From: Actinocorallia populi
GTDB taxonomy: Bacteria > Actinomycetota > Actinomycetes > Streptosporangiales > Streptosporangiaceae
Direction of reading: 5' to 3'
Assembly (NCBI RefSeq): GCF_002995495.1
Contig: NZ_PVZV01000006.1
Span: forward strand, 186,001-250,000
DNA: 64,000 nt
The notes under the pieces were generated by a model, which had not been told where the DNA came from, did no database searches, and was given only the letters and a program-made list of their open reading frames with translations. Shown here one piece after another: positions 1 to 64,000 of the stretch; within the stretch, counting starts at the first letter, position 1, and every line of letters begins with the position of its first letter. Made by a program: the position numbers and the translations under genes.

Positions 1-230
1 CGGAGCGGGCCGGGCGGCTGCTCGGGGCCGCCGTCGTGCTGCGGTGCCGGGACGATCCCGGCGACGACGACGTGCGGACGCTCACGGAGCAGGCCACGGC
101 CGCCCTGGGCGCCGCCGGGTTCGCGGCCGCGCACGCCGCGGGCGCGGCGATGGCGCGGGCCGGGGCCGAGGAGCTGGTGTCCGCGGCCATCACCGCGTTC
201 GGAGCCCGCCGCGCCGGTCAGCCGGTGTGA
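1..230 (+). CDS. C-terminal end of an AfsR/LuxR-type regulator (5' partial)
   Basis: The frame is open from the left edge and stops at TGA 228-230. The about 75 visible residues are Ala-rich and helical (ERAGRLLGAA near the start, then LTEQATAALGAAGFAAAHAAG). This matches the tail of the tetratricopeptide region that closes large SARP/AfsR or LAL-type LuxR ATPase regulators, whose last helices usually read AARLLGAA...LG...F..A...G. No DNA-binding or ATPase part is in the window, so the class is an inference from the tail only. It converges on the next gene and their 3' ends overlap by 13 bp. Confidence 0.5.
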   Translation, partial: ERAGRLLGAAVVLRCRDDPGDDDVRTLTEQATAALGAAGFAAAHAAGAAMARAGAEELVSAAITAFGARRAGQPV

Positions 231-1504
231 TCGGCGGCCGGGACGGGCTTGCCGAACATGGCGCAGATCGCGGTGGTCTGGAGCGTCTCGGCGACTTCGG
301 CGATCTTCGGGTCGGCGCCGAACTCGGCCCAGAACTCCGTCGAGATGAGGATGTTCGCCGTGCGGCTTCCGGTGCGGTCGGCGACGCCGAAGGTGAGGTA
401 GCCGGGGAGGCCGCCGTCATGGCCCCAGAAGGTGCCGCACGGGGTGTCGCCGGTCTGGACGCCCAGCCCGTAGCCGGGCCCGTCCGGCCGCTTCGGGTCG
501 ACCGGCACGGTGGCGCGCATCTGCTCCAGCTGGTCGGGGGGCAGCAGCTCGCCGCCCAGCAGCGCGGCGGAGAACCGGGACCAGTCCTGGGCGGTGGAGA
601 CCACCGCCCCTGACGCGCCGCCCCAGCCGGGGTCGTTGCCGGACACGTCCACGTGGCCGTGGCGGCGCGGCCCGGCGAGGTTCCTGAAGCCGGCCGGCAC
701 CTCCGGCGGCATGTGGGCGGCGTCCCGTTCGTAGCCGCGGGCGTGGGGACCGCGCCAGGTGGCGTCCACGGCGTAGTAGGTGTGCTCGAGGCCGAGCGGC
801 CGGGCGATCCGGTCCCGGACCAGGTCGGCCAGGCTCGCACCGGTGGCCCGCTCCAGGACGGCGCCGATCGCGGCGTAGTTGGTGTTGCTGTACGACCATT
901 TCGCGCCCGGCGCGAACAGCGGATCGTGCCGCACCCCCACGGCGAGCAGCTTCGCCGAGGTCCACCGCCGCCGGTCCCTGCCGATCATCGACGGCCGGAT
1001 CACGGGGTCCTCGGTGTAGTCGAACAGGCCGCTGGTGTGGTTCAGCAGCATGCGCAACGTGACGGCCTCGCCGCCGGGCACCTTGCCCGGCAGCCACTTC
1101 TCCACGGAGTCGGTCAGGGCGAGCACGCCCTCGGCGGCCAGCTGGAGCACGAGCGCGGCCATCATGGTCTTGGTGCTGGACCCCATCCGGTACTCGTCTC
1201 CCGCCCTGAGCAGGTGATCTCGCCTGGTCCAGGGGGCCTGCTCGGCGATCTCGACCGGCCGGCCGCCGCCGTCGTCGACCCGCACGATCACGCCGGGCGC
1301 CCCGGCGTCGATGAGCGTCTCCGCCAGCTCCTGCAGCCGGGCGTGCTGCGCGCCGGTGTCGCTCCGGGCCACGGACGGCGCGGCGGTGCCGGCCGAGGCG
1401 CACGACGCGGTCGCGGCCAGGCTCACGGCCAGCGCCGAAGCCGTGAGCGTGCGCAGCCAACGCGGCAGCGCCGCACGATCCGACGAGAGAACACGTGGGG
1501 ACAT
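218..1504 (-). CDS. Serine hydrolase, class C beta-lactamase / D-Ala-D-Ala carboxypeptidase family, putative lipoprotein
   Basis: A 428-residue protein of the beta-lactamase/PBP-like serine hydrolase family. The SxxK motif is SSTK at about residues 109-112, followed by the YSNTNY (YxN) motif and a C-terminal HDGGLPGY (HxG) motif, in the family order. The N-terminus has basic residues, a hydrophobic stretch and Cys at about residue 35 in AATASC, which looks like a lipobox, so I expect a surface lipoprotein. The start at 1504 was chosen over an in-frame codon at 1546 because GGAGGA lies 8 nt upstream and the signal peptide follows directly. Family members are D,D-peptidases, esterases or true beta-lactamases; the sequence alone does not decide. 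It is divergent from the SGNH hydrolase. Confidence 0.85.
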   Translation of the reverse strand: MSPRVLSSDRAALPRWLRTLTASALAVSLAATASCASAGTAAPSVARSDTGAQHARLQELAETLIDAGAPGVIVRVDDGGGRPVEIAEQAPWTRRDHLLRAGDEYRMGSSTKTMMAALVLQLAAEGVLALTDSVEKWLPGKVPGGEAVTLRMLLNHTSGLFDYTEDPVIRPSMIGRDRRRWTSAKLLAVGVRHDPLFAPGAKWSYSNTNYAAIGAVLERATGASLADLVRDRIARPLGLEHTYYAVDATWRGPHARGYERDAAHMPPEVPAGFRNLAGPRRHGHVDVSGNDPGWGGASGAVVSTAQDWSRFSAALLGGELLPPDQLEQMRATVPVDPKRPDGPGYGLGVQTGDTPCGTFWGHDGGLPGYLTFGVADRTGSRTANILISTEFWAEFGADPKIAEVAETLQTTAICAMFGKPVPAADHTG

Positions 1505-1606
1505 GGGACCGTTCCTCCGAGTGGCGGGTGATGCGAACGGCCCCACCCTCCGCTCCGCCGCTCACAGAACGCACACAGCACGCACACGGCCGCCGGGGCC
1601 GCGGTC

Positions 1607-1636
1607 TTGATAAATACATACGGTCGATCGTATGTT
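1607..1636 (+). promoter_or_regulatory. Leaderless promoter with TetR-like operator in the spacer
   Basis: A -35 TTGATA (1607-1612), 18-bp spacer and -10 TATGTT (1631-1636) lie 6 nt before the ATG at 1643, so transcription should start at or near the A of the start codon. The spacer and -10 are covered by the near-perfect 20-bp dyad ACATACGGTCGATCGTATGT (1616-1635), which has the look of a TetR-family operator. No TetR gene is adjacent. Confidence 0.6.
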
Positions 1637-1642
1637 TTCCTC

Positions 1643-2308
1643 ATGAACACTTCTCCCCTGACCCTGAACGAAGAGACCGACCCGTTCTGCCTGGCGCCGG
1701 AGGCCGCCGCTGCCCTGCTCGCCGAGGCTCCGTGGCGGAGGTTCGCGGTGATCGGGGACAGCCTCTCGGCCGGAACGGGGGACCCCAGCCCCGGCTACCT
1801 GGACCAGGGGTGGTCCGACAGGCTCGCCGACGTCCTGCGGCGCGTCCGCCCGGACCTGGAGTACCTCAACACCGCGCAGGTGGGGGCGACGACCGCCCGG
1901 GTGCTGGAGGACCAGATGGAGCGGATGGCCCGGTTCGCCCCCGGTCTGCTGCACGTGCCGTGCGGAGCCAACGACCTCCTCCGGCGGAGTCCGGACTTCG
2001 ACGGGATCGAGGCCGCGCTGCGGCGCATGTACGACCTGGCCGCGGCCACCGGCGCCCGGCTGACGACGTTCACGCTGGCCCGCGCCTATGTCGTGCCCGT
2101 CTTCCCCGACTGGCGCGAGCGGGTCCTCAGGCTCAACGACGTCGTCCGCCGCCTGGCCGGCGAGTACGGGGCCGTCGTCGTGGACATGTGGGACCACCCG
2201 GTGAACGACCGCGACACCCTGGTGAGCGCCGATCGCGTGCACTTCACCACGTCGGGGCAGGCGGTCATGGCCGCCGAGGTGGTCAGGGCGCTGGCCGCTT
2301 GCCAATAG
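1643..2308 (+). CDS. SGNH/GDSL-family hydrolase
   Basis: A 221-residue cytoplasmic-looking esterase/lipase of the SGNH superfamily. Block I is VIGDSLSAG with the nucleophilic Ser at residue 40, block III is GAND (PCGANDLL), and block V is ADRVHFT with the Asp-x-x-His pair near the C-terminus. No signal peptide is visible. The ATG at 1643 was chosen over an upstream TTG at 1607, because that TTG is itself part of the predicted -35 box and a leaderless transcript would begin at 1643. The substrate is unknown. Its stop codon lies inside the PadR operator palindrome. Confidence 0.85.
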   Translation: MNTSPLTLNEETDPFCLAPEAAAALLAEAPWRRFAVIGDSLSAGTGDPSPGYLDQGWSDRLADVLRRVRPDLEYLNTAQVGATTARVLEDQMERMARFAPGLLHVPCGANDLLRRSPDFDGIEAALRRMYDLAAATGARLTTFTLARAYVVPVFPDWRERVLRLNDVVRRLAGEYGAVVVDMWDHPVNDRDTLVSADRVHFTTSGQAVMAAEVVRALAACQ

Positions 2309-2327
2309 GAAGATATCTTCCTATTCT
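2299..2327 (+). promoter_or_regulatory. padR promoter with a perfect 22-bp palindromic operator
   Basis: A -35 TTGCCA (2299-2304), 17-bp spacer and -10 TATTCT (2322-2327) are followed after 6 nt by the padR ATG at 2334, a leaderless arrangement. Bases 2304-2325 form a perfect 22-bp palindrome whose left half is AATAGGAAGAT. It fills the spacer and overlaps the -10, as expected for an autorepressor site. It also contains the TAG stop of the upstream gene. Confidence 0.7.
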
Positions 2328-2333
2328 TGCGGC

Positions 2334-2696
2334 ATGCCACGGCGCAAACCTGGAACCCTCCTGCCCCTCGAAAACGAGATCCTGGAGTCGGCATTGGCGA
2401 TGTCGCGCTCCGGAGAAGCCGCCTTCCACGGATTCGGCCTCGCCCAGGCCATGCGAGAACAGGGCACCTCACGCTCCTTGACCGCCCACGGGACCTTGTA
2501 CAAGGCCTTGGGGCGGCTCGAGGAGTTCGGTCTGCTCGCCTCCCGGTGGGAGGACGCGGAATCCGCCGAGGGGCGGCCGCGACGGCGGCTGTACGAACTC
2601 ACGGCGAAGGGCGTCCACGCGGCCGAGCAAGCCCTCGCCGCCGAGGAGAACAGGGCCGTCCGAGGTTTCCCGCGCATCGCCCCGGGGCCCGCGTGA
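2334..2696 (+). CDS. PadR-family transcriptional regulator
   Basis: A 120-residue one-domain winged-helix protein. It has the PadR signature of a first helix (LPLENEILESALAM), a recognition region LTAHGTLYKALGRLEEFGLL and a wing containing GRPRRRLYELTAKG. PadR proteins bind DNA as dimers and usually repress themselves and a linked gene. The perfect palindrome in its own promoter is the obvious target. Its stop overlaps the GTG start of the next gene (GTGA), so the two are co-translated. The inducing signal is not visible in the sequence. Confidence 0.9.
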   Translation: MPRRKPGTLLPLENEILESALAMSRSGEAAFHGFGLAQAMREQGTSRSLTAHGTLYKALGRLEEFGLLASRWEDAESAEGRPRRRLYELTAKGVHAAEQALAAEENRAVRGFPRIAPGPA

Positions 2697-3109
2697 GACC
2701 CGAACGCATGGCCGGGCTGGTGGCCCGGTGGGTGCGGTTCTACACGCGGAACCTGCCCGATCCGGTCGCCCGGCGCCGGATCGGCGAGATCGACGCCGAC
2801 CTCCACGACCACATCGCCTACGAACGTGCCCTGGGGACCGCCGAACGGCGCATCGCCCTGGGCGTCCTGTCGCGGATGGCTCGCGGCCTGGCCGCCGACG
2901 CCTCCTGGCGGCGGCGGGTCCGAACCCCGAAAGGAAACCCCGTGAAGACCCTGCTCACCGTCCTGGCGGGCCTCGCCGCCATCGCGATCGGCGTCGCCGC
3001 CGTCGTGCTCGGCGAGGCCGATGACTCGCCCGGCCTCCAGCTCCTGGGCGCCCTGTTCGTCATCGGCGCGATCACGTTCGGCGTGAGGGCCGTCCGGCGC
3101 AGCAGATAG
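2693..3109 (+). CDS. Small membrane protein co-transcribed with PadR
   Basis: A 138-residue protein starting at GTG 2693, which overlaps the padR stop by 4 bp. The first about 80 residues are soluble and helical (DPVARRRIGEIDADLHDHI, ALGVLSRMARGLAADASWRR). They resemble the short N-terminal helical segments found before permease domains in PadR-linked proteins. Two hydrophobic spans follow (LLTVLAGLAAIAIGVAAVV and LLGALFVIGAITFGV). PadR operons often pair the repressor with such a membrane protein, which may sense or respond to envelope stress. That role is an inference, and no enzymatic motif is visible. Confidence 0.75.
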   Translation: MRPERMAGLVARWVRFYTRNLPDPVARRRIGEIDADLHDHIAYERALGTAERRIALGVLSRMARGLAADASWRRRVRTPKGNPVKTLLTVLAGLAAIAIGVAAVVLGEADDSPGLQLLGALFVIGAITFGVRAVRRSR

Positions 3110-3253
3110 CACGGGCTCAAAGCTGCTCGCCGAAGCGGCCGTAGGCCCGGCCGGTGGCCACGAGGAAGGTCGGCGCGCGGGGTCGGGCGCCGACCAGGCG
3201 GTCGCCTCCGGGAGGCGGCGGTTCCCCGGGGCCCGGAGGTGCTCATGGCGGGT

Positions 3254-3283
3254 TTGCCTTCCTGGATAGATGGATGTCAAATT
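3254..3283 (+). promoter_or_regulatory. Putative arsR-family promoter (leaderless)
   Basis: TTGCCT (3254-3259), an 18-bp spacer and CAAATT (3278-3283) lie 6 nt before the ATG at 3290. The AT-rich stretch GATAGATGGATGTCAAATT contains a half-site, GATGTCAA, of the kind seen in actinobacterial ArsR operators. The second half-site is not clear. Confidence 0.35.
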
Positions 3284-3289
3284 AGAGGT

Positions 3290-3655
3290 ATGCCGAAGCA
3301 GCTGAACGTGGAAGACGTCACCGCCCGGGAGTGCTGCGCGCCGCTGAACGGCCCGGCCCTGGGCGAGGAGGAGGCCGCCGAGCTGGCGCGGGTCTTCAAG
3401 GCGCTGTCCGACCCGGTGCGCCTGCGCCTGCTGAACCTGATCGCCGCGAGCGAGGGCGGCGAGGCGTGCGTGTGCGATCTGACCGGGCCGTTCGAGCTGT
3501 CCGCCCCCACGATCTCCCACCACCTGAAGGTGCTGCGCCAGGCCGGGCTGATCACCGGGGAACGGCGCGGCACCTGGGTGTACTACCGCCCGGTCACACC
3601 GGCGCTCACCCGCCTGTCGGGCCTGTTCGCCCTCCCCGTACCGCTCTCCGGCTGA
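3290..3655 (+). CDS. ArsR/SmtB-family metalloregulator
   Basis: A 121-residue winged-helix repressor. The core is ARVFKALSDPVRLRLLNLI followed by ACVCDLTGPFELSAPTISHHLKVL and the wing GERRGTWVYYR. The CVCD motif in the DNA-binding helix region is the arsenite-type Cys-x-Cys site of ArsR, and an N-terminal ECC could supply further ligands. Family members dissociate from DNA on binding As(III), Sb(III) or another thiophilic metal. No arsenic pump or reductase gene adjoins it, so it is an orphan here. The ATG at 3290 starts the conserved core without the unrelated upstream codons. Confidence 0.88.
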   Translation: MPKQLNVEDVTARECCAPLNGPALGEEEAAELARVFKALSDPVRLRLLNLIAASEGGEACVCDLTGPFELSAPTISHHLKVLRQAGLITGERRGTWVYYRPVTPALTRLSGLFALPVPLSG

Positions 3656-3686
3656 ACCGGATCCCGCCCGCCGCGCGGGCCGGGGT

Positions 3687-3717
3687 TTGACCTTGTGGTT
3701 ACCGCAAGGCCGAGACT
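3687..3717 (+). promoter_or_regulatory. MerR-type promoter with 19-bp spacer and dyad
   Basis: The -35 TTGACC (3687-3692) and -10-like GAGACT (3712-3717) are separated by 19 bp, the overlong spacing typical of promoters that MerR proteins untwist. The spacer carries the dyad CCTTGTGGTTACCGCAAGG (3691-3709). The gene starts 6 nt after the -10, so the transcript is probably leaderless. Confidence 0.7.
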
Positions 3718-3723
3718 GGCTTC

Positions 3724-4581
3724 ATGTTGTCCATCAGCGAGTTCAGCGAGATGTGCCGGTTGTCGCCGCAGGCGCTGCGGTTCTACCACTCCGAAGGTCT
3801 GCTCGTCCCCGCCGACGTCGACGAGCAGACCGGCTACCGCTCGTACACGTTCGACCAGGTCGAGCGGGCCATGCTGGTCACCGTTCTGCGGGAGGCGGGG
3901 ATGAGCGTCAAGCTCGTCCGGCGGGCCCTGGACGAGCCGGACGCGGCACCGGACCTGCTGCGGCGGCACGAGGAGGAGGTGCGGCACCGGCGGAGGGCCG
4001 AGGACGAGGCGATCAGCGATGCGCGCGAGCTCCTCGGCTCCCGGCCGGAGGTGCTCCTGCGCCGCACGCCGGAGATGACCGTGGCGTCGAAACCGGTGCC
4101 CGGAACGTCGGCCGAGCACGACTGGGACGAGGTCGACGCGGCCGTCGCCGCCGCCGTCCAGGACGTGGTCAAGGCCGTGGAGTCGTGCGGGGCCGTCGTG
4201 TCCGGAGTGCCCTGGCGTGCCTGGGCCGGTGAGACCCCGGAGCAGAAGAGGCGGAGCCTCACCGCCGAAGGGCCGCACTGGCTGGTGAAGGTGCCCATCG
4301 CGGGGGAGGAGAAAGCGATCGCGGGCCTGCCCGAGGACATCGAGGTGCAGGCCTTCGAGGCCCGGGACGAACTGTCGATATTCATTCCGGGCAGGAACTC
4401 GATGGCCAAGTACGGCACCGCGCTCTCGCGTCTGTTCACCCACCCCCTCCAGGACGCCTACCTCGATGTTTCCCGCATGCGCCATCTGCTGCACGACCAC
4501 GGCGTCGAGACCACAGCGGCGGTCTGCGAGCTCGACCGGACCGACGACGGGCCGGAGGACGGTCAGGGTGTGCAGATGTAG
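3724..4581 (+). CDS. MerR-family regulator with a C-terminal effector-binding domain
   Basis: A 285-residue protein. Residues 1-70 are a MerR winged helix (SISEFSEMCRLSPQALRFYH, then GYRSYTFDQVERA). A dimerization helix spans to about 120, and the rest resembles a GyrI-like/AraC-type effector domain, as in multidrug-sensing BmrR or TipAL relatives. Such proteins activate their own overlong-spacer promoter when a small hydrophobic ligand binds; the promoter immediately upstream has exactly that geometry. No transporter lies next to it. Its 3' end overlaps the convergent methyltransferase gene by 19 bp. Confidence 0.88.
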   Translation: MLSISEFSEMCRLSPQALRFYHSEGLLVPADVDEQTGYRSYTFDQVERAMLVTVLREAGMSVKLVRRALDEPDAAPDLLRRHEEEVRHRRRAEDEAISDARELLGSRPEVLLRRTPEMTVASKPVPGTSAEHDWDEVDAAVAAAVQDVVKAVESCGAVVSGVPWRAWAGETPEQKRRSLTAEGPHWLVKVPIAGEEKAIAGLPEDIEVQAFEARDELSIFIPGRNSMAKYGTALSRLFTHPLQDAYLDVSRMRHLLHDHGVETTAAVCELDRTDDGPEDGQGVQM

Positions 4582-5597
4582 ATGCAGTTCTGCGGCCGGG
4601 GGGAGGGGGCGACCTCGACGCGGGTGAAACCGGCTGCGGACAGGAGGGAGAGCGCGGTTTCGGTGCCCCACAGGGCGCCGAGCGCGGCGCCGCCTTCGGC
4701 GAGGGAGACGGTGGTGCAGTACAGGAGGCTGATGGCGTAGGTGAGGGGGGCCATGGGATTGCCGACGTTGTTCTCCAGCCGGGAGGAGAAGGCCGCGTCG
4801 ACCATGAGGAACAGGCCGTCGGGGGACAGTGCTCCGCGGATGCGGTGCAGGACGTCTTCGGGGGACTTCTGGTCGTGGATGGCGTCGAAGGCCGTGATCA
4901 CGTCGTAGCGGGGCTCGGAGGGGAGGGCGGCGGCGTCGGCGACGGAGAAACGGGCGTTGGGGGCGGTGCGCGCGGAGGTGGCGCGGGCGATGGCGGCGGG
5001 GTCCTGGTCGAGGCCGTGGAAGGTGGAGGCGGGGAACGCGCGGGCCGCGGTGTTGACGGCGTGGCCGGTGCCGCAGCCCACGTCGAGGAGCGCGGCGCCG
5101 GCCTTCAGGCGGTCGTTGAGCCCGGGGACGGCGGCGAAGAAACCGTCGACGAGGTGGTCCTGGTAGACGCGGCGCCAGGTTTCGCCGGGAACGGCTCCTG
5201 CGGCCTCGAAGTGGGGGGCGAACGAGGCGTGGGGGATGCCGCCGCCGTTCCGGAAGCAGTCCTCCAGATCGGCGAGCGGGCCGAAGAACGCGCGGAGCAT
5301 CGCAGCCGAGGGCGCGGCGTTCGCGGCGGACTCGCCGGTCAGGAACCGGACGTGCTCGGCGGGAAGGGTGTAGGCGCGGGTCTCCGGGTCGTAGGTGAAG
5401 ATCCGGCCGGTGGTCATCGCGCCGAGCCATTCGCGGACGTACCGCTCGTGAAGGCCGGTGCGCTCGGCGAGTTCCGCGCCGGTGGCCGGACCCTCGGCCG
5501 CCGCCTCGAACAGCCCGAGGTTGTGGCCGACGCTCGTCAGCATCGTGAGGGCGGCGCCGGTGTAGGCGGAGGCGAGGTAGGAGCCGAAGTCTTCCAC
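4563..5597 (-). CDS. Class I SAM-dependent methyltransferase with N-terminal winged helix (last gene of the biosynthetic operon)
   Basis: A 344-residue enzyme. The N-terminal third is a winged-helix dimerization domain (GLFEAAAEGPATGAELAERT, LHERYVREWLGAM). The Rossmann domain follows with motif I LLDVGCGTG at about residue 170 and a later acidic segment DVITAFDAIHD. Homologues are often annotated as class I methyltransferases acting on small molecules. It starts only 4 bp after the NRPS stop, so it is translated with the PKS/NRPS operon and probably tailors its product by O-, N- or C-methylation. The target atom cannot be read from the sequence. Confidence 0.85.
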   Translation of the reverse strand: MEDFGSYLASAYTGAALTMLTSVGHNLGLFEAAAEGPATGAELAERTGLHERYVREWLGAMTTGRIFTYDPETRAYTLPAEHVRFLTGESAANAAPSAAMLRAFFGPLADLEDCFRNGGGIPHASFAPHFEAAGAVPGETWRRVYQDHLVDGFFAAVPGLNDRLKAGAALLDVGCGTGHAVNTAARAFPASTFHGLDQDPAAIARATSARTAPNARFSVADAAALPSEPRYDVITAFDAIHDQKSPEDVLHRIRGALSPDGLFLMVDAAFSSRLENNVGNPMAPLTYAISLLYCTTVSLAEGGAALGALWGTETALSLLSAAGFTRVEVAPSPRPQNCIYICTP

Positions 5598-5601
5598 GCG
5601 G

Positions 5602-8600
5602 TCAGTTCTCCATCCTTCGGGCGAGGGCGGCGATGGTCGGGGTGTCGAACACCGCCTGGAGCGGGATGCGGTCGCCGGTCTCCTCCCGGATCCGCGCGAT
5701 CAGGCGCGCCACGAGCAGCGAGTGGCCGCCGAGGGCGAAGAAGCCGTCGTGGACGCCGACCCGGTCGAGGCCGAGCAGGTCGCACCAGATCGAGGCCAGG
5801 CGGATCTCGGCGGGGGTGCCCGGCGGGACGAACTTCTCGGCGAGGTCGGGACGGGCCGTGTCGGGCAGGGGCAGGGAGCGGTGGTCGCGTTTGCCGGTCG
5901 CGGTGAGGGGGATCGCGTCGAGCAGGGTCCACCGGGTCGGGACCATGTGGTCGGGGAGCCGCCGTGCGGCCGCCTCGCGGAGCGCGGCCAGCAGGGCGGC
6001 GCGCCCGCGCCAGGCCTGCCTCGGCGGGGACGGCGGGGGTTGCAGCGCGCCGGGCCGGACGGCGTAGACGTTGTAGAGGTCGGTCGAGGCGAGCTGCGGG
6101 TCGCGGTGGACCTCGACCCGGTAGCCGTGGCGGCGCAGGAGTCCGGTGGCATGGTCGAGGCGGCCGTCCCTGTCGTGGACCTCGACGACGATCTGGTCGA
6201 TCCGCTGGAAGTCGTCATCGTCGATGCCCGCGAGCACCTCCAGCTCGCTCTTCTCGACGTCGATCTTGAGGAGGTCGATCCGGGGGACGCCGTGCTCGCG
6301 CATGACGTCGCTGAGGCGGCGGATCTCGGCGGGCTGCTCGACCGTGCGCAGCCGCTCCAGCAGCAGCTCCTCGATGATGTCGGCGCCGATCTCGACGCCC
6401 TGGGCGGCGATCTGGGCGGTGAGGAGCGCCCGGACGAGGCCGCTCTCGTCGTCGGGGTCGGCGAACCGCCCCGACAGGACGGAGGCGTGCGGGTAGTAGG
6501 AGAAGACGACGTCCGCGCGGGTCTCGCCGAGGCCGTAGGGGAGCACCCGGGCGTCCACGCCGTGCAGGTCCAGGTTGCGCCGGAGGACGTCGCGCACCGG
6601 CGCCACCGGCTCGAACGCGTAGATCTTCGGGTCGTGGCAGACGCCGGAGCACCAGACGCCGAACAGGCCGATGTTGGCGCCGACGTCGAAGACGGTCGCG
6701 CCGTCCGGCAGCCGGACGCCGCCCTTGAGGTACACGGCGTCCGTGAAGATCTCCTGGGCGGTGAACTCCGTCTCCGACCGGTTGAGCATGAACACCGTCG
6801 ACCCGTCGGGCAGGTCCATGGTCTCGCCGCCGGTGAGCCGGGTGAGGCGGCGGGGCGCGGTCGCGGTCTTCTCGTCCGGGACGACGTGCGCGACGAGCCG
6901 GCCGTCCCCCGCGGTCACCGCGGCCTCCTGCACGCCGGGGTGCGCGGCCAGCACGGCCTCGACCTCGCCGGGCTCGATCCGGAACCCCCGGATCTTCACC
7001 TGGTCGTCGGCCCTGCCGAGGTGGACGAGGGTGCCGTCGGGCCGCCGCAGCGCGAGGTCGCCGGAGCGGTAGAGGCGCGCGCCGGGCACGAGCGGGTCGG
7101 GCACGAACCGGGTGGCGGTCAGCGCGGGCCGCCCCCGGTAGCCGCGGGCCACGCCGGGCCCGCCCACGTGGATCTCTCCGGCCACGCCGTCGGGCACCGG
7201 CCTGCCCCGCCAGTCGAGCAGGTGGACGCGCAGCCCGTCGATCGGCCTCCCGATCGGGCTGCCGCCGCGTTCGACGTGCTCGCGGCCGAGCGGCTGCCAG
7301 GTGACGTGCACGGTCGTCTCCGTGATCCCGTACATGTTGACGAACCGGGTCTCCCCATCCCACCACGGGCCGAGTTCGGAGGCCTCCAGCGCCTCGCCGC
7401 CGAACACCACGAGCCGGGGCCCGAGCCCGGCGGCGCCGCCGACGGCGAGGGCGAGCTGCCGGAAGGCCGACGGCGTCTGGTTCAGCACGGTGACCCGGTG
7501 CTCGGCGAGCAGCGCGGCGAACCTGTCGGCCGAGCGCGCGGTCTCCAGCGGGACGACGACGAGCCGCCCCCCGTGCAGGAGCGCTCCGAAGATCTCCCAG
7601 ACGGAGAAGTCGAAGGCGAAGGAGTGGAAGAGGGTCCAGGTGTCGTGGGGGCCGAAGCCCGTCCAGGAGCGGGTGGCGGTGAAGAGCGACACCGCCTGCC
7701 GGTGGGTGACCTCGACGCCCTTGGGCCGCCCGGTGGAGCCCGACGTGTAGATCACGTAGGCGAGGTCGTCCGGGTGCGGGGCGGGTCCGGCGGCCTCACC
7801 CGGGCCCTGCGGATCGAGCGGCAGGAGCGGGACGGGCACCTCCAGGGGCCCGTCCGAGAGCACGGCGGCGGCGCCCGCGTCGGCGACGGTGTCGACGAGC
7901 CGTTCGCGCGGGTGGTGCGGGTCGAGCGGGAGGTAGGCGGCCCCCGCCCTGAGCACGCCGAGCACCGCCGCGACCAGCGCGGCCGACCGGTCGGCGTGGA
8001 CGCCGACGACGTCGCCCCGCCCGTGCCCGGCCGCGGCGAGCCGCGCCGCGATCCGCCCGGCCCAGGCGTCGAGCTCGGCGTAGGTGTACCGGGCGGCTCC
8101 GTCGATGAGGGCCTCGGCCCGCGGGGTCCGCGCCGCCTGGGCCGCGAACAGGCTCGCGAGGGTGTCCTCGACCGGCGGCGGGACGGCCGGGGCGGGCTCC
8201 TCCTCGTGCAGGTCGAGCGCCCCGAGCCGGACGTCGGGGTCGGCCGCGACCTGTGCCAGCAGCCGGCGCAGCCCGGCGAGCATCCCCTCCGCGGCGGAGC
8301 GGTCCAGGCGGGCGGTGTCGTGGGAGGCCTGGAGCACCAGCCGCTCACCCGGCACGACCAGGAGCGTCAACGGGTAGTGCGAGGCGGACCAGCTGCCCGC
8401 GAACTCCACGGCGAGATCGCCGGTCCCGCCGAACACGGCGCCGTCGACCGGGTAGTTCTCGAACCCGATGATGGTCTCGAACGGCGCCGCGCCCGGTTCG
8501 GCCCCGGTCGCGGCGTGGATGCGGGCGAGCGGCGTCGTCTCGTGCCGGCGGGCCTCGGACTGGCGGTCCTGGAGGTCGCGGAACCACTGCGAGGCCCGGG

Positions 8601-9480
8601 CCTCCGGCCGCACCAGGGCCCGGACCGGCAGCGTGTTGATGAAGGGGCCGACCATGTCCTCGGCCCCGTCGAGGTCGAGGGGGCGGCCCGAGACCGTCGC
8701 GCCGAACACGACGTCGGGCTCCCCGCAGTAGACCGAGAGCAGCACCGCCCAGCAGCCCTGCACGATGGTGTTGACGGTCAGCCGCGCGGCACGCGCCGCG
8801 CCGGTCAGCGCCGCGGTCTCGGCTCCGGTCAGCTCCAGGCGGCACTCGGCGAGGCCTGACGCCGCGGCGGGCCGCTCGACGCGCAGCGGCGGGCGCTCGT
8901 CCAGCCCGGCGAGCTCGGCGCGCCAGAACCGGTCGGCCTCGGTGAGATCGAGCGTGCCGCAGTGGGCGACGTGGTCGCGGAACGGCCGGGGCGGTGCGCC
9001 GGGCCGCGCGCCCCGGTACGCCGCCAGGACCTCGCGCAGCACGATCGCGAGACTCCACCCGTCGATCACCAGGTGGTGGACGGTCCACACGAACAGGTGC
9101 TCGTCGTCGGCGGTCTTCACCAGCGTGAACCGCGACAGCGGCGGCACCGCGAGGTCGAACCCCCGGACGCGGTCCTCGGCGAGGTACGCCTCGATCCAGG
9201 CGGCGTCCCGGCCCTCCTCGAAACGCCAGAGCGGCGGCGCGGGATCGACGGCGACCACCTGGAGGGGATCCTCGACGCCCTCCCACACGAAACCGGTGCG
9301 CAGGACGGGGTGGCGGCCGACGACCTCGCGCCACGCCGCCTGGAAGTCCGCGACGCGCAGCGGCCCCTTCAGCCGGAGCCGGATCTGCTCGACGTAGGCG
9401 CCGGTGCCGGGCTCGGCGAGCACGTGCACGAGGAGGCCGCGCTGGACCGGCGAGAGCGGGTAGATGTCCTCGATCCTCAT
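5602..9480 (-). CDS. NRPS module C-A(Thr)-[FkbM methyltransferase inside A]-PCP
   Basis: A 1292-residue single module. The condensation domain (about 1-430) has intact HHLVIDG near residue 137. The adenylation domain begins near 450 with YTSGSTGRPKG (about 580) and MYGITETTVHVTW (about 716). The specificity residues I read (D-F-W-N-V-G-M-V-H-K) match the threonine code. Between core A8 (GRADDQVKIRGFRIEPGE) and A9 (LPDHMVP) is an FkbM-type methyltransferase of about 280 residues, with VFDVGANIGLFG near 935 and DLLKIDVEKSELEVL. A10 is PLTATGKRDHRSL, and the carrier serine is in GGHSLLV near 1253. The protein ends after the carrier, with no thioesterase. The start overlaps the thioesterase stop (ATGA). 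I infer side-chain O-methylation of the bound Thr; N-methylation is the alternative. Confidence 0.9.
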   Translation of the reverse strand: MRIEDIYPLSPVQRGLLVHVLAEPGTGAYVEQIRLRLKGPLRVADFQAAWREVVGRHPVLRTGFVWEGVEDPLQVVAVDPAPPLWRFEEGRDAAWIEAYLAEDRVRGFDLAVPPLSRFTLVKTADDEHLFVWTVHHLVIDGWSLAIVLREVLAAYRGARPGAPPRPFRDHVAHCGTLDLTEADRFWRAELAGLDERPPLRVERPAAASGLAECRLELTGAETAALTGAARAARLTVNTIVQGCWAVLLSVYCGEPDVVFGATVSGRPLDLDGAEDMVGPFINTLPVRALVRPEARASQWFRDLQDRQSEARRHETTPLARIHAATGAEPGAAPFETIIGFENYPVDGAVFGGTGDLAVEFAGSWSASHYPLTLLVVPGERLVLQASHDTARLDRSAAEGMLAGLRRLLAQVAADPDVRLGALDLHEEEPAPAVPPPVEDTLASLFAAQAARTPRAEALIDGAARYTYAELDAWAGRIAARLAAAGHGRGDVVGVHADRSAALVAAVLGVLRAGAAYLPLDPHHPRERLVDTVADAGAAAVLSDGPLEVPVPLLPLDPQGPGEAAGPAPHPDDLAYVIYTSGSTGRPKGVEVTHRQAVSLFTATRSWTGFGPHDTWTLFHSFAFDFSVWEIFGALLHGGRLVVVPLETARSADRFAALLAEHRVTVLNQTPSAFRQLALAVGGAAGLGPRLVVFGGEALEASELGPWWDGETRFVNMYGITETTVHVTWQPLGREHVERGGSPIGRPIDGLRVHLLDWRGRPVPDGVAGEIHVGGPGVARGYRGRPALTATRFVPDPLVPGARLYRSGDLALRRPDGTLVHLGRADDQVKIRGFRIEPGEVEAVLAAHPGVQEAAVTAGDGRLVAHVVPDEKTATAPRRLTRLTGGETMDLPDGSTVFMLNRSETEFTAQEIFTDAVYLKGGVRLPDGATVFDVGANIGLFGVWCSGVCHDPKIYAFEPVAPVRDVLRRNLDLHGVDARVLPYGLGETRADVVFSYYPHASVLSGRFADPDDESGLVRALLTAQIAAQGVEIGADIIEELLLERLRTVEQPAEIRRLSDVMREHGVPRIDLLKIDVEKSELEVLAGIDDDDFQRIDQIVVEVHDRDGRLDHATGLLRRHGYRVEVHRDPQLASTDLYNVYAVRPGALQPPPSPPRQAWRGRAALLAALREAAARRLPDHMVPTRWTLLDAIPLTATGKRDHRSLPLPDTARPDLAEKFVPPGTPAEIRLASIWCDLLGLDRVGVHDGFFALGGHSLLVARLIARIREETGDRIPLQAVFDTPTIAALARRMEN

Positions 9481-10231
9481 GGGCGCGCCAGGCCGGAGCC
9501 GACCGCGGCGACGACGTCGTCCGCCGCGGAGTCGAGGAAGAAGTGGTCGCCCGGGAACACCCGCAGATCCGGGGCCGCCGAGGTGAGAGCGCTCCACCCG
9601 GTGACGGCCTCGGGACCGGCCGAGGGGTCGAGGTCCCCGGCGAACAGGGTCAGGGGGCAGCTCAGCGGCGGGTCCGCCGGTCTCGGCCGCCCCGCTCGCG
9701 CCGACTCGAACAGTTCGTAGTCGGCGCGGATGGCGGGCAGCATCAGCGCCAGGAGCGCGGGTTCGGCGACGTGCCGGGGCTCGAGCACCCCGGCCTGCCG
9801 CAGTCCGCGGACGAACTCGCCGTCGGTGAGCGCCCCGACGTTCCCGAGCGGCCGCTGCGTCCACGGCGGCGCGGAGCCCGACAGGATGAGCGATCCGGGC
9901 TGGATTCCTTCGCGATCGCGCAGCGCGATCGCCGTCTCGGCGGCGAGCAGCGCGCCGAGGCAGTGGCCGAACAGGGCGAACGGGCCGCCGGTCCAGGGAC
10001 GCAGGGCGGGCAGGAACTCGTCGAGGAAGGCGTCGAGCCCGGTGACCGGGGCGTCGTTGAGGCGCTCCTCCCGGCCCGGGAACTGGACCGCGAGGACGTC
10101 CGCGGCCCCGTCGAGCAGCTTCGGCCATTCCTGGAACACGGACGCGCCGCGCCCCGCGTAGGCGAAGCAGACGATCTTGAGCCGTCCGTCACCCGGCACG
10201 GCGGCCGGTCCGGGACGCAGCCAGGGACTGG

Positions 10232-10235
<4 letters not shown>
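9477..10235 (-). CDS. Type II thioesterase with Cys in the nucleophile position
   Basis: A 252-residue alpha/beta hydrolase of the external (TEII) thioesterase family. Hallmarks are CFAYAGRGASVFQEW, VQFPGREERL, the nucleophile elbow ALFGHCLGA and the late GDHFFL with the catalytic His; the acid probably lies in AGDLDP. TEII enzymes normally have GHSxG and clear misprimed or stalled carriers. Here the codon is TGC, giving GHCLG. It overlaps the PKS/NRPS gene upstream and the NRPS gene downstream by 4 bp each (ATGA). As no terminal TE domain exists in the assembly line, this enzyme may also release the product; that is an inference. Confidence 0.88.
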
Positions 10236-17489
<7,254 letters not shown>

Positions 17490-17500
<11 letters not shown>

Positions 17501-20500
17501 GTCCGTCAGCCCCTTCGTCGAGCAGGTCGGCGAGCAGGTCGGTGAGCAGCGCGTCCACGATCTCCTCGTCCGACGCCCCCTCGCCCTCGCCGGTCCCGTC
17601 CAGATACGCGGCCAGCCGCGCGACGCTCGGATGGTTCAGCACGACCGTCTCCGGCAGCGCCCTGCCGAGGTCCCGCTCCAGCCGCTCCACCAGGTCCACC
17701 CCGGTCAGCGAGTCCATCCCCATCTCCCGGAACCCGGCCTCCTCCTGCACCTCCCCCGCCTCCATCCCCAGCAGCTCGGCCACCGCCCGCACCACGACCT
17801 CCCGCACGTCCCCGCCCCGCGACACGGCCGCGGGACCTGACACGGCCCGATCGCGGGAGGCGATGCCGTCGTGCGGCGCGTGTCCGTTGTGTGAGGTGGT
17901 TTCGTCGTGTGGCGTGTGCCCGTTGTGCGGCACGGCCTGGTTGCGGGAGGTGGTGCCGTGGTGTGGCGTGTGCCCGTCGTGTGAGGCGGTCCGGTTGCGG
18001 GAGGTGGTTTCGTCGTGCGGCGTGTGCTCGGCGGGTGGCGCGGGTGCGGGGGCGGCGGGGTGGTGCCAGGGGTAGCGGGGCGGGCGGGCGCGGGGGGCCG
18101 GGCCGTTGAGGGCGCGCCAGTCGAGGGCGGCCCCGGCCTCGTAGAGGGCGGCGGCGGTGGTGAGGAGCGCGAGCCTGCCGTCGGCGGGGGAGCGGAGGGT
18201 CGGCAGGGAGCCGGGCCCCTGCCAGGCGCCCAGGTCGACGACGGTCGAGGGGAGGGGGAGCCGCGGGGGCGGGGAGGGCGGCGGCGGGGCGGCGGCGCGG
18301 CGCATGGCGGCGGGGAGGTCGAGCAGGCCTCGGGCGTAGGCGGCGGCGGTCTCGCCCGCGCCGGAGCCGGTCACCAGGGCGGGGGACAGACCCCAGGTCC
18401 GCAGGAGGTCGGTGAGCGCGATCTGGACGGCGGTCAGGAAGGGGACCGCCAGTCCGTCGGGCCAGGAGGCGGGGGAGTCGTGGCCGAAGAGGTCGAGCAG
18501 GGGCAGGGCGGGGAGTGCGGCGGCGCACGCGTCGAACGAGGCGCGGAACACCGGCTCCTGGAAGTAGAGGGCGCCGCCGGCCGCCACGGGTTCGCCCGGG
18601 TAGTGGAAGACGAGGGTGCCGAGGGGCGGACGGGCGGCGGGGGCGGCGCGGGCGAGGAGTTCGCCGAGCTCCCGGACGCCGGGCGCGGCCAGCGCGGCGC
18701 GGACCGGGTGGTGGGCGCGCAGTCCCGCGCCGAGCGCGACGGCCGCGCCCGCGCCGGATGTCCCGGCGTCGTCGAGCAGGGCGCGGTAGGCGGCGGCCAG
18801 GGGGGCTATGCCCTCGGGGCGGCGGGCCGAGAGCGGCAGCAGCAGCGGGCGCTCCGGGACGGGCGGGGCCGGAGCGCGGCGGGGCGGCTGGGCCAGGACG
18901 GCGTGGGCGTTGGCGCCGCCGAACCCGAACGAGCTTACCCCGGCGAGGGCGGGCCGTCCGAGGTCGGGCAGCACGACGGGCTCGGAGTTCACCTCCAGGC
19001 CCAGGGAGGGCAGGTCCAGCCGGGGGTTCACGGTCTCGGCGTGCAGGGTCGCGGGCACGACGCCGTGGTGCAGGGCCAGGGCCGCGCGGATGAGGCCGGC
19101 GATCCCCGCGGCGGCCTCCAGGTGGCCGAGGCCGCTCTTCACCGAGCCGATGAGGCAGGGCCGCCGGCGGCCCGCGCCGAGCGCCGAACCCAGCGCGGTC
19201 GCCTCGATCAGGTCGCCCACCGGCGTGCCCGAGCCGTGCGCCTCGACGAAGTCGATCTCGGCGGGGGCGACCCCGGCCCGCCGGTGGGCCGCCGCGATCA
19301 CCGCTTCCTGCGCCGGGCCCGACGGGGCGGTGAGCCCGTTCGTGCGCCCGTCGTGGTTGACGGCGCTCCCCCGGAGGACCGCGTAGACCTCGTCGCCGTC
19401 GGCGAGCGCGTCCGCGAGGCGTTTGAGCACCACGAGCCCGGCGCCCTCGGCCCGCACGTAGCCGTCGGCTCCGGCTCCGAACGACCGGCACCGCCCGGTC
19501 GGCGACAGCAGGTGCGCCTCGGCGAGCGCCGCCGTCACCTCGGGCTGGAGCACCAGGTTCGCGCCCCCGGCGAGCGCGAGACCGCACTCGGCGTCGCGCA
19601 GCGACCGGGCCGCCAGGTGGACGGCGGTCAGCGACGACGAGCACGCCGTGTCGATCGCGAGGCTCGGCCCGCGCAGGTCCAGCGCGTAGGACAACCGGTT
19701 CGCGGCGACGCTGTGCGCCGCCCCGGTCGTGAGGTAGGGGTCGGCGAATCCCGCGGGCCCGGCGCGGAGCACGAACTCCGGACTCCAGATCCCCACGAAG
19801 ACCCCGGTGTCGCTCCCGGCGAGCGCCGCCGGATCGATCCCCGCGTCCTCCAGCGCCTCCCACCCGACCTCCAGCAGCATCCGCTGCTGCGGGTCCATCG
19901 CCGCCGCCTCGCGCGGCGAGATCCCGAAGAACCCGTGGTCGAAGGCCTCCACCCCCTCGTCCGGCCGTCCGGCCCACCCGTCCGCGTCCGCCGAGACCGC
20001 GTCACCCCCCGCCATGAGCAGCCGCCACAGCTCCCGCCCCGAAGCGGCACCCGGAAACCGGCAGCCGATCCCCACGATCGCGACATCGCCGTCACGCCCC
20101 CCGCCCCCACCGCCGGTGAACGGCGCGCCCGGCGCGAATGGCGCAGATGACGTGAACGTCGTGGATGCCGTGAACGTCGTGGGCGGCGCATCCGGCGCGC
20201 CCAGCGTGGGTGGCGCGCCCAGCGTGGGTGGCGCGTCCGGCGTGAATGGTGCGGGCGGCGTGGTGGCTGCGGCGGGGGCGGGGGAGGCGGGCGTGCTCAG
20301 GGCGGCGGCCAGCCTGGTCAGGGTGGGGTGGTCGTAGGGGAGGCCGTCCGGCACCGGGCGGCCGAGGCGGGCGGACAGGGCGGCGGTCAGCTCGGCGGCG
20401 CGCCGCGAGTCGAGGCCGTACTCGGCGAAGGGGCGGTCGTCGGCGATGCGGGCCGGGGGAGTGCCGGTGAGGTCGGCGAGGCGTTCGCGGAGCCAGCCGG

Positions 20501-22208
20501 TCAGATCGTCCGGGGAGGCGGCGCGGGCCGGGGCGGCGAACCGGGGTGAGCTCCAGGAGAAGAGTTCGGTGTGGGAGCCGGAGAGAAGGCGGTCGCGGTT
20601 CTCGGAGCGCTGGATCTTGCCGCTCGACGTCTTGCTGAGGGTGCCCCTGGCGATGAGGACGACGGCGGCGACCGGGATGTCATGGGTCTCGGTGACGGCG
20701 CGGCGGATCGCCGCGGCGGCCTCGTCGGCGGTGCGGCGGTCGAGGGCGTCGTCCGCGACCTCCTGGACGATGACGAGGTTCTCCTCCACGCCGTCGTCCA
20801 CCCCGAACGCCGCCGCGCAGCCGGGCCGCAGCGCCGGATGGGACTCGAACGCGGTCGCCTCGATGTCGTGGGGGTGGTGGTTGCGTCCCGCGACGATGAC
20901 GAGGTCCTTGCGGCGGCCCGTCACGTAGAGCTCGCCGTCGCGGAGGAATCCCAGGTCGCCGGTGCGCAGGCAGCCCGCCGTGCCGTCGAGCGCGGTGGCG
21001 CCGAAGCTCGCCGCGGTGGCCTCGGCGTTCCGGTAGTAGCCCGCGGTGATGCTGGGCCCGGCCGCCCACACCTCGCCGACGGTCCCGTCGGGCACCGGCC
21101 GCGCGGTGTCGGGATCGACGATCCGGACGGTGAACCCGGAGAGGGGACGCCCGCAGGAGACGAGTTCCGCACCCTCCCCGGACGGCTGGACGCGAACGCC
21201 CTCACCGGCTCGCATCCCCGTGACGATGAGGGTGGCCTCGGCCAGCCCGTAGCACGGCGCGAGGGCCTCGGCGCGAAAGCCGGAGGGCGCGAAAGCAGCC
21301 GCGAACCGGCGCATGGTGGCGGCCCGGACGGGTTCGGAGGCGTTGGCCGCGACCTTCCAGCAGGACAGGTCGAGCGCGGCTGCCTCAGCCGGGTCGATCT
21401 TGCGCACGCAGTGGTCGAAGCCGAAGTTCGGGGCGATGGAGTGGGTGCCGCGGTGCTCGGCGTGGGCGCGCAGCCACCGGAGCGGGTCCTGGACGAACGC
21501 AGCGGGCGTCATGAGAACGGTCGGGATCCGCACCATGACGGGCAGGAGCGCGTTGTAGACCAGGCCCATGTCGTGGAACATCGGCAGCCACGAGACCATC
21601 GTGCTGCCCGGCGGGTGCCCCCACGCGGCGTCCATGGCCGTGCAGTTGGCGAGGACCTCCTCCTGCCCGACCAGGACGCCCTTGGGCCGGGACGTCGATC
21701 CCGAGGTGTACTGGAGGTAGGCGGGCCCGGAGAACGCCCGGCCGAGCCCGTCCTCGTCGAGCGACGGGGTGGTGTCGGCGACCGTGAGCCACTGCACCGC
21801 CGCGAGTTCCGGGACCGCGGGCAGGTCGTCGAGCAGCGCGGCCAGCGTCTCGGGCCGGGCGAGCGCCACGGGGGCGTCGCAGTCCCGCTGGATGGCGGCC
21901 AGCCGAGGCAGGGAGCGGGCGAGCGGCAACCGGGGAGGGGGCGCGGGGACGGCCGTGACCCCGGCGAGCAGGCAGCCGTAGAACGCGGACAGGAAGTCGA
22001 GCCCGGTGTCGTAGACCAGGAGCGCGGTCCGTCCGGCGAAACCCCTCTCGGTGAGCGCGTGGGCCACGCCGAGCGCGCTCGCGTACAGCTCCCGCCAGGT
22101 GAACGCCTCGTCCGGCCCCGCGTCGAAGCGCCGGAAGCGGAAGGCCTCCTCCTCCGGCGCGACGGCCGCGTCGCGCGCGAGGAGTCCCGTGATCAAGTGT
22201 GCGCCCAT
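17490..22208 (-). CDS. Loading PKS: FAAL-ACP-KS-AT(degenerate)-ACP
   Basis: A 1572-residue protein. Residues 1 to about 575 are a fatty acyl-AMP ligase (YTSGSTSRPKGV, FHDMGL, TGRRKDLVIVAGRNHHPHDIE), which activates a free acid as acyl-AMP and passes it to the ACP that follows (Ser in YGLDSRRA, near 598). After a repeat linker comes a KS with intact DTACSSSL (near 852), HGSGT and SGLGHLEA. The AT is a remnant: PGQG is replaced by YPGEP, the nucleophile elbow GHSxG reads GSGAG (near 1280), and about 170 residues including the HAFH region and catalytic His are missing. A His-rich repeat linker leads to a second ACP (Ser in MGMDSLTG, near 1499). No reductive domain is present. The ATG at 22208 begins the conserved FAAL fold. 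Confidence 0.92.
17838..18030. repeat. 54-bp minisatellite encoding a His-rich linker
   Basis: About 3.7 imperfect in-frame units code for 18-residue repeats such as HTPHDETTSRNRTASHDG and HTPHHGTTSRNQAVPHNG, then shortened units. The array sits between the degenerate AT and the last ACP of the loading PKS. All unit lengths are multiples of 3 (54, 54, 36, 48 bp), so copy changes keep the frame. Confidence 0.8.
20119..20262. repeat. 18-bp minisatellite encoding the ACP-KS linker
   Basis: Imperfect 18-bp units, for example GCGCCCAGCGTGGGTGGC twice in a row and a GTGAACGTCGTGG-type unit twice, code for 6-residue repeats rich in Pro, Thr, Ala and Phe between ACP1 and KS of the loading PKS. Confidence 0.75.
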
Positions 22209-22252
22209 GCTTGCTGAACCCCGGTGGTCGGCTGTGCTGGAACGGAAGGGGA

Positions 22253-23317
22253 CTACACGAAGTCCGGCATGACCTTCTCCGCGAAGACCCTGATCGACGA
22301 CATGATCAGTTCGTGGGGAACGGTCCCGACCTGCATGACGAGGGCCAGTTCGTCGACGCCCGCCGCGGCGAACCTCGCGACGGTCTCCCTGGCGCGGACC
22401 GGGTCGCCGACGACGGCGGTGAGCGCGCCCTCCGAGCGTGCGGCCATGGCCGCGGCGAGCGCCTCCTCGGTCAGGTCGCCGCGGGGGACGGGCAGGCGCC
22501 CGGTGGGCCGGTCACGGTAGGCGTAGTACTCCTTCATCGCGTCCCAGAAGAAGCGGGCGCCGCGGAAGCCGTGGGTGCAGGCGAGCCGGTCGTCCTCCAG
22601 CACGAGCGCGGTGGGCGTGCACACGTAGCGGCCCGTCTTGGCGTAGGCCGACGGCGCGGCCGCGTCCCAGTTGGCCCGGTAGGCCGCGACCTTGGCGGCG
22701 AGTTCGGCGTCGGTCCCGGCGGCGAAGTTCAGCGCGCCGATCCCGAGCGATCCGGCCAGTTCCGCCGTCCTGGCGTTGGTGCACGCCGCGAACATCGGCG
22801 GATGCGGCCGCTGCACCGGCTTCGGCACGATCTGCGTCGGCGGGATGTCGTACCGCTCGCTGTGCCATTCGAAGACGTCGTCACGCCACATCCGAGGGAT
22901 CATCTCCAGCGCCTCGGCCCATTCGTCGTGCAATTTCGCCGGGTCGTTGGAGAACGCGTCCTGCTCGGTCCTGCTGCCGCTCTTGCCCGACCCCCAGTCG
23001 ACCCGGCCCTCCGAAAGAATGTCCAGGGCCGCGATTCGCTCGGCGATCCTGATCGGATGGTTGTAGTTGCCGGGAGTGAGCGTGACGCCGTGCCCGATCC
23101 GGATGCTCCGGGTCCGCGCCGCGACATAGGCGAGGAAGATCTCGGGCGCCGACGAGTGCGCGTACTCGTAGAGGCCGTGGTGCTCGGCGGCCCAGATCCC
23201 CTGGTAGCCGAGCGCGTCGGCGAGCACCGCCTGCTCGGCGCAGTCGTGGAAGAGGCGCCGTTCGGACGCCGCTCCCGGCTCGGATATCTGCATTTCAAAG
23301 AAAAGCGAAAACCGCAA
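22253..23317 (-). CDS. LLM-class flavin-dependent monooxygenase (first gene of the biosynthetic operon)
   Basis: A 354-residue luciferase-like TIM-barrel enzyme. The N-terminus RFSLFFEMQI is the conserved start of this subfamily, and GIWAAEHHGLYEYAHSSAPEIFLAYVAART and HPIRIAERIAALDILSEGRVDWGSG are further signatures. These enzymes use reduced FMN and O2 for Baeyer-Villiger oxidation, hydroxylation or N/S-oxidation. I use TTG 23317 as start because it places the conserved motif at residue 2; the only nearby ATG would cut it. No strong Shine-Dalgarno is visible. It lies 44 bp upstream of the FAAL-PKS on the same strand, so oxidation of the polyketide or thiazoline is likely. Confidence 0.85.
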   Translation of the reverse strand: MRFSLFFEMQISEPGAASERRLFHDCAEQAVLADALGYQGIWAAEHHGLYEYAHSSAPEIFLAYVAARTRSIRIGHGVTLTPGNYNHPIRIAERIAALDILSEGRVDWGSGKSGSRTEQDAFSNDPAKLHDEWAEALEMIPRMWRDDVFEWHSERYDIPPTQIVPKPVQRPHPPMFAACTNARTAELAGSLGIGALNFAAGTDAELAAKVAAYRANWDAAAPSAYAKTGRYVCTPTALVLEDDRLACTHGFRGARFFWDAMKEYYAYRDRPTGRLPVPRGDLTEEALAAAMAARSEGALTAVVGDPVRARETVARFAAAGVDELALVMQVGTVPHELIMSSIRVFAEKVMPDFV

Positions 23318-23458
23318 CCCGAGCCCCCGAGTCCCCGTAAGGCAAGCGCTATCAGTACAGAGAAAGTCCTTCTACGGCATTCCCATATCTACCAACACGA
23401 ACAAACCCTGCCCAGGTTCCGCTCTGGCCACATGCGGACGGCCGCCCGGCCGCCCCGC

Positions 23459-23490
23459 TTAATATTGAATTATCAACGGTCAATGCGGGG
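23459..23490 (-). promoter_or_regulatory. AT-rich segment, candidate promoter of the biosynthetic operon
   Basis: The 215 bp between the response regulator and the LLM gene contain an AT-rich island around TTAATATTGAATTATC, unusual in this GC context. On the minus strand a -35-like TTGACC is followed by AT-rich sequence (TTGATAATTCAATATTAAG), but I cannot place a convincing -10 at normal spacing. A promoter here would leave a roughly 150-nt untranslated leader before the LLM gene. Confidence 0.3.
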
Positions 23491-23532
23491 GAAACGGATC
23501 ATCGGCGGCGGCCGTGCGGGGGATCCGGCGGC

Positions 23533-24195
23533 TCACGGCTCGATCAGGCCGGCGCGGATGGCGTAGCGGGTCAGCGCCAGCCGGTCGTGCAGGCCGAGCT
23601 TGTCCAGCAGGTTCGCCCGGTGCCGCTGGACGGTCTTGACGCTGATGGCCAGCGTTTCGGCGATCTCCTTGGAGGAGTGGCCTTCGGCGATGAGCTTGAG
23701 GACCTCCTCCTCCCGCGCCGTCAGGACGGTGTCGGGCACCTCGCGGCCCTGCCTGACCCGGTCCAGGTACTCGCGGACCAGGGTGGCGACCGCGTCCGGG
23801 TAGACGAAGGACTCGCCGCGCATGGCCGCGTGGCACGCCTCGATCAGGTCCCTGTCGGCGGCGGACTTCAGGACGTAGCCGCAGGCGCCCGCCTTGAGGG
23901 ACTGGAAGAAGTACTGCTCGTTGTCGTGCATCGACAACATCAGGATGCGCAGGCCCGGCTGCAGCCGCGACAGCTCCCGCGCGGCCTGCAGGCCGGTCAG
24001 CCGCGGCATGGCCACGTCGAGGACGGCCAGGTCGATCGGATGGTGGGCGCGGGCCAGGGCGACGGCCTCGGCTCCGTCGCCCGCTTCGGCGGCGACCTCG
24101 AAGCCGGGTTCGCCGTTGAGGATCAGGCGCACTCCGCGGCGGACCAGGGCGTGGTCGTCGGCCAGGAGGATGCGGGTCGTGGGCATGGCGGTCAT
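23533..24195 (-). CDS. NarL/LuxR-family response regulator
   Basis: A 220-residue two-domain regulator. The receiver has the acidic pair in ILLADDH, the phosphoacceptor Asp in DLAVLDVAMPRLTG and the conserved Lys in GYVLKSA. The C-terminal LuxR helix-turn-helix reads LTAREEEVLKLIAEGHSSKEIA...SVKTVQRHR. Its ATG overlaps the stop of the histidine kinase gene (ATGA), so the two form a coupled two-component system. It ends about 215 bp from the first gene of the PKS/NRPS operon and points the same way. Control of that operon is plausible but unproven. Confidence 0.92.
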   Translation of the reverse strand: MTAMPTTRILLADDHALVRRGVRLILNGEPGFEVAAEAGDGAEAVALARAHHPIDLAVLDVAMPRLTGLQAARELSRLQPGLRILMLSMHDNEQYFFQSLKAGACGYVLKSAADRDLIEACHAAMRGESFVYPDAVATLVREYLDRVRQGREVPDTVLTAREEEVLKLIAEGHSSKEIAETLAISVKTVQRHRANLLDKLGLHDRLALTRYAIRAGLIEP

Positions 24196-25181
24196 GTCGG
24201 TCGGGAGCCTTCGCGCAGGAGGGGGATGGTCAGGGACAGCAGGGTGCCGCCGCCGGGGCGGGGCCCCACCTCCAGGCGGCCTCCCACCAGCAGGGCCCGT
24301 TCGCGCATCCCGCGGATCCCGGCGCCCTCGCGGGCCGTGCCGATGCCGTGGCCGTCGTCGGTGACGCGCAGGACCACGGCGTCGGCGGACAGGTGCAGTT
24401 CCAGCTCGGCGTGCACGGCCTCGGCGTGCCGGGCGACGTTGGTCAGCCCCTCCTGGGCGACGCGGTAGAGCACGAGCTCGGTCTCCGGGTCCAGCGCGGG
24501 CAGGCCCGGCCGGAACCGCCGGGTGACCGCCAGGCCGGTGTGGGCGGAGATCTCGGTGCTCAGGGAGGTCAGCGCGCTGCCCAGGCCCAGGTCCTCCAGG
24601 ACGCCCGGACGCAGCCGGCGGGCCAGGCGGCGCACCTCCTCCAGGCTCTCCCTGGTGACCTCCTGGGCGTCCAGCAGGTCCGCGTGCAGGGGCTCGGAAG
24701 TGCGGTCGGCCAGCCGCCGCAGGCTCAGCAGCACCGCGGTCAGGCTCTGGCCGACCTCGTCGTGCAGCTCCCGGGCGATGCGGCGCCGCTCGGCCTCCTG
24801 GGCGGACAGCACCCGGGCGCTGGCGTCGGCCCGCTCGGTCTCCAGCCGGTCCAGCATGGCGTTGAAGGTGCTGATCAGCCCGGTGAGGCCGCCCCTGCCC
24901 GGGACCGGCAGCCTGCGGCCGGGCTGGAGCAGGTCCACGGTGGTCATCAGCCGCGACAGCCGGCTCAGCGGCGCGAGGCCGATCCGCAGCAGGGCGGCGT
25001 TGGCGATCAGCATCACGGCCAGCCCGGAGAGCAGGACGACCGCCTCGGTCAGCAGTACCGGCACCGACACGGTCACCGGAGCCCACAGCAGCAGCGCCGT
25101 GGCCGCGCCCAACACCAGGGCGTTGAGCCCGAAGATCCGCCAGAACAGGAACACCGGATGCGACACCTCCTCGACTGTCAC
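24192..25181 (-). CDS. NarL-type sensor histidine kinase
   Basis: A 329-residue membrane kinase. Two hydrophobic segments near the N-terminus (ALVLGAATALLLWAPVTV and VVLLSGLAVMLIANAALL) bracket only a few residues, so there is hardly any external sensor domain. A HAMP-like linker follows (APLSRLSRLMTTVDLLQPGR). The HisKA_3 dimerization helix carries the phosphoacceptor His in ARELHDEVGQSLTAVLL, and the ATPase domain has DDGHGIG and GIRGMRERA. The short extracellular loop suggests sensing within the membrane or of envelope state. It is translationally coupled to the response regulator. Confidence 0.92.
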   Translation of the reverse strand: MTVEEVSHPVFLFWRIFGLNALVLGAATALLLWAPVTVSVPVLLTEAVVLLSGLAVMLIANAALLRIGLAPLSRLSRLMTTVDLLQPGRRLPVPGRGGLTGLISTFNAMLDRLETERADASARVLSAQEAERRRIARELHDEVGQSLTAVLLSLRRLADRTSEPLHADLLDAQEVTRESLEEVRRLARRLRPGVLEDLGLGSALTSLSTEISAHTGLAVTRRFRPGLPALDPETELVLYRVAQEGLTNVARHAEAVHAELELHLSADAVVLRVTDDGHGIGTAREGAGIRGMRERALLVGGRLEVGPRPGGGTLLSLTIPLLREGSRPT

Positions 25182-25341
25182 GGGTCCCTCCCACTATGGG
25201 CCACGTCCCGCACGGACGCCCCCGGGGCCGTCGGCGGCGCCGGGACGCGCTCACGGCCCCGGCCGCGCGGCGGCGGGCCCCGGTGAGCGGGGCGGAAGGG
25301 AGGGGAAGAAAGGGGGGAGAGAGAACGCCGGTGCGGGCCGG

Positions 25342-26073
25342 TCAGCCCCGCTCGGCGACGAGCGCGGCCTGCTCCAGCATGGCCTGCACCGGCTGGTCCC
25401 GGCGGAGGTCCACGCCGAGGGACCGGGCATGTCCTTCCAGGAGGTACCACACCGAATCGCTCAGCGAGGTCACGAGCACCGGCGCGGGGGGCCTGCCCTC
25501 ACCGAGCACCAGCCAGCGCCGGACGGCGCTGAAGACCGCGCCCACGAGGCCGAAGGACAGCGGGTCGATCATCGCGCGCTCCTCGTCCCGCAGGGGCGCG
25601 CCGAGCGCGTCGAGGGCGGTGACGACCACGCTCATGACCTGCTCGGCGATGCGCTCCAGGCCGCGCTGCAGGGGGCCGGCGGCGGGGGCGGCGGGCTCGG
25701 CCTCGGCGAGCCGGTGCAGGGAGGGGTGGGCGACGGCCCAGCTCACGTAGCGGGAGACGACCCGCTCGATGATGTCGGGAATGGTGCCGTCGAGGGTGAC
25801 GGCGGGCAGCAGCTCGTCGGCCAGGGAGTCGACGACCGCCGTCAGCACGGCGCGGTCGAGGCCGGCGCGGTCGGCGAAGTGCCGGTAGATCACGCTGCGC
25901 GTGAGGCCCGCCCGCTCGGCGATCTGCTGGAGGTGGACGTGGGTGCCGGGCTCGTTCTCCTCGATCACCGCGATGGCGGCGCCGACGATGTGCTGCTGCC
26001 GTTCGTGGTTGTGCCGGTCCCAGCGGGCCTGGCGTCCGTCGGGACGCTCCGGCGCGTGATCCGGCACCGACAT
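25342..26073 (-). CDS. TetR-family regulator, last gene of the aurF-like operon
   Basis: A 243-residue protein with an N-terminal TetR helix-turn-helix (HLQQIAERAGLTRSVIYRHFADR) and a large helical ligand domain. It lies 24 bp behind the FprB-type reductase and in the same operon as the AurF-like oxygenase. Two strong dyads sit at the operon promoter (28810-28863), so negative autoregulation of the whole operon is the simplest reading. The ligand is unknown; in similar operons it is often a fatty acid or acyl-CoA, which is only a suggestion. Confidence 0.88.
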   Translation of the reverse strand: MSVPDHAPERPDGRQARWDRHNHERQQHIVGAAIAVIEENEPGTHVHLQQIAERAGLTRSVIYRHFADRAGLDRAVLTAVVDSLADELLPAVTLDGTIPDIIERVVSRYVSWAVAHPSLHRLAEAEPAAPAAGPLQRGLERIAEQVMSVVVTALDALGAPLRDEERAMIDPLSFGLVGAVFSAVRRWLVLGEGRPPAPVLVTSLSDSVWYLLEGHARSLGVDLRRDQPVQAMLEQAALVAERG

Positions 26074-26097
26074 CGTGCGACTCCGTTCTCGACTTCC

Positions 26098-27750
26098 TCA
26101 GCGTGTGCTGCCGCCAGCGTAGCGGCCCGCACGCCGGTCGCGGGCCGCCACCCGCTCGAGCTCGGCGACGTCGACGATCTTCCGGCGGGGCCGTCCGGCG
26201 GACGCTCCGCGTTCGCGCTCCTCCTCGTCGATGGCCAGCCACCCGGCCAGGCCGATGACGGGCACGCCGCGGCCGCGCAGCTCCTCGCCGAGTCGGCGCG
26301 GATCACGCGGGCTCCGGTCGAGCAGTCCCGCGTCGAGGTCGTCGAGCAGGCATGAGACCGTTTCCCGGGCGCACGCCTTGTTGGTGCCGATGAACCCGGT
26401 CGGGCCGCGTTTGGCCCACCCCGCGACGTACACGCCCGGACGGACCCTGCCGCCGGTGTTGCGCACCGTGTGGGTGTCCGGGTCGTGGGGGAGGTCGCGG
26501 ACGGGCAGGCCGCGGTAACCGACCGAGCGCAGGACCATGCCCGCCTCGAGCGGTTCGGTGCGGTCGGTGAGCCGGGCGCGGAGCACCCCGTTCTCATCGG
26601 GGACGAGCTCGGTGCGGGCCACCAGGAGCCCGCTCGCCCGGTCGGTGCCGAGCACCTCGACGGGCGCCGTGTGGAAACGCAGGACCAGTGTGCGCAGCGC
26701 CGGATCCACCGGGCGGCGGGCCAGTTCCGCCAGCACCGGGAGCCGCGGGTCGTCGCCCTCCAGGTCCTCGGGCGCCGCCTCGATCCGGATGTTGACGCCG
26801 TCGTGCGCGGCGAGCCCGACGAGCTCGGGGAGGGTGAACGCCGCCTGCGCGGGGCCGCGGCGGCCCAGGACCACCACCTCGCGGACCCGGCTCGCCGTCA
26901 GCGCGGCCAGGGCGTGGTCGGCGATGTCGGTCGCGGCGAGCCGCGCGGGGTCGGTGGTGAGGACGCGCGCGACGTCGAGGGCGACGTTGCCGTTGCCGAC
27001 CACGACGACCCGTTCGCAGTCCAGGCGCACGTCCAGGTCCCGGTGGTCGGGGTGGCCGTTGTACCAGCCGACCAGGTCGGTGGCCGACAGGGAGCCGGGG
27101 AGGTCCTCGCCGGGCACGCCGAGCGGGCGGTCGGCGGCGGCGCCGACCGCGTACACCACCGCGTGGTGGTGGCGCAGCAGCTCCTCGAGGGTGACGTCCT
27201 GGCCGACCTCCACCCCCAGCCGGTAGCGGAAGCCGGGCTGGGACTCGATGTCGCGGAACAGCTCCTCGGCGCGCTTGGTGTCCTGGTGGTCGGGTGCGAC
27301 GCCGGCGCGCAGCAGCCCGTACGGCGTGGGGAGCCGGTCGTAGACGTCGACGCTCACCTCGGGGTGCTTGAGGAGTTCGTCGGCGGTGAACAGCCCGGCC
27401 GGTCCCGCCCCGACCACGGCGACGCGCACCGGGGCGGGGTCCAGCAGGCGGCGCTGCGGCGGCACGAGCGCCAGCGGCGTGCGGTCGGCGTGCGGGTGCT
27501 CGCGGTAGTAGGAGGCGTTGATCTCCAGGAAGGGCAGCTCGTGGGGCTGCAGCTTCGTGTGCGGGACGATCGCGTCCACCGGGCAGGCGGTGGCGCAGGC
27601 GCCGCAGTCGACGCAGGTGGCGGGGTCGACGTGCAGCATCTCCGCCTCGGCGAACCCGGGTTCGCCCGGAGCCGGATGGATGCAGTTGACGGGGCAGGCG
27701 ACGACGCAGGAGGCGTCGTTGCAGCACGACCGCGTGACGACGTACGGCAT
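26098..27750 (-). CDS. fprB: FprB-type ferredoxin-fused ferredoxin/NADP reductase
   Basis: A 550-residue fusion. Residues 1-80 are a bacterial 7Fe ferredoxin with two cysteine clusters (CCNDASCVVACPVNC and CVDCGACATACPVDA). The rest is an adrenodoxin-reductase-like flavoprotein: FAD motif VAVVGAGPAGLFTADELL near 120, NADPH motif VVVGNGNVALDVARVL near 255 and the C-terminal YVAGWAKRGPTGFIGTNK. It moves electrons from NADPH to iron-sulfur proteins and on to oxygenases. Placed 16 bp behind the AurF-like diiron oxygenase, it is the natural electron supplier for it. Confidence 0.92.
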   Translation of the reverse strand: MPYVVTRSCCNDASCVVACPVNCIHPAPGEPGFAEAEMLHVDPATCVDCGACATACPVDAIVPHTKLQPHELPFLEINASYYREHPHADRTPLALVPPQRRLLDPAPVRVAVVGAGPAGLFTADELLKHPEVSVDVYDRLPTPYGLLRAGVAPDHQDTKRAEELFRDIESQPGFRYRLGVEVGQDVTLEELLRHHHAVVYAVGAAADRPLGVPGEDLPGSLSATDLVGWYNGHPDHRDLDVRLDCERVVVVGNGNVALDVARVLTTDPARLAATDIADHALAALTASRVREVVVLGRRGPAQAAFTLPELVGLAAHDGVNIRIEAAPEDLEGDDPRLPVLAELARRPVDPALRTLVLRFHTAPVEVLGTDRASGLLVARTELVPDENGVLRARLTDRTEPLEAGMVLRSVGYRGLPVRDLPHDPDTHTVRNTGGRVRPGVYVAGWAKRGPTGFIGTNKACARETVSCLLDDLDAGLLDRSPRDPRRLGEELRGRGVPVIGLAGWLAIDEEERERGASAGRPRRKIVDVAELERVAARDRRAGRYAGGSTR

Positions 27751-27766
27751 GTGGTGGTTCTCCCGA

Positions 27767-28774
27767 TCAGGACGCGGCGGAGGCCGGCTCGCTGCGGAAC
27801 CTGGAGGGCCTGCCGTCGATGCGGCACATCCGCCACACCTTCCGGGAGACGGGGTTCATCAGGTCGAGGGATTCGGCGAGCATGCGGACGTCGGCGAAGA
27901 AGTCGCGCAGAGTCTTGCGGGACTCGGGGTCGCGCCACCAGATCTCGCGCGCGACGGACCGGGGAATGCCCATTCCGCGGCGTGCCTCGCTTCCGGGGAC
28001 CATGATGACGTCGCACAGCCAACGCATGATCAGCGGGAAGAGGACGGACAGGACGGCGCGGCGCACCCGGCCGAGCCGCGGCACGTGGTGCTGCAGGAAC
28101 CGGTGCGCGAAGCCGATGTGGCGGGCCTCCTCCGCGATGTGGATCTGCATGATCCGCTGCAGCAGCGGGTGCGCCTGCGCCCCGGCCCGCAGCACCGACT
28201 TCTGCAGGTGGTCGATGGGCTCCTCACCGGCCAGGACGCCGACGAAGAACGCGGCGGGCACCCACGCGGCGGCCAGCGACATGAACGGGGCCGTCATGCG
28301 GAAGAGCCGCGTCCCGCCGGGCACGTCGACGCCCGAGCGGTTCACGAACTCCTGGAACATCTGCGTGTGGTGGCACTCCTCGGTCGCCTCGTGCGTGGAG
28401 TACCGGAACTCGGGGTCGCCGTTGCGCAGCCGGAACGCGTGCTGCATCAGCCCGGCGATGAGGACCTGCTCGAACTGCAGGCCCACCTTGTTGATGTTGG
28501 CCTGCCGGTAGAGCCCGATCTCGATCTGGCGCTCCCTGGGCAGCGAGCGGTACCAGGGGTGGCGCCCGAGCACGTCCTCCTGCGGCAGGATCCACCGCTC
28601 GTCGTCGGCGCGCACCTCGTACGCGGGGTCGTCCCAGGGGATGTCGAGGAACGCGTCGAAGTGCCGGTGCACGGACGCCTCCGACAACGTCCGCAACGTC
28701 TCGTGGTAGTCCGGCTCGCGCCGGTCCCGCCCGGCGCCGCGCGCGGCGGTCGCGGTCAGCCCTGCAGTACTCAT
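27767..28774 (-). CDS. AurF-family diiron oxygenase
   Basis: A 335-residue helical protein of the AurF (p-aminobenzoate N-oxygenase-like) diiron family. Iron-ligand motifs are visible in FEQVLIAGLMQH, HEATEECHHTQMFQEF and HIAEEARHIGFAHRFL, the E...ExxH arrangement expected for a carboxylate-bridged diiron site. Known members oxidize aryl amines; many actinobacterial members have unknown substrates and cluster with FprB, as here. Start 28774 has GAGGAAGG 7-8 nt upstream. Transcription is from the promoter at 28810-28839, whose spacer is a perfect operator dyad. Confidence 0.85.
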   Translation of the reverse strand: MSTAGLTATAARGAGRDRREPDYHETLRTLSEASVHRHFDAFLDIPWDDPAYEVRADDERWILPQEDVLGRHPWYRSLPRERQIEIGLYRQANINKVGLQFEQVLIAGLMQHAFRLRNGDPEFRYSTHEATEECHHTQMFQEFVNRSGVDVPGGTRLFRMTAPFMSLAAAWVPAAFFVGVLAGEEPIDHLQKSVLRAGAQAHPLLQRIMQIHIAEEARHIGFAHRFLQHHVPRLGRVRRAVLSVLFPLIMRWLCDVIMVPGSEARRGMGIPRSVAREIWWRDPESRKTLRDFFADVRMLAESLDLMNPVSRKVWRMCRIDGRPSRFRSEPASAAS

Positions 28775-28809
28775 CTCGGCACCTTCCTCGTCGCGGATCC
28801 CTTGCCCCG

Positions 28810-28863
28810 AGGTTAGTGCGACATGCTGTCGCAAGTAAAGAGTTAATGAGACGCGATGTCGCA
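28810..28863 (-). promoter_or_regulatory. Promoter of the aurF-like operon with two TetR operators
   Basis: On the minus strand, -35 TTTACT (28839-28834) and -10 TAACCT (28815-28810) are 18 bp apart. The spacer contains the perfect dyad TGCGACATGCTGTCGCA (28817-28833). A second, imperfect copy TGAGACGCGATGTCGCA lies at 28847-28863, with centres 30 bp apart (about three helical turns), suitable for two TetR dimers on one DNA face. Confidence 0.75.
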
Positions 28864-28889
28864 CGAACTTCCGCGGCGCGGACCGCCGG

Positions 28890-29777
28890 CTACCCCGCCC
28901 AGGGCCGCAACTTCTCCGGATTGCGGACCGCCCAGATCCGGGTGACGCGGCCGTCGGCGACCTCGAACGAGGCCACGGTCGTGACGGCGCCTGCATACCG
29001 GGCCACCAGGCCCGGCGCGCCGTTGACCGACCGCTCCAGGAGCTCCAGACCGGGAGCCGTGTCGGCGATGGCGACCAGGTACCGGGCGATGCGCGCACCG
29101 CCTTCGACCGGGCGCAGGACGGTGCCGACCATGCCGCCGCCGTCGGCGGTCATCACGGCGGCCGGGTCGAGGAGGCCGACGAGGGCCGCGATGTCCTTGG
29201 CCTCCCACGCCTCCTTGACCCGCCGTACGGTCTCGGACCGCCCGGCCGCCCCCACCGGATCCCGCGCGACGTGCACCCGCCGCCGGGCGGAGGCCGCGAG
29301 CTGCTTGCAGGCCGCGGGGGTCCGGCCGAGGACGCCGGAGATCTCGGCGAAGGGGTACCGGAAGACGTCGTGCAGGACGAACGCCACCCGCTCGGCGGGT
29401 GTCATCGACTCCAGGACGACGAGGAAGGCCATGGTCACCGATTCGTCCAGGACCATCTGGTCGGCGGGGTCGGTGCCGTGGCCCCGCTCGGCGCGGTCGG
29501 GCAGCGGGTCGGGCAGCCACGCGCCGACATAACGTTCACGCCGTGCCCGCGCCGAGCCGAGCACGTCCAGGCAGATGCGGCCGGTCACCGTCGTCAGCCA
29601 GGCGCCGGGCGACACGATCTCCTCCCGCCGGTTCGGCGGCAGTGCGTACCAGCGTGCGTAGGCCTCCTGTACGGCGTCCTCCGACTCGGCCAGCGAACCG
29701 AGCAACCGGTAGGCGATGTTGATCAACAGGCGTCGCTCACCGGCCGCCCCGTCGGTGTCCGCCCCGGCCGTCTCCAT
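28890..29777 (-). CDS. ECF41-type RNA polymerase sigma factor with SnoaL-like C-terminal domain
   Basis: A 295-residue sigma factor of the SigJ/ECF41 group. Region 2 is NIAYRLLGSLAESEDAVQEAYARWY, and region 4 is MTPAERVAFVLHDVFRYPFAEISGVLGRTPAACKQLA. The roughly 100-residue SnoaL-like extension carries the two group motifs in the forms DGGGMV and NPEKLRPW. In this group the extension, rather than an anti-sigma factor, controls activity. The common ECF41 partner (a carboxymuconolactone decarboxylase or oxidoreductase) is not adjacent; the divergent neighbour is a small membrane protein. The start has GAGGAGG upstream. Confidence 0.93.
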   Translation of the reverse strand: METAGADTDGAAGERRLLINIAYRLLGSLAESEDAVQEAYARWYALPPNRREEIVSPGAWLTTVTGRICLDVLGSARARRERYVGAWLPDPLPDRAERGHGTDPADQMVLDESVTMAFLVVLESMTPAERVAFVLHDVFRYPFAEISGVLGRTPAACKQLAASARRRVHVARDPVGAAGRSETVRRVKEAWEAKDIAALVGLLDPAAVMTADGGGMVGTVLRPVEGGARIARYLVAIADTAPGLELLERSVNGAPGLVARYAGAVTTVASFEVADGRVTRIWAVRNPEKLRPWAG

Positions 29778-29877
29778 GCTCCGGCCGCCTCCTCGCCTTA
29801 CCTTTCACAGGCCCATGTCGTCGGGTCGGTGAGACCTTATCGATCCACTGCCCCCGGGCGGAAAAGAGGAACGTGGC

Positions 29878-30240
29878 ATGGCGACCCAGGCGACGGCACG
29901 GCGCCGCTTCTCGTTTCTGCAGATCGCGATCGCGCTGCAGACCCTGACCATCTTCCTTCAGGCGGTCTCCGCCGGACTGCTGCTGACCTCGTCCTACGGA
30001 GAGGCGCTGCACAGCGCCGGAGCCCGCGTGATGTACGGGGCGGCGATGCTGTACCTGCTCGCGGCGGTGCTGGCGTGGAAGCCGGGCGGGGGCCCGTCCA
30101 GGCCCGTCTGGCACGCGTCCGGCTTCCTCGTCCTCGCCTCGGCCCAGGTCCTGCTCGGCATCGCGCACGTACCGTCGGTCCATCTGCCCCTGGGCGTCCT
30201 GATGTTCGGGCTGAGCGTGCTGGCGCTGGCGCGGCGCTGA
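29878..30240 (+). CDS. Small four-helix membrane protein
   Basis: A 120-residue integral membrane protein with about four hydrophobic spans (LQIAIALQTLTIFLQAVSAG, MYGAAMLYLLAAVLAW, ASGFLVLASAQVLLGIA and LGVLMFGLSVLALA). No catalytic motif is visible and I do not recognise a family. It is transcribed divergently from the ECF41 sigma gene across about 100 bp, with a good ribosome site (AGAGGAA) before the ATG. Shared regulation with the sigma factor is possible. Confidence 0.75.
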   Translation: MATQATARRRFSFLQIAIALQTLTIFLQAVSAGLLLTSSYGEALHSAGARVMYGAAMLYLLAAVLAWKPGGGPSRPVWHASGFLVLASAQVLLGIAHVPSVHLPLGVLMFGLSVLALARR

Positions 30241-30269
30241 GGCCCGCGCTCAGCGCCCTCCGCGGCCCC

Positions 30270-30599
30270 TCAGCGGCTCGCCTTCTGCTGGCAGCCGACG
30301 CAGCAGCGCGCGTACGGCAGGATCTCGAGCCGCTCGACGGGGATGGGGCGGCTGCAGCGCACGCAGTTCCCGTAGGCGCCGGCCTCCAACCGCTCCAGGG
30401 CCGCGTCGATGTCCTCGACCACCCGCCGGATGGAGGCGAGCTGGACGTCCGCGATCTCACCGGCTCCCGAGTCCTCGCCCTCCAGGAGGGCGGTCAGCTG
30501 GGCGAGCCGGTTCTGGCGCTCCTGCTCCAGCCGACGGCGCGCCTCCCCGGAGTCCAGACGTCCGGGTCGCGGCATGTCCTGGCTGGCGTACGTCGACAT
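30270..30599 (-). CDS. DksA/TraR-family zinc-finger protein
   Basis: A 109-residue protein with an N-terminal acidic coiled coil (ARRRLEQERQNRLAQLTALL) and a C-terminal C4 zinc finger, CVRC followed by ARCCVGC. Proteins of this family insert the coiled coil into the RNA polymerase secondary channel and alter initiation, often with ppGpp. The short actinobacterial members are little studied. ATG 30599 is preferred over the adjacent TTG. It is monocistronic, converging with the small membrane protein gene. Confidence 0.88.
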   Translation of the reverse strand: MSTYASQDMPRPGRLDSGEARRRLEQERQNRLAQLTALLEGEDSGAGEIADVQLASIRRVVEDIDAALERLEAGAYGNCVRCSRPIPVERLEILPYARCCVGCQQKASR

Positions 30600-30741
30600 C
30601 AAGGCTGCCCTTTCGTGCGGTGTCAGGGTGGACGGGGTGTTATCAAAACCCCCCTTTCTTCAGTCTGGACGGCACGTCCGTCCGCCACCATCGGTCGCAG
30701 GCCCCATTAACGGGGGGCCGGATGGTGTAGGAGCCGGACGG

Positions 30742-31371
30742 TCAAGGGCGGACGGCGACACCCAGGATCTGGGGCGCGGCGGGGAAGGGAACCTGGGTCT
30801 GCGCGGTGCCGAGCCTGTCGATCCGGTCGATGGTGAAACCGGCACGCTCGATCGCCGTGGCGGTGTCGCGGGCGCAGTGGCAGCCGCCGCCGAAGAACGG
30901 GTAGACCGTGGCGTCCAGGGCCTTCTGCACGCGGCGGCGGCCCGGCGACGCGGCCTGGACGTGCTCGAAGAACCTCAGCTGCCCGCCCGGCCTGACCACG
31001 CGGAACATCTCGGCGAGCGCGGTCGCCTGGTCGGGAACGCTGCACAGCACCAGGGACGCGACCGCTGCGTCGCAGGAGGCGTCTTCGGCGGGGAGCCGGT
31101 CGGCCACGCCGTCCACGACCTCGACGGGGGCGGCGGCGCGCTTCGCGTTGGCCTGCGCGAGGGAGCGAAGGTGGGGCTCGGGCTCGACGGCGAGGATCCC
31201 GGTGACGGCGGCGGGGTAGTGGGCGAAGTTGAGGCCGTTCCCGGCGCCGACCTCGATCACCCGGCCCGACAGGCCCTCCAGCAGGGTGCGGCGGTGGGTC
31301 GCGAGACCGCGCTCCATGGCGAGGCTGGTCCGCGCGTAGAAGCGGGCGAAGAGCGGGTGCCGGTGGGTCAT
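30742..31371 (-). CDS. UbiE/Methyltransf_11-type SAM methyltransferase
   Basis: A 209-residue class I methyltransferase. Motif I reads VIEVGAGNGLNFAHYP, with the following acidic residue in AVEPEP, and motif post-I/II DAAVASLVLCSVPD then VVRPGGQLRFFEHV. It resembles the methyltransferases that act on small lipophilic molecules, including thiol or phospholipid methyltransferases, but the substrate is unknown. The start at 31371 has GAGGAGA about 8 nt upstream; a longer in-frame extension upstream shows no conserved features. Confidence 0.85.
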   Translation of the reverse strand: MTHRHPLFARFYARTSLAMERGLATHRRTLLEGLSGRVIEVGAGNGLNFAHYPAAVTGILAVEPEPHLRSLAQANAKRAAAPVEVVDGVADRLPAEDASCDAAVASLVLCSVPDQATALAEMFRVVRPGGQLRFFEHVQAASPGRRRVQKALDATVYPFFGGGCHCARDTATAIERAGFTIDRIDRLGTAQTQVPFPAAPQILGVAVRP

Positions 31372-31519
31372 GGTCGTCTCCTCGGGAGGGGGGTGCGTCA
31401 TGTCGGTGGTGTCCCCGTCCCCGCGTTGCGAAACGGACTCGCGTTCATGAGGGACTTGTGGGGGAAATGCGGGTTCGTCAGGCTCGGGAGGGACAGATGG
31501 TGCATCGAGGGGAGAAACG

Positions 31520-32923
31520 ATGAGACGGAGCGGACCGGTCACGGCCGCGGTGCTGACGGCGGCCCTGGCGTTCGCGCCCGCCGCGCACGCCGCGGAGCGG
31601 TTCACGCCGGGGGCGGCGGGGGCGGGAGACCCGTACTTCCCGGAGAACGGGAACGGAGGGTACGACGTCCGGGACTACGACCTGACGTTCCAGTTCGAGC
31701 CTTCGACCGGGGCGATCACCGCCACCGCGCGCATCCAGGCCAGGGCGACGCAGAACCTCTCGTCGTTCAACCTCGACTTCCTCGGCCCGCTGGAGGTCGA
31801 CGACGTCAGGGTGAACGGACGGGCGGCCTGGAAGCGGGAGGGCGCGCAGGAGCTCGTCATCACCCCGCGCAAGGGGATCAGGGCCGGCAAGAAGTTCACG
31901 GCGACGGTGAAGTACCACGGCGTCCCCCAGCGCATCGACGATCCCGCGCTCGGCACGTCCGGCTGGATCGCCACGGACGACGGCGCGGTGGCGCTGAACC
32001 AGCCGTTCGGCGCCGCCACCTACTACCCCGTGAACGACACCCCGCGCGACAAGGCCACCTACAGCGTCACGGTCACGGCGCCGTCCGGGCTCAAGGCGCT
32101 GTCGAACGGCGAGAAGGTGAAGGAGCGGACGCGCGGCGGCCTCACCACCGTCACCTGGCGGATGCGGCACCCGATGGCCAGCGAGCTGGCCATGCTCGCG
32201 ATCGGCAGGTTCAACGTGACGGCGGGGCGGACCCCCTCGGGCATCCCGTCGGTCACCGCGATCGACTCGGCTCTCGACACCGCCCCGGACCAGTCGAAGA
32301 CGTTCTTCGACACGACGAACACCGTGACCGACTGGATGCGCGAGACCTGGGGCCCCTATCCGTTCACCTCCACCGGCGGCGTCGTCGACCGCATCGGCGT
32401 CGGCTACGCCCTGGAGACCCAGGGCCGCTCGGTCTACGACGTGGGCGAGCCGGGCCGCCAGCCGAACACCGGGACGATCGCGCACGAGCTGGCCCACCAG
32501 TGGTTCGGCGACAGCGTCACGCCCTACCTGTGGAAGGACATCTGGCTCAACGAGGGCTGGGCCACCTACAACGACTGGCTGTACACCGAGGCCACCGGCG
32601 GCCGCACCGCGCAGGCCGCGTTCGACGCCTCCTACGCCCGCGCCGCGGACCACGCGGCATGGCAGACCGTCATGGGCGACCCGGGCCGCGACGGCATCTA
32701 CAACTGGTCGTCCTACACGCGCGGCGCGATGACCCTCCACGTCCTCCGAACGAAGATCGGTGACGAGAAGTTCTACCGCCTCGGCCGCACCTGGGCCGCG
32801 AAGTACAAGGACGGCAACGTCACGACCGCCGACTTCAAGGAACTCGCCGAGAAGGTCTCCGGACAGGACCTCGACGCGTTGTTCACCGCCTGGGTCTACA
32901 CCCCGGGCAAGCCCGCCCTGTAG
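31520..32923 (+). CDS. Secreted M1-family zinc metallopeptidase
   Basis: A 467-residue protein with a signal peptide (MRRSGPVTAAVLTAALAFAPAAHA, cut near residue 25). The mature part has the N-terminal beta domain (GYDVRDYDLTFQFEP) and the gluzincin site HELAHQWFGD near residues 323-332, with the third ligand Glu in WLNEGWATY 18 residues on. A catalytic Tyr/Arg region follows (SYTRGAMTLHVLR). It is shorter than full-length aminopeptidase N because it lacks most of the C-terminal helical domain, which is common for secreted actinobacterial M1 enzymes. Role: extracellular peptide degradation. Confidence 0.92.
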   Translation: MRRSGPVTAAVLTAALAFAPAAHAAERFTPGAAGAGDPYFPENGNGGYDVRDYDLTFQFEPSTGAITATARIQARATQNLSSFNLDFLGPLEVDDVRVNGRAAWKREGAQELVITPRKGIRAGKKFTATVKYHGVPQRIDDPALGTSGWIATDDGAVALNQPFGAATYYPVNDTPRDKATYSVTVTAPSGLKALSNGEKVKERTRGGLTTVTWRMRHPMASELAMLAIGRFNVTAGRTPSGIPSVTAIDSALDTAPDQSKTFFDTTNTVTDWMRETWGPYPFTSTGGVVDRIGVGYALETQGRSVYDVGEPGRQPNTGTIAHELAHQWFGDSVTPYLWKDIWLNEGWATYNDWLYTEATGGRTAQAAFDASYARAADHAAWQTVMGDPGRDGIYNWSSYTRGAMTLHVLRTKIGDEKFYRLGRTWAAKYKDGNVTTADFKELAEKVSGQDLDALFTAWVYTPGKPAL

Positions 32924-32933
32924 AGGGGACGAC

Positions 32934-32961
32934 GAGCGGGACGCCCCGGGGCGTCCCGCTC
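32934..32961 (+). terminator. Intrinsic terminator of the M1 peptidase gene
   Basis: A perfect 28-bp palindrome begins 10 bp after the stop codon (left arm GAGCGGGACGCCCC). No U-tract follows, as is usual in high-GC actinomycetes. Confidence 0.75.
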
Positions 32962-33064
32962 CCGGAAAGCGCCGGATGATCACCTGTGGGCAAGGACATG
33001 TGTTAGTCTTCTCGAAGCAGTGACAACCGGGTCGGCTGCGAGAGCAGAAAGGGGAGGTGAGTTG

Positions 33065-33136
33065 ATGACCGTCGTGAAGACCGCTGCCGTGCGCAGCGCC
33101 CGCCGGACCATCCTCACGTCCCGGGTCCCGGTCTGA
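33065..33136 (+). CDS. Putative 23-residue leader peptide upstream of rsgA
   Basis: A short frame starting at ATG 33065 behind a strong ribosome site (GGGGAGG at 33051-33057). It begins MTVVKTAAVRSARR and ends LTSRVPV with TGA at 33134-33136. It is basic (five Arg/Lys clusters) and not hydrophobic, so not a signal or membrane peptide. The stop codon forms the foot of a nested hairpin that ends at the rsgA ribosome site, as in leader peptides that control a downstream gene by ribosome stalling. Expression and function are inferred, not shown. Confidence 0.55.
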   Translation: MTVVKTAAVRSARRTILTSRVPV

Positions 33137-33217
33137 ACTGACATTGATGCCCCCGTTGGAGCCCTGGCGGCTCGCGGTAGGCAGCACTCCGTGTTGATCG
33201 GGGCCCCTGTTCAAGGG
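33134..33217 (+). promoter_or_regulatory. Nested hairpin between leader peptide and rsgA (candidate translational attenuator)
   Basis: Four stems nest in order. TGAAC (33134-33138) pairs with GTTCA (33209-33213), GCCCC (33149-33153) with GGGGC (33200-33204), GGAG (33158-33161) with CTCC (33187-33190), and as an alternative inner hairpin GAGCC (33159-33163) pairs with GGCTC (33169-33173). The foot contains the leader stop codon, and the 3' strand abuts the AAGGG ribosome site (33213-33217) of rsgA. Confidence 0.5.
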
Positions 33218-33225
33218 TCTCTACG

Positions 33226-34317
33226 TTGTCTCGACCTTCCTCTCATCATGATCATTCGTATTCCCTGGCGGACTACGGCTGGGACGAGGCGTGTGAGCGC
33301 GCCTTCGCACCCCATCACGCCGCCGGGCTGATCCCCGCCCGTGTCGTGCGAGCCGAACGCGGCTCGTGCGAAGCGATCACGGACGCCGGAATCGTCCGTG
33401 CGCAGATCCCCGACACCGGTCAGGGCGATCCGCTGTCGGCGCCGTGCACCGGCGACTGGGCGGCCCTGCGCCCCGCCGCCGGCCGTGGACCGGTGCTGGA
33501 CGCGGTACTGGAGCGGCGCACCGCCCTGGTGCGCTCGTCCGCTTCGCGTACCTCGCACGGCCAGGTCCTGGCCGCCAACGTCGACACGGTGGTGGTGACG
33601 GTGTCGCTGGCCGCCCCGCTCAACCACGGCAGGACCGAACGCATGCTCGCCCTGTCCTGGGAGAGCGGCGCCCAGCCGCTCGTGGTGCTCACCAAGGCCG
33701 ACGAGTGCGCCGACGCGCAGTCGGCCGCACACGAGGTGTCCGAGATCGCCCCCGGGGCGGACGTGCTGGTCACCAGTGCCGTGACCGGGCAGGGCCTGGA
33801 CACCCTGACCGCCGTCCTGACCGGCACCGTCGTGCTGCTCGGACCCTCCGGGGCGGGCAAGTCCACCCTGGGCAACCGGCTGCTGGGCGAGGAGCGGCTG
33901 GCCACCGGCGCCGTCCGCGAGGGCGACGGCAAGGGCCGGCACACCACCGCGTGGCGGGAGCTGCTCCCGCTGCCCGGCGGCGGCGTCCTGCTGGACACCC
34001 CCGGCCTGCGCGCGATCGGACTGCACGACGCCCAGGACGGGTTGGAGCAGACCTTCGCCGAGATCGAGCACTTCGCACAGGACTGCCGGTTCGCGGACTG
34101 CGCGCACGTGAGCGAACCGGGCTGCGCGGTCCTGGCCGCCGTGGCGGCCGACGAGATCCCCCAGCGCCGTCTGGACAGCTACCAGCGGCTGCTGAGGGAG
34201 AACGACTACGCCGCCTCCCGCACCGACGCGCGACTGCGCGCCGACCGCGAGGCCACCAAGAAGGAGATCACGCGGCACCTGCGCGCCACCTACCGGTTCC
34301 GGGGGAACCAGCAGTGA
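33226..34317 (+). CDS. rsgA: Ribosome small-subunit GTPase RsgA
   Basis: A 363-residue circularly permuted GTPase. After an OB-fold-like N-terminus (IPARVVRAERGSCEAITDAG), motifs come in the permuted order G4 VLTKAD, G1 GPSGAGKST, then G3 DTPGLR. The C-terminal zinc finger is CRFADCAHVSEPGC. RsgA tests the 30S decoding centre during ribosome maturation. The start is TTG 33226 with AAGGG 8-9 nt upstream; it gives an N-terminus running into the conserved LADYGWDE segment, and no ATG or GTG fits better. The preceding leader peptide and hairpin suggest induction by ribosome-targeting stress. Its stop overlaps a GTG of the GNAT frame. Confidence 0.9.
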   Translation: MSRPSSHHDHSYSLADYGWDEACERAFAPHHAAGLIPARVVRAERGSCEAITDAGIVRAQIPDTGQGDPLSAPCTGDWAALRPAAGRGPVLDAVLERRTALVRSSASRTSHGQVLAANVDTVVVTVSLAAPLNHGRTERMLALSWESGAQPLVVLTKADECADAQSAAHEVSEIAPGADVLVTSAVTGQGLDTLTAVLTGTVVLLGPSGAGKSTLGNRLLGEERLATGAVREGDGKGRHTTAWRELLPLPGGGVLLDTPGLRAIGLHDAQDGLEQTFAEIEHFAQDCRFADCAHVSEPGCAVLAAVAADEIPQRRLDSYQRLLRENDYAASRTDARLRADREATKKEITRHLRATYRFRGNQQ

Positions 34318-34358
34318 ACGACACCGACACCCCCGACTTCAGAGAGAACGAGATCACC

Positions 34359-34868
34359 ATGACCGCCTGGACCACCCGCTCGGAGACCGCCGCGGACATC
34401 CCCGCCATCCGTGAGATCCTGCTCGCGGCCTTTCCCACCGCCCTGGAGGCCGACCTCGTCGACGCCCTGCGCGCCGACCCGAAGGCGTGGATCGACGGAC
34501 TGTCCATGGTCTCCATCGACCCCGACGGCGCTCCGGCCGGGTACGCGCTGATCACCCGGTGCCACGTCGACGGCGAGCCCGCCCTCGCGCTGGCCCCGTG
34601 CGCGGTGCCGCCCTCGGTCCAGCGCACCGGCGCCGGCTCCGCCGCCATCCGCTCCGCCCTGGACGCCGCCCGCGCCATGGGGGAGAACCTGGTCCTCGTC
34701 CTGGGCCACGCCGACTACTACCCGCGGTTCGGCTTCACCCCCGCCTCCCGCTTCGGCATCCGGGCTCCCTTCGACGTGCCCGACGAGGCCATGATGGCCA
34801 TGGCCCTCGACGGGACCCGCCCGGTCCCGACCGGCACCATCGAGTACCCCGCCGCCTTCGGCGTCTGA
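34359..34868 (+). CDS. GNAT-family N-acetyltransferase
   Basis: A 169-residue GNAT. It has TRSETAADIPAIREILLAAFP at the start, the acetyl-CoA loop in VPPSVQRTGAGSAAIRSALDAA (motif A, Q/RxxGxG/A), and the C-terminal HADYYPRFGFTPASRFGI typical of the YhbS-like subgroup. An in-frame GTG at 34314 overlaps the rsgA stop (GTGA) and would add 15 residues; the ATG at 34359 begins the conserved fold and is used here. Co-transcription with rsgA is likely. The substrate is unknown: it could be a protein N-terminus, an antibiotic or a small amine. Confidence 0.82.
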   Translation: MTAWTTRSETAADIPAIREILLAAFPTALEADLVDALRADPKAWIDGLSMVSIDPDGAPAGYALITRCHVDGEPALALAPCAVPPSVQRTGAGSAAIRSALDAARAMGENLVLVLGHADYYPRFGFTPASRFGIRAPFDVPDEAMMAMALDGTRPVPTGTIEYPAAFGV

Positions 34869-34876
34869 CACACCCC

Positions 34877-34909
34877 GTGGTGCCCGGGACCGTCTCTCCC
34901 GGGCACCAC
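34877..34909. terminator. Bidirectional terminator between GNAT and VOC genes
   Basis: Perfect 13-bp arms (GTGGTGCCCGGGA with its complement) around a 7-nt loop, 8 bp after the GNAT stop and before the end of the convergent VOC gene. Confidence 0.8.
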
Positions 34910-34967
34910 GCCCCCGTGACCGGAGACGTCCCGGTCGCGGGGGCCTGGAGCCCTCCACCGGCTCGTT

Positions 34968-35693
34968 TCACGGGCGGGGAGCCGGTCCGCGGAGATCGGC
35001 GGCCAGTTCGGCGGCGGTGGCGAGTTCCCTGGCGAGGGACTCGCGTTCGGCCTGGGCGAGTTCCATGGTCTCCACCTCGGCCAGGAGCGGCACCGCGCCG
35101 TCGGGGTCGCCGGTGCGGATCCGGAGTTCCGCCAGGTAGACCAGCGCGGGCAGCCTCTGGGCGTCCGGCGCGTCGGCGTGCCGGGCCAGCCCGGTCTCCA
35201 GCACCCGGATCCCGGCGTTCTCGTCGCCGTGGGAGTCGGCCTGGCGGGCGGCCGCGGCCACCACTCGCGCCAGCCGTCCCTCCGAGGCGTGCGGCTCGTC
35301 GGCGTCGTCCTTGTACCGGCTGATCCGCACCCAGTTCCCGCCGGGGTCGACCACCATGAACCCTCCCGCGGTGCCCTGCATGCGCCTGGGCCGGGTCATG
35401 CGCGGGATGCCGGACACCGGGATCTTGCCGAACCGCGCCCGCAGCCCGGCCGCGAACGACGCGTGCAGCGCCTCGGTGTCCGGTACGAGCACGATGACGT
35501 TCCCCATGGACTCGGCGGGGTCGAACTCCGGGACGCCGAAGAAGTGCAGCTCGATCCCGTCGCGGCGGACGGAGGCGTAGGGGTTGGGGCGCTCCTGGCG
35601 GTAGGTGACGTCGAAGCCGAGCGCCGTGTAGAACGGCAGGACGTCGTCGAGGTGGCGGCAGGGCAGGCAGGGGATGACCGTTTCGCTGCGCAT
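34968..35693 (-). CDS. VOC-family (glyoxalase/bleomycin-resistance-like) protein with helical C-terminal tail
   Basis: A 241-residue protein. The first about 130 residues are a vicinal-oxygen-chelate domain (IPCLPCRHLDDVLPFYTALG, ELHFFGVPEF, GNVIVLVPDTEALHASF, MVVDPGGNWVRISRY) resembling bleomycin-binding proteins. The remaining about 100 residues are TPR-like helices (ARVVAAAARQADSHGDENAG, VYLAELRIRTGDPDGAVPLL). VOC plus tail proteins of this kind are common in actinomycetes and of unknown substrate. The ATG follows a TACGAT -10-like box by 6 nt, suggesting a leaderless transcript. It is divergent from a TetR gene 47 bp away that may control it. Confidence 0.82.
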   Translation of the reverse strand: MRSETVIPCLPCRHLDDVLPFYTALGFDVTYRQERPNPYASVRRDGIELHFFGVPEFDPAESMGNVIVLVPDTEALHASFAAGLRARFGKIPVSGIPRMTRPRRMQGTAGGFMVVDPGGNWVRISRYKDDADEPHASEGRLARVVAAAARQADSHGDENAGIRVLETGLARHADAPDAQRLPALVYLAELRIRTGDPDGAVPLLAEVETMELAQAERESLARELATAAELAADLRGPAPRP

Positions 35694-35740
35694 AAAAACA
35701 TCGTACAGCGTTCGGAGTATTTGCTACCGGAGGATTTCTG

Positions 35741-36517
35741 ATGGAGTACGCGGGTCAAGGCGACCCCGCACGCACGATGGCACTGCTCTGGGACGGCCTG
35801 CCCGCCCCGCGGCGCGGCCCGCGGCAGCGGCTGGAGCTGTCGAGGATCGTCGACGCGGCCATCGCCCAGGCCGACCGCGCCGGTCCGGCCGCCCTGTCGA
35901 TGCGGGCGCTGGCGCAGGAGCTCGGCGTCGGCGCCGCGTCGCTGTACACGTACGTGCCGGGCAAGGCCGAGCTGCTCGAACTCATGGTCGAGCGTGTCGC
36001 GGAGGTCCGGCCCCTTCCCGACAGAGGGGGCGGGTGGCGGGCGGGGCTGCGGGAGGTGGCCGCCGCCGACCTCGCCTCCTACCGGGCCCACCCGTGGCTG
36101 CTGCAGGTGTCCACGTCGCGGACCGTGTTCGGCCCGAACGTCCTCGCCCACTACGAGGCCGCGCTGGCCCTGCTCGACGGGCACGGGCTGGCCGCCGCGG
36201 GCGTCGTCGGCTGCGTCGCCGCCGTGGAGTCCTACACCCGGGGTGCGGCTTCGGCGGTCGTCGAGGCCGAGCAGGCGCCGGCGCGGACGGGCAGCAGCGA
36301 CGACGAGTGGTGGGAGCAGCAGGTGCCGTTCCTGGGGGAACGCATGAGCGGGCGCTTCCCGCTGTTCGCGGCACTGGAGGAGGCGGGGGCGTTCGCCGTG
36401 TCGGACACGGCGCTGCCGTACACGGTGCAGCGCGCGCTGGACCGCTTCTCCTTCGGCCTCGAACTGGTCCTCGACTCCATCGGCACCCGGATCGAGGCCG
36501 CCGCGGATCACCGGTGA
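35741..36517 (+). CDS. TetR/AcrR regulator with TetR_C_1-type ligand domain
   Basis: A 258-residue protein. It has the long N-terminal extension typical of the TetR(B)-like group, then the helix-turn-helix LSMRALAQELGVGAASLYTYVPGKAELLELM and a ligand domain ending in DRFSFGLELVLDSI. GGAGGA lies 6 nt before the ATG. It is divergent from the VOC gene and upstream of the LLM/FMN reductase pair. The 47-bp shared intergenic region is the most likely target; I could not identify a clean dyad in it. Confidence 0.88.
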   Translation: MEYAGQGDPARTMALLWDGLPAPRRGPRQRLELSRIVDAAIAQADRAGPAALSMRALAQELGVGAASLYTYVPGKAELLELMVERVAEVRPLPDRGGGWRAGLREVAAADLASYRAHPWLLQVSTSRTVFGPNVLAHYEAALALLDGHGLAAAGVVGCVAAVESYTRGAASAVVEAEQAPARTGSSDDEWWEQQVPFLGERMSGRFPLFAALEEAGAFAVSDTALPYTVQRALDRFSFGLELVLDSIGTRIEAAADHR

Positions 36518-36579
36518 CGGCGGCTCCACCCAGGCCGCCGCGCGCCGGCCTGGTGATCGGGGAACAAACACCCGCGCAT

Positions 36580-36604
36580 GATGGTTCAATATTCAACTAC
36601 CATC
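36580..36604 (+). promoter_or_regulatory. AT-rich dyad upstream of the LLM/FMN reductase operon
   Basis: A 25-bp imperfect inverted repeat with outer arms GATGGT and ACCATC and the core TTCAATATTCAA, resembling MarR-type sites. It lies 40 bp before the LLM start codon. Confidence 0.45.
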
Positions 36605-36644
36605 GGCGGGTGCCCGCCCGCACGGACAGGAAGGAGCCGTTCCC

Positions 36645-37901
36645 ATGCAGTTCGGGATCTTCAGCGTCGCCGACATCACCCCGGACCCCACGACCGGGGC
36701 GGTGCCCACGGAGCAGGAGCGGATCCGCGGCATCGTGGAGAAGGCGAAGCTGGCCGAGGAGGTCGGGCTCGACGTCTTCGCCGTCGGCGAGCACCACAAC
36801 CCGCCGTTCGCCACCTCCTCTCCCACCACGACCCTGGGGTTCATCGCCGCGAGGACCGAGCGGCTGCTGCTGTCGACGGCCACCACGCTGATCACGACCA
36901 ACGACCCGGTCAAGATCGCCGAGGACTACGCCATGCTGCAGCACCTGTCCGGCGGCCGCGTCGACCTGGTCATGGGGCGCGGCAACACCGGTCCCGTCTA
37001 CCCGTGGTTCGGCAAGGACATCCGCCAGGGCATCGAACTCGCCGTCGAGAACTACCACCTGCTGCGCCGCCTGTGGACCGAGGACGTCGTGGACTGGGAA
37101 GGGGAGTTCCGCACGCCGCTGCAGCGGTTCACCTCGACCCCGCGGCCCCTCGACGGCGTCGCGCCGTTCGTCTGGCACGGCTCGATCCGCTCCCCGCAGA
37201 TCGCCGAGCAGGCCGCCTACTACGGCGACGGCTTCTTCCACAACAACATCTTCTGGCCGCTGCGCCACACCGGGCAGATGGTGGAGCTCTACCGGCAGCG
37301 GTTCGAGCACTACGGGCACGGCGCCGCCGACCAGGCGATCGTCGGCCTCGGCGGGCAGTTCTTCGCGCGGGAGAACAGCCAGGACGCGGTCCGCGAGTTC
37401 CGCCCCTACTTCGACAACGCGCCCGTCTACGGGCACGGCCCGTCGATGGAGGACTTCACCCGCGAGACCCCGCTGACCGTCGGCTCGCCCGACCAGGTCG
37501 TCGAGCGGTACCTGACCATGCGCGACCACGTGGGCGACTACCAGCGCCAGCTGTTCCTCGTCGACCACGCGGGCCTGCCGCACAAGACCGTGCTGGAGCA
37601 GATCGAGATCCTCGGCACGAAGATCGTCCCGGTCCTGCGCAGGGAGCTCGACGCGCTGCGCCCCGCGCACGTGCCGGACGCCCCCACCCACGCGTCCCTC
37701 GTCGCCGCCCGCGACGCGGCCCTGGCGGCCGAGGGCGAACCGCCGTACTCCGACGCCTACCGCTTCGGCACCGGCGACAACTGGACGGGGCTGACCGCCG
37801 AGGGCGGCGAGCAGGCCCGCCGCCAGGCCGAACTCAAGGAGCGCCGCGACCGGCAGCGCCTCGCCGCCTCGCCCGCCGGGAAGGGGACCGACCATGAGTG
37901 A
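36645..37901 (+). CDS. LLM-class flavin-dependent oxidoreductase, CE1758-like family
   Basis: A 418-residue luciferase-fold enzyme. Signatures are QFGIFSVADITPDPTTG, DVFAVGEHHNPPF, TTLITTNDPVKIAEDYAMLQ, SGGRVDLVMGRGNTGPVYPW and YYGDGFFHNNIFWP. This length and these motifs match the family that is paired in actinobacteria with the FMN reductase encoded by the next gene. Together they form a two-component flavin monooxygenase in which the reductase supplies FMNH2. The substrate is unknown. The gene overlaps the reductase start by 8 bp. Confidence 0.88.
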   Translation: MQFGIFSVADITPDPTTGAVPTEQERIRGIVEKAKLAEEVGLDVFAVGEHHNPPFATSSPTTTLGFIAARTERLLLSTATTLITTNDPVKIAEDYAMLQHLSGGRVDLVMGRGNTGPVYPWFGKDIRQGIELAVENYHLLRRLWTEDVVDWEGEFRTPLQRFTSTPRPLDGVAPFVWHGSIRSPQIAEQAAYYGDGFFHNNIFWPLRHTGQMVELYRQRFEHYGHGAADQAIVGLGGQFFARENSQDAVREFRPYFDNAPVYGHGPSMEDFTRETPLTVGSPDQVVERYLTMRDHVGDYQRQLFLVDHAGLPHKTVLEQIEILGTKIVPVLRRELDALRPAHVPDAPTHASLVAARDAALAAEGEPPYSDAYRFGTGDNWTGLTAEGGEQARRQAELKERRDRQRLAASPAGKGTDHE

Positions 37902-38610
37902 CCCGCGCCCGCTCAGCCTCGTGGTGGTCTCCTCGGGGCTGAGCGTCCCCTCCTCCACCCGCATGCTGGCCGACCGCCTCGCCGCGGCCACCCGCGAGGT
38001 CCTCGAACGCGACGGGCACGCCGTGCGGATCTCCGTCATCGAGGTCAAGGACCTCGGGCACGACATCGTCGACGCCACCCTGACCCGTTTCGCGAACGAG
38101 CGGCTCCAGTCCTCGATCGACGTGCTGAAGGCCGCCGACGGCGTCATCGCCGTCACCCCGACCTTCAACCTGTCCTACGCGGGGATCTTCAAGTCGTTCG
38201 TCGACGTCGTCGACCCGGGCACGTTCACCGGCGTGCCCGTGCTGCTCGGCGCGACCGGCGGCACCGCCCGGCACTCCCTGGCGATCGACTACGCGCTGCG
38301 CCCCCTGTTCGCCTACCTCAAGGCCGACACCGTCCCGACGAGCGTGTTCGCCGCCGCGGAGGACTTCGGCTCGGCCACCACCGCGAAGGACGCGGCATCC
38401 CTGGACGAGCGGGCCCTGCGCGCCGGGACCGAGCTGGCCCAGTACATGGCGCGCTTCGCCGGGATCACCGGCGGCGCGATCACCCCGACCAGGGCGCGCA
38501 CCGCCCCGGCGGCCGCCTCGCCGGGACCCGCCGTCGACCAGCGCGGCCGCGCGGGCGCCCTGGACGAGTTCGCGGACTTCGTCCCGATGGGGGACCTGCT
38601 GGGCCGGTGA
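37894..38610 (+). CDS. NAD(P)H-dependent FMN reductase, CE1759-like
   Basis: A 238-residue flavodoxin-fold reductase: VVVSSGLSVPSSTRMLADRL (phosphate-binding loop), DGVIAVTPTFNLSYAGIFKSFVDVVDP and VLLGATGGTARHSLAIDYALRPLF. It reduces FMN for the LLM partner encoded immediately upstream, whose stop it overlaps (ATGAGTGA). The C-terminal tail after residue about 195 is Ala/Pro-rich and less conserved. Confidence 0.88.
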   Translation: MSDPRPLSLVVVSSGLSVPSSTRMLADRLAAATREVLERDGHAVRISVIEVKDLGHDIVDATLTRFANERLQSSIDVLKAADGVIAVTPTFNLSYAGIFKSFVDVVDPGTFTGVPVLLGATGGTARHSLAIDYALRPLFAYLKADTVPTSVFAAAEDFGSATTAKDAASLDERALRAGTELAQYMARFAGITGGAITPTRARTAPAAASPGPAVDQRGRAGALDEFADFVPMGDLLGR

Positions 38611-38650
38611 GCCCGGCCGGGCCCCGGCCCCACCGGGATATTCTTTCCGC

Positions 38651-39229
38651 GTGGGGGCGAGAGAGCGGATCTTGGATGCTGCCGCGGCCCTCGTGGAACG
38701 GTCGGGCTTCGAGGCCGTGAACATGGTGGCGGTGGCCCGGGAGGCCGGGGTCTCCCGGCAGACGGTCTACGCGCACTTCGGCGGCCGCGACGAGCTGCTG
38801 TCCGAGGCGATGGTCCGCGTCACGCAGCAGGTGCTGGGGCGGATCGACGCCCGGATCGCCGACGTGCCGGACGCGTCCGGGTACGTCGTGGAGCTCATCG
38901 TGGCGGTGCGGTCGGAGTGCCGCAGGCATCCCGTGCTGGGCGCCCTGCTGATCGCCGACCGGGGCAGCCCGCTGTTCGACGAGGAGCTCTTCGTCCAGGC
39001 CAAGCCGGTGGCCGAACGGTTCCTGGTGCCGCTGCTGGCGCGGGAGCCGCGGCTGGCCGCCCGGTTCGGCGACGTGGTGGAGATCATCCTGCGGAGCATC
39101 CTGTCCGTGCTGCTCTTCGACAGCGACACCGTCCGCACCGACGACGATCTGCGCTCCTTCCTGCGCTGGTCGCTGATCCCGGTCCTGGGGGTGGCACACG
39201 ACCCCGTGATTGACACTCGTACTAATTAG
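38651..39229 (+). CDS. TetR-family regulator next to the cholesterol-oxidase-like gene
   Basis: A 192-residue protein with HTH VNMVAVAREAGVSRQTVYAHFGGRDELL and a compact ligand domain. The GTG at 38651 follows a TATTCT -10 box (38639-38644) by exactly 6 nt, so the mRNA is probably leaderless. Its last codons and TAG stop are part of a 22-bp operator-like dyad that precedes the GMC oxidoreductase gene on the same strand, so it is the likely repressor of that gene. Confidence 0.88.
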   Translation: MGARERILDAAAALVERSGFEAVNMVAVAREAGVSRQTVYAHFGGRDELLSEAMVRVTQQVLGRIDARIADVPDASGYVVELIVAVRSECRRHPVLGALLIADRGSPLFDEELFVQAKPVAERFLVPLLAREPRLAARFGDVVEIILRSILSVLLFDSDTVRTDDDLRSFLRWSLIPVLGVAHDPVIDTRTN

Positions 39230-39272
39230 TGTCCATTCTTCATTGACACTCGGACGGCTAACTGTCTAGTTT
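39212..39272 (+). promoter_or_regulatory. Two 22-bp operators and promoter of the cholesterol-oxidase-like gene
   Basis: Site 1 (39212-39233) has perfect 6-bp arms GACACT/AGTGTC; site 2 (39245-39266) has arms GACACT/ACTGTC (one mismatch). They lie 33 bp apart. Each begins within a TTGACA -35 box. The second, TTGACA at 39243-39248, has an 18-bp spacer to TAGTTT (39267-39272), giving a start near 39279. Confidence 0.75.
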
Positions 39273-39333
39273 CAGGCGGGCCGCGCCTCGTCTGCGCCGC
39301 AGCTTGACCGGAATCCGACCGAGTGGAGCACAC

Positions 39334-40920
39334 ATGTCCTCATTGAGCCGCCGTTCCCTGATCGCCGGTGCCGCAGCCACCACGGGGCTGACCGCGCTGG
39401 GCGCGTCGCGGGCCGCCGCGTCCCGCCGACGGCGGGTGCCGGTGACGCGCGAGGAGCACCGCGTCGTCATCATCGGCTCCGGGTTCGGCGGCGGCGTGAC
39501 GGCCCTGCGGTTCGCGCAGGCCGGGATACCCTCCCTGGTCCTGGAGCGCGGGGTCCGGTGGCCGACCGGCCCGAACGCCGAGACGTTCCCCCACGCCGCG
39601 TCCCCGGACAAGCGGATGTTCTGGCTGGGTTCCCCCGCCTCGATCTTCGGGATCAAGGTCCCCGGCTTCGAGGAGCCCTACACCGGGCTCCTGGAGCGGG
39701 TGTTCGGCAACGGGATGGACATCATCTGCGCCTCGGGCGTCGGCGGCGGCTCCCTGGTCTACCAGGGCATGACCATGCAGCCCGCCGAGGACGTCTTCAA
39801 CGCCACCCTGCCGCAGGCCCTGGACTACGCCCGGATGAACAGCGAATACTACCCGCGCGTGGCCCGCATGCTCAAGCTCCAGACCGCCCCCGACGAGCTG
39901 ATCAACAGCAGGTCCTACAAACCCGCCCGCGTCTTCGCCCGCAACGTGGAGCTGTCCGGCTACGACCTGACGAAGATCCACATGCCGATCGACTGGAACT
40001 TCGCGCTGCGCGAGCTCAACGGCGAGATGAAGCCGTCCTACACCAACGGCGACTGCGCCATGGGCGTCAACAACGGCGGCAAGCACTCCGTCGACGTCAC
40101 CTACATCGCCGCCGCCGAGGCCACCGGCCTGGTCGCCGTCGCCACTCAGCACAACGTCACCGACGTGGCCATGGCCCCCGACGGCCGCTGGCAGGTCCAC
40201 GTCGACCGCATCGCCACCGACGGGACCGTGCTGGAGAACAAGATCCTCACCGCCAAGGCCCTCGTCATGGCGGCCGGCCAGGCCGGCACCACCAGGCTGC
40301 TGATGCGCGCCGCCGCCAAGGGCCAGATCCCCGACATGCCCGACGGCCTGGGCACCGGCTGGGGCTCCAACGGCGACCGCATCTACCTGTGGACCAACCT
40401 CGCCGACGACTTCGGCGTCCCCCAGGGCGGCCCCGTCGTCTACGGCAGCACGGACTGGGCCGACCCCTCGAACGCCAACACCATCATCCAGGCGTCCCTC
40501 CCGCCGCTGCCCGCCAACCTGCGCTCCACCATGATGGTCGGCTACGGCGTCAGCTCCGACCGCGGCCACTTCACCTACGACTCCGCCAAGGACGACGCCG
40601 TCCTGCACTGGCCCAAGAAGGGCGACGACGCGGTCTACCAGAAGATCCACGCACGGGCCAGGAAGATCGCCGGACCGCTGTCCACCCTCCTGGACACCAC
40701 CGCCGCCTACCCCTCCACCTGGCACCCCCTGGGCGGCGCCTCGATGGGGACGGTCTGCGACCTCGCCGGCCGGGTCAAGGGCCACCGCGGCCTCTACGTG
40801 CTGGACGGCGCGCTGATCCCCGGGACCACCGCGGCCTGCAACCCGTCGATGACGATCGCCGCGGTGGCCGAGCGCGCCACCGACGAGCTGGTCGCCCAGG
40901 ACGCGGGCAAGGTGTTCTGA
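39334..40920 (+). CDS. GMC-type cholesterol-oxidase-like flavoprotein, Tat-exported
   Basis: A 528-residue protein with a twin-arginine signal (SSLSRRSLIAGAAATTG). The FAD motif is VVIIGSGFGGGVTALRFAQAG, and GVGGGSLVYQGMTMQP and GWGSNGDRI align with Streptomyces cholesterol oxidase. The active-site His is in WHPLGGASMG and the conserved Asn in AACNPSMTIAA. At the position I align with the catalytic Glu of that enzyme the residue appears to be Gln (IIQASLPP). It likely oxidizes a 3-hydroxysteroid or similar alcohol outside the cell. A P450 converges on it 4 bp downstream. The start has GGAG 6 nt upstream. Confidence 0.85.
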   Translation: MSSLSRRSLIAGAAATTGLTALGASRAAASRRRRVPVTREEHRVVIIGSGFGGGVTALRFAQAGIPSLVLERGVRWPTGPNAETFPHAASPDKRMFWLGSPASIFGIKVPGFEEPYTGLLERVFGNGMDIICASGVGGGSLVYQGMTMQPAEDVFNATLPQALDYARMNSEYYPRVARMLKLQTAPDELINSRSYKPARVFARNVELSGYDLTKIHMPIDWNFALRELNGEMKPSYTNGDCAMGVNNGGKHSVDVTYIAAAEATGLVAVATQHNVTDVAMAPDGRWQVHVDRIATDGTVLENKILTAKALVMAAGQAGTTRLLMRAAAKGQIPDMPDGLGTGWGSNGDRIYLWTNLADDFGVPQGGPVVYGSTDWADPSNANTIIQASLPPLPANLRSTMMVGYGVSSDRGHFTYDSAKDDAVLHWPKKGDDAVYQKIHARARKIAGPLSTLLDTTAAYPSTWHPLGGASMGTVCDLAGRVKGHRGLYVLDGALIPGTTAACNPSMTIAAVAERATDELVAQDAGKVF

Positions 40921-40924
40921 GCCC

Positions 40925-42217
40925 TCACCCCAGGGCGACCGGCAGGCGGTCGACGCCGGCGATGAAGCTGGAGGTGATCCGCCCGACCTCGCCGTCGAGG
41001 CGCAGCCGGGGGTACCTGGCGAGCAGCTCGTCGAGCATGACGGTGATCTCCAGCTTCGCCAGGCGCGTGCCGAGGCAGAAGTGGGGGCCGGTGCCGAAGG
41101 CCAGGTGCGGGTTGGGGTCGCGGGACAGGTCGAGGCCGTGCGGGCCGGCGAACACCTTCGGGTCGCGGTTGGCGGCGGTGTACCACAGGACGACCTTGTC
41201 CCCGGCCCGGACGGCCTGCCCGCCGAGCTCGGTGTCCCGGGTGGCCGTGCGCCGGAACTGCATCACGGGGGAGACGTGGCGGACCAGTTCGTCGACGCCC
41301 GTCATCGTCAGCCCCCCGTCGCGGGCGAGCCCCTCCCACAGGCCGTGCTCCTGGAGCGCGATGACCGCTCCCGACAACGAGTTGCGGGTGGTCTCGTTGC
41401 CCGCGATGACCAGGAGGATCCAGAACATGCAGAAGTCGTCGTCGGTGAGCCGCTCGCCGTCGATCTCGGCGTTGGCGACGGCGGACATGATGTCGTCGCC
41501 GGGCCGGGCGCGGCGGTCGGCGGCGACCTGCCTGCCGTACTCCAGGGCCGCGGCGAACGTCGCCACCGCCGCGGCGGGGTCGCCCGCGAGCTCGGCGTCC
41601 TCGAAGCCGATCATTGCGTCGGACCACTCCACGATGAGGTGGCGGTCGGCCTCGGGCATGCCGAGCAGGTCGGCGAGCACGCGGGTGGGGAGCTCCTTGG
41701 AGACGGTCGTGACGAGGTCCACGGATCCGGCGCCCGCGAGGCCGTCGGCGATCTCGCGGGCGTGGCGCCGGATGGAGGCGCGCAGCGCGTCGACGGCGCG
41801 CGGCGAGAACGTGGGCGAGATGATCTTCCGTAGCCGCGAGTGCTCCGGCGGGTCCATGAAGAGCATCATCAGGCGCAGCCCGGCGAGGGTGAGCTCGTCG
41901 GCGTTGAAGAGCTGGACTCCGCCCAGGTAGGAGGAGAAGACGTCCGGCCGCCGGGACGCCTCGTGCACCAGCTCGTGGCTCGTCACGGCCCAGAAGCCCG
42001 GGGACGGCGGGGCGGGCAGCCCGCTGGAGGCCTCGCTGGCCCGGAGCGCGACCGGCCGCTCGTCGTTCCAGGCCACCGGCGCGGCGGCGCGCAGGACGTC
42101 GAACGCGGCGTGCGGGGGCCCCGGCAGGTACGTCGTGGGGTCGGAGAGGTCCACGCCGCAGAGGTCCGCGACGCGGGGCGCGCCCTCCGGAGCCGACTGC
42201 GGTTGTCGTACGTCCAT
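40925..42217 (-). CDS. Cytochrome P450, CYP125/CYP142-like group
   Basis: A 430-residue soluble P450. The I-helix reads LLVIAGNETTRNSLSGA, the ExxR motif lies in DELVRHVSPVMQFRRT, and the heme-binding loop is LAFGTGPHFCLGTRLAKLE. The I-helix GNETTRN and the F(G/T)xGPHFCLG loop are typical of actinobacterial P450s acting on steroid side chains, terpenes or alkyl chains. Placement beside a cholesterol-oxidase-like enzyme supports a steroid-like substrate, which is an inference. It is controlled from a divergent region shared with a TetR gene. Redox partners are not adjacent. Confidence 0.88.
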   Translation of the reverse strand: MDVRQPQSAPEGAPRVADLCGVDLSDPTTYLPGPPHAAFDVLRAAAPVAWNDERPVALRASEASSGLPAPPSPGFWAVTSHELVHEASRRPDVFSSYLGGVQLFNADELTLAGLRLMMLFMDPPEHSRLRKIISPTFSPRAVDALRASIRRHAREIADGLAGAGSVDLVTTVSKELPTRVLADLLGMPEADRHLIVEWSDAMIGFEDAELAGDPAAAVATFAAALEYGRQVAADRRARPGDDIMSAVANAEIDGERLTDDDFCMFWILLVIAGNETTRNSLSGAVIALQEHGLWEGLARDGGLTMTGVDELVRHVSPVMQFRRTATRDTELGGQAVRAGDKVVLWYTAANRDPKVFAGPHGLDLSRDPNPHLAFGTGPHFCLGTRLAKLEITVMLDELLARYPRLRLDGEVGRITSSFIAGVDRLPVALG

Positions 42218-42292
42218 GCGACACGTCCGTTCTGTGCGAAGGGGGCTCGACGTGCGTTCCACGGGGCGCGGCCGAGGCGGCGGCACCGGCCT

Positions 42293-42326
42293 TTGACAAT
42301 ACACATTTGCTTCTGTGTCCTGTCAA
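42293..42326. promoter_or_regulatory. 34-bp dyad operator between P450 and TetR genes
   Basis: Symmetric arms TTGACAnnACACA and TGTGTnnTGTCAA flank an 8-bp centre. On the minus strand the TTGACA at 42326-42321 is a good -35 for the P450, with TGTATT or TATTGT downstream as -10. On the plus strand TACCTT (42336-42341) lies 6 nt before the tetR GTG. Confidence 0.75.
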
Positions 42327-42347
42327 GGAAGGCGGTACCTTGGGGGC

Positions 42348-42980
42348 GTGCGCACACACGGATGGGGCGGGTCGCCACCCGCGAGCGACGACGAGGCGGT
42401 CCTCAGGATCAAGGACGCGACCCACCGGTGCGTCGCGGAGCACGGCGGCGCCACCACCATCGCCCATGTCGCGGCGGCCCTCGGGATCAGCCGCCAGACC
42501 GTCTACCGGTACTTCCCGAGCACCGAGGCGCTGCTGATCGCCGCGGCGCTGGACGGGGTGCGGCCCTTCCTGTCACGCCTGTCGCGACGGCTCCGGCATG
42601 TCGCCGATCCGGGTGAGGCGCTGGTCGAGGCGGTGACCTACACGCTCGGCCAGATCCAGAAGGAGCCGTACCTGAAGCTCCTCCTGGACGCCGGAGGGGG
42701 CGATTCGCTGCTGCGGAGCGTCACCTCGGACACCGCGAGGGTCATCGGCCGGACCCTCCTCGACCGGACCGCGGTGGACTGGGAGGCCTCCGGGATCGGC
42801 CCCGAGCAGCGGAACGAGCTGATCGAATGGACTCTGCGCGTCGTGCAGTCCCTCCTCCTGGACCCGGGCGACCCCGCGCGGAGCCCCGCCGAGCTGCGAG
42901 GCTTCCTGCACCGCTGGCTCGCGCCCTCCGTCGAAGCCGCCGCGACCCGCTCGAAGGCGGACAGCCCTCGGGCGTCGTGA
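42348..42980 (+). CDS. TetR-family regulator divergent from the P450
   Basis: A 210-residue protein. The HTH is TTIAHVAAALGISRQTVYRYFPSTEALLIAA, followed by a ligand domain (EALVEAVTYTLGQIQKEPYLKLLLDAG). The GTG at 42348 is 6 nt after a TACCTT -10 box, consistent with a leaderless transcript; an alternative upstream GTG at 42315 would lie inside the operator dyad. It probably represses both itself and the P450 through the 34-bp dyad. Confidence 0.86.
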   Translation: MRTHGWGGSPPASDDEAVLRIKDATHRCVAEHGGATTIAHVAAALGISRQTVYRYFPSTEALLIAAALDGVRPFLSRLSRRLRHVADPGEALVEAVTYTLGQIQKEPYLKLLLDAGGGDSLLRSVTSDTARVIGRTLLDRTAVDWEASGIGPEQRNELIEWTLRVVQSLLLDPGDPARSPAELRGFLHRWLAPSVEAAATRSKADSPRAS

Positions 42981-42987
42981 TCCCGGC

Positions 42988-43007
42988 CGCGCCCTCGAAG
43001 GGGCGCG
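42988..43007. terminator. Bidirectional terminator between tetR and galT
   Basis: Perfect 7-bp stem CGCGCCC/GGGCGCG with loop TCGAAG, placed between two convergent stop codons (42980 and 43011). Confidence 0.65.
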
Positions 43008-43010
43008 ACT

Positions 43011-44102
43011 TCACCGGCCGGGTCGCGCGCTGAGAGGGCGGGCCGCCTCACGCAGGCGCTGGGCTGCGGCTTCGGGGGCGACGTCGTTGATGAAGGCGCC
43101 CGCCCCGGATTCGCTGGAGGCCAGGAACTTGAGCTTGTCGGCGGCCCGCCGGATCGTGAAGACCTGCCCGTAGAAATGGTCGAGCACGTCGCGGTGCCGG
43201 ACGGGCGCCTGGTGCCAGCAGGCCATGTAGGGGGTCGGGTCGTCGAAGAGGCGGTCGAACCGGCGGAGCACGTCCCCGTACAGGACCATCAGCTCGTCGC
43301 GCTCATCGTCGGCCAGGGCCGCCAGGTCGCCCGCGCACCGGCGCGGCGCGATGTGCACCTCGTACGGCCAGCGGGCGGCCTCGGGCACGTAGGCGGTGAA
43401 CCGGTCCGTCCCGGCGACGACGCGCGGTCCGGCGGCCTCGCGTTCGACGACCGAGCACAGCAGGCAGCCCCCGGTACGCGCGCGGTGCTCGCGGGCGCTG
43501 TCCAGCACGGCGGCCTGCGTCGGGGGGAGGTAGGGGTAGGCGTAGATCTGCCCGTGCGGGTGGGCCAGGGTCGCGCCGACGTCGGCTCCGCGGTTCTCGA
43601 ACACGAAGACGCTCTCCACCTCGGGCAGCAGCGACAACCGCGCGGTGCGGTCGGCCCAGGCCCGGCCGATCGTCGCCAGCCGCCCGGCGGGGAGCTCCGC
43701 CACCGGCCGCTCGTGGTCGCTGGAGAAGCACACCACCTCGGTCCGGCCGCCGACCGCGCCGCCCAGGGAGGAGAACCGGTTGCCGAACACGGCCACGTGG
43801 TAGTCGTCCGCCGGGATCTCGGTCGGACGCCCCGGCCGCGACGGGCACAGCGGGCAGTCGCCGGCCGCGGAGCCGGTCGTCCTGACCTGGCGGTGCGCCG
43901 CGACCAGGACCGGCTGCCGCGTCAGCGGATCGAACCGCAGCTGCGCCCCGGAGACCGACGGGGCGAGCCCGCGGGTGTCGGGCGCCGACCGGTCGTGTCC
44001 CGGCCCGTCGTCGTAGTAGGTGATCGAACGGCCGTCGGAGAGCAGCCCCTCGACCGGGTGCAGCGGCTCCTGCACCAGCAGGGCATGATCATTCTTTGAC
44101 AC
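43011..44102 (-). CDS. galT: Galactose-1-phosphate uridylyltransferase
   Basis: A 363-residue HIT-superfamily enzyme of the Leloir pathway, swapping UMP between UDP-glucose and galactose-1-phosphate. Visible are the zinc-type CPLC, NRFSSLGGAVGGRTEVVCFS, the active-site ATLAHPHGQIYAYPY (HPHGQ; nucleophilic His) and the C-terminal WHQAPVR. The GTG start at 44102 follows a TAGGTT -10 box by 6 nt, suggesting a leaderless mRNA. galE and galK, its usual partners, are not next to it, so it is a solitary galT here. Confidence 0.92.
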   Translation of the reverse strand: MSKNDHALLVQEPLHPVEGLLSDGRSITYYDDGPGHDRSAPDTRGLAPSVSGAQLRFDPLTRQPVLVAAHRQVRTTGSAAGDCPLCPSRPGRPTEIPADDYHVAVFGNRFSSLGGAVGGRTEVVCFSSDHERPVAELPAGRLATIGRAWADRTARLSLLPEVESVFVFENRGADVGATLAHPHGQIYAYPYLPPTQAAVLDSAREHRARTGGCLLCSVVEREAAGPRVVAGTDRFTAYVPEAARWPYEVHIAPRRCAGDLAALADDERDELMVLYGDVLRRFDRLFDDPTPYMACWHQAPVRHRDVLDHFYGQVFTIRRAADKLKFLASSESGAGAFINDVAPEAAAQRLREAARPLSARPGR

Positions 44103-44137
44103 GTTTCGAACCTATCTCAACGTTTTCGAACGTTCTC
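44103..44137 (-). promoter_or_regulatory. galT promoter region with TTCGAA and AACGTT repeats
   Basis: TAGGTT (minus strand, 44114-44109) is a likely -10 for a leaderless galT. Upstream are two TTCGAA hexamers and two AACGTT hexamers in about 30 bp (AACGTTTTCGAACGTT), which could be binding sites for a DeoR- or LacI-type sugar regulator. No such regulator gene is in view. Confidence 0.4.
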
Positions 44138-44186
44138 CCGATAGCCTCTCCGGGCTCGGGTTGAACTAGACGCAAGGGGACATCTG

Positions 44187-45104
44187 GTGCTGAAGAAGCT
44201 GACCGCGACAACCCTCGCCGCGACGATGGTCACCGTGGCCCCGGTCGGGGCGGCGGAGGCCAGAGCCCGGCCCAAGGCGCCCAAGGGCGTGTCGGCCGCC
44301 TCCGCGATCCTCTACGACGCCACCGCGAAGAAGGTCCTCTGGAAGCGGAACGCCGGCAAGCGCATGCCGGTGGGCAGCATGAACAAGGTGGCGCTGGCCA
44401 TGGTGGTCCTGGACGGGGGCGGGCTGGGCAGGAAGATCAAGATCCGGCAGAAGTACAAGGACTGGGTCGACGACTGGGGCGCCAGCAACAGCCGCCTCGT
44501 CCCCGGCGACGTGCTCACGGCCCGTCAGCTGCTGGAGGCGATGCTCATCGAGTCGGGCAGTGACGCCGCCTACGCCCTCGCCGAGGCCTACGGCGGCACC
44601 GGCGGGCACCTCGGAGCCCAATTGAAGATGAACACCCTGGCCAAGCGGCTCGGCATGAAGAACACCCGCTACACCTCGTTCGACGGCCAGCCCGCCAAGG
44701 GCGACGGCACCACCGCCGCCGACCAGCTCAAGCTCGCCCGCCACGCGATGAAGAACAAGACCTTCGCCTCGATCGTCAAGACCGTGAAGAAGGACATCGT
44801 CTCGGAGACCGGCCGCAGGTACCCGTTGCGCACCCACAACCTGCTCCTGCGCGGCAGCGGGATCGACGAGGACAACACCGGCTACCCCGGCCTGCGGGGG
44901 ATCAAGACCGGCACCACCGGCACCGCGGGCGCCTGCTTCATGTTCAGCGCCCGCCGCAAGAAGCACACGGTCTACGGCATCGTCCTCAAGAGCTCCTCCG
45001 GCGAGGCGCGCTTCCAGGACACCGTCAAGATGCTCGACTGGGCCTACGGCACCAGGACGGCCGTCACCCTCACTCCGGCACCGCCGCGCCTCAGGGGCGA
45101 ATGA
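44187..45104 (+). CDS. Secreted D-alanyl-D-alanine carboxypeptidase-like protein (PBP S11 family)
   Basis: A 305-residue serine peptidase. A signal peptide (KKLTATTLAATMVTVAPVGA) is cleaved near residue 25. Motifs are SxxK as SMNK (64-67), SxN as SGS (ESGSDAAYAL) and KTG in GIKTGTTGTAG. It would trim pentapeptide stems of peptidoglycan or related D,D-peptides. Unlike DacA-type enzymes it has no C-terminal amphipathic anchor and is short, so it is likely a free exported enzyme. The GTG start has AAGGGGA 6-7 nt upstream. A strong terminator follows. Confidence 0.88.
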   Translation: MLKKLTATTLAATMVTVAPVGAAEARARPKAPKGVSAASAILYDATAKKVLWKRNAGKRMPVGSMNKVALAMVVLDGGGLGRKIKIRQKYKDWVDDWGASNSRLVPGDVLTARQLLEAMLIESGSDAAYALAEAYGGTGGHLGAQLKMNTLAKRLGMKNTRYTSFDGQPAKGDGTTAADQLKLARHAMKNKTFASIVKTVKKDIVSETGRRYPLRTHNLLLRGSGIDEDNTGYPGLRGIKTGTTGTAGACFMFSARRKKHTVYGIVLKSSSGEARFQDTVKMLDWAYGTRTAVTLTPAPPRLRGE

Positions 45105-45117
45105 CACGACCGCGAAC

Positions 45118-45160
45118 GACGGCGAAAGCCCCCGATCGGAGATCGGGGGCTTTCGCCGTC
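45118..45160 (+). terminator. Strong intrinsic terminator
   Basis: A perfect 20-bp stem with a GGA loop begins 13 bp after the stop codon. The right arm GATCGGGGGCTTTCGCCGTC complements the left arm. It isolates the kdp operon from the upstream gene. Confidence 0.88.
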
Positions 45161-45206
45161 TCCGGGCAGGGCTCTGGAGTGCGGTTTCCGGGGGGAGCGG
45201 GGGGCC

Positions 45207-45246
45207 GGCGTATGAGTCGCGTAAAGAACGCGGGCCTTGGCGTATG
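45207..45246 (+). promoter_or_regulatory. Direct repeats in the kdp upstream region
   Basis: GGCGTATG occurs at 45207-45214 and again at 45239-45246, 32 bp apart (about three turns), in the 200 bp before the kdp genes. This spacing would suit two response-regulator sites, such as KdpE. I could not place the promoter. A small CCG-AAAAT-CGG hairpin followed by a T-rich run (near 45271-45294) lies between the repeats and the first gene. I saw no c-di-AMP riboswitch core. Confidence 0.35.
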
Positions 45247-45363
45247 GAAGGCGTTAGCGCACGCCGGAAATCCGAAAATCGGGTGTTTTCTTCTCTACGG
45301 CGCCGTCAACGGGGCGGTGCCGGCACTCATCGGATCTCTGCGAACCGGAGAAGAACAACAGCC

Positions 45364-45447
45364 ATGGCAGACCTCGTGCTCATAGCGCTGACCATCGCGG
45401 TCTTCGCGGTGCTCGGCCTCGTCGTGAAGGCGGTGGGACGCCTGTGA
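45364..45447 (+). CDS. 27-residue single-span membrane peptide at the head of the kdp operon
   Basis: A short frame from ATG 45364, starting [19 protein letters not shown] and ending in Lys-Ala-Val-Gly-Arg-Leu. It is one hydrophobic helix with a positively charged C-terminal end. The stop overlaps the GTG of kdpF (GTGA), so it belongs to the operon. It resembles KdpF in size and topology but is a separate peptide. A structural or stabilizing role in the Kdp complex is plausible. GGAG lies 13 nt upstream, further than ideal. Confidence 0.65.
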
Positions 45448-45533
45448 GTCCCGACAACATCATCGGCTTGGTCCTCGCGGTCGGATTGATCGTGTTCCTC
45501 ATAGTGGCTCTGATACGTCCGGAGAAGTTCTAA
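45444..45533 (+). CDS. kdpF: KdpF, small subunit of the K+-transporting ATPase
   Basis: A 29-residue single-span peptide (begins [20 protein letters not shown], ends LIRPEKF). The ending ALIRPEKF is the hallmark of KdpF, which packs against KdpA and stabilizes the KdpFABC complex. Translation starts at GTG 45444, overlapping the upstream peptide, and the stop abuts the kdpA ATG (TAAATG). Confidence 0.9.
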
Positions 45534-47195
45534 ATGGGCTCCACCACCGCGGGGGTCGTCTTCATCGTCTCCCTGCTCGTCGCGCTCGCCCTCGTGCACG
45601 TCCCCCTGGGCGACCACATGTACCGGGTGCTGAACTCCACCAAGCACAACAAGGTGGAACGCGGCATCTACCGGGCCATCGGCGTGGACCCGGACTCGGA
45701 GCAGAAGTGGAGCACCTACGCCAAGAGCGTCCTGGCGTTCTCGCTGATCTCCTTCCTGCTCCTCTACGGGCTCCAGAGGCTGCAGGACAAGCTGTTGCTG
45801 AACCTGGGCCTCGACCCCGTGCCCGACCACGTGGCGTGGAACACCGCGGCCAGCTTCGTGGCGAACACCAACTGGCAGGCCTACTCGGGCGAGAACACGA
45901 TGGGCCACCTGGTCCAGATGGGCGGCCTGGCCGTCCAGAACTTCGTGTCCGCCGCCGTCGGCATCGCCGTCGCCATCGCGTTCGTCCGCGGGTTCGTGCG
46001 CAAGAGGACACAGGAACTCGGCAACTTCTGGGTGGACCTCACCCGCGCGACGTTCAAGATCCTGCTGCCGATCGCGGCGGTCGGCGCGATCGTCCTGATG
46101 GCGGGCGGCGTCGTGCAGAACTTCGCCGACCCGCAGGCGGTCACCACGGTGACCGGCGGCTCGCAGACCGTCACCGGCGGGCCGGTCGCCTCCCAGGAGG
46201 CCATCAAGCTGCTGGGCACCAACGGCGGCGGCTTCTACAACGCCAACTCCGCGCACCCGTTCGAGAACGCCACGGGCTGGACCAACTGGATCGAGATCTT
46301 CCTGATCCTGGTGATCGCCTCCTCGCTGCCCCGCACGTTCGGCCGCATGGTCGGCCAGAAGAAGCAGGGCTACGCGATCGTCGCGGTCATGGGCGTGCTG
46401 GCACTGCTGTCGATCACCGCCACCACCGCCGCGCAGGTCGCCCACCACGGCACCGTGGCCGAGGCCGTCGGCGCCTCGATGGAGGGCGTCGAGCAGCGCT
46501 TCGGCGTCGAGAACTCCGCGATGTTCGCCTCCGCCACCACCCTCACCAGCACCGGGGCGGTGAACTCCTTCCACGACTCCTACACCAGTCTGGGCGGCGC
46601 CGTGCTGATGCTGAACATGATGGTCGGCGAGGTGGCGCCCGGCGGCGTCGGCTCCGGCCTGTACGGCATGCTGATCCTCGCGGTGATCACGGTGTTCGTC
46701 GCCGGCCTCATGGTCGGGCGCACCCCCGAGTACCTCGGCAAGAAGATCGGCGCCCGCGAGATCAAGTTCGCCTCGATGTACTTCCTGGTCACCCCGGCGC
46801 TGGTGCTGATCGGCACCGCGACCGCGATGGCCTTCGAGGGGCCGCGGGAGGGCATGAACAACCCGGGGGCCCATGGTTTCTCCGAGGTGCTCTACGCGTT
46901 CACCTCCGCGTCGAACAACAACGGGTCGGCGTTCGCGGGACTGACGGTCAACACCTGGTTCTACGACATCGCGCTCGGCCTGTGCATGCTGCTGGGACGG
47001 TTCCTGCCGATCATCCTGGCCCTCGGCCTGGCCGGGTCGCTGGCCCGCCAGACCCCCGTCCCCGTGTCCGCGGGCACGCTCCCGACGCACCGGCCGCAGT
47101 TCGTCGGCATGGTCGCCGGCGTCACCCTCATCCTCGTCGCCCTGACTTTCTTCCCGGCGCTGGCCCTCGGCCCGCTGGCAGAAGGGATCCACTGA
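45534..47195 (+). CDS. kdpA: KdpA, K+-channel-like subunit of Kdp ATPase
   Basis: A 553-residue polytopic membrane protein of the SKT superfamily. The selectivity-filter region appears in [17 protein letters not shown]; other family features are [41 protein letters not shown] and [13 protein letters not shown]. It provides the K+ pathway of the high-affinity P-type uptake system used at low external K+. The length is normal. The stop overlaps the kdpB ATG by one base. Confidence 0.96.
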
Positions 47196-49330
47196 TGTCC
47201 ACCCCCGTGCAGGCACCCCGGCAGGCGCCCGAGCAGGCGTCCGAGCAGGCGTCGGCCAGGGTCTCCAGCGGTCTGCTCGACCCCAGGTTGCTGCTGGCCT
47301 CGCTGCCGCTCGCGGTGCGCAAGCTCGACCCGCGCGTCATGTGGCGCAACCCCGTCATGTTCATCGTGGAGATCGGCGCGGTCTGGGCGACCTTCCTGGC
47401 CGTCCGCGAGCACACCGTCTTCGGGATCGCGATCGCGGTCTGGCTCTGGCTGACGGTGGTCTTCGCCAACCTGGCCGAGGCCGTGGCCGAGGGCCGCGGC
47501 AAGGCGCAGGCCGACACCCTGCGCAGGGCCAAGAAGGACACCACCGCGCGCAGGCTGGTGAACGGCGGGGAGGAGGAGGTCCCGGCGGCCGATCTGCGCC
47601 AGGGCGACGTCGTGGTGGTCGAGGCCGGGCAGATCATCCCCGGTGACGGCGACGTCGTCGAGGGCATCGCCTCGGTGGACGAGTCGGCGATCACCGGCGA
47701 GTCCGCCCCGGTCATCCGGGAGTCCGGCGGCGACCGGTCGGCGGTGACCGGCGGCACGAAGGTGCTCTCCGACCGGATCGTCGTGAAGATCACCCAGAAG
47801 CCGGGCGAGTCGTTCGTCGACAAGATGATCGCCCTGGTCGAGGGCGCCTCCCGGCAGAAGACGCCGAACGAGATCGCCCTCAACATCCTGCTGGCCGCGC
47901 TGACGATCATCTTCATGATCGCGACCGTCACCATGCAGCCGTTCGCCGTCTGGGGCAGGCTGAGCAACCCCGGCGTCCCGGACACCGCGGCGCTGGACGG
48001 GAACGGGGTGACCGGCCTCGTCATGGTCTCCCTGCTGGTCTGCCTCATCCCCACCACGATCGGCGCGCTGCTGTCGGCGATCGGCATCGCCGGCATGGAC
48101 CGGCTCGTGCAGCGCAACGTCCTGGCGATGTCCGGCCGCGCCGTCGAGGCCGCGGGCGACGTCAACACCCTGCTGCTGGACAAGACCGGCACCATCACCC
48201 TGGGCAACCGGCAGGCGTCGGAGTTCACCCCCGTCGGCGGCGTCTCCCCGCAGGAGCTGGCCGACGCCGCGCAACTGTCGTCGCTGGCCGACGAGACACC
48301 CGAAGGACGCTCCATCGTGGTGTACGCCAAGCAGGCGTACGGGCTGCGCGAACGCCACCCGGGCGAGCTCGCGCACGCCGAGTGGATCCCCTTCGCCGCG
48401 CAGACCCGCATGTCGGGCGTCGACGTGGACGGCCGCAGCCTCCGCAAGGGTGCCGCGTCCGCGGTGGCCGACTGGATCCGCGCAGGCGGCGGCATCGTCT
48501 CCCCGGAGCTCGGCGACGTGGTGGACGGCGTCTCCGCCGCGGGCGGCACGCCGCTGGTCGTCGGCGAGATCACCGACGGCGGGGCGCGCGTCCTGGGCGT
48601 CATCCACCTCAAGGACGTCGTCAAGTCCGGCATGCGCGAGCGGTTCGACCACATGCGCGCCATGGGCATCAAGACGATCATGGTGACGGGCGACAACCCG
48701 CTCACCGCCAAGGCCATCGCCGAGGAGGCGGGGGTCGACGACTTCCTGGCCGAGGCCAAGCCCGAGGACAAGCTCGCCTTCATCAAGGCCGAGCAGGACG
48801 GCGGGTGCCTGGTGGCGATGACGGGCGACGGCACCAACGACGCCCCCGCCCTGGCCCAGGCCGACGTCGGCGTGGCGATGAACACCGGCACCTCCGCCGC
48901 CAAGGAGGCCGGGAACATGGTCGACCTCGACAGCGACCCGACGAAGCTCATCGAGATCGTCGAGATCGGCAAGCAGCTCCTCATCACCCGCGGCGCGCTG
49001 ACCACGTTCTCCATCGCCAACGACATCGCCAAGTACTTCGCGATCATCCCGGCGCTGTTCGTCGGCCTCTACCCCGGCCTGGACGCCCTCAACATCATGC
49101 GGCTGGACAGCCCGCAGTCGGCGATCCTGTCCGCGGTCATCTTCAACGCGCTGATCATCATCGCGCTGATCCCGCTCGCCCTGCGCGGCGTGCGGTACCG
49201 GCCGAGCTCGGCCTCCCGGCTGCTCAGCCGCAACCTGGCCGTCTACGGGCTCGGCGGAGTGCTCGCCCCCTTCGTCGGCATCAAGATCATCGACCTTCTG
49301 ATCCAGTTCGTCCCCGGGATCGCCTCATGA
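47195..49330 (+). CDS. kdpB: KdpB, P-type ATPase subunit of Kdp
   Basis: A 711-residue P-type ATPase. The phosphorylated Asp is in [13 protein letters not shown] near residue 328, the actuator motif is ITGESAPV, and the hinge motif is [18 protein letters not shown]. The N-terminus has a Gln/Ala-rich extension ([17 protein letters not shown]) before the conserved [13 protein letters not shown]. It hydrolyses ATP to power K+ uptake through KdpA. It starts at ATG 47195 in a TGATG overlap with kdpA and overlaps kdpC by 4 bp. Confidence 0.96.
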
Positions 49331-50241
49331 ACACTCTGCCCGGCTGGCTGCGCCAGCACCTGGCGGCGCTGCGCGCGCTGCTGGTCCTCACCCTCGTCTG
49401 CGGGGCGGCCTACCCGCTGGTCATCACCGCCGTCGGCCGGCTCCCCGGCCTGAACGGCAAGGCCGAAGGCTCCTATGTCGAGGTCGACGGGAAGCGGGTC
49501 GGCAGCGAGCTGATCGGCCAGCCGTTCCTCGACGGGAACGGCGACCCCCTGAAGCAGTACTTCCAGGTCCGCGAGTCCCACGCCGGCGACGGCTGGGACC
49601 CGATGGCCACCGCCGCGAGCAACCGCGGCATGGAGGACATCGTCGACATCCTGCCCGACCCCGCGCTGGTGGCGGCGGGCCAGGAGGACGAGAACGCGCG
49701 CGAGTCGCTGCTCACCACGGTCTGCGCCCGCAGCCTGAAGTACGGCGAGCTCGACGGGGTGGACGGCTCCCGTCCCTACTGCACGGACGACGGCGTCGGC
49801 GCGGTCCTGTCGGTGATCGGCCCCCGCGACGCCACGGGCACCGTCTCCCGCCCCGTCAAGGTCGTCAGCGTCAACGAGGCCTGCCCCGCCGCCCCGTTCA
49901 TCGCCGAGTACAGGGGCGTCAAGGTCGAGTGCGCCGCCTACGGCGAGGACTACGGCGAGGGGCAGATGGTGCCGGTCAGGGGCGACGCCCCCGAGCGGCC
50001 GGCCGTCCCCGCCGACGCGGTCACCGCCAGCGGCTCGGGCATCGACCCGCACATCTCCCCGCAGTGGGCGCGGCTGCAGGCCGGGCGGGTCGCCGCCGCC
50101 CGCGGCGTCCCGGTCGACCGGGTCGAGCGGCTGATCGGGGAGCACACCACCGGCCGCGCCCTCGGCTTCATGGGCGCGCCTGCGGTCAACGTCCTCACCC
50201 TCAACATCGCGCTCGACGAGACGGCGCCCTTCCAGGGCTGA
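49327..50241 (+). CDS. kdpC: KdpC, with an enlarged extracytoplasmic region
   Basis: A 304-residue KdpC; family members are usually about 190-220 residues. The N-terminal anchor ([21 protein letters not shown]) and the conserved segments [19 protein letters not shown] and [22 protein letters not shown], and the C-terminal [14 protein letters not shown] are present. Between them, at about residues 125-220, is an extra stretch of about 90 residues with four cysteines (TTVCARS, RPYCTD, NEACPA, VECAAY). As KdpC is anchored by one helix with its bulk outside the membrane, the cysteines could form disulfides. ATGA overlaps the kdpB stop. Confidence 0.93.
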
Positions 50242-50261
50242 GAGAGAAGAGGGGAACATCC

Positions 50262-52769
50262 ATGGCCAGGGGTCGGCTCCGCATCTACCTGGGGGCCGCC
50301 CCCGGCGTGGGTAAGACCTACGCGATGCTCGGCGAGGGCCGCCGCAGGGCCCAGCGGGGGACCGACGTGGTCGTCGGGCTCGTGGAATGCCACGACCGGG
50401 CCCGCACCCTCGCCCGCCTGGAGGGCCTGGAGGTCATCCCCAGGCGCGTCGTGACCTACCGGGGCGCGGAGTTCACCGAACTGGACACCGACGCCGTCCT
50501 CGCCCGCGCCCCGCAGGTCGCGCTCATCGACGAGCTCGCGCACACCAACGTCCCGGGCAGCGGGACGGAGAAGCGCTGGCAGGACGTGGAGCGCCTGCTG
50601 GAGGCGGGCATCGACGTCGTGTCCACGGTGAACGTCCAGCACCTGGAGTCGATGAACGACGTCGTCGAGAAGATCACCGGGATCCCGCAGCGCGAGACCA
50701 TCCCCGACGAGGTGGTGCGCCGCGCCGACCAGGTCGAGCTCGTCGACATGTCCCCCGAGGCGCTGCGCCGCCGCATGGCGCACGGCAACATCTACGCGGC
50801 CGAGAAGGTCGACGCGGCGCTGTCCAACTACTTCCGCGTCGGCAACCTGACGGCCCTGCGCGAGCTGGCACTGCTGTGGGTCGCCGGCAAGGTGGACGAC
50901 CAGCTCGCCCGCTACCGGGACGACCACGGCATCGCCGGGACGTGGGAGGCCCGCGAGCGCATCGTCATCGCGCTCACCGGAGGCCCCGAGGGCGCCGCCC
51001 TCATCCGCAGGGCCACCCGCATCGCCGCCCGTTCCAAGGGCGCGGACCTGCTCGCGGTGCACGTGACGCGCAGCGACGGCCTGTCCGGGTCCCGGCCCGT
51101 CCAGCTCGCCCGGCAGCGCGAGATCGTCGAGAACCTCGGTGGGAGCTACCACCAGGTCGTCGGCGACGACGTGCCGAGCGCCCTGCTGGAGTTCGCGCGG
51201 GCCGTCAACGCCACCCAGCTCGTGCTGGGCGTGTCCAGGCGCGGCAGGTTCGCCCAGATGCTGAGGCCCGGCGTCGGGGTGACCACGACGGCGATGTCCG
51301 GCTCGATCGACGTGCACATGGTGACCCACGAACAGGCGCACAAGGGACAGAGACGCCCGGTTCGGGATCCCGGGCCGCCCACCCGCCGCCGGGCCGGGGC
51401 CTGGGCGCTGGCCGTCCTGGGCCTGCCGCTGCTCACGTTCCTGCTCTTCCAGGCCAGGACCGGGCTGACGCTGCCGAGCGACATCCTGTTCTACCTGGCG
51501 GCGGTGGTCGGCATCGCCCTCGTCGGCGGCCTGTGGCCGGCGATGTTCACCGCGGTCGGCGGCTTCCTGCTGCTCAACTACTACTTCACCCCGCCGGTCC
51601 ACCGGTTCACCATCGCCGAGCCGGAGAACATGATCGCTCTGGTGGTGTTCGTGCTGGTGGGCGTCGGGGTGAGCGCCGTCGTGGACCGGGCCGCGAAACG
51701 TTCGCGCGAGGCCCTCCGGCTGCACGCCGACTCCGAGGTGCTGTTCGGCCTGGCCGGAAACGTGCTGCGCGGCGAGCACGCCATGGGCAGCCTGCTGGGG
51801 CGGCTGCGGGAGACCTTCGGCCTGGTCTCGGTGACGCTGCTCGAACGCCCGGAAGCCGGATCGGGCTGGCGGATCGTGGCGACCGTCGGCGGCCGCCCCT
51901 GCACCGGCCCCGAGGACGGCGACACCGAGATCCCGATCGCCGAGGACCTCGTCCTGGCCCTGCGCGGACGCACCCTCGCGGCGTCCGACCGCAGGATCCT
52001 GGAGGCGTTCGCGGCCCAGGCCGCGGGCGCGCTGCGCCACCAGCGCCTGGCGGCCGAGGCCGAGAAGGCGCGGCCGCTGGAGGCCGCCGACCGCATGCGG
52101 ACCGCGCTCCTCAGCGCCGTCAGCCACGACCTGCGCACCCCGCTGGCCTCGGCCAAGGCGGCCGTCGACAGCCTGCACAGCTCCGAGATCGACTGGACGG
52201 ACGAGGACCGCGCCGAGCTCGTCGACACCGCAGCCCAGTCGCTGAACCGGCTGGACCGGCTCGTGGCCAACCTGCTGGACATGAGCCGCCTGCAGGTCGG
52301 CGCCCTGGGCATCACGGCACGGCCGCTCGCCCTGGACGAGGTGGTGCCGCGCGCCCTGGACGAGATCGGGCCCGCCGCGCGGGGGGTCTCCGTCCAGGTC
52401 CCGCACGACCTGCCCGCCGTCGACGCCGACCCCGCGCTGCTCGAGCGCGTGCTCGTCAACGTCGTCTCCAACGCGCTGCGGTACGGGCCGCCCGGCCTGC
52501 CGGTCCTGGTCACCGCCAGCGCGCACCGCGACCGCGTCGAGCTGCGGGTCGTCGACCGCGGCCCCGGCATACCCCTCGCCGACCGGGACCGGGTGTTCCT
52601 GCCGTTCCAGCGGCTCGACGACCGCGACAACCACACCGGTGCCGGGCTCGGCCTCGCCCTGGCGCGCGGCCTCACCGAGGCGATGGGCGGCGAGCTCGTC
52701 CCCGAGGACACGCCCGGCGGCGGCCTCACCATGACCGTCTCACTCCGCATCCACCCGGGGACCAGATGA
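50262..52769 (+). CDS. kdpD: KdpD sensor kinase (copy 1, in the kdpFABC operon)
   Basis: An 835-residue K+-sensing histidine kinase. The KdpD N-terminal domain has Walker A LGAAPGVGKTYAML and ALIDELAHTNVPGSGTEKRW; a Usp-like domain follows, then four clustered membrane spans (about 385-480), a GAF-like region and HisKA with the phospho-His in SAVSHDLRTPLASAK. The ATPase core is NVVSNALRYG, DRGPGIP and GLGLALARGL. It starts 20 bp after kdpC behind GAGGGGAA-like sequence. Its stop overlaps the ATG of a 15-codon kdpE vestige, so this kinase has lost its operon-mate regulator and must signal through another KdpE. Confidence 0.95.
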   Translation: MARGRLRIYLGAAPGVGKTYAMLGEGRRRAQRGTDVVVGLVECHDRARTLARLEGLEVIPRRVVTYRGAEFTELDTDAVLARAPQVALIDELAHTNVPGSGTEKRWQDVERLLEAGIDVVSTVNVQHLESMNDVVEKITGIPQRETIPDEVVRRADQVELVDMSPEALRRRMAHGNIYAAEKVDAALSNYFRVGNLTALRELALLWVAGKVDDQLARYRDDHGIAGTWEARERIVIALTGGPEGAALIRRATRIAARSKGADLLAVHVTRSDGLSGSRPVQLARQREIVENLGGSYHQVVGDDVPSALLEFARAVNATQLVLGVSRRGRFAQMLRPGVGVTTTAMSGSIDVHMVTHEQAHKGQRRPVRDPGPPTRRRAGAWALAVLGLPLLTFLLFQARTGLTLPSDILFYLAAVVGIALVGGLWPAMFTAVGGFLLLNYYFTPPVHRFTIAEPENMIALVVFVLVGVGVSAVVDRAAKRSREALRLHADSEVLFGLAGNVLRGEHAMGSLLGRLRETFGLVSVTLLERPEAGSGWRIVATVGGRPCTGPEDGDTEIPIAEDLVLALRGRTLAASDRRILEAFAAQAAGALRHQRLAAEAEKARPLEAADRMRTALLSAVSHDLRTPLASAKAAVDSLHSSEIDWTDEDRAELVDTAAQSLNRLDRLVANLLDMSRLQVGALGITARPLALDEVVPRALDEIGPAARGVSVQVPHDLPAVDADPALLERVLVNVVSNALRYGPPGLPVLVTASAHRDRVELRVVDRGPGIPLADRDRVFLPFQRLDDRDNHTGAGLGLALARGLTEAMGGELVPEDTPGGGLTMTVSLRIHPGTR

Positions 52770-52813
52770 CCAGAATCCTCGTCGTCGACGGCGATCCGCT
52801 CCAGCCGTTATGA
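52766..52813 (+). pseudogene. kdpE: Vestige of kdpE (first codons only)
   Basis: The ATG at 52766 overlaps the kdpD stop (ATGA), exactly as kdpE overlaps kdpD in the intact minus-strand pair. The frame reads MTRILVVDGDP, nearly identical to the first residues of the intact KdpE (MTRILVVDDEP), then runs out of homology and stops at TGA 52811-52813 after 15 codons. The rest of the response regulator is absent; the next bases belong to the 3' end of the convergent kdpE. Confidence 0.8.
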
Positions 52814-53500
52814 GGAGGCGGGCGCCTGCCCGGCGAAGCGGTAGCCCATCCCCGGCTCGGTGATGAGGTAGCGGGGCCGGGAGGGGTCCGGCTCCAGCTT
52901 GCGGCGCAGCTGGGCCAGGTAGACGCGCAGGTAGTGGGTCTCTCTCTCGTAGGACGGGCCCCACACCTCGTGCAGCAGCTGCTGCTGGCTGACCAGGCGC
53001 CCGGGGTTGCGGACCAGGATCTCCAGCACGTGCCACTCGGTGGGGGTGAGCCGCACGTCCGCCCCGTCGCGGGTCACCCGCTTGGCCGCCAGGTCGACGG
53101 TGAAGTCCGCGGTGGCCACGACGGCCTGCTCCTCGGCGGGCGCGGCCCTGCGCAGGGCCGCGCGCATCCGGGCCAGGAACTCGTCCATGCCGAACGGCTT
53201 GGTGACGTAGTCGTCGGCGCCCGCGTCCAGCGCGGCGACCTTCTCCACGGCCGAGTGGCGGGCCGACAGCACGATGATCGGGACCCGGGTCCAGCCGCGC
53301 AGCCCGTGGATGACCTCGACGCCGTCCAGGTCGGGCAGGCCCAGGTCGAGGACGACGAGGTCGTGGCCGTGCCGGGCGACGAGGTCCAGCGCCGTCCGGC
53401 CGTCGGGGGCGGTGTCGACCTCGTATCCGCGGGCCTTGAGGTTGATGCGCAGCGTGCGCAGGATCTGCGGCTCGTCGTCCACCACGAGTATCCGTGTCAT
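52808..53500 (-). CDS. kdpE: KdpE response regulator (OmpR family)
   Basis: A 230-residue OmpR/PhoB-type regulator. The receiver has VVDDEPQ, phospho-Asp in LVVLDLGLPDLDG and Lys in DDYVTKPFG. The winged-helix domain reads LTPTEWHVLEILVRNPGRLVSQQQLLHEVWG and THYLRVYLAQLRRKLEPDP, and ends GMGYRF. It activates kdp transcription when phosphorylated by KdpD. ATG 53500 overlaps the stop of its own kdpD (ATGA). It is tail-to-tail with the kdpFABCD operon and overlaps the kdpE vestige by 6 bp. Confidence 0.95.
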   Translation of the reverse strand: MTRILVVDDEPQILRTLRINLKARGYEVDTAPDGRTALDLVARHGHDLVVLDLGLPDLDGVEVIHGLRGWTRVPIIVLSARHSAVEKVAALDAGADDYVTKPFGMDEFLARMRAALRRAAPAEEQAVVATADFTVDLAAKRVTRDGADVRLTPTEWHVLEILVRNPGRLVSQQQLLHEVWGPSYERETHYLRVYLAQLRRKLEPDPSRPRYLITEPGMGYRFAGQAPASS

Positions 53501-55995
53501 CCCGCCTCCCCGGCCGGTGCCGCCGGGAGGTCGAAGACCATGGTCAGGCCCCCGCCCGGCGTGTCCTCCGCGGTGAGGGTACCGCCCATCGCCTCGGTGA
53601 GGCCGCGGGCCACGGCGAGGCCGAGCCCGATGCCCGTGCCGCGGGGCGCGTCGCCGAGCCGCTGGAACGGCACGAACAGGTGCGCCTTGTCGGCGTCGGG
53701 CACCCCGGGGCCGCGGTCGGCGATCCGCAGCTCCAGCCGCGCGCCCAGCCCGCTGGCGGTGATCAGCACCGGGGTCCGGCTGTGCCGCAGCGCGTTCTCC
53801 ACCACGTTGGCCACGGCCCGCTCCAGCAGGCCGGGGTCGGCGTCGGCCCACGGCAGGGTCTCGGGGACGTCCAGCCCGATCCGGTCGAGGGGCAGGGCGC
53901 GGACGGCCCTCAGCACGACCTCGTCCAGCCCGACGGGCCTGCGGAGCAGCTGGACGGCGCCGGTCTGCAGGCGGGTCATGTCCAGCAGGTTCGCCACCAG
54001 GCCGCCCAGCTCGTCCGCGGACTCCTCGACGGCGGCCAGCAGCTCCGCCTCGTCCTCGGGGTCCCAGACGACGTCCTTGGAACGCAGGCTGCTGACCGAG
54101 GCCTTGATCGAGGCCAGCGGGGTGCGCAGGTCGTGGGAGACGGCGGCGAGCAGCGCGAGCCGCACCTTGTCGGCCTCCTCGAGCTCCCGTGCGCGCGAGG
54201 CCTCCCGGGAGAGGCGCAGGCGTTCCAGGGCGGCGGCGGCCTGGTAGGCGAAGGCGGACAGGACGCGCTGGTCGGAGGCCGGCAGCGTCTGGCCGCGCAA
54301 CGCGAGCACGAGGCGGTCGTTGACCTTGACCCGCAGATCCGCCTCGTCCGGCCCCGCGCACGGCACCCCGGCGCAGCCCGCGACCGTCCAGCCGCCGGTG
54401 CCCTTCTCCAGCAGGGAGACGCCGACCAGGCCGAACGTCTCCAGAACGCGCTGGAGCAGCGCGGGCAGGGTGGACTCGCCCTTCAGGACGCTGGTGGCCA
54501 GCAGGCTCAGCGTGGCGGCCTCCGTGCGCGCCTCGGCCGCGGCCCGCCGGTTGCGTGCGGCCGAGTCGACCACCGCGGAGACGGCGGCCGCCACCAGCAG
54601 GCTCAACACCAGGGCCAGGACGTTCTCCCCGTCGGAGATGGTCAGGGTGCGGACCGGCGGGGCGAAGAACCAGTTCGCCAGCACGGAGCCCGCGACGGCC
54701 GCGACCACCGCGGGCCACAACCCTCCGGCCAGGGCCGCGACCACCGCCACGCACAGGTAGAGCATGAGGCCGGAGGCCAGGGGGAAACCCGCGCCGAACG
54801 CGTGCAGCAGCAGGGTCAGCAGGGGCGGGCCGGCCACCGCCACCGCCCAGCCCGCGCCCTGGCGGCGCCGCCCCAGGGCGGGTACCTTCGCGGCGCGCGG
54901 CCGCTTGCCCCGCCCCGACTCCTCGTGGGTGACCATGTGCACGTCGATGTCGCCGGACAGGTCGGTGACGGTCCGGCCGACGCCGGGGCCGAAGAGGTAC
55001 TGCCAGTTCGCCCTGCGGCTGGTGCCGATGACGATCTGCGTCGCGTTGATCCCGCGGGCGAACTCCAGCAGCGCGGTCGGGACGTCGTCCCCGGCGACCT
55101 GGTGGTAGGTGCCGCCGAGGCTCTCGACCAGGTCGCGCTGGCGGGCGAGCGCCTCGGGGTCGGCTCCGCTGAGCCCGTCGCCGCGGGCGATGTGCACGGC
55201 CGCCAGCTCGCTGCGCCCGCTGCGGGCGGCGATGCGGGCCGCGCGGCGGATCAGGGTGCCCCCCTCGGGCCCGCCGGTGATCGCGACGACGATCCGCTCC
55301 CGCGTCTCCCAGGTGCTGTCGATGCCCTGCTGCTCGCGGTAGCGGGCCAGGCCCTCGTCCACGCGGTCCGCGACCCACAGCAGGGCCAGTTCCCGCAACG
55401 CGGTGAGGTTGCCGACGCGGAAGTAGTTGGACAGCGCCGCGTCGACCTTCTCGGCCGCGTAGACGTTGCCGTGCGCCATGCGGCGGCGCAGCGCGGCGGG
55501 GGACATGTCGACGAGTTCGATGTCGTCCGCGGCTCGCACCACGGCGTCCGGGACGGTCTCGCGCTGCTCGACGCCGGTGATGTTGCGCACGACGTCGTTG
55601 AGCGACTCCAGGTGCTGGACGTTCACCGTGGTCACGACGTCGATGCCGGCCTCGAGCAGCTCCTCGACGTCCTGCCAGCGCTTGGCGTTGCGGCTGCCGG
55701 GCACGTTGGTGTGCGCCAGCTCGTCCACGAGGGCGACCTCGGGCGCGCGCCGCAGGACGGCGTCCACGTCCATCTCGGTGAAACAGGCGTTGCGGTAGTC
55801 CATCTCCCTGCGCGGGACGACCTCGAGGCCGTCGATCAGCTCGCGCGTCCTCGGTCGGCCGTGGTGCTCCACCAGGCCGACGACGACGTCCGAACCCCGC
55901 TCGCGGCGGCGCAGGCCCTCGCCGAGCATGGCGTAGGTCTTGCCCACGCCGGGAGCGGCGCCCAGGTAGATACGGAGTTTCCCTCTGCCGGTCAT
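53497..55995 (-). CDS. kdpD: KdpD sensor kinase (copy 2, paired with kdpE)
   Basis: An 832-residue paralogue of the first KdpD with the same domain order: Walker A LGAAPGVGKTYAML, VALVDELAHTNVPGS, Usp-like domain, four membrane spans (about 385-480), GAF-like region, phospho-His in AAVSHDLRTPLASIK, then ENALRHS, DRGPGVP and GIGLGLAVARGL. It differs throughout, so it is not a recent copy. It is translated with the intact kdpE. Upstream only 72 bp separate it from the acyltransferase gene; an AT-rich TAAGAAT just before the ATG may be a -10 element, and I see no clear ribosome site. Confidence 0.95.
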   Translation of the reverse strand: MTGRGKLRIYLGAAPGVGKTYAMLGEGLRRRERGSDVVVGLVEHHGRPRTRELIDGLEVVPRREMDYRNACFTEMDVDAVLRRAPEVALVDELAHTNVPGSRNAKRWQDVEELLEAGIDVVTTVNVQHLESLNDVVRNITGVEQRETVPDAVVRAADDIELVDMSPAALRRRMAHGNVYAAEKVDAALSNYFRVGNLTALRELALLWVADRVDEGLARYREQQGIDSTWETRERIVVAITGGPEGGTLIRRAARIAARSGRSELAAVHIARGDGLSGADPEALARQRDLVESLGGTYHQVAGDDVPTALLEFARGINATQIVIGTSRRANWQYLFGPGVGRTVTDLSGDIDVHMVTHEESGRGKRPRAAKVPALGRRRQGAGWAVAVAGPPLLTLLLHAFGAGFPLASGLMLYLCVAVVAALAGGLWPAVVAAVAGSVLANWFFAPPVRTLTISDGENVLALVLSLLVAAAVSAVVDSAARNRRAAAEARTEAATLSLLATSVLKGESTLPALLQRVLETFGLVGVSLLEKGTGGWTVAGCAGVPCAGPDEADLRVKVNDRLVLALRGQTLPASDQRVLSAFAYQAAAALERLRLSREASRARELEEADKVRLALLAAVSHDLRTPLASIKASVSSLRSKDVVWDPEDEAELLAAVEESADELGGLVANLLDMTRLQTGAVQLLRRPVGLDEVVLRAVRALPLDRIGLDVPETLPWADADPGLLERAVANVVENALRHSRTPVLITASGLGARLELRIADRGPGVPDADKAHLFVPFQRLGDAPRGTGIGLGLAVARGLTEAMGGTLTAEDTPGGGLTMVFDLPAAPAGEAG

Positions 55996-56067
55996 AACAC
56001 GCCAATTCTTACAGCCGGTCGTGTTCGTGCCTGTACCGGGCGGCTGACGAGCCCTTTCCCCTTCGCG

Positions 56068-57267
56068 TCAGGCCAGGGCGAAGACCGCGAAGCCCGAGGC
56101 GAGCAGGACCGCCATGGCACGGCGCGCGGGTCCCGTGCCGGTCCACGGGGACTCCAGGCGGCGGGCGAAGCGGGCGATGCCGATCAGCAGCAGCGCGAAG
56201 AGCGGCAGCCAGGCCAGCCGGGCCGCGATCCAGCCGGCCGTCACGGGCGCGGTGGTCAGGCCGGCGAGGGGAGCGGCGAACGACGCGGGGATCGCGGCGG
56301 CCAGCATCGCGGTCTGGTGCCAGCACAGGATCGTCATCGCCGACAGGTTGATGATCACGACCGGGGCCCAGAGCGCGGGCCGGTCCAGCAGGCGGCCGAG
56401 ACGGTCGCGCAGCAGGATCGCGGCGCCGGACTGGGCCGCGGCGAGGGCCAGGACGAGGAGCGACGGGGGGTGCGAGTTGGTCCTGGCCTCACCGGGCACG
56501 CCGACCATCGACGCCGGGTACGCGAAGGCGAAGATCAGCACCGCGAAGAGGGCGGCGCCGCCGATCAGCAGCACCCGGCCCTCGCGGCGGCCGATCCGCT
56601 GCTCCGCCCACCCGGTGCCGATCTGGTAGGCGAACATCCAGCCGGGGAGGAGGTTCAGCACGCTCAGCCACGAGGGCATGGCGTCGGCGTACGGTCCGTA
56701 GCGCAGGAAGTCGACCACGGCGACCGAGCCGAGCAGCGGGGCGGCGGCCCACGCGCCGAGGCGGCGGGTGGCGGCCAGGCAGTACGGGGTCAGCGCGGTG
56801 ATGACGGCGTAGACGCCGACGAACCACAGGGGCTGGACCACCAGCGTCGAGGCGGTGTGCAGGGTGGTGACCGCAACGCCGAAGCCGTGGTGGAGCAGGA
56901 GCAGGAGCGGGGCCCAGACGGCGGCGACGCCGAGGACCGGGCGGCCCAGCCGCCTCAGGCGGCCCGCGATCCACTCGCCGGGGCGTCCCTGGTGGCGCCG
57001 GTAGGAGAGGGCGGAGGCGTACCCGCCGACCAGGAAGAAGACGCCCAGCATCTGCAGGACCCAGGAGAGCGGGGCGAGGCCGCCGAAGGCGGACAGCGGG
57101 CTGGCGTTGCGCAGCCCGCCGCCGGAGTCGAGGGTGAAGCCGCCGAGGAGCCAGTGGCCGGTGGGGACGCTGAGCAGGGCGAGGGCGCGCAGGCCGTCGA
57201 CGGCGCGGTCCCGGTGGGCGGGGGTGCGTTCGGCGATCTTCCTGATCGTGCTGGACAGAACGGTCAT
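56068..57267 (-). CDS. Membrane acyltransferase, OafA/YrhL-like (acyltransferase 3 family)
   Basis: A 399-residue protein with about ten membrane spans. The N-terminal motif RDRAVDGLRALALLSVPTGHW carries the R...R and His expected of acyltransferase 3 proteins; ALSYRRH and LWFVGVYAVITALTPY are further matches, and the second half has WHQTAML. Such enzymes O-acetylate or acylate cell-surface sugars, peptidoglycan or antibiotics. Its ATG overlaps the stop of the secreted hydrolase gene (ATGA), so the two are co-expressed. The substrate is unknown. Confidence 0.85.
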   Translation of the reverse strand: MTVLSSTIRKIAERTPAHRDRAVDGLRALALLSVPTGHWLLGGFTLDSGGGLRNASPLSAFGGLAPLSWVLQMLGVFFLVGGYASALSYRRHQGRPGEWIAGRLRRLGRPVLGVAAVWAPLLLLLHHGFGVAVTTLHTASTLVVQPLWFVGVYAVITALTPYCLAATRRLGAWAAAPLLGSVAVVDFLRYGPYADAMPSWLSVLNLLPGWMFAYQIGTGWAEQRIGRREGRVLLIGGAALFAVLIFAFAYPASMVGVPGEARTNSHPPSLLVLALAAAQSGAAILLRDRLGRLLDRPALWAPVVIINLSAMTILCWHQTAMLAAAIPASFAAPLAGLTTAPVTAGWIAARLAWLPLFALLLIGIARFARRLESPWTGTGPARRAMAVLLASGFAVFALA

Positions 57268-58253
57268 CGGGGGTCTCCTCCGGTGGCGATGGCGGCGAAG
57301 GCGGCCAAGGTCGTGGTGCCGGTGTCGAAATAGGCGCTGTGCAGGGGGACCCGGGACGCGTCGAGCGTGCGGGCGCCGAAGGCCGGGTCGGTGGGGTCGG
57401 TACCGTGGCCGAGTCCGAGGAACTCGACGTTGGGGATGCGGCGGATCCAGTCCCTGGGGGACGTCGCCGCCCAGACGGTGGCGTCGGTGCGCAGGTCGGC
57501 GGCGGTGCCGGCGCGCATGCCGGGAGAGCCCGCCACCACGATGTCGGTGGCGTCGGTGCCGGCGGCGGCCAGCCCGCAGACGACGGATCCGTAGCTGTGG
57601 CAGAACAGGACGGGGTCGGGGATCCCGGCGGCGTCCAGCCCCCGGGTGAAGCGGGTGAGGCGCTCGGCGCCGTCCTCGGCGAGACGGCCGGTGGCCGCGT
57701 CGATGCCCACCCCCTCGGGGGTGGTGTAGCCGGCCCACGCGATGACGGCGGTGTCCTCGCCCGCCTCCTTCTGGAGACGACCGGCCATGCGCTCAAGGCG
57801 CCCGAACCGGCTCGAGGCGGAGATGTCCGAACCGGGGATGACGATCGACACGTGGGCGGCGGTGGTCAGATCTCCGACGACGGTGGCGATCCGGCCGCGG
57901 CCGCGCGGGTCGTAGGCCAGGACGCCGTCCCGGCCGGTGACCGCCTTGTTCGCGCGGTAGCGGAGTGCGATCGGCGCGCCGTCGAGGTTGCCGACCACGG
58001 AGGGGTGCTCCTCGGCGAGCCGGACCCGCTGCCGCGCCGTCGTCCCGTCGAAGAACGCGGCCATCTCGGCGGGCCCGGTGGTCGACGGGTCCGGGAGCGG
58101 GCGTCCCAGGGAGGTGTCGGCGAGCCATTCTTCAACGCCCGGGAGCGGGGCGGTGAGCGGGGTCTGCGCCGAGACGGGGGACCAGCCGGCGGCCCTTCCG
58201 ACGGTGACGGCCATCAGGACGAGGGCGGTCAGGGTCCTCTTGAAGCGGCGCAT
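57264..58253 (-). CDS. Secreted alpha/beta hydrolase, DUF1023 family
   Basis: A 329-residue protein with an N-terminal signal segment (RRFKRTLTALVLMAVTVG). The core matches DUF1023 hydrolases: HVSIVIPGSDISASSRF, AVIAWAGYTTPEG and the nucleophile elbow LFCHSYGSVVCGLA with Ser in CHSYG. The late motif FLGLGHGTDPTDPAFGAR precedes the catalytic His in HSAYFD. Function in the family is not established; lipase or esterase activity is likely. ATG 58253 was chosen for its ribosome site (GAGGGAGG) and the adjacent signal peptide. The operon continues into the acyltransferase. Confidence 0.82.
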   Translation of the reverse strand: MRRFKRTLTALVLMAVTVGRAAGWSPVSAQTPLTAPLPGVEEWLADTSLGRPLPDPSTTGPAEMAAFFDGTTARQRVRLAEEHPSVVGNLDGAPIALRYRANKAVTGRDGVLAYDPRGRGRIATVVGDLTTAAHVSIVIPGSDISASSRFGRLERMAGRLQKEAGEDTAVIAWAGYTTPEGVGIDAATGRLAEDGAERLTRFTRGLDAAGIPDPVLFCHSYGSVVCGLAAAGTDATDIVVAGSPGMRAGTAADLRTDATVWAATSPRDWIRRIPNVEFLGLGHGTDPTDPAFGARTLDASRVPLHSAYFDTGTTTLAAFAAIATGGDPR

Positions 58254-58450
58254 CGAGGCCGTCCTCCCTCTCGTCTCACCGCCGGTTCGGTGATGAGCAA
58301 GAAGGTAGGAGCGGGGGTCCCAAGGGGGCATCACGCCGGACGCCCAAGGTGCGAGTAGTACTCCGGTAGGGGGAGGGGGCCGCGGGAGAGGCCTCGGGAG
58401 TGAACGCAGGCCTCCCACCCTCCGGGGCGACCGGTCCGTTCCGGCGCTGC

Positions 58451-59574
58451 TCAGCCGACGTCGCGGCGGAGCAGGTCCTCCTCGCTCTCCCGCCGGATCA
58501 GCGCGCGGGCCGCGCCCTGGCCCACCGCGATGACCGGCGGGCGGCGGACGAGGTTGTAGTTGGAGGCCATGGAGTGGTGGTAGGCGCCGGTGCAGAAGAC
58601 CGCGACGAGGTCGCCGGGCCGGACGTCCGCGGGGAGCCGGGCGTCGCGGACCAGGACGTCGCCGGTCTCGCAGTGCCTGCCGACGACCGTCACCGTGCGG
58701 TCGGCCGCGGAGGGGACCCGGCCGATGAGGCGGGCCGAGTAGCGGGCGCCGTACAGGCCGGGGCGCGGGTTGTCGCTCATGCCGCCGTTGACCGTCACGA
58801 AGACGCGCCCCGCGGCGGAGCGCTTGACGCCGACGACCCGGTAGACCGTGGTCCCGGCGCGGGCGACGATGGCGCGGCCGGGCTCGACCGTCAGGCGCGG
58901 GACCGGCAGGCGGTGATGTCGCTGATCTGCGAGCCGAGGTGGCAGTGCAGGCCGGCCAGGCGCAGGCGGTGCTGGCCCAGGACGCGGCGGGCGGCCTCGG
59001 CGGCGGCCCCGGAGGCGAGGGAGAAGCCGAACTGCTGCTCCTCAGTCCCGGTCGTGAGAGCGGGATGGGCGCCGCCGTCGACGCCGGGCACGACCCGGAG
59101 CAGGACGTCCTGGCGGGGGCCCGGTATGCCCGAGGCCATGACCGCCAGCCGGGAGATCTCTCCGGCGGCGTCCACCACGATCCGGCCGACCCCGTAGCCG
59201 AACGCGGCCTTCAGGTCCTCCGGCGTCTTGCCGTTGCCGTGCAGGAGGATCCGTTCGGCGGGGAACCCGACGGCGCGCGCGACCGCGAGCTCGCCCGCCG
59301 AGCAGACGTCCAGGGAGAGCCCCTCCTCGAGGACCCACCGGGCCATGCCGCGGCACAGGAAGGCCTTTCCCGCGTAGGCGACCTCGCCGCCCCAGAAGGC
59401 GTCGCGGAACGCCCGGCAGCGTTCCCTGACATCGGCCTCGTCCACCACCTGCACGGGAGTGCCGAACCTGCGGACGATCTCGGTGAGGGCGACCCCGCCG
59501 ATCTCCAGGTCACCCTCGCGCGTGACGTGTGTGGTGATGGGCCAGATGGAAGGGCTCGTCTTCTGGATCAGCAT
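58451..59574 (-). pseudogene. lysA: Diaminopimelate decarboxylase with internal deletion and frameshift
   Basis: The N-terminal part runs from ATG 59574 with the PLP lysine in VAYAGKAFLCRGM and ends just after GLHCHLGSQISDITA near 58910, then stops at 58891. The C-terminal part is in another frame (about 58451-58910): LTVEPGRAIVARAG, VTVNGGMSDNPRPGLYGARY, HCETGDVLV and CTGAYHHSMASNYN, all LysA motifs. Compared with intact LysA, about 70-80 residues between the two blocks, including the GGGLG phosphate-binding loop, are missing. The enzyme should be inactive. It lies behind the Lrp-like and SAV_915 genes. An assembly error is the alternative. Confidence 0.85.
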
Positions 59575-59845
59575 CGGGGGAGGTCTCCTCAACGGACGGA
59601 CGCGCGATGACCTCGCGCAGGAGAAGGGAGGTGGAGGTGCGCGCGGCGCCACCGGCGCCGCGCAGCGCGGTCAGCTCGGCCGACAGTTCCGCCAGCCCCG
59701 GGCAGCTGAGCCGCAGTTCGTAGTCGTCGTCTCCGGCCAGCGCCCAGACGGCGCGCGTCATGGCGCGGCTGCGCGACCAGCGCTCGAAGGAGGCGGGCGC
59801 CGTTCCGGGCGCCAGCCCGACCCGGACGATGGCCTCGACGGTCAT
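59510..59845 (-). CDS. Stand-alone Lrp/AsnC ligand-binding (RAM) domain protein
   Basis: A 111-residue protein. Its beta-alpha-beta-beta-alpha-beta pattern (EAIVRVGLAPGTAPASFERW, MTRAVWALAGDDDYELRLSC, GLAELSAELTALRGAGGAAR, TSTSLLLREV) matches the regulator-of-amino-acid-metabolism domain of Lrp/AsnC proteins, with no helix-turn-helix. Such solo domains may bind amino acids and modulate full-length Lrp proteins. Its 3' end overlaps the lysA pseudogene start by 65 bp. The poorly conserved tail (about 25 residues) may be an extension created by that overlap. Confidence 0.7.
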   Translation of the reverse strand: MTVEAIVRVGLAPGTAPASFERWSRSRAMTRAVWALAGDDDYELRLSCPGLAELSAELTALRGAGGAARTSTSLLLREVIARPSVEETSPDADPEDEPFHLAHHHTRHARG

Positions 59846-59918
59846 CGCGCGGCCGCCGCGGGCGGGAGGAGAGGCCCGCGGGACGCCTTCGTCCCGCGGG
59901 CCGGCTTCTCGTGGACGT

Positions 59919-60215
59919 TCACGCCGCGCTCCCGACCAGCCGTTCACCGAGCCGCAGCAGCGCGGGATCGAGGACGACCGGATCCACTTCGAACCGGGTG
60001 ACGCCGAGCGGGAGGAGCAGGGCCCGCAGGGCCCCTCCCGCCAGCCGCACCGACCCGTGTCCCGCCCCGAGCGCCAGGCGGAGCCCCGCCTCGGAGCTGA
60101 ACCCGATCCCGACCCGCTCGGCCCCCGGCGAGCGGCCCGTGCGGACGGTGACGGCCCCGCCGGGGATCTCCCGGACGGGCACCCAGAGCACGTGTTGATC
60201 GATGTCGTCTTCCAT
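59919..60215 (-). CDS. SAV_915-family protein
   Basis: A 98-residue protein (EDDIDQHVLWVPVREIPGG, TGRSPGAERVGIGFSSEAG, LRLALGAGHGSVRLAGGALR) matching the small SAV_915 family of actinomycetes, whose function is not known. The fold recalls SseB-like domains. ATG 60215 has GAGGAG 6 nt upstream. It heads a three-gene minus-strand set with the Lrp-like domain and the lysA remnant. Confidence 0.75.
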   Translation of the reverse strand: MEDDIDQHVLWVPVREIPGGAVTVRTGRSPGAERVGIGFSSEAGLRLALGAGHGSVRLAGGALRALLLPLGVTRFEVDPVVLDPALLRLGERLVGSAA

Positions 60216-60568
60216 GACGTCTCCTCGCTCCGCCGTCCGCGTCCCACTGGCGCGTCCGGCAGGGATCACGTTAGGCAGCGTTATGCGGCGTTTCCCACCT
60301 TCTATGCGTCTTTATGACGCTGAGGGGGTCGGCTCTGACGGAGCCCTGACACCGCTGCGATCCGGCTCACAACGCGGTCCGGCTGAGCGGCTCGTGCGGG
60401 CCCTGCGCCGACCCCGGAGAACGGCTCGCCGGCATCCCGCTCATCGTCGAGTAGATTCTCGTCATGGCCGCCAGCCGCCCCGGGATCTTCGGGGTGGCCG
60501 TCCTTTCGGGCCGGGCAGCCGACGGTTCGGGTGGCGCGGTGCCACCACCTCGCCACGAAGGAGACCGG
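60216..60568. promoter_or_regulatory. Divergent intergenic region between SAV_915 and DUF1707 genes
   Basis: About 350 bp with no supported gene. On the plus strand TAGATT (60452-60457) is a good -10 whose start point would fall at an in-frame ATG (60464). Facing the minus-strand gene, near 60271-60305, are two TAACG repeats (TAACGCTGCCTAACG) and GGAAAC, which could be promoter elements; the assignment is weak. Confidence 0.4.
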
Positions 60569-61174
60569 ATGCAGGCGGATCCGCCCGGCTCGCCCGCGCT
60601 GCGCGCGTCCGACGCGGACCGCGACCGGGTCATCGAGCTGCTGCGCGCCGCCGTCGCCGATGGACGGCTCGACCTGGCCGAGTTCGAGGAGCGGCTGGAC
60701 GCGGCGCTGGCCGCCCGCACCATCGAGGCGCTGAACCCGCTCATCGCCGACCTGGTCCCGGCACCGTACGGCGTCGGCGCGCTCACGCCGTCGCTCACCG
60801 GACCGCCGGTCGAGCCGGTCGCCGAACTGCTCACCATCAAGGAGCGGCACGGCTCGGTGCGCCGCGACGGCCGGTGGACGCTGCCGCGCCGGCTCGTGCT
60901 GCGCACCGCGTGGTCCGACGTGCTGCTGGACCTGACCGGCGCGGTGCGCGGCCTGCCCGAGCTGGTCGTCGAGCTGCGGGTGAGCGGCGGCGACGTGGAG
61001 CTGGTCCTCGCGCCGGGCATGGTGGTGAACGCCAACGAGCTGTCGGTGCGCTACAGCCAGGTGACGATCAGCAGGGACACGGGCGACGACACGCCGGAGA
61101 CACTGCACGTCCGCGTGGTGGGCCGCATACGGCACGGACGGCTCAGCGCCCGGTGGCAGACGCCGAGCCGGTGA
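60569..61174 (+). CDS. DUF1707 domain protein
   Basis: A 201-residue protein. Residues about 12-65 form the DUF1707 (SHOCT-like) domain: LRASDADRDRVIELLRAAVA, GRLDLAEFEERLDAALAA. The C-terminal part is a beta-rich domain (VRRDGRWTLPRRLVLRTAWSDVLLDLT) of the DUF4097/DUF2154-like sort that often follows it. There is no membrane span. The ATG at 60569 has a strong AAGGAG; an in-frame ATG at 60464, 6 nt after a -10 box, could give a 236-residue form from a leaderless mRNA. Function in the family is unknown. Confidence 0.85.
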   Translation: MQADPPGSPALRASDADRDRVIELLRAAVADGRLDLAEFEERLDAALAARTIEALNPLIADLVPAPYGVGALTPSLTGPPVEPVAELLTIKERHGSVRRDGRWTLPRRLVLRTAWSDVLLDLTGAVRGLPELVVELRVSGGDVELVLAPGMVVNANELSVRYSQVTISRDTGDDTPETLHVRVVGRIRHGRLSARWQTPSR

Positions 61175-61735
61175 CGCCCCAGGCGCATCGACCACCGCGA
61201 ATCCCGTCCCGATAACCGGCCTGCGGCACGCGGGTCACGTAACGGGTGATTTCCGCCGCGAATCCCGCGGCTGCGCCGCATACGGGCGTCACCGGAATCG
61301 GCAGGGAACGCGCCGGGCGTCCGGAGGTTGCGCTCTTTTCGCCGGAAATCCTGTCCGGGAAATTGAGAAGAAGGAGCGGTGAATCATCCGCTCGGCAGGT
61401 CTCCGGCCTTGCTGGTAAGGCAATTCTCAAACTGGCTAATATAATTCTCCCATACGAGAGGGATGGTCGCACGAGCGGGCGCGGCCGTCAACCCCGTGGG
61501 TGCGGATCTGCACGATCGCCTCTCCGGCGGGTCGGTGCGGGCGTCGCCGAACCGCTGTATCCACTGGTCGAAGCGGTCCGATGCGGACGTCGCGCCAGCC
61601 CGTCCGCCGCGGTCGCGGCGGCTTCCGGACGGTCGTGAGGGACCGGTGAAGGCCATTGACCTCTGAGCCGTAAATCTATATCGTGCCGTTCCGCAATATG
61701 TTTTCATTCACCTCCGGAGTGAGGGGAGTGGTGCG
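61175..61735 (+). promoter_or_regulatory. Long 5' region of the liv-type transporter operon
   Basis: 560 bp without a supported gene. The best promoter is TTGACC (61656-61661), 17-bp spacer and TATCGT (61679-61684), giving a start near 61691 and a 45-nt leader to livH. An AT-rich island near 61430-61450 contains a consensus TATAAT without a good -35. Base composition between 61320 and 61450 is clearly lower in GC than the surroundings. Confidence 0.55.
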
Positions 61736-62614
61736 ATGAACGTCATCGCCCAAGCGGTGGAAGGCTCGATCGTCACCGGCTCGATATACGGCCTCTTGGG
61801 CGTGGGATTCGCGCTGCTGTTCCGGGCCTCGAAAGTGCTCAGTTTCTGTCAGGGCGGCTTCATGCTGCTGGGGGCGTTCCTCTTCTACGACCTGCAGGAG
61901 CCGGGCGGCGGGTCCTTCGCGGTGTCGGTGCTCGTCACCGTCGTGGTGGTGGCGGCCTTCAGCGGGCTGGTCTACCTGGTGGTGTTCGCGCGGGTCGCCG
62001 CGCGGGAGGCGTTCGCGACGTCGGTGGCGACGATCGGGCTCGCCGGCGTGCTGCAGGCGGTGTTCGCGGTCCGGTACGGCACCGCGCCGTTGAGCCTGCC
62101 CGACGGAGTGGTCTCGGGCGAGGCGTTCCGGGTGTTCTCCGCGGTGGTGCCGGTCGCCGACCTCATCGCCGTCGGCATGGCCGCGGCAGCCACGGCCTCG
62201 CTGGTGGTCATGCTCAGGTTCACCCCGCTGGGGCAGCGCATGAACGCGGTGGCCGACAACGCCTCGCTCGCCGAGCATCTGGGCATCAGCGCGGCGCGCG
62301 TGGCGGCGCTCGCCTGGGCGCTGGCGGGCGCCACGGCGGCACTGGCGGGCATCGCCTTCAGCCTGCGCTCGTCGGTCGACCCCGTCGGGGTGGCGAACAT
62401 CGGGTTGTTCGCCTTTCCCGCGATCATCCTGGGCGGCCTGGACTCGGTCGGCGGGGCGCTGCTCGGCGGGATCATCCTGGGGGCCGTCCAGAACACGGTC
62501 CAGGTCGCGTTCGGCAGTTCCTGGGTGGACCTGGTGTCCTTCCTGGTGATGCTCGCCATCCTCCTGGTCCGCCCGTCCGGGCTGTTCGGCAGGACCGAGG
62601 TGGTGCGGCTATGA
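61736..62614 (+). CDS. livH: Branched-chain amino-acid-type ABC permease (LivH-like)
   Basis: A 292-residue membrane protein with about eight spans. It begins VAQAVEGSIVTGSIYGLLGVGFALLFR, the LivH opening, and carries the cytoplasmic EAA-like loop RMNAVADNASLAEHLGISAARV. Near the end it has AFPAIILGGLDSVGGALLGGIILG. It pairs with the LivM-like protein encoded next, overlapping by 4 bp. No periplasmic-binding-protein gene precedes it in the window, so the substrate (amino acid, amide or urea-like) is open. GGGGAG lies about 8 nt before the ATG. Confidence 0.9.
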   Translation: MNVIAQAVEGSIVTGSIYGLLGVGFALLFRASKVLSFCQGGFMLLGAFLFYDLQEPGGGSFAVSVLVTVVVVAAFSGLVYLVVFARVAAREAFATSVATIGLAGVLQAVFAVRYGTAPLSLPDGVVSGEAFRVFSAVVPVADLIAVGMAAAATASLVVMLRFTPLGQRMNAVADNASLAEHLGISAARVAALAWALAGATAALAGIAFSLRSSVDPVGVANIGLFAFPAIILGGLDSVGGALLGGIILGAVQNTVQVAFGSSWVDLVSFLVMLAILLVRPSGLFGRTEVVRL

Positions 62615-63696
62615 CGGCGCGGACGCCGAAAGCCGGGGAGGGCCCGCTCGCGGGCGCCGTCCGGGCGCTCGCGAGGCCGGGCGGGCCGACCCGCGCGCTC
62701 CTGGGGGGCGCGCTGCTGGCGGGGGCGGTGTACGCCGCTTTCGGAGGACCCTTCATCAACCTCATCGGGCAGTCGTGCGCGGTCTTCGCCATCGCGGCCC
62801 TGGGCCAGTCGATCCTGATGGGCAGCGCGGGGCAGGTCGCCTTCAGCGGCGGCGCGTTCATGGCCATCGGCGCGTTCACGACCGGCATGCTGTCCGGCAC
62901 GCCGCTGGAGCCCTTCCCGATCCCGCTGGTGGCGGGCGCGCTGATCGGCTGGGCCGTCGGTCTCGTCTCGGGCCTGCCGGGCCTGCGCTTCCGCGGGCTC
63001 TACCTGCTGCTGGCCAGCCTCGCGCTCCAGTTCATCGTGCTCTCCCTGGCCCACACCTACCAGTCCGCCCACCACCCGGCGGGCGTCCTCGTCCCGCCGC
63101 TCCGCCTCGGGCCGCTCGACCTGTCGAGCGGCCGGGCGCTGTACTTCACGCTGCTCGCCGTCCTGGCCGTCGTCTACGCGGCGGCGTGGGCGGTGGAGCG
63201 GACCGGCGTCGGCCTGGCGTGGCGGGCGCTGCGCGAGAGCGAGGTCGCCGCGGCCGTCAGCGGCGTCGACGTCACGCGGTGGAAGCTGTACGCGTTCGCG
63301 GCCAGCGGCGCGGTGACGGCGATGGCGGGAAGCCTGTTCGCCTACCTGGTGGGGCGCGCCGACTACCAGAGCTACGAGCTGGCCCTGTCGATCTCGCTGA
63401 TCACCATGATCTTCATCGGCGGGATCCGGTCGCGGCTCGGCGCGCTCGCCGGCGCCGTCGTCATCACGACGCTGCCCTACCTCCTGCAGAACAACCTCAG
63501 CGTCTGGCTGGGCGGCCTCGGGCTCGACGCGGGCTGGTACGCCGCCAACCAGAGCCAGGTGAACGCGGGCCTGTTCTCCCTGCTGTTCCTGCTGGTGGTG
63601 CTGTTCGAGCCGCACGGCGTCGAAGGGATCCTGCTCAAGGCGGAGCGGGCGGTGCGCGCACGGTCCCGGCACCGGACGGCCGGGGGCGCGTCATGA
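62611..63696 (+). CDS. livM: Branched-chain amino-acid-type ABC permease (LivM-like)
   Basis: A 361-residue membrane protein. The motifs AALGQSILMGSAGQVAFSGGAFMAIGAF, LRFRGLYLLLASLALQFIV, GLAWRALRESEVAAAVSGVDVTRWKLYAFAASG (EAA-type loop) and ITMIFIGGIRSRLGALAGAV are typical of LivM. It forms the second half of the translocation pore with LivH. Start and stop both overlap the neighbours by 4 bp, so translation is coupled through the operon. Confidence 0.9.
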   Translation: MTARTPKAGEGPLAGAVRALARPGGPTRALLGGALLAGAVYAAFGGPFINLIGQSCAVFAIAALGQSILMGSAGQVAFSGGAFMAIGAFTTGMLSGTPLEPFPIPLVAGALIGWAVGLVSGLPGLRFRGLYLLLASLALQFIVLSLAHTYQSAHHPAGVLVPPLRLGPLDLSSGRALYFTLLAVLAVVYAAAWAVERTGVGLAWRALRESEVAAAVSGVDVTRWKLYAFAASGAVTAMAGSLFAYLVGRADYQSYELALSISLITMIFIGGIRSRLGALAGAVVITTLPYLLQNNLSVWLGGLGLDAGWYAANQSQVNAGLFSLLFLLVVLFEPHGVEGILLKAERAVRARSRHRTAGGAS

Positions 63697-64000
63697 CGGC
63701 GCCGGTGCTCTCGGTCCGCGGCCTCACCGTCTCCTACGACGGCGGAGCGCCCGCGGTGTCCGGCTACGACGTCGACCTCCCGCCGGGCACGCTCACCGTC
63801 GTCCTCGGCCGCAACGGGGCGGGCAAGACGAGCACGCTGCGGGGCATCACCGGTTTCCTCTCCCACGAATCCGGTGCATCGAGCGGCACGGTGGCCGTGC
63901 AGGGCGTCGTGGTCCGGCGGCCGAGTCCGCTGCGCCTGTCCCGCCTCGGCGTCGGCCTGGTCTCCGAACGCGACAAGGTCTTCGCGAACATGGGCGTGGG
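63693..64000 (+). CDS. ABC transporter ATP-binding protein (LivG/LivF-like), 3' partial
   Basis: Only the first about 102 residues are inside the window. Walker A is GRNGAGKTSTLRG, preceded by LSVRGLTVSYDGG, and the region ending RLGVGLVSERDKVFANMG resembles the Q-loop-distal segment (PERDKVF) of LivF. The family normally has two ATPases, LivG and LivF; this one looks closer to LivF, but the deciding C-terminal part is cut off. Confidence 0.85.
   Translation, partial: MTAPVLSVRGLTVSYDGGAPAVSGYDVDLPPGTLTVVLGRNGAGKTSTLRGITGFLSHESGASSGTVAVQGVVVRRPSPLRLSRLGVGLVSERDKVFANMGV

Follow-up and report, generated by a model that had tools for sequence, protein, structure and literature searches.

A shortened acyltransferase, predicted to be inactive, in a FAAL-initiated polyketide synthase of Actinocorallia populi, and similar shortened domains in other assembly lines

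In the 64,000-nucleotide stretch of an Actinocorallia populi contig analysed here (the window; NZ_PVZV01000006.1, positions 186,001 to 250,000), the polyketide synthase (PKS) subunit P0001 carries a much shortened acyltransferase (AT) between a ketosynthase (KS) and an acyl carrier protein (ACP), which raises the question of how that carrier receives an extender unit and why part of the AT has been kept. Assembly-line prediction presumes one working AT per cis-AT module. A dead half-AT that is conserved next to a KS and an ACP of functional appearance is a sign of cross-module loading, which annotation overlooks.

Domain layout and what is left of the acyltransferase

The P0001 reading frame (17490-22208, minus strand) encodes 1572 residues without a frame break, and Pfam recognizes in it AMP-binding, two PP-binding stretches, ketoacyl-synthase with its C-terminal extension, and a partial acyltransferase, giving the order FAAL-ACP-KS-(AT remnant)-ACP (Table 1). 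With a fatty acyl-AMP ligase (FAAL) fused to an ACP and a KS it belongs with the FAAL-initiated PKSs; the ligase domain is 63-67% identical across orthologues and matches the NCBIfam fatty-acid--AMP ligase models below those models' cut-offs. As a sequence-only reading of the window had reported, the KS and ACP motifs are intact: KS1 has DTACSSS, EAHGSGT and GHLEAA, and ACP2, which is 54-69% identical across orthologues, has GMDSL, with the serine kept in all three. The window KS1 is without about 11-12 residues of the EVPxxR region (~19970-20010, minus strand) that both orthologues retain, and the 54-base repeat lengthens a His/Thr/Asn-rich spacer ahead of ACP2 that is shorter in both orthologues.

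Table 1. Features of the P0001 module and the neighbouring genes, in window coordinates.
Feature	Position	Strand	Basis
FAAL domain of P0001, residues 1-545	20574..22208	-	Pfam AMP-binding, 202.8 bits
ACP1 of P0001, residues 565-640; probable acceptor of the FAAL-activated starter	20289..20516	-	Pfam PP-binding
KS1 of P0001, residues 705-1106	18891..20096	-	Pfam ketoacyl-synt, 261.7 bits; catalytic motifs intact
KS-AT linker domain of P0001, residues 1115-1195	18624..18866	-	AF2 pLDDT 80-96 by block; alignment to CurL and DEBS linkers
AT remnant, N-terminal third, residues 1196-1305, GSGAGE replacing GHSxGE	18294..18623	-	Pfam, motifs, AT profile
Pro-rich junction at site of ~178 missing AT profile positions	18195..18293	-	AT profile; pLDDT 53-66
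AT C-terminal helix and post-AT linker (PPRYPW), residues 1339-1385	18054..18194	-	AT profile 289-323, 16.8 bits; five-row profile matches CurL 878-937
54-base tandem repeat, 3 copies, spacer preceding ACP2	17866..18027	-	
ACP2 of P0001, residues 1467-1540, GMDSL intact	17589..17810	-	PP-binding 1471-1536
C-terminal tail of P0001, presumed from its position to dock to P0002	17493..17588	-	48-56% identity among orthologues
P0002 ORF: KS-AT-ACP, then condensation, adenylation, PP-binding, second condensation stretch	10232-17500	-	Pfam
KS2 of P0002	16145..17413	-	Pfam
AT2 of P0002, full length, Ser/Arg/His at profile 90/115/192, GQSLGE, AFH	15005..15880	-	AT profile
ACP3 of P0002 (GGDSL, PCP-like)	14576..14788	-	PP-binding
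Cy-like, A, PCP, E-like domains of P0002	10301..14503	-	Pfam Condensation (2 stretches), AMP-binding, PP-binding
Discrete thioesterase	9477..10235	-	Pfam Thioesterase, 129.5 bits; 59% and 62% identical in the two orthologous clusters
P0003: C-A with FkbM-type methyltransferase-PCP (start read from conserved part)	5602..9486	-	Pfam; conserved in both orthologous clusters
Luciferase-like monooxygenase, first gene of conserved row	22253..23317	-	Pfam Bac_luciferase, 160.8 bits; 75% and 76% identical in orthologous clusters

Against Pfam Acyl_transf_1 (PF00698), the match of P0001 is confined to positions 15-113 of 319 (38.1 bits, cut-off 32.7), compared with 2-300 (188.9 bits) for AT2 of the next subunit, P0002, and the stretch from KS-AT linker through post-AT linker is 279 residues long in P0001 versus 418 in P0002. 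On an AT profile of 331 positions made from the ATs of the collected loci, in which the nucleophile is position 90, the arginine 115 and the catalytic histidine 192, the remnant matches 13-110 (62.4 bits) and 289-323 (16.8 bits). About 178 positions are absent, with no match at 111-288, and a Pro-rich junction some 30 residues long takes up part of their place; the remnant extends over ~18054-18623 and its linker up to 18866. When five short ATs are made into a profile, it matches CurL at 491-721 and again at 878-937, leaving about 156 residues unmatched in between. The earlier estimate that some 170 residues are missing, the catalytic His among them, agrees with this count, and its two motif calls were confirmed, with GSGAGE in place of GHSxG (residues 1281-1286, 18351-18368) and YPGEP within FHYPGEP (18588-18608).

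The remnant retains homology to the AT fold, from its Pfam score and a structural match to DEBS KS3-AT3, and it lacks what a functional PKS or fatty acid synthase AT needs: the nucleophile serine is missing from GSGAGE, as from GTGIGR and GGGSGE in the orthologues, and P0001 has neither the arginine nor the catalytic histidine. On these motif grounds the AT is predicted to be catalytically dead, and the module would not count as a cis-AT type I module with KS, working AT, and ACP on one chain.

Comparison of a structure prediction with AT folds, which had been proposed as a check, returned a folded half-AT. AlphaFold2 models KS1 plus remnant with pLDDT 83.5 and pTM 0.83, and linker plus remnant alone with 85.9 and 0.84, the junction (model residues ~200-229) being low. 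The linker-remnant model superposes on the DEBS module 3 KS-AT structure 6c9u over 269 of 279 residues (Z 24.4, rmsd 3.1, chain residues 469-908), a fit to be read with the input alignments in mind, since intact ATs made up 13 of 18 and 12 of 17 rows and the AT fold may be imposed on the model. So read, the remnant models as a compact half-AT attached to KS1 that retains the linker, the core strands, the nucleophile-elbow helix, and the post-AT linker. Bearing on the question of a LINKS-type insertion, the KS-AT linker is 76 residues long versus 86 for that of KS2, by the boundaries set here.

The KS-remnant model aligns over its whole length with OzmQ KS1 (PDB 4oqj; 630 of 681 residues, Z 54.8, rmsd 3.8) and ClbC (8xbl; 661 of 748, Z 54.0, rmsd 4.0), chains nearly equal to it in size, and is outscored there by full KS-AT didomains (7vee, Z 60.5, 658 of 828). 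The OzmQ and ClbC assembly lines use discrete ATs; in the cluster here, unlike those, no discrete AT was found and a cis AT adjoins.

Downstream, the Cy and E assignments in P0002 are tentative ones from motifs. The Cy motif, DxxxxDxxS, has its first Asp replaced by Asn in the window's Cy-like domain (NMLVCDGRS; 13211-14503, minus strand), where the orthologues have DMMSCDGRS and DMLLCDGRS. In P0003 the FkbM-type methyltransferase separates the core of the adenylation domain from the remainder of that domain, whose signature looks Thr-like.

Orthologous clusters and selection on the remnant

A scan of genome contigs with P0001 matched at least 592 stretches, 567 of them confirmed, and among the best 80 kept were two orthologues over the full length, one from Labedaea rhizosphaerae (L038) and one from Amycolatopsis antarctica (L043). 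Both have the order FAAL-ACP-KS-short AT-ACP and both lie in the gene row luciferase-like monooxygenase, P0001, P0002, thioesterase, P0003. The GHSxGE site reads GTGIGR or GGGSGE in the orthologues, so that Ser is changed to Gly in all three proteins including the window's, and neither nucleophile nor catalytic His is found in any of the three short ATs. Of the idea that homologues might hold the shortened domain conserved and competent, the first half stands in all three, but not the second. The AT remnant as a recent pseudogene or assembly error was ruled out by the three separate assemblies and the unbroken frame.

The three clusters are 75-78% identical in KS1 and 75-83% in KS2, and the three KS1 form one clade with 100/100 support in a tree of 90 KS rows, grouping among KS domains that have full ATs; KS2 branches in the same way. 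The point at which the AT profile resumes differs, being 209 (0.5 bits, weak) and 270 in A. antarctica, 289 in the window, and 299 in Labedaea, which suggests one shared inactivation followed by separate erosion in each lineage. With KS1 only that similar across three genera, the shortened state appears old in protein terms, and the patchy spread of the cluster makes its horizontal transfer likely.

That spread was gauged with a three-row alignment (A2). In the window's family, six of 341 genomes passed E 1e-30, the window's own with 654.7 bits and the other five with 110-120 bits, and the one orthologue found was the window's own (4-5 candidates scored per genome, so misses are possible). One of the five, G275, has no orthologue but another short AT (L125, below), and the remaining four matched only A2 positions up to 198. 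With the same 4-5 candidates scored per genome, the A. antarctica family yielded two passes at E 1e-36 among 390 genomes, both already known orthologues, and one of 394 in the class was recovered, the window's own. No orthologue with an intact AT at the place of the remnant was seen in these family and class searches; locus L118 (genome G032) has an intact AT. An IMG/VR scan gave eight distant matches (25-28% identity), and a viral fold library gave no match at E <= 0.001.

For the N-terminal part of the remnant (108-110 codons), pN/pS is 0.79 for window/Labedaea, 0.65 for window/A. antarctica, and 0.54 for Labedaea/A. antarctica; with the pairs in this order, the same part of AT2 gives 0.61, 0.52, and 0.49, and KS1 gives 0.40, 0.34, and 0.36. 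The remnant had pN below pS in 1933, 1998, and 2000 of 2000 bootstraps, and the window/Labedaea interval extends to 1.02, which counts against purifying selection in that pair. Two of the three comparisons show purifying selection on the remnant, with the third borderline, and its values lie close to those of the neighbouring AT2; the picture is less distinct for the post-AT linker (0.91, 0.67, 0.51) and for the KS-AT linker (0.72, 0.88, 0.60).

Loading of ACP2

The dead AT motifs support the earlier expectation that ACP2 must be loaded from elsewhere or be bypassed. The sequence-only reading had looked to an intact malonyl AT in the next protein, and AT2 does have the Ser, the Arg, and the AFH His, but its motif is GQSLGE and not GHSxG in all three clusters; the three occurrences of GQSLGE among 137 full-length ATs must be these. 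In the yersiniabactin AT, the available part of the source reports that the H640A variant of this motif still transfers, with hydrolysis increased about seven-fold (PMC4186864), and the GQS of AT2 need not, on that precedent, be dead.

Our leading proposal, to which we give an even chance of being right, is that the dead pseudo-AT is kept as a scaffold and that ACP2 is loaded in trans by AT2. The FAAL would put a fatty acyl group on ACP1, and KS1 would accept the chain and condense it with malonyl on ACP2, the malonyl having been placed there by AT2 of the docked P0002, which ACP2 must come near anyway to hand the chain to KS2; AT2 would load ACP3 as well. The product might be an acyl-diketide with a Cys-type heterocycle and a further residue, to go by A-domain motifs, a weak guide. 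AT2 is the best guess as donor because no other intact AT was found close to the module in any of the three genomes. PF00698 occurs at nine places in the window's genome (G000), those on the cluster contig being the remnant, AT2, and a PKS some 190 kb distant; on the A. antarctica cluster contig they are the remnant and AT2 only, and on that of Labedaea the nearest other match is in a 509-residue frame about 65 kb off. Nor does the cluster look like a trans-AT PKS with a discrete AT encoded beside it, none being found near it on G000:C6 and G349:C5 or within 65 kb on G350:C7. Against the proposal, ACP2 and ACP3 of one cluster are just 23-27% identical, so that recognition of both by AT2 is not evident.

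The main rival, which we consider possible but clearly less probable, is loading of ACP2 in trans by a discrete AT encoded in the genome, either the fatty-acid malonyl transferase (MCAT, FabD) or a different one. Candidates exist on other contigs of G000, namely a 297-residue FabD-like AT beside a FabH-like gene and a discrete 338-residue AT beside a PKS gene (genes named by eye), and, in the source as excerpted, the Streptomyces coelicolor MCAT restores an AT-null DEBS module 6 (PMC6164871). Two published lines point the same way in the portions of their sources available. Haliamide modules 2 and 5 are without ATs and a discrete malonyl AT is proposed as their loader (PMC6274090); these resemble the P0001 cluster in being AT-deficient modules within an otherwise cis-AT PKS/NRPS, although the AT is described as missing and not as a folded half. 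Pepstatin PepC is a KS-truncated AT-ACP protein (PMC12081711), like the P0001 module in its truncated AT and its want of reductive domains, and its cluster makes product in the foreign host S. albus Del14. As the only PKS gene there, with no neighbouring AT, PepC must be loaded from outside the cluster or by itself, which argues for a FabD-type loader in that system; in this it differs from P0001, and the likeness of the two is one of described domain layout. Against a FabD-type loader here stand the lack of a discrete AT near the cluster in three genomes, with the nearest in Labedaea so far off, and a docked AT2 at hand.

Loading by AT2 also has to be weighed against readings in which ACP2 is never loaded. 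The chain could pass from ACP1 to KS2, or KS1 and ACP2 could act only as a relay, and from the dead AT alone it follows that an unloaded ACP2 leaves KS1 nothing to condense; yet in KS1 the Cys and both His motifs are intact and conservation is similar to that of KS2, and the ACP2 serine is present in all three, so the module seems to be in use and skipping is unlikely. An earlier suggestion was that of a module caught turning AT-less, and this is left without support by the occurrence of the same dead, shortened AT in three genera at the KS1 divergence given above, together with the selection results. The same inactivating change across genera and the purifying selection in two comparisons also largely refute recent decay toward loss in the window strain, which is very improbable even though the window's remnant has lost more at its C-terminal side than that of A. 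antarctica. Scarcely more to be expected, and slightly less so in our estimate, is that the remnant retains some acyl transfer or is an active surface recruiting a trans AT: the predicted model keeps a folded core, and trans-AT PKSs keep KS-AT linkers (PMC11907408, in the part available), but the nucleophile and the catalytic His are gone and the cluster has no discrete AT.

Dead or truncated ATs are already known, from PepC and from module 12 of the cis-AT irumamycin PKS, whose inactive AT has Ser changed to Gly in motif II (PMC11672594). In the accessible text of that source the authors consider iteration by module 11, with the carrier T12 proposed to reach AT11, so that, as proposed here for P0001, the dead module's carrier would use a neighbour's AT. 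That text mentions no block deletion, and the P0001 module differs in being the first extension module after a FAAL start with its donor AT on another protein. Venemycin was dropped as a precedent, since a figure legend in the excerpted source assigns ATs to the modules (PMC6941969). The P0001/P0002 pair offers a natural test of whether docked subunits share an AT, and it suggests designs with a single AT supplying two carriers.

Shortened acyltransferases in other assembly lines

The collected loci hold 158 KS domains, of which 18 with fewer than 450 residues behind them were set aside; the remaining 140 comprise 135 with a full AT, two with a partial AT (the window and A. antarctica), and three with none. 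Short ATs occur among the 18 as well, in Labedaea, L046, and L100, and most of the others end at the locus edge. With 135 of 140 related KS followed by a full AT and the same domain shortened at the same place in other genera, the shortening exceeds chance.

Seven further short ATs lie outside the orthologous trio. In a Myxococcales MAG (L046:4864-9162, plus strand), a FAAL-ACP-KS-short AT protein with GCGSGH, the middle of the AT missing, and no ACP in cis is followed by a separate carrier-like gene (9235-9489) and an alpha-oxoamine-synthase-like gene (9691-10959), and appears to be an independent case with other chemistry. An Alphaproteobacteria MAG (L100:7205-17566, plus) has KS-short AT with GYDTGE, in which Ser is replaced by Asp, and G275 (L125:7322-9739, plus) has KS-short AT with GHSTGE retained. 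L130:1579-6087 and L131:1321-6549 (both plus), from one genus, are KS-AT-ACP with AT profile positions ~127-131 to 194 missing and the Ser kept (GHSQGE in one, GDSQGE in the other). KS-short AT is also found in L132:922-4365 (plus), which keeps GHSxGE, and in L133:1-6972 (minus), where GDAQGE has Ala for Ser.

By local profile alignments, all ten short ATs are without AT profile positions 132-194, the block with the catalytic His, a count for which a spurious upstream piece (below 0 bits) was ignored in Labedaea and L125 and to which a global alignment adds the detail of two L130 residues inside the block. The Ser is lost in six of the ten and the preceding His in seven. On one FastTree KS tree (166 rows, 148 after dropping 18 unclear) the short-AT label needs seven changes, a number that rests on the KS while ATs recombine, with two of the ten short ATs coming from metagenome bins. 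We offer, as somewhat less than an even chance, that AT loss in cis-AT lines takes a repeatable route, in which the block excised is the inserted ferredoxin-like subdomain that carries the catalytic His, the folded half-AT holds the KS-AT-ACP geometry, and a neighbour or FabD loads the carriers; pseudo-AT modules would then be widespread, overlooked, and the missing intermediate from cis-AT to AT-less. A literature search, with subscription journals mostly outside it, found no report of recurrent excision of the AT ferredoxin-like subdomain, and recurrent excision of one common block may be new. Recurrent loss in what appear to be about seven lineages seems a more interesting lead than the single case, and if common excision proves general the origin of AT-less modules becomes testable from sequence.

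A profile of five short ATs (A5) was run over 197 genomes of the class with at most 10 candidates scored per genome, and gave matches in at least 56. Among the matches listed, 17 rows reach A5 position 262 or beyond, 13 of them intact and four short (L130-L133), in a search biased by its construction from short ATs toward ATs that keep both ends; those four short ATs reach A5 positions 315-316.
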